Origin: Stephanodiscus triporus
Lineage: Eukaryota; Bacillariophyta; Thalassiosirophyceae; Thalassiosirales; Thalassiosiraceae
Reading direction: 5' to 3'
Assembly (NCBI GenBank): GCA_036939755.1
Contig: JALLAZ010000668.1
Coordinates: forward strand, 1 to 12,994
DNA length: 12,994 nt
The notes below the pieces were generated by a model. It saw only the letters and a program-made list of their open reading frames with translations, did no database searches and was not told the DNA's origin. Within the stretch, counting starts at the first letter, position 1. Every line of letters begins with the position of its first letter. Both the position numbers and the translations under genes were made by a program. Shown here in pieces: positions 1 to 12,994 of the stretch.

Positions 1-244
1 GACGGTATTTGGACTTGGACAGATCGATTTGGATTTGGACGCAGATTTGTAAGGGTGTTTTGTTACATAAAAAGTAACAGTCTACTTAGGCACCAAAAAG
101 CGGTCATGCCGTACCAGACGTACAGGAACTCGTGCAGAACCGCCCACACCAACACACACAGACCCCCACACAATTCCCTCAACCTCACCCCTGTATACAT
201 TAGAGATACACGAAGAGTATCTGTAGAGGAGAGAGAGAGAGACC
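1..244 (+). other. Upstream region and probable 5' UTR of the dynein intermediate chain gene
   Basis: No gene was recognised here. An imperfect 14-nt direct repeat (ATTTGGAYTTGGAC) lies at 7-20 and 27-40. The stretch just before the start codon is a purine-rich GA dinucleotide run (about 229-241), followed by CCATGGCC, a good eukaryotic start context. An ATG at 106 opens a long overlapping frame, but that frame gives Arg/Pro-rich sequence typical of an out-of-frame shadow of GC-rich coding DNA. It could still act as an upstream ORF. No TATA box or other promoter element could be assigned. Confidence 0.5.
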
Positions 245-2791
245 ATGGCCGACGACGAATCAAGCCGTGCTGCCCGACAGAGGGCCCTCGCCGAAAAGAA
301 GCGACGCCTCGAGGAGATCAAGGCCCGTCGTCGTCAGCCGAACGCGTCGTCCGCCCCCAACGACGATCGCGGGAACGACCTGGACAGTTACATCGACGGC
401 TTGCTCGGTGCCTCCGCCCCCGGCGTCCCGTCGTCGTCGTCGTCGTCATTGGTACCCCCCCCTCGCGACGGTGGCGGCGACGACGGCGCCACGGAGGTAA
501 TCCCCCCCGTCGCCCCCGACGCCGTCGTCGTCGCCGCCCCCGCGACGACTGCTACGACTACTACCGCGACGACTACGACGACTACACCGGGCGGCGACGA
601 CGTCTCCGCCCGCGTCCCGCGGACGGAGACCTTCGACGTCGCGATCCAGTGCTGCGCCGAGGACGACCTCGTTCCCGTTCCCCTCGTGAGCGAGGACGAC
701 GACGACGGGGAGGACGAGGACGACGGCAAGGGAGAGATCGGGAACGAGGACGTCGTGGCACAGCAGACGACATCGACGACTGCCGAGGGCGGCGCCCCCC
801 CTCACTCCTCCTCCTCCTCCTCCTCCTCCTCCGACCCCGCCGCGGCCGCGACATCTCCGTCCAAGTCGATGTCGGCGGACGAGAGGTCCAGGGTGCTTTC
901 CTCCGGGGCATTCGCGCATTTCCTGTCAGACGCCGGCAGGCGCGTCGAGCGCCTGCTCGGCGCGGGTGACGACGACGTCAGGGGAATATTGACCCCGGGA
1001 CGACAATTCGATTTCGGAGTCGATCACGCCGACGAGGACTCAGACGATGACTACGTCGACGATGTCGATGAGGTCGTCGACGGCGTCTCGTCGGGGCTCT
1101 CGCCGGGGCGTCGTCGTCGTCGTCGTAGTCGTCGCGGGCGCGGGCGCGGGGCCGACGGCGGCGCGACGGAGGCATACCGCGCCGGGGGCCATTTCGTCGG
1201 TCGGGCCACGTACGAGCTTCCGGCGTTCACGCGCGGACGGGACGTCACCGACGTTGAGTGGTGTCCCGGTCACGGGGAGTGGATGGTCGCGAGCTACGGC
1301 GCCCCCGCGCCGTCGTCGTCGTCGTCGTCGTCGTCGGGCGTAGTCGTTGACGGTGGCACGCGCGATCCGACGACGCGGGGGCTGTCCCCGAACGATACGC
1401 CGTCGTCCTCCCTTCGGGGCGCGACCGCCGCGATCGCGTCTCCCCGCCGCCCCGCGTCATCCTCCGCGACGCCCGACGGGGGGATCGTTGCGATATACAA
1501 CCTGTCGATGCCGAACCGTCCCGAGCACCTGTTCTGCGCGGGGTGTCCGATACTGCGATGTCGATTCCACCCAACGGAGGGACCGCGCCTCGTTGTCGGG
1601 GGCGGATCGTCGGGGCAGGTGCTAGTGTGGGACGCCAGGGCGGGGAGGTACCCCGTCCAGAGGAGCGGGGGAGGGCACGACCGCGAGATCGTGGGGATGA
1701 GAGTCCTCGGGGGGGACGGAGGTGCCGGGGGGGGAGGGTCCATCTCCTCGTCCATGATGGTCACGGCGTCATCGGACGGCGGGGTGAATTACTGGTCGGC
1801 GTCAAACCTCCGCGAGCCCGTCGAGCGAGTTGCGATCGACGCGAACCTGAGCTGCCTCGAGGTCCTGCACGGCGTCGCCGAGGGCGTTGCGTGCGGCGAC
1901 GAGCGGGGGGGTCTGCATGCCGTCCTCCCCGGCGCGGGCAGGGACGGGACCGGCTCGAACAGGAGGGTCGTCAGGACACTGCATCCCGGGGGGGCGTCGA
2001 CGGGCGGGTCGGAATCGGGAGGCGCCGTCGCCGTGGAGGACGGGGCGGCGGCCGCGGAGGGGCCGTCGGAGACTGGACACTACGGCGTGGTCACCGGCAT
2101 CGCCGCGCGGAACGTCGTTCCCGCCCTCCGCACACCGCGTGGGGGAGCGACGACGACCCCGTCCGCCGCCTCGTCGAGGGGTTTCTCGAGGGGACTCGCG
2201 GGCCTCGTGGTGACCACCGGCGTCGATTGGTCGACGAAGCTATGGGCTCCCGCCCACCGCGACCGACCCCTGACGAGCTTTTTGAGCAATTCGTACGATT
2301 ACATGTGTGACGCACAATGGTATGTGGTGATGGGCTTTTTTGCGGCGGGCAGCCTATATTCGTCGCTCGCTTGCCCGTGGAAGGAGCCGAGACGGTCCAT
2401 TTTTTTCAACCGTTTACGCTCTAACAAACAACAATTGATTTCGTGTATTTTGCATTCCGCTTCCAGGAGTCCTGTGCACCCCTCCATCTTCGCCACGGCG
2501 TCGAGCAACGGCACCATCAACATTTGGAACCTGGCTTCCACGCTCGATCAGCCGGTCAGCGGTACCGAGGGTATTCCTATCGATGGCAGCGCTATTGGTG
2601 ACCCCTCGTCGTCGTCTTGTCGAGGGTTGAATCGCATCCAGTGGTCATCCGACGGTCGTCGCTTGGCCGTGGCATCGGGTGACAAGTTACACGTATTGGG
2701 CGTTGGAGAACACGTATGGAAGGCAAAGGGCGATGAGGAGGGGAGGGTGATGCACAACTTGATTTCAAGGGGTTTGATCCAGCAGGAATAG
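245..2791 (+). CDS. DYNC1I: Cytoplasmic dynein 1 intermediate chain (WD40 protein), two exons
   Basis: Exons 245-2319 and 2467-2791; spliced product about 799 residues (human homologues are about 640). The chain scaffolds light chains on the cytoplasmic dynein motor and contacts dynactin and the heavy chain. In order: a charged N-terminal helix at residues 1-31 (KKRRLEEIKARRR), the p150Glued/NudE-binding segment in homologues; a candidate light-chain motif near 126-140 (TETFDVAIQC) where animals have KETQT; a helix at about 211-240 (VLSSGAFAHFLSDAGRRVERLL) that matches the roadblock/LC7-binding helix; then WD40 blades from about 333 to the end. Matching landmarks are HLFCAGCPILRCRFHP, LVVGGGSSGQVLVWD, VVTTGVDWSTKLW, and SPVHPSIFATAS across the splice junction. 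The linkers are expanded by Ser, Thr and Asp runs and an Arg-rich patch (289-301), which explains the extra length. The start is the first ATG of this frame, in CCATGG context. Dynein identity is strong; cytoplasmic rather than axonemal class rests on the N-terminal helix. Confidence 0.93.
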   Translation: MADDESSRAARQRALAEKKRRLEEIKARRRQPNASSAPNDDRGNDLDSYIDGLLGASAPGVPSSSSSSLVPPPRDGGGDDGATEVIPPVAPDAVVVAAPATTATTTTATTTTTTPGGDDVSARVPRTETFDVAIQCCAEDDLVPVPLVSEDDDDGEDEDDGKGEIGNEDVVAQQTTSTTAEGGAPPHSSSSSSSSSDPAAAATSPSKSMSADERSRVLSSGAFAHFLSDAGRRVERLLGAGDDDVRGILTPGRQFDFGVDHADEDSDDDYVDDVDEVVDGVSSGLSPGRRRRRRSRRGRGRGADGGATEAYRAGGHFVGRATYELPAFTRGRDVTDVEWCPGHGEWMVASYGAPAPSSSSSSSSGVVVDGGTRDPTTRGLSPNDTPSSSLRGATAAIASPRRPASSSATPDGGIVAIYNLSMPNRPEHLFCAGCPILRCRFHPTEGPRLVVGGGSSGQVLVWDARAGRYPVQRSGGGHDREIVGMRVLGGDGGAGGGGSISSSMMVTASSDGGVNYWSASNLREPVERVAIDANLSCLEVLHGVAEGVACGDERGGLHAVLPGAGRDGTGSNRRVVRTLHPGGASTGGSESGGAVAVEDGAAAAEGPSETGHYGVVTGIAARNVVPALRTPRGGATTTPSAASSRGFSRGLAGLVVTTGVDWSTKLWAPAHRDRPLTSFLSNSYDYMCDAQWYVVMGFFAAGSLYSSLACPWKEPRRSIFFNRLRSNKQQLISCILHSASRSPVHPSIFATASSNGTINIWNLASTLDQPVSGTEGIPIDGSAIGDPSSSSCRGLNRIQWSSDGRRLAVASGDKLHVLGVGEHVWKAKGDEEGRVMHNLISRGLIQQE
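431..445 (+). repeat. (TCG)n microsatellite coding for Ser
   Basis: Short perfect TCG run inside the dynein intermediate chain exon, coding part of a six-Ser stretch (about residues 63-68). Confidence 0.85.
806..832 (+). repeat. (TCC)9 microsatellite coding for Ser
   Basis: Nine TCC codons in a row encode nine Ser (residues 188-196) in the disordered linker of the dynein intermediate chain. It uses a different Ser codon from the TCG runs, so the Ser tracts arose as separate repeat expansions. Confidence 0.9.
1311..1337 (+). repeat. (GTC/TCG)n microsatellite coding for Ser
   Basis: A roughly 27-nt TCG-phase run encodes the eight-Ser stretch (about residues 357-364) inside the first WD40 blade region, probably in a loop that is extended relative to animal homologues. 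Confidence 0.85.
2320..2466 (+). other. Intron of the dynein intermediate chain gene (147 nt, stopless in frame)
   Basis: The donor is GTATGT at 2320, a branch-point-like CTAAC lies at 2421-2425, and the acceptor is TTCCAG ending at 2466. Splicing splits a TGG codon (TG|G) and restores QW-SPVHPSIFA, which aligns with the MWSPTHPALFA motif of animal intermediate chains. The length is 49 codons with no stop, so the unspliced frame stays open and a naive ORF call would include 49 extra residues rich in aromatic and hydrophobic positions. Confidence 0.9.
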
Positions 2792-3336
2792 ATGCAGTCC
2801 AGTCAATAGGGCAAGAGAATGGTACTTCTTTCTGAAATGCACTGGATAGCCCAGGATCGAATTGTAGGCGCAATGTAATACTTTTCAGAATGGCATTTAA
2901 TATACAGGCTTTACCTCGCCGTCGTCATGCTTGTTATTCTTTTCGTCATCAACTTCGTCGCCTTTACTTCTTCCTCCGCTGTGTTCTCGTCACAACCTTT
3001 GTCAGATGTGGTGATCTCCTTTTCGCCTTCCTCGCCGTCTACCTTCCCCACAAGGGCCTCTCCCTCCCCCTCCTCCATAGAGACCGCTTGATCCCCTGTC
3101 GGGTAGTCATCGGCGTTGAGTACGGCGGTTAGCATGTTCTGCCGACTGCCGAGTTCATTTACGATATGGTCGTCAGAGGCCTCAGCTCCGGCGCGCCAAA
3201 CTAAAGGGAGCGTCGTACTTTTCGATAGAGTGTATCTACATAAGAATAGGACCTTTTACTCTCTATGATACGAGATCCCTTTAAAGGAACAATGCGCGGA
3301 GCTCATCAGTTGAACTTACCCAGCAGTTAGACGACT
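2792..3336. other. Intergenic region between the dynein chain and the BRCT/BUB1-like gene
   Basis: This should hold the 3' UTR of the upstream gene and the promoter and 5' UTR of the downstream gene. It is clearly less GC-rich than the preceding exon. The only open frame of note is on the minus strand and is listed separately. A TAG lies in frame at 3328-3330, six bases before the downstream ATG. No promoter or terminator motif could be assigned. Confidence 0.5.
2911..3135 (-). CDS. Possible small acidic protein, unrecognised
   Basis: A 74-residue minus-strand ORF starts at the ATG at 3135. It is rich in Glu, Asp, Gly and Lys (for example EEGEGEALVGKVDGEEGEKE), a composition seen in small acidic nuclear or chaperone-like proteins, though no family is recognised. 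The frame stays open upstream of the ATG to about 3255, including RAGAEASDDHIVNELGSRQN, so a longer spliced protein is conceivable. The plus-strand frame over the same bases is Phe/Leu/Cys/Arg-rich and looks like the shadow. Against it: no start-context support, no conserved domain, and a position inside an intergenic stretch that must also carry the UTRs and promoter of plus-strand genes. It may be chance or a noncoding transcript. Confidence 0.2.
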   Translation of the reverse strand: MLTAVLNADDYPTGDQAVSMEEGEGEALVGKVDGEEGEKEITTSDKGCDENTAEEEVKATKLMTKRITSMTTAR

Positions 3337-6300
3337 ATGCCCCGAGTCCATGGCATCGAAATCGTGCCAAGACGCGGCAGAGGTCGTGGTCGACAGCTTC
3401 CATCAGTTGCTGCAATCGGTGGCGTTGGCGGCAGCGGCGCTAATTCTTGTGTCGCCGAAAGTGCTTCAACCGGTGACGGTGACGGTGGCGGTGGCGGTGG
3501 CGGTAGGGGTGGCGGTGGCGGCAGATTTCGCTTCGCTACGGACATATTGCATGCTTCGCTATCCCAATATCCTGCGGGGGGGGTGAATGATGAAATCCAC
3601 TGCATGTCATTGGAAGGGGGAGGAAGAAATGGGTCTTCCCGTTACAACTACGGCGACGTCACATCGCCGGCGGCTGCATCTCCTCGCGAGCCGGAATCAG
3701 TCGGAAAAGCGAAGGAACGAACGATGCCTCCGGAACAAACTCGCGAGGCAAAACATGTGGCAATCACAGCAGATGGAATGAGCATCCGACCTCAAGCCAG
3801 AGAAATCCTAAACCACATCGAATTCGGCTCGCATTCGTTTTCAGTCCAAGAAATATCCCGCAAGACTTCTCCGGTATTTGATTCGGGTACTTCACGGCTT
3901 GGATGGATAGGATTTGAACAATCTTCGGAATTGAAATTGATTGGTGAAATGCCGCCAACGTTGTCGGCAAAAAAATTTGCAGAAACTACCGCCCAGTTGA
4001 TGACGAGCAAAGACGACGAAGCGAAAGAGGCAAGACCTCTCGAGGAATTGGAGGAAGTCGCGACGAAAGATGGACAACCAGGCCCGACACCTTTGCAGCG
4101 AGTCCATGCCAGTCAATTGCATGCATCGAAAACTGATAAAACGATGATCAACAAGGGCAATGATGCGCAAGTGGAGCTACCGAAGTCACCCGGAAGAGGA
4201 CATTGTACGGACAAACATCATCATCCTGCAGCAACTTCCATCTACGATTGCAATGCCTATTGGCTCTATCAACGTTGTTCTGCAGCTTGCATACAAATGG
4301 AAACTCCTCTCTCGCCCTTGGAACTTTCGATTGAGATTTTGCGTTTTGTACGATCATCCGTTGAAGATGACGACAAGTTTGAATGGAAACTTTCTTGTAA
4401 ATTATTCGATGTGATGAAGTCTGGGAAAAGGAGGGATTTGGATTTGATATACGATGTGACCGAGAGGGTGCCCGACTTGAGGGAGGACACGACATTGGAC
4501 GAAAGTAGTATACAGGAAGTTGCCACATTTGTTGGGGGGCTAACTAATACTAATAAAGCAAACGAGGGCAACTCTGTTGACAAGGGGGGAAATGGCCACC
4601 ACGCGCCCATCACTGAGCCCATTGAGCCATCGACGGTCGAAAATATTTTCAGAAAATCACTCGACAATATCCCGTTACACAAAGAGCGACAGGAAGACTC
4701 TCCCAGGAAAATGCATCGCTCGCGGCGGAAAAAACATCCTTCTACTCAGAATACTTCCATTGCCATCAATACGACGCTTGGGGGTGAGGTGTCCTCGCAT
4801 ACTCATGCAAATAATCTGACTGACAAGAAAGTACCATCCGCGGAGACCAACAAAGACGCAAATGAAGTAATACATGCTGATTTCCCAAAAATGAAGGATA
4901 TTTTGGATGTGCAAGACGATGAGAAATGGTCGTTTTTGCCCTCTTCTCAACAGCAGTCCATCGGAGAGAGTAACGAAGACATGGACCAACTGTCTCGGCG
5001 TGTTACTCGATCGATGGGTGTTGCTGTTGGTGACGACATTTATGTAGCAGATAATGTTGAGGTGCATTTACCGATAAACGAAATATCCTTAGAGCTCAGC
5101 GGAATGGACGGTGAGGCCGAGATGACAGAATACAGTAATGACGAAAAAGATCGAGCTACATATAAAAATAACGAGATCTCCTTTGTTGAACGCGCCGAGG
5201 AAAAACAAGTTAACGGTTTTAATGCAAAAGATGAGATTGGTTTAATGCAAAGAAAAGATCGCCGTTCTCAAGGCGAGGCAATTGTTGCAATTTCGTCATG
5301 TGCTATTGAACATGAAAGTGAAAAACCCCAAGCGTCCGATGTATATGATGACGTGCACAATACACCTCGAGGCGCCGAAGAGCCGAAAATTGATTGCAAA
5401 GAGGTTTTCACCTTGGTCAAAACGAGGAAACGCTGCGAAGGAAAGGACACTGTTAGAGTCATATTCACTGGCTTCACGGCGACGCGCCGGCATATGCAGG
5501 TGCGTTGATGTTTGCACATTCGCGCTGACATTTTGCCATTCATTCTGATGTATTTGATTATTCTTTCGTATCTCTGTATCTCTTAGATGATTGAAACAAT
5601 TGGTGCAGAGTATGTAGAATCAATCGAAGAGGCGCACACGGCTACTCACGTCATAGCCACTGATGGCGTGACGGCGTTGAGACGAACGCCGAAGCTGATG
5701 ATATGTATTTGCAGAGTCGCTAACATATTAAGTATAGAATGGCTCGAGCAATCATCAAAAGAACAACGCATCCTGGATACACATGATTTTCTTCTGCTCG
5801 GTGACAGAGAAGCGGAGAAAAGGTATGACTTTTCAATGAAAGAGACAATACGAAACGGAATACAGGCTAGAAAGAGAAGAGGTGGCGTCCTTGGTGGTTG
5901 GTTTGTCTATATTTGCTCAGGTGTTGCGGGAAACAGGGCACCAAATATGAAGGAGATGCAGCTCATCATCGAGGCAGGTGGAGGACAAGTGTTGAAATCA
6001 TTGTCCAACATGAATTCTTTCGATCCTCTCAAAACGATAGTGCTCACTAGTGAGCCAAGTACACAGTCTCAACTGAAAGAGCAAGGAGTCGCGAAGGTTG
6101 AACGTCTTGGGGCGAAAATTTTGTCGACGTCATGGCTCTTTCACACTATTATCACACAAAAAAATGTTAATATTGATAGCGAAGATGAATCCGATCCAGC
6201 GAATGATGGGTCACAATCTTCTCGTTTAGTAAGGAGCAACTCTCATGGATTACTGGAATCACCCATACCTGGCCTGTCAGTGTCACCAGAAAATACGGTT

Positions 6301-8649
6301 GCCTTAAGAAGCTCACCACCAACGAACATTATTGACGAACAAGCAACCATTGTCAGACTTAATGATGTCACTCCAGTCCGGATTCGAGGCTCAAGTGTAA
6401 CCCACTTACAGTGTGCGCCTCCTTCGTCACCGAGGCTCAAGAAGCGGGAACTCAACATTCTGCCTCCTCAAGAGTTCTCGAAACTGGCCACGAGCCGAAG
6501 GCATGTGTACTCTCATAATATGATGGTGTTATTAGAGGCTATTTCAGTATCAGACGACATGGCTGCTGCAAAGACGCGTAAACTGTGGTTAGATTTTTTT
6601 AATAGGGGCGGCAAAGATGCAAGTACGACACCTGCAAATCGTCCAAAGAGAGGCGTTCGTTGTTTGCGCGGTCGCAAGCGCTCCATAAGTCCATTAGTGA
6701 CGTCGACTAACCCAATCCGTATGAAGGCACCAACTGATGCGAAGAATGCGAAAGCGAAGCCTATTTTTGTTTCTGACCATGAGCGGCTAATATTCGAAGA
6801 CAATCCTTTCGTGACGTGGGAGGCATACGTACTATTCATCCTCGGGTTGCGCGCAGAGAAATTGGTAATTCATCAGTCTTCGACCTCAGCCACAATCGTG
6901 CCAGCTTGCAGTTTCTTTCCTCGTCCTGTTGCGATCAATAGTGACGAGAGCATGAAACAAGGCAACTACCATGACCAGGCCTTGTTCTCCAACAAGTTAT
7001 CGCTGAAAGTAGATGCACAACAATTTGTTGAAGACGAATCGTGGGAAATATTTGGATCTTTGCAAGATGTATTCTCTCTTCACCAGCAGTACCAAACTTC
7101 AGGAATGATTCCAGAGCAAGTCGTGGCGCTATTGTCACTGAAAGCAATTGAGGCTTTAGCTGCCATGCATTCTTGCGGCATTGTGCACAATGATATCGGC
7201 TTAGATTCGTTTTTGTTGGTGAAGAGATCAAACCCATCAAGCAGCAAAAAAGAAATTAAGCACGACAGCGAAAGTGAGATTGGCTCATGGTTCTTACAGG
7301 TGACAGGCTTCGGAAACAAGGCAGTTGTGCTCGACTGTCGTGCAAAGCACGACGATAGTGACTATGCACATGATTATCAATGTCTTGCTAATGTAATTCA
7401 CCTCTTTCTCACTGGAGGTGTCGAGATAAGTTTGAATACATCAAGAAGCGGATTAGTTGAATTCACGTCGAAGGTCTTTATCAAGGGCAATTTGTTCCTG
7501 CGTGGGGCTTTATCATGGTGCTCACTGATCGACGCGCTGATGTGTGTCGGCGAGCTGACACCAGGCTGCGACGAGAGTGAAGGTCATTTCAGACTGAAGT
7601 ACCCTGTCAACGTCTCAAACCTCACGGCATCTGATGATGGAGGAGACTGCCGCATGAATCAATTCTTATGGTCTTGCCGCATACTGCAAGATTTGTCGGA
7701 TGGTCGAAAACTTGATGATTTCATGAATGGGCTCACCTCGTATAATTCTCGATTTATCTTTCAAGATACAAAGTTGTCATCTTACGTGTGCAATACACAT
7801 GATGGCCGCCAATCATTTGCATGCTATACATCAAATACACAAACAGTTCACCATTTGATGGAGAGAGAATGTAAACTTCAAACAGGAACTTTGGCATTGG
7901 TGCAGCGCGAGGCAGAACTACTTGATAAAGTTGCGCAGTTCGAAAAGTCGAAGTTGGAGCATCAGTCAATTTTGAAGAAGATGGAGAGTGAATATCGAAT
8001 GAAAGAAAGCGAACTTCTTAAGAGAGAGAAGGCGCACATTCAAGAAGTTCAGTGGCTTGAGACTAAGAAAGAAGACTTAAATCTCAGACAACTTCGCCTC
8101 GATCAAAGATTGCTTTTGGCGAGAGATGGCATTTCCAAGGACTCGTCAGCACCGCCGAGAGCCACCGCGATGTTGAAGGAACAGGTTCATTTGGATAGTT
8201 CCCTCGGAAACGAGACATATTCTCCTGCGGAAAGTCAGTTATTAGCTGGAGAAGAAACATTGAAGGAAAGCAATCCCAGTCCCAGATCCACTGACTCTCT
8301 CCCATATCAGTATGCTCAGAGCGGGGAGTCTTTCCTGTCCCCCCATGATGCCGCGAGGCACAAACGAAAGAAGAACGTTGATATCCAGTCCCTCTCTCAG
8401 AACCAATCTCATGGTGACGGCGATGCATCCCAATATGACGAGGATTGTCATGGAGAAAGCCAAGAGTACCACGAGAGCGCTAGCAGCATGAAAAAACGCA
8501 AGAAGGGATGCGTACGGAAATCACCAAAATGTTCGCTACACAACTTGCCATTATCCCCAACTCGAAAAAAACAAACCCCAAAAAGGTCTTCATCGATCTT
8601 GGATTCTTTTGATATCCTACCAGTCTATCACAGTGTTTTACTCCCTTGA
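3337..8649 (+). CDS. Tandem-BRCT protein fused to a BUB1-like pseudokinase domain
   Basis: Exons 3337-5499 and 5587-8649; spliced product about 1741 residues. Residues 1-700 look largely disordered: an Arg/Gly-rich start, a Gly run at about 49-63, a more helical patch at about 305-405, and RRVTRSMG at about 554. BRCT1 spans about 705-790 (VRVIFTGF, then LRRTPK and ILSIEWLEQS) and BRCT2 about 823-915 (GGWFVYICSGV, ending ILSTSWLF), in the order and spacing of the MDC1/PTIP C-terminus. After an S/P-rich and basic linker, residues about 1190-1440 resemble the BUB1/BUBR1 kinase C-lobe: GSLQDVF, MHSCGIVHNDIGLDSFLL, GFG in place of DFG, then HDYQCLANVIHLFLTGG. A coiled coil (about 1479-1566) and a basic Ser/Pro tail with KKRKK-type nuclear signals follow. 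The expected site is the nucleus or chromatin. A TAG six bases before the ATG fixes the start unless an upstream exon exists. BRCT assignment is strong, BUB1 kinship moderate; the function as a whole is not known. Confidence 0.85.
3481..3523 (+). repeat. (GGTGGC)n repeat coding for a poly-Gly tract
   Basis: An imperfect GGTGGC run, interrupted by GGTAGGGGT, encodes the Gly/Arg-Gly-rich stretch near the N-terminus of the BRCT/BUB1-like protein (about residues 49-63). RG-rich tracts often bind nucleic acid, but a simple repeat expansion explains it equally well. Confidence 0.85.
5500..5586 (+). other. Intron splitting BRCT1 (87 nt, phase 0, in-frame TGA)
   Basis: The donor is CAG|GTGCGT at 5499/5500 and the acceptor is a pyrimidine-rich TATCTCTTAG ending at 5586. 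Splicing joins VIFTGFTATRRHMQ to MIETIGAEYVESIEEAHT, a canonical BRCT beta1-alpha1-beta2 segment. Unspliced, the frame stops at TGA 5506-5508, and the downstream exon happens to begin with ATG, so the locus can be mistaken for two tandem genes. Confidence 0.92.
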
Positions 8650-8828
8650 AATATCCATTCATTTTTCAGGCCCGAAATCCAACATAACTTAAAATATTCG
8701 CATCAAATCTAATGAATGGATCCACTTTAGTATCTTACAGACGCCATCCTCCTCTACCCTGGAAAAAGCTTCCGACTGAACTGTATTCCAAAAATAGCTC
8801 TCTGTCTTGTCTCTTTTCAGCAAAAAAC
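8650..8828. other. Convergent 3' intergenic region
   Basis: These 179 bases separate the stop codon of the plus-strand BRCT/BUB1-like gene from that of the minus-strand RAD23 gene, so both 3' UTRs must lie here or overlap. No coding sequence or distinct terminator was recognised. Confidence 0.6.
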
Positions 8829-10541
8829 TTAGTCATACATGTCATCGTCTCCTCCTTCATCATCTCCGCCCATATCGTCATCCCCATCCATTCCGCCGAA
8901 ACCACCGAACGCCCCGAATCCCCCATCCATTAATAAATTTGCCGCCAACGCCTCATTCTTGTCACATGCCAAATACGCCTGAGCCGCCTCTGTCCTGTCG
9001 AATCCCATCTCCGTCAAGCGATCAACTGCTGCCATTTCCTCCTCCGACAAACGCAGGACTTGAGCTCCTCCCATACCGCCTCTTCCGGCACCAGCGGCAC
9101 CGCCCATCAAGCCTCCGAGTCCCTGCGCCTGCATGGCCATATTCATATGTTGTTGGACCTGTTCGGGGGGCATGGCGCTGATCATCTGCGCCAGCTGTTG
9201 CAGCTGGTTGACGTCCATGCCCATCATTTGTGCCATAGCCTGCTGTTCCTGGGGGGGCATGGCCTGGAGCATTTGGGCCAATTGGACGGGGTTACCCAGG
9301 GCGTCCATTCCGGGTACGCCTGCAAACGGATTGGCAGCAGCTCGTACTGCTGGTTGAGCTGGAGCAGCCGGAGCGGCGGGTGCATCGGCCACCGGCTCAT
9401 TCATCATTTCAAGGAAGGCGGCCTGGTTGGAATTTATGGCCAGGAGAAGTTCGGGTTGCTGTTGACCGATCTGGGAGAGTACGGCCTGGAGCATGCTGGG
9501 GTTGGACTGAACGAGACGTCTTAGTGCATCGAACTGTGGATGACTCCGCAATGCTTCCAACGGCCCTGCACTCCCCGACGACCCCCCCTCTGCCGAGCTA
9601 GATGCCTCAGCTGAAGGAGCATCCCCGCCCTCCATCTCCGGAGGAATGCCATTCATCAAAAACTCTACGGCGATATCAGGATTACCATCCGAGGCACGAA
9701 GGCAGGCCCTAACGGACGATTCTGGGAATCCAAGTGCTATGAGATTGTTGACAACTTCCGCAGGGAACTCGTCAGGGGAGCTTATGTCAGATGCAGCAAC
9801 CGCAGCAGCAGGTGTTGCGGCAGCGGCGGCAGTCGCGGTTGACGCAGCAGGCGCTGAAGGTGTAGGAGGGACGACAGCGGTGGCTGCCGGCGTCGTTGGT
9901 GCAACCGCAGTGGCCTCTGCAGCCGCAGGAGCAGCAGCCTCAGCAGGTTTCGCTGCCGGAGCTTTTTTGGCCTTGCAAGACAATTAGGCATTTGTAAAAC
10001 AAATACTATAAACTACCGATTCCACGTTTATCATGAAAGGCTGAAGGGCAAAATACAGACATAAACTCTTACCTTAGCAATCATCACCACCAGAAAATCG
10101 TTCGGTTTGATATTACAACTATCAATAATATCATCATCCTTCAAGACTTTGCCCGAATGGATCAATTTCATGCCTTCTGCAGGAAGCTCCGACTTCGCAG
10201 CTTCCTGAGTATATTCGTGATGGAAGGAGAAGGGTGGGATATTTTTGGACATGATTGCACAAGAGCAACAACAGTTTGGACGAGGTGACATCCCCGACAA
10301 ATGACATGAAAAGAAACGATAATGTTATTCACAGGCGCATCGCATATTTTAGAACATTATTCGAGCCGCTGCCCCCTTCCAGACCCAACAACCGATATGC
10401 GGCAGTGACCCACCACCTCGATCCCACCAGAAAACCATGTTAACAACTCACGATGACGGTCTTGACTTGCGCAACGGTATTCGACGGATCCACTTCGATG
10501 GTAAATTTCCCCCCTTTGAGGGTCTTTACTGTTAGATTCAT
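8829..10541 (-). CDS. RAD23: RAD23 UBL-UBA ubiquitin receptor, three exons
   Basis: Exons on the minus strand: 10541-10452, 10204-10073 and 9971-8829, all phase 0, giving about 454 residues. RAD23 carries polyubiquitinated proteins to the proteasome and, with XPC, acts in nucleotide excision repair. The ubiquitin-like domain is residues 1-74 (MNLTVKTLKGGKFTIEVDPS, then EGMKLIHSGKVLKDDD and NDFLVVMIAK). An Ala/Pro linker follows, then UBA1 at about 142-183 (VVNNLIALGF), the XPC-binding/STI1 domain at about 211-266 (LEALRSHPQFDALRRLVQSN), a Met/Gln-rich insert at about 295-360, UBA2 at about 382-422 (AVDRLTEMGFDRTEAAQAYL), and a Gly/Asp tail ending DDDMYD. Family members are usually about 360-400 residues and end at UBA2, so the insert and tail are extra. 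Both splice junctions rebuild a continuous ubiquitin fold (VKTVI-EAAKSELP and MIAK-AKKAPA). The first ATG is preceded by ACCGCC, a good context. Confidence 0.95.
9972..10072 (-). other. RAD23 intron 2 (101 nt)
   Basis: On the minus strand the donor is AAG|GTAAGA (exon ends at 10073) and the acceptor is TTGCAAG (exon resumes at 9971). It is phase 0 and lies at the border between the ubiquitin-like domain and the Ala/Pro linker. Confidence 0.88.
10205..10451 (-). other. RAD23 intron 1 (247 nt)
   Basis: On the minus strand the donor is GTGAGT (exon ends at 10452). The acceptor is a pyrimidine tract, CCCTTCTCCTTCC, followed by ATACTCAG ending at 10205. It is phase 0 and splits the ubiquitin fold after VKTVI. 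An ORF with its own ATG runs through this intron into exon 2, but splicing at this acceptor matches the spacing of plant RAD23 to within one residue. Confidence 0.88.
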
Positions 10542-10849
10542 GGCGGTTGTTGTTCAAATGATGATGGGAACCTAAGTGGCGATGCTACCCAAGTTTGCCG
10601 TAACTACGTACGATACCACATTATTTCGTGGAATGAGGCCGAACCTGGTCGAACTGAGGCGAATTTTCTCCCCAGGTACTTAAGTGCGGTGTTGGACTTT
10701 ATCGTAAATAATTTGTGGGGGTAAATATTATACTCCTATGGTGATAAAAGGCGCTGTGGTGTGTCGTCTGAGTATTATTTCATTCAACCCTCTAATGAAC
10801 AGCAGAGTGTGGCGGTGACTTTTCTACGATCGCTACCACCCCCCAGTCT
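10542..10849. promoter_or_regulatory. Probable bidirectional promoter between RAD23 and ATG12
   Basis: About 308 bases lie between the divergent start codons and must hold the 5' UTRs and promoters of both genes. The palindrome TACGTA is at 10605-10610, and an AT-rich patch with TAAATATTA lies around 10722-10731. Neither was shown to be functional. A shared promoter is inferred from spacing alone. Confidence 0.5.
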
Positions 10850-11281
10850 ATGAGCGCAGCGATGAATGATACAGAGAAATCTGCAGCGTCGGCGGAAGAA
10901 ACGAGCAGAGACATAGATGCGGACGGAAAGATTGATCAATCTTTCGACGATGTCAAAGACGTACCCCAAGAGTCTCTCCAACGCAAGACGAAATCGGAAA
11001 AGGTCAAAGTTCACCTGGTTGCGGTCGGGAGCTCGCCCATTCTCAAGAAGTCGAAATTCTTAATGAATGCCGACGATCGCTTCGCGGTAGCAATAGCATT
11101 TCTTAGAAAGGTGCTGAAGCTGTCCTCTGGGACCAATGCGGCGACTGCGAGCTCTTTGTTCTTGTACGTCAATGCGGCATTCGTACCATCGCCGGAGGAA
11201 CGAATAGGGGATTTGTTCGATTGTTTCGGGACCAGAGGGGAGTTAATCGTACATTACAGCTTGCAGGAGGCTTGGGGGTAG
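10850..11281 (+). CDS. ATG12: ATG12, ubiquitin-like autophagy conjugation protein
   Basis: Intronless, 143 residues. ATG12 is activated by ATG7, passed to ATG10 and attached through its C-terminal Gly to a Lys of ATG5; with ATG16 the conjugate promotes ATG8 lipidation on the growing autophagosome. Residues 1-50 are a charged, Ser/Asp-rich, probably flexible extension. Residues 51-143 are the ubiquitin-like fold: KVKVHLVAVGSSPILKKSKF, then LFLYVNAAFVPSPEERIGDL, then CFGTRGELIVHY. The chain ends exactly at AWG, the mature family C-terminus, so no processing protease is needed. The conserved core motifs (YVN.aF.PSP, CFG, QEAWG) are all present. A second Met at residue 5 could also serve as start. 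The gene is divergent from RAD23, another ubiquitin-fold gene, but the two act in separate degradation routes. Confidence 0.96.
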   Translation: MSAAMNDTEKSAASAEETSRDIDADGKIDQSFDDVKDVPQESLQRKTKSEKVKVHLVAVGSSPILKKSKFLMNADDRFAVAIAFLRKVLKLSSGTNAATASSLFLYVNAAFVPSPEERIGDLFDCFGTRGELIVHYSLQEAWG

Positions 11282-12060
11282 AAAGGGTTCTTGGCGAACG
11301 ATGACAGTGACTGACGCGAGCGATACATCTCACGATTGTCATGTCACAACCGGGACAGTACTATACACAAGAGAGGAAGTCGATCAGCAGTAACCACACT
11401 GGTAGCTGTACATTATGTTCAGAAAAAGTTGCGGACAAAAAGACCACATCATTTTCGACTGTCAACAAACAACATGGAATTCGGTTGTAGTGCAATCATC
11501 CACATCAATTCGCTGTAGATCTGGATCAGAAATATTCCCTCGCCAGTTGCGATACGGCAAAGAAAAATTATCCAACAAAATGGATGATAGAAGATTATCA
11601 AGGAGGAGGGAGTTCCCAGGATGAACAGGTGGGGCTTACTATTCGCCTTCCTGCCGAGGATACGACATCATGAACTGTGGACGAGCTCGTTGAATGGCCT
11701 CGTAGGTCACTCAACCAGCTGAGGAAGTCAGCCTCATGGTTTTAGATCCTCTTCGAATCACCATAACTTTGGTCAATCATCACTAAATTTATCCCGATCA
11801 GACTATCCACTGTCTCTTGGACCAGCAGTATGATATTGAACAACTCTTGGTTACGCCTGCCTAGAATTTGTAAATTAGGTGTATTTTTATTATTTGAATG
11901 AATGATAATCTAATTTCCTCTCTAGGAGGTGAAGTGGAAACATCTTTATACCAAGCCTAATCTCGATCTACCCGCGATCCTTTGTACCCATGGTTGATGA
12001 ATTTAATGGCATGTTTATCCATACCTAGAGTGACAGGTACATCCGGCATATCTCCATTTC
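11282..12060. other. Intergenic stretch without a confident gene
   Basis: The first part should be the ATG12 3' UTR. From 11341 to 11673 one frame (beginning MSQPGQYYTQER) is open for 110 codons except for a single TAG at 11488-11490, and its second half (for example KNYPTKWMIEDYQ) reads plausibly as protein. Other frames over the same bases are also fairly open, so this is weak. From about 11680 the sequence is AT-rich with frequent stops in all frames, and nothing further was recognised. A pyrimidine-rich stretch ending TTCTTGCAG at 12066 could be a splice acceptor for the next region. Confidence 0.5.
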
Positions 12061-12066
12061 TTGCAG

Positions 12067-12318
12067 AACCCCAACGACACCATGGAAATATCTGCACACC
12101 ACTTGCACACCCAAACGGAACAATCGGGGACCATGACGAAGACAATGACGGCGGACCGCGACGACAACGGCGCTGATGACTGCCACTCGGGGGAGACCAC
12201 GATCGGTGACCATGATTACGACGCCGCGTCGTCATCGTTGTCGACGACGACGACGCGCGGGAGGATCGTCGGGTGGTCCGGCGAAGGAGAGAGCGAGGAA
12301 GAGGGGGGGGGGGCGTGA
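12067..12318 (+). CDS. Possible exon of an unrecognised low-complexity protein
   Basis: The frame from the acceptor-like CAG at 12064-12066 (first ATG at 12082) encodes sequence such as GDHDYDAASSSLSTTTTRGR and then Glu/Gly-rich residues, ending at TGA 12316-12318 just after an 11-G run (12303-12313). Third codon positions are mostly G or C, as in the dynein chain exon, and the alternative frame is Arg-rich like a shadow. A GTGAGA donor-like site at 12315 or an error in the G run could carry the frame onward. No domain is recognised and the gene boundaries are unresolved. Confidence 0.28.
   Translation, partial: NPNDTMEISAHHLHTQTEQSGTMTKTMTADRDDNGADDCHSGETTIGDHDYDAASSSLSTTTTRGRIVGWSGEGESEEEGGGA
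12303..12313 (+). repeat. G11 homopolymer
   Basis: Eleven consecutive G at the end of an open coding-like frame. Runs of this length are common places for base-count errors and for real slippage mutations, so the reading frame across it should be treated as uncertain. Confidence 0.9.
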
Positions 12319-12365
12319 GACCATTGCGAATGATGCGGCATGCGGACTGACGATCACGAGAGGTC

Positions 12366-12686
12366 ATGGTCCCTGGACGTCCTCGTGGACTTCCGTCCTT
12401 GAAAGACACGACGCGCGCATCCGCGGACCGAAAGTTCATTCGCCGATCACTCCCCGGTAGGCCGGCGGGGATGAGGGACGAGCTCAACGGGTGGAACGCG
12501 TCCGTCTGGCCAGACGCAGACCTGTTCTTCGGAGGAGAGGACGACGCGATACTTACACGGCGATACGCCGGGGAGGAGAGACGTGCCCTCGTGACCGAGG
12601 AGGCGAATGCGATGAGGGCGGGAGGGGGAGAAGAAGAAGAAGAAGAAGACGACGCCGACGGGAAGGACAGGGAAGAACAACGATGA
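12366..12686 (+). CDS. Possible unrecognised acidic protein or 3' exon
   Basis: A 106-codon frame opening with ATG at 12366 includes DELNGWNASVWPDADLFFGG, GEDDAILTRRYAGEERRALV and then a Glu/Asp run, ending at TGA. From about 12404 on, third positions are strongly G or C, which supports coding use on this strand and frame. The first dozen codons look less convincing, so the real 5' end may be a splice acceptor (for example CCTTGAAAG ending at 12405). I could not find a splice that joins it in frame to the upstream candidate exon. Function unknown. Confidence 0.3.
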   Translation: MVPGRPRGLPSLKDTTRASADRKFIRRSLPGRPAGMRDELNGWNASVWPDADLFFGGEDDAILTRRYAGEERRALVTEEANAMRAGGGEEEEEEDDADGKDREEQR

Positions 12687-12728
12687 CGACGACGACAATA
12701 GCGACAATAACGATAATAACGATAACGA
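12682..12728 (+). repeat. Degenerate GAC/AAT/AAC trinucleotide repeat
   Basis: Imperfect tandem array of GAC, AAT, AAC and GAT units directly after the stop of the candidate ORF at 12366-12686. It looks like a decayed microsatellite. Confidence 0.75.
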
Positions 12729-12994
12729 CACCCGCTACCCCTTTCATCTCTAATCTCCTGTGTAGTTGATTGTTGTATTTTCTTCTATGTCGTCGTCGTC
12801 ATGTCGTCCCCCCTTTGGCCGCACCTCCTCTCGCAATCACCACCAAATTTTTTAGGCTGATTGTTGTTTTTCATCTATTGCTGGCCTCCGTTGGTGTTGA
12901 TGGCAGTGTCCTCGCTCGTCTCCTTCCCGATTGGCGGCGATGGCAGCGTTGTTGTTGTTGTTGTCGTCGTCGTGTCCCCCTACTCGTCGCTGGA
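12729..12994. other. Window end: repeats and ambiguous partial frames
   Basis: No gene could be assigned. A (GTT)n(GTC)n microsatellite runs at 12948-12973. Read on the minus strand, one frame is open from the window edge and gives Asp/Asn runs followed by AAIANREGDERG before stopping near 12860. On the plus strand a frame from the ATG at 12900 is open to the edge with a Val run. Either could be the end of a gene cut by the window, or repeat shadow. Confidence 0.35.
12948..12973 (+). repeat. (GTT)n(GTC)n microsatellite
   Basis: Perfect GTT units pass directly into GTC units near the right edge, a compound trinucleotide repeat of the same type as the runs in the dynein chain exon. Confidence 0.85.

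Follow-up and report, generated by a model that had tools for sequence, protein, structure and literature searches.

The stretch of DNA analysed here (the window, 12,994 nucleotides from Stephanodiscus triporus) raises the question of whether a tandem BRCT module and a BUB1-like pseudokinase are joined in one protein, as proposed in a sequence-only reading of the locus, and what such a protein would do. The observation was confirmed, and the interpretation attached to it is supported in part. Judged from sequence comparisons and structure models, one gene almost certainly encodes an N-terminal module, a tandem BRCT, a dead BUB1/BUBR1-type domain, a predicted long helix and a C-terminal tail. 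Its features are:

3337..5499, + strand: exon 1, residues 1-721, ATG at 3337 (from translation and in-phase join)
4261..4536, + strand: conserved N-terminal module, residues about 309-400, WLYxRC...GKRRDLxxVFxV (alignment of 12 sequences)
5458..5820, + strand: BRCT1, interrupted by the intron; VIFTG from 5458, T711 at 5467-5469, RRTPK (753-757) at 5680-5694
5500..5586, + strand: intron, 87 bases, GT..AG, phase 0
5587..8649, + strand: exon 2, open throughout, 1020 codons plus stop at 8647-8649
5890..6174 (about), + strand: BRCT2, Pfam BRCT_2 2e-9 (above the cut-off) and BRCT 9e-6
6469..6612, + strand: helical stretch, mapped to the window from the P0018 model, in which the corresponding residues line up with the N-terminal extension of BUB1's kinase domain
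6802..7761, + strand: putative BUB1/BUBR1-type pseudokinase, residues about 1127-1446, from the C-helix on, activation segment nearly absent
7840..8130, + strand: predicted long single helix, probably a coiled coil, mapped from P0018 residues 774-875
8440..8649, + strand: C-terminal tail; most relatives end in a PKKVFI(D/N)xx-like motif

The region 5587-8649 had been described as one continuous exon containing most of BRCT1, all of BRCT2 and the kinase-like part. Both statements were confirmed: the frame is free of stop codons up to 8647-8649, and BRCT1 starts in exon 1 and ends in exon 2. The splice join is in-phase and is matched by relatives with both sides in one protein (P0014 TRRHMQ-MIETIGAE, P0007 THRHRQ-MVETIGAQ). 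Recognised domains are mostly absent from exon 1; the N-terminal module lies here, and BRCT1 begins here with its first strand. Residues 141-420 are similar to 11 of the 16 relatives compared. The N-terminal module gave no Pfam match (window protein, P0007, P0017 and P0029) and no PDB sequence match. Its interpretation as a degenerate BUB1 TPR domain was rejected, the hhalign score of 13.0 lying within the range of eight shuffles (7.7-17.7). At the other end of the protein, the long helix is predicted with a pLDDT of 77-89 over residues 781-870 of the P0018 model and probably forms a coiled coil, and near 8583 the window frame departs from the C-terminal motif of the relatives.

The two BRCT repeats are arranged in tandem, as in a phospho-reading pair of the MDC1 type. 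The best matches of the BRCT sequence in a phmmer search of the PDB were PTIP (4.3e-9) and MDC1 (1.5e-8). Against RTT107_BRCT_5, for which the cut-off is 27 bits, BRCT1 scored 18.5 bits (window, exon 2 alone), 24.2 (P0007) and 23.4 (P0029), both below the cut-off, and 28.5 (P0017), above it. The window residues T711, R753, R754 and K757 are located at the places of the MDC1 phosphate-pocket residues T1898, R1932, R1933 and K1936, where T711 was placed by motif (FTG) and RRTPK by phmmer alignment to MDC1. RRTPK is found at the equivalent place in 25 of 36 relatives, and the other 11 records lack or misread the stretch. With the exon-2 BRCT and the BRCT-only protein P0045 as queries, no second pair of this kind was detected in the own, possibly incomplete assembly. 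No BRCT entries were among the 50 matches listed for the whole-length model, a list that one domain can fill, and BRCT1 in the second (P0018) model is mostly below 50 pLDDT.

For the kinase-like part, the landmarks named beforehand (GSLQDVF, MHSCGIVHNDIGLDSFLL, TGFG in the place of DFG, and HDYQCLANVIHLFLTGG) are all present in the translation. The structure modelling and Foldseek search proposed as a check revealed BUB1/BUBR1 as the nearest fold in two models and with both fold programs, the PDB entries 4qpm, 5dmz, 6f7b, 4r8q and 6jkk providing the best structural match of both models; the window and P0018 models are not independent because the alignment is shared. Ahead of the kinase domain, the P0018 model predicts the helical N-terminal extension typical of the BUB1/BUBR1 family: its alignment with human BUB1 starts at model residues 310-317 and BUB1 residues 733-739, whereas those with the other kinases listed begin at model residue 326 at the earliest. 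Profile comparison with diatom BUB1 resulted in an E-value of 1.4e-12, with the match starting at the C-helix. With the catalytic loop excluded, the score was 28.5 for BUB1 versus at most 17.5 for the eight own-kinase masters listed out of nine. The C-terminal half alone scored 22.4, a modest margin over the maximum of 20 whole-profile shuffles (20.6). The profile relationship to the BUB1/BUBR1 family therefore extends beyond the general catalytic loop, with a modest signal outside it. The profile comparison agrees with the two models and the two fold programs in pointing to a BUB1/BUBR1-type domain.

Judged by its residues, this domain is catalytically dead, as in human BUBR1. Across 37 domain sequences, the DFG Asp, the catalytic Lys and the catalytic Asn were each found in none and the HRD Asp in 25, and the combination of these four residues that marks an active kinase is missing. 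In the window, HND is located at 1255 and TGFG replaces DFG; neither the Gly loop nor the beta3 Lys could be matched there, the stretch before the C-helix being of low model confidence. GxGxxG occurs in two of the 37 sequences, one of them P0011, where it lies close to the C-terminal end. The LSLKV stretch was dropped as a candidate for the beta3 strand and its Lys, because the profile alignment puts it after the C-helix, opposite the BUB1 strand that precedes the TLxDV segment.

Searches in which scoring was limited to the 8000 candidates sharing the most words yielded 53 relatives, and the true spread may be wider. The kinase-like part is kept in 36 of them, and in 35 of these 36 the BRCT pair, complete or in part, is read in that same frame, which bears out the proposed combination of BRCT and BUB1-like pseudokinase in one protein. 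The same domain order, for which a search had been suggested, is present in relatives including named Skeletonema and Cyclotella records. From P0029, the most divergent member, 15 proteins were retrieved among 8000 such candidates, all of them known fusions. Median identity (20 to 24 of 24 relatives per part) is 74% for BRCT1, 62% for BRCT2, 47% and 51% for the halves of the kinase-like part, and 30% and 35% for the linkers, so that the folded parts are better conserved than the linkers.

Fifteen relatives are BRCT-only (P0037-P0051), and C. cryptica has both the fusion (P0025) and a BRCT-only form (P0049). In a BRCT tree of 42 rows (the window, 26 of the 36 fusions and the 15 BRCT-only proteins; 12 of the 53 proteins with a shorter or no BRCT match were excluded), fusions and BRCT-only proteins do not form two clades. 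The three label changes on this tree are compatible with one fusion and subsequent losses as well as with several origins. The BRCT of P0046, a record named Alexandrium, is nearly identical to that of the fusion P0016; P0046 is probably a truncated record from a diatom.

The chances appear about even that the fusion, which is carried by some centric diatoms, is an adaptor protein of thalassiosiroid diatoms, and the same holds for the following mechanism. The BRCT pair would dock the protein on a phosphoserine mark, which could be a pSQE tail of the H2A type or a mitotic phosphoprotein. As for the dead BUB1 domain, it may serve as a binding platform, by analogy with the BUBR1 pseudokinase, which is a binding platform for CENP-E, and the long helix would dimerise the protein. 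In this way, a spindle or kinetochore partner would be brought to marked chromatin, or the reverse, with no phosphotransfer by the fusion protein. As for the mark, an SQE tail is absent from the own H2A.Z-like histone, and the canonical own H2A tail is not visible because the gene runs off the contig end. Of the 17 histone matches in the H2A search, 12 yielded loci, and nine stretches were extended with more flank; the tail sought was not found, and a control pattern matched as often as the H2A-tail pattern.

Domain fusions hint at two functions working together, and here a phospho-reader of the DNA-damage type is joined to a BUB1-type pseudokinase. This raises the question of whether a single molecule links damaged chromatin to the mitotic spindle, with ordinary BUB1 kept beside the fusion. 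Laboratory diatoms are among the named carriers. Tentatively, and with less expectation than for the adaptor in general, the BRCT pair might read phosphorylated chromatin where breaks have occurred, and the BUB1-type platform might bring spindle or kinetochore partners there, or hold broken chromosomes during division, an arrangement that would have evolved once or more in thalassiosiroid diatoms. If true, this would be a one-protein solution to what animals do with MDC1-TOPBP1-CIP2A and BUB proteins.

Alternatively, an MDC1-like protein unconnected to spindle or kinetochore might act as a DNA-damage mediator only, its BUB1-derived pseudokinase having been recruited to scaffold repair factors. 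This is possible but somewhat doubtful. It agrees with PTIP and MDC1 as nearest PDB BRCT sequences, with the existence of BRCT-only relatives and of both forms in C. cryptica, and with the missing checkpoint features: Mad3_BUB1_I (TPR) had no match in either exon (E <= 1), and neither KEN nor ABBA was found in the window protein. However, the constraint on the BUB1-type domain suggests that a BUB1-type surface is kept, and fission yeast Mdb1 performs both jobs, acting in DNA damage and in mitotic spindle roles (PMC4013092).

It is very unlikely that the kinase-like domain originates from another kinase family and merely resembles BUB1, since BUB1 is indicated by the models, the fold programs and the profile comparison alike. 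Single-sequence scores do lack BUB1 specificity: PAK4 (0.018) was ranked before a BUB1/BUBR1 chain (0.14) by phmmer against the PDB, and among the reading frames of own-genome kinase loci MADBUB was ranked 4th by the fusion HMM and 10th by hhalign. In these searches, the kinases that outrank BUB1 match over short stretches with the catalytic loop at their centre. Likewise, the Foldseek margin for the window model narrows below rank 5: MSK1 (4.8e-4), the first non-BUB1 kinase, comes immediately after the fifth BUB1 entry (4.6e-4), and of the 11 matches with E <= 0.001 six are non-BUB1 kinase chains.

A separate MADBUB with intact kinase motifs is encoded in the own genome (locus G000:C724). Replacement of BUB1 by the fusion is thereby ruled out, and the question raised earlier, whether it replaces or adds to a normal BUB1/MAD3, is answered in favour of addition. 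This MADBUB has a TPR domain, two KEN and six ABBA-pattern matches, whereas the window protein has none of these features; among eight long members, KEN was found in one and the ABBA pattern in none. It is thus highly improbable that the fusion is a divergent BUBR1/MAD3-like checkpoint component helping to make the mitotic checkpoint complex, even though its dead kinase fold is of the BUBR1 type and duplications of MADBUB have been reported for other stramenopiles (Albuginaceae, Ectocarpus and Aureococcus; PMC5204127). A merger of two genes through assembly or gene-model error can practically be dismissed as an artefact, since the BRCT and pseudokinase of the window sit inside one stop-free exon and the single frame recurs in 35 of 36 kinase-bearing relatives, the named Skeletonema and Cyclotella records included.

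Compared with known systems, the putative adaptor resembles the BUB1/BUBR1 kinase domain in motif order and, in the P0018 model, from the N-terminal extension on, and it shares the loss of catalytic residues with human BUBR1. Unlike BUB1/BUBR1, it has no TPR, KEN or ABBA, its N-lobe is reduced and its activation segment nearly absent, it is joined to a tandem BRCT and it coexists with MADBUB. An N-terminal FHA domain is a feature of MDC1; no FHA match was obtained in exon 1 (E <= 1). In the fusion, T711, R753, R754 and K757 occupy the positions of the phosphate and carboxylate pocket residues of MDC1 and fission yeast Mdb1, but in those proteins the BRCT pair is C-terminal (PMC4013092), whereas the diatom pair is followed by a pseudokinase and a long helix. 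KKT14 is a divergent Bub1-like pseudokinase of kinetoplastid kinetochores (PMC11286163); it differs in that the term BRCT is absent from the main text of that paper, and in that the diatom genome with the fusion also has MADBUB. No description of a BRCT-BUB1 fusion was found in the literature, judged by titles and abstract starts, and the combination looks undescribed. PTIP (PAXIP1, 3sqd), whose tandem BRCT is the best PDB sequence match, has further BRCT domains and is not known to have a kinase-like domain. To our knowledge, the diatom fusion would be, after kinetoplastid KKT14, a second protist Bub1-type pseudokinase to be recognised mainly by its fold.

The window was read on both strands and searched with Pfam; the fusion gene and its neighbours are as follows.

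Genes in the window
227-2791, plus strand: WD40-repeat gene with sub-cut-off beta-propeller matches only, presumably a dynein intermediate chain
3337-8649, plus strand: fusion gene (exon 1 3337-5499, exon 2 5587-8649)
8829-9983, minus strand: convergent neighbour of the fusion gene with an XPC-binding domain (2.3e-21) and two UBA stretches, which we take to encode a RAD23-like protein
10799-11281, plus strand: ATG12-type ubiquitin-like autophagy protein (APG12, 1.4e-26)

Joining the fusion exons across an intron of 87 bases (GT..AG) gives a protein of 1741 residues. Exon 2 alone is a stop-free frame of 1020 codons with Pfam matches to BRCT_2 (2e-9) and BRCT (9e-6), both over the cut-off, and a weak Pkinase match under it (0.0025); the sole match in exon 1 is a DUF at 0.058. 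Among PDB sequences, the BRCT part matched PTIP (4.3e-9) and MDC1 (1.5e-8), and the kinase-like part gave weak matches to PAK4 (0.018) and a BUB1/BUBR1 chain (0.14).

A protein search with exon 2 returned at least 53 relatives among the 8000 best-word candidates scored. The kinase-like part was found in 36 of them, and in 35 of these all or some of the BRCT pair lies in frame with it; the sole exception, P0033, is a 562-residue fragment from Thalassiosira sp. AJA248-18. The sequence-only reading had placed both parts in one protein and suggested a search for the same domain order, and the uninterrupted exon 2 (5587-8649) together with these 35 relatives bears it out. Species names are attached to six of the 36 (Skeletonema dohrnii, S. 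marinoi, Cyclotella cf. meneghiniana, C. atomus, C. cryptica and the Thalassiosira sp. named above), with C. cryptica and S. marinoi assigned to the Thalassiosirales. Linkers were less conserved than folded parts in a part-by-part comparison of the relatives, and the fusion is a conserved protein, no accident. Another 15 of the 53 are BRCT-only proteins, which have the BRCT pair towards the C-terminus but lack the kinase-like part; two more stop inside the pair. Both forms occur in C. cryptica (fusion P0025, BRCT-only P0049). Because the BRCT tree (42 rows) requires three changes between the labels fusion and BRCT-only, the two forms may go back to a single fusion with later losses or to several origins. 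P0046, a record assigned to Alexandrium tamarense, has almost the same BRCT-pair sequence as P0016, a fusion protein of this diatom family, which points to contamination and a gene model cut short.

At window 4261-4536 (protein 309-400) lies a conserved N-terminal module without a family assignment. Of 16 relatives compared, 11 have it, and it was not found in four BRCT-only proteins (P0043, P0044, P0045 and P0047); it may resemble the N-terminal regions of ASCC3/BRR2-type helicases. At the other end (window 8580-8649), most relatives terminate in a PKKVFI(D/N)xx-like motif (regex match in 24/36), which resembles a SUMO-interacting motif. The window frame leaves this motif near 8583 and continues for about 20 codons, which would fit an A-run that differs in length by one base, through an assembly error or in the real sequence.

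None of the 37 fusion sequences has the DFG Asp or the Lys and Asn of the catalytic loop, which upholds the earlier pseudokinase claim; the HRD Asp position holds D in 25, N in seven and E in five. These four residues are invariant in 46 BUB1-family domains, as are the Gly-loop glycines tested and the beta3 Lys in the 43 domains covering them. In the profile alignment, the fusion matches BUB1 from the C-helix onward, and little is left of the activation segment. Judged by these residues, the fusion cannot be an ordinary kinase.

For the BUB1 relationship, a profile of 37 fusion domains was compared with one of 46 BUB1 kinase domains (own-genome MADBUB, the separate BUB1 checkpoint gene, plus 45 of 59 proteins from a BUB1 set). 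hhalign scored 95.2 (E 1.4e-12) over 202 columns, which run from the C-helix as far as the last helices. Nine own-genome kinases in one alignment, each as master in turn, served as control and reached at most 79.0 over 67-103 columns (best 8 of 9). With the catalytic loop excluded, BUB1 scored 28.5 versus at most 17.5 for these masters (best 8 of 9). The N-terminal half-profile alone scored 28.5 and the C-terminal half 22.4, and 20 column-shuffles of the whole profile reached a maximum of 20.6. The BUB1 HMM matched 37/37 fusion sequences (E <= 1.5e-4). The proposed BUB1 identity is favoured by profile comparison but not by ranking single reading frames of 30 own kinase loci, where MADBUB came only fourth with the fusion HMM and tenth of 134 with hhalign, since the shared catalytic loop dominates there. 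With these caveats, the sequence profiles agree with a BUB1 assignment.

On the question of whether the fusion replaces or adds to BUB1, it adds: the same genome has an intact MADBUB, with the single Mad3_BUB1_I match (6e-24).

Checkpoint gene at locus L004
1095-2471, 2566-4593, 4669-5211: canonical diatom MADBUB, three exons joined to 1315 residues

MADBUB has two KEN boxes (15 and 359), matches the ABBA pattern six times and keeps its kinase motifs intact (GRGVYG, HCDVKPDN, VDFG). The fusion has no Pfam TPR match, and a motif search of the window protein found neither KEN nor ABBA pattern; it therefore lacks these marks of a MAD3/BUBR1-type checkpoint protein. MADBUB duplications are reported for other stramenopiles (PMC5204127), an article whose main text mentions neither diatoms nor Thalassiosira.

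In MDC1, T1898 and K1936 contact the gammaH2AX phosphate, R1932 serves the +2 residue and R1933 the +3 carboxylate (PMC4013092). T711 (VIFTG) and R753, R754 and K757 (RRTPK) of the window protein occupy the MDC1 pocket positions, and RRTPK stands there in 25/36 relatives, the other 11 records lacking the stretch or being misread there. The BRCT pair seems equipped for phosphate binding. For the one own-genome canonical H2A read, the contig ends before the tail; an H2A.Z-like protein has no SQ tail.

BRCT and BUB1-type modules are each known already, and no description of their combination was found in open-licence literature, mostly at title and abstract level. The fusion places a BUB1-type pseudokinase in a novel architecture, among named records so far in thalassiosiroid diatoms. 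One chain combines BRCT repeats that carry the phospho-pocket residues with a catalytically dead BUB1-type domain and a predicted long helix (window 7840-8130). It would dock via BRCT on a phosphoserine mark, and its BUB1-type surface may keep a mitotic partner in place, with no catalysis involved. The main competing reading is a repair mediator without a spindle role. The preferred docking protein with a mitotic partner can be set beside known systems: the MDC1 of fission yeast, Mdb1, binds gammaH2A and makes use of its phospho-binding residues in reaching the spindle midzone (PMC4013092), MDC1 mediates CIP2A-TOPBP1 recruitment to breaks in mitosis (PMC9288427), and the BUBR1 pseudokinase binds CENP-E (PMC7473641, PMC12429063).
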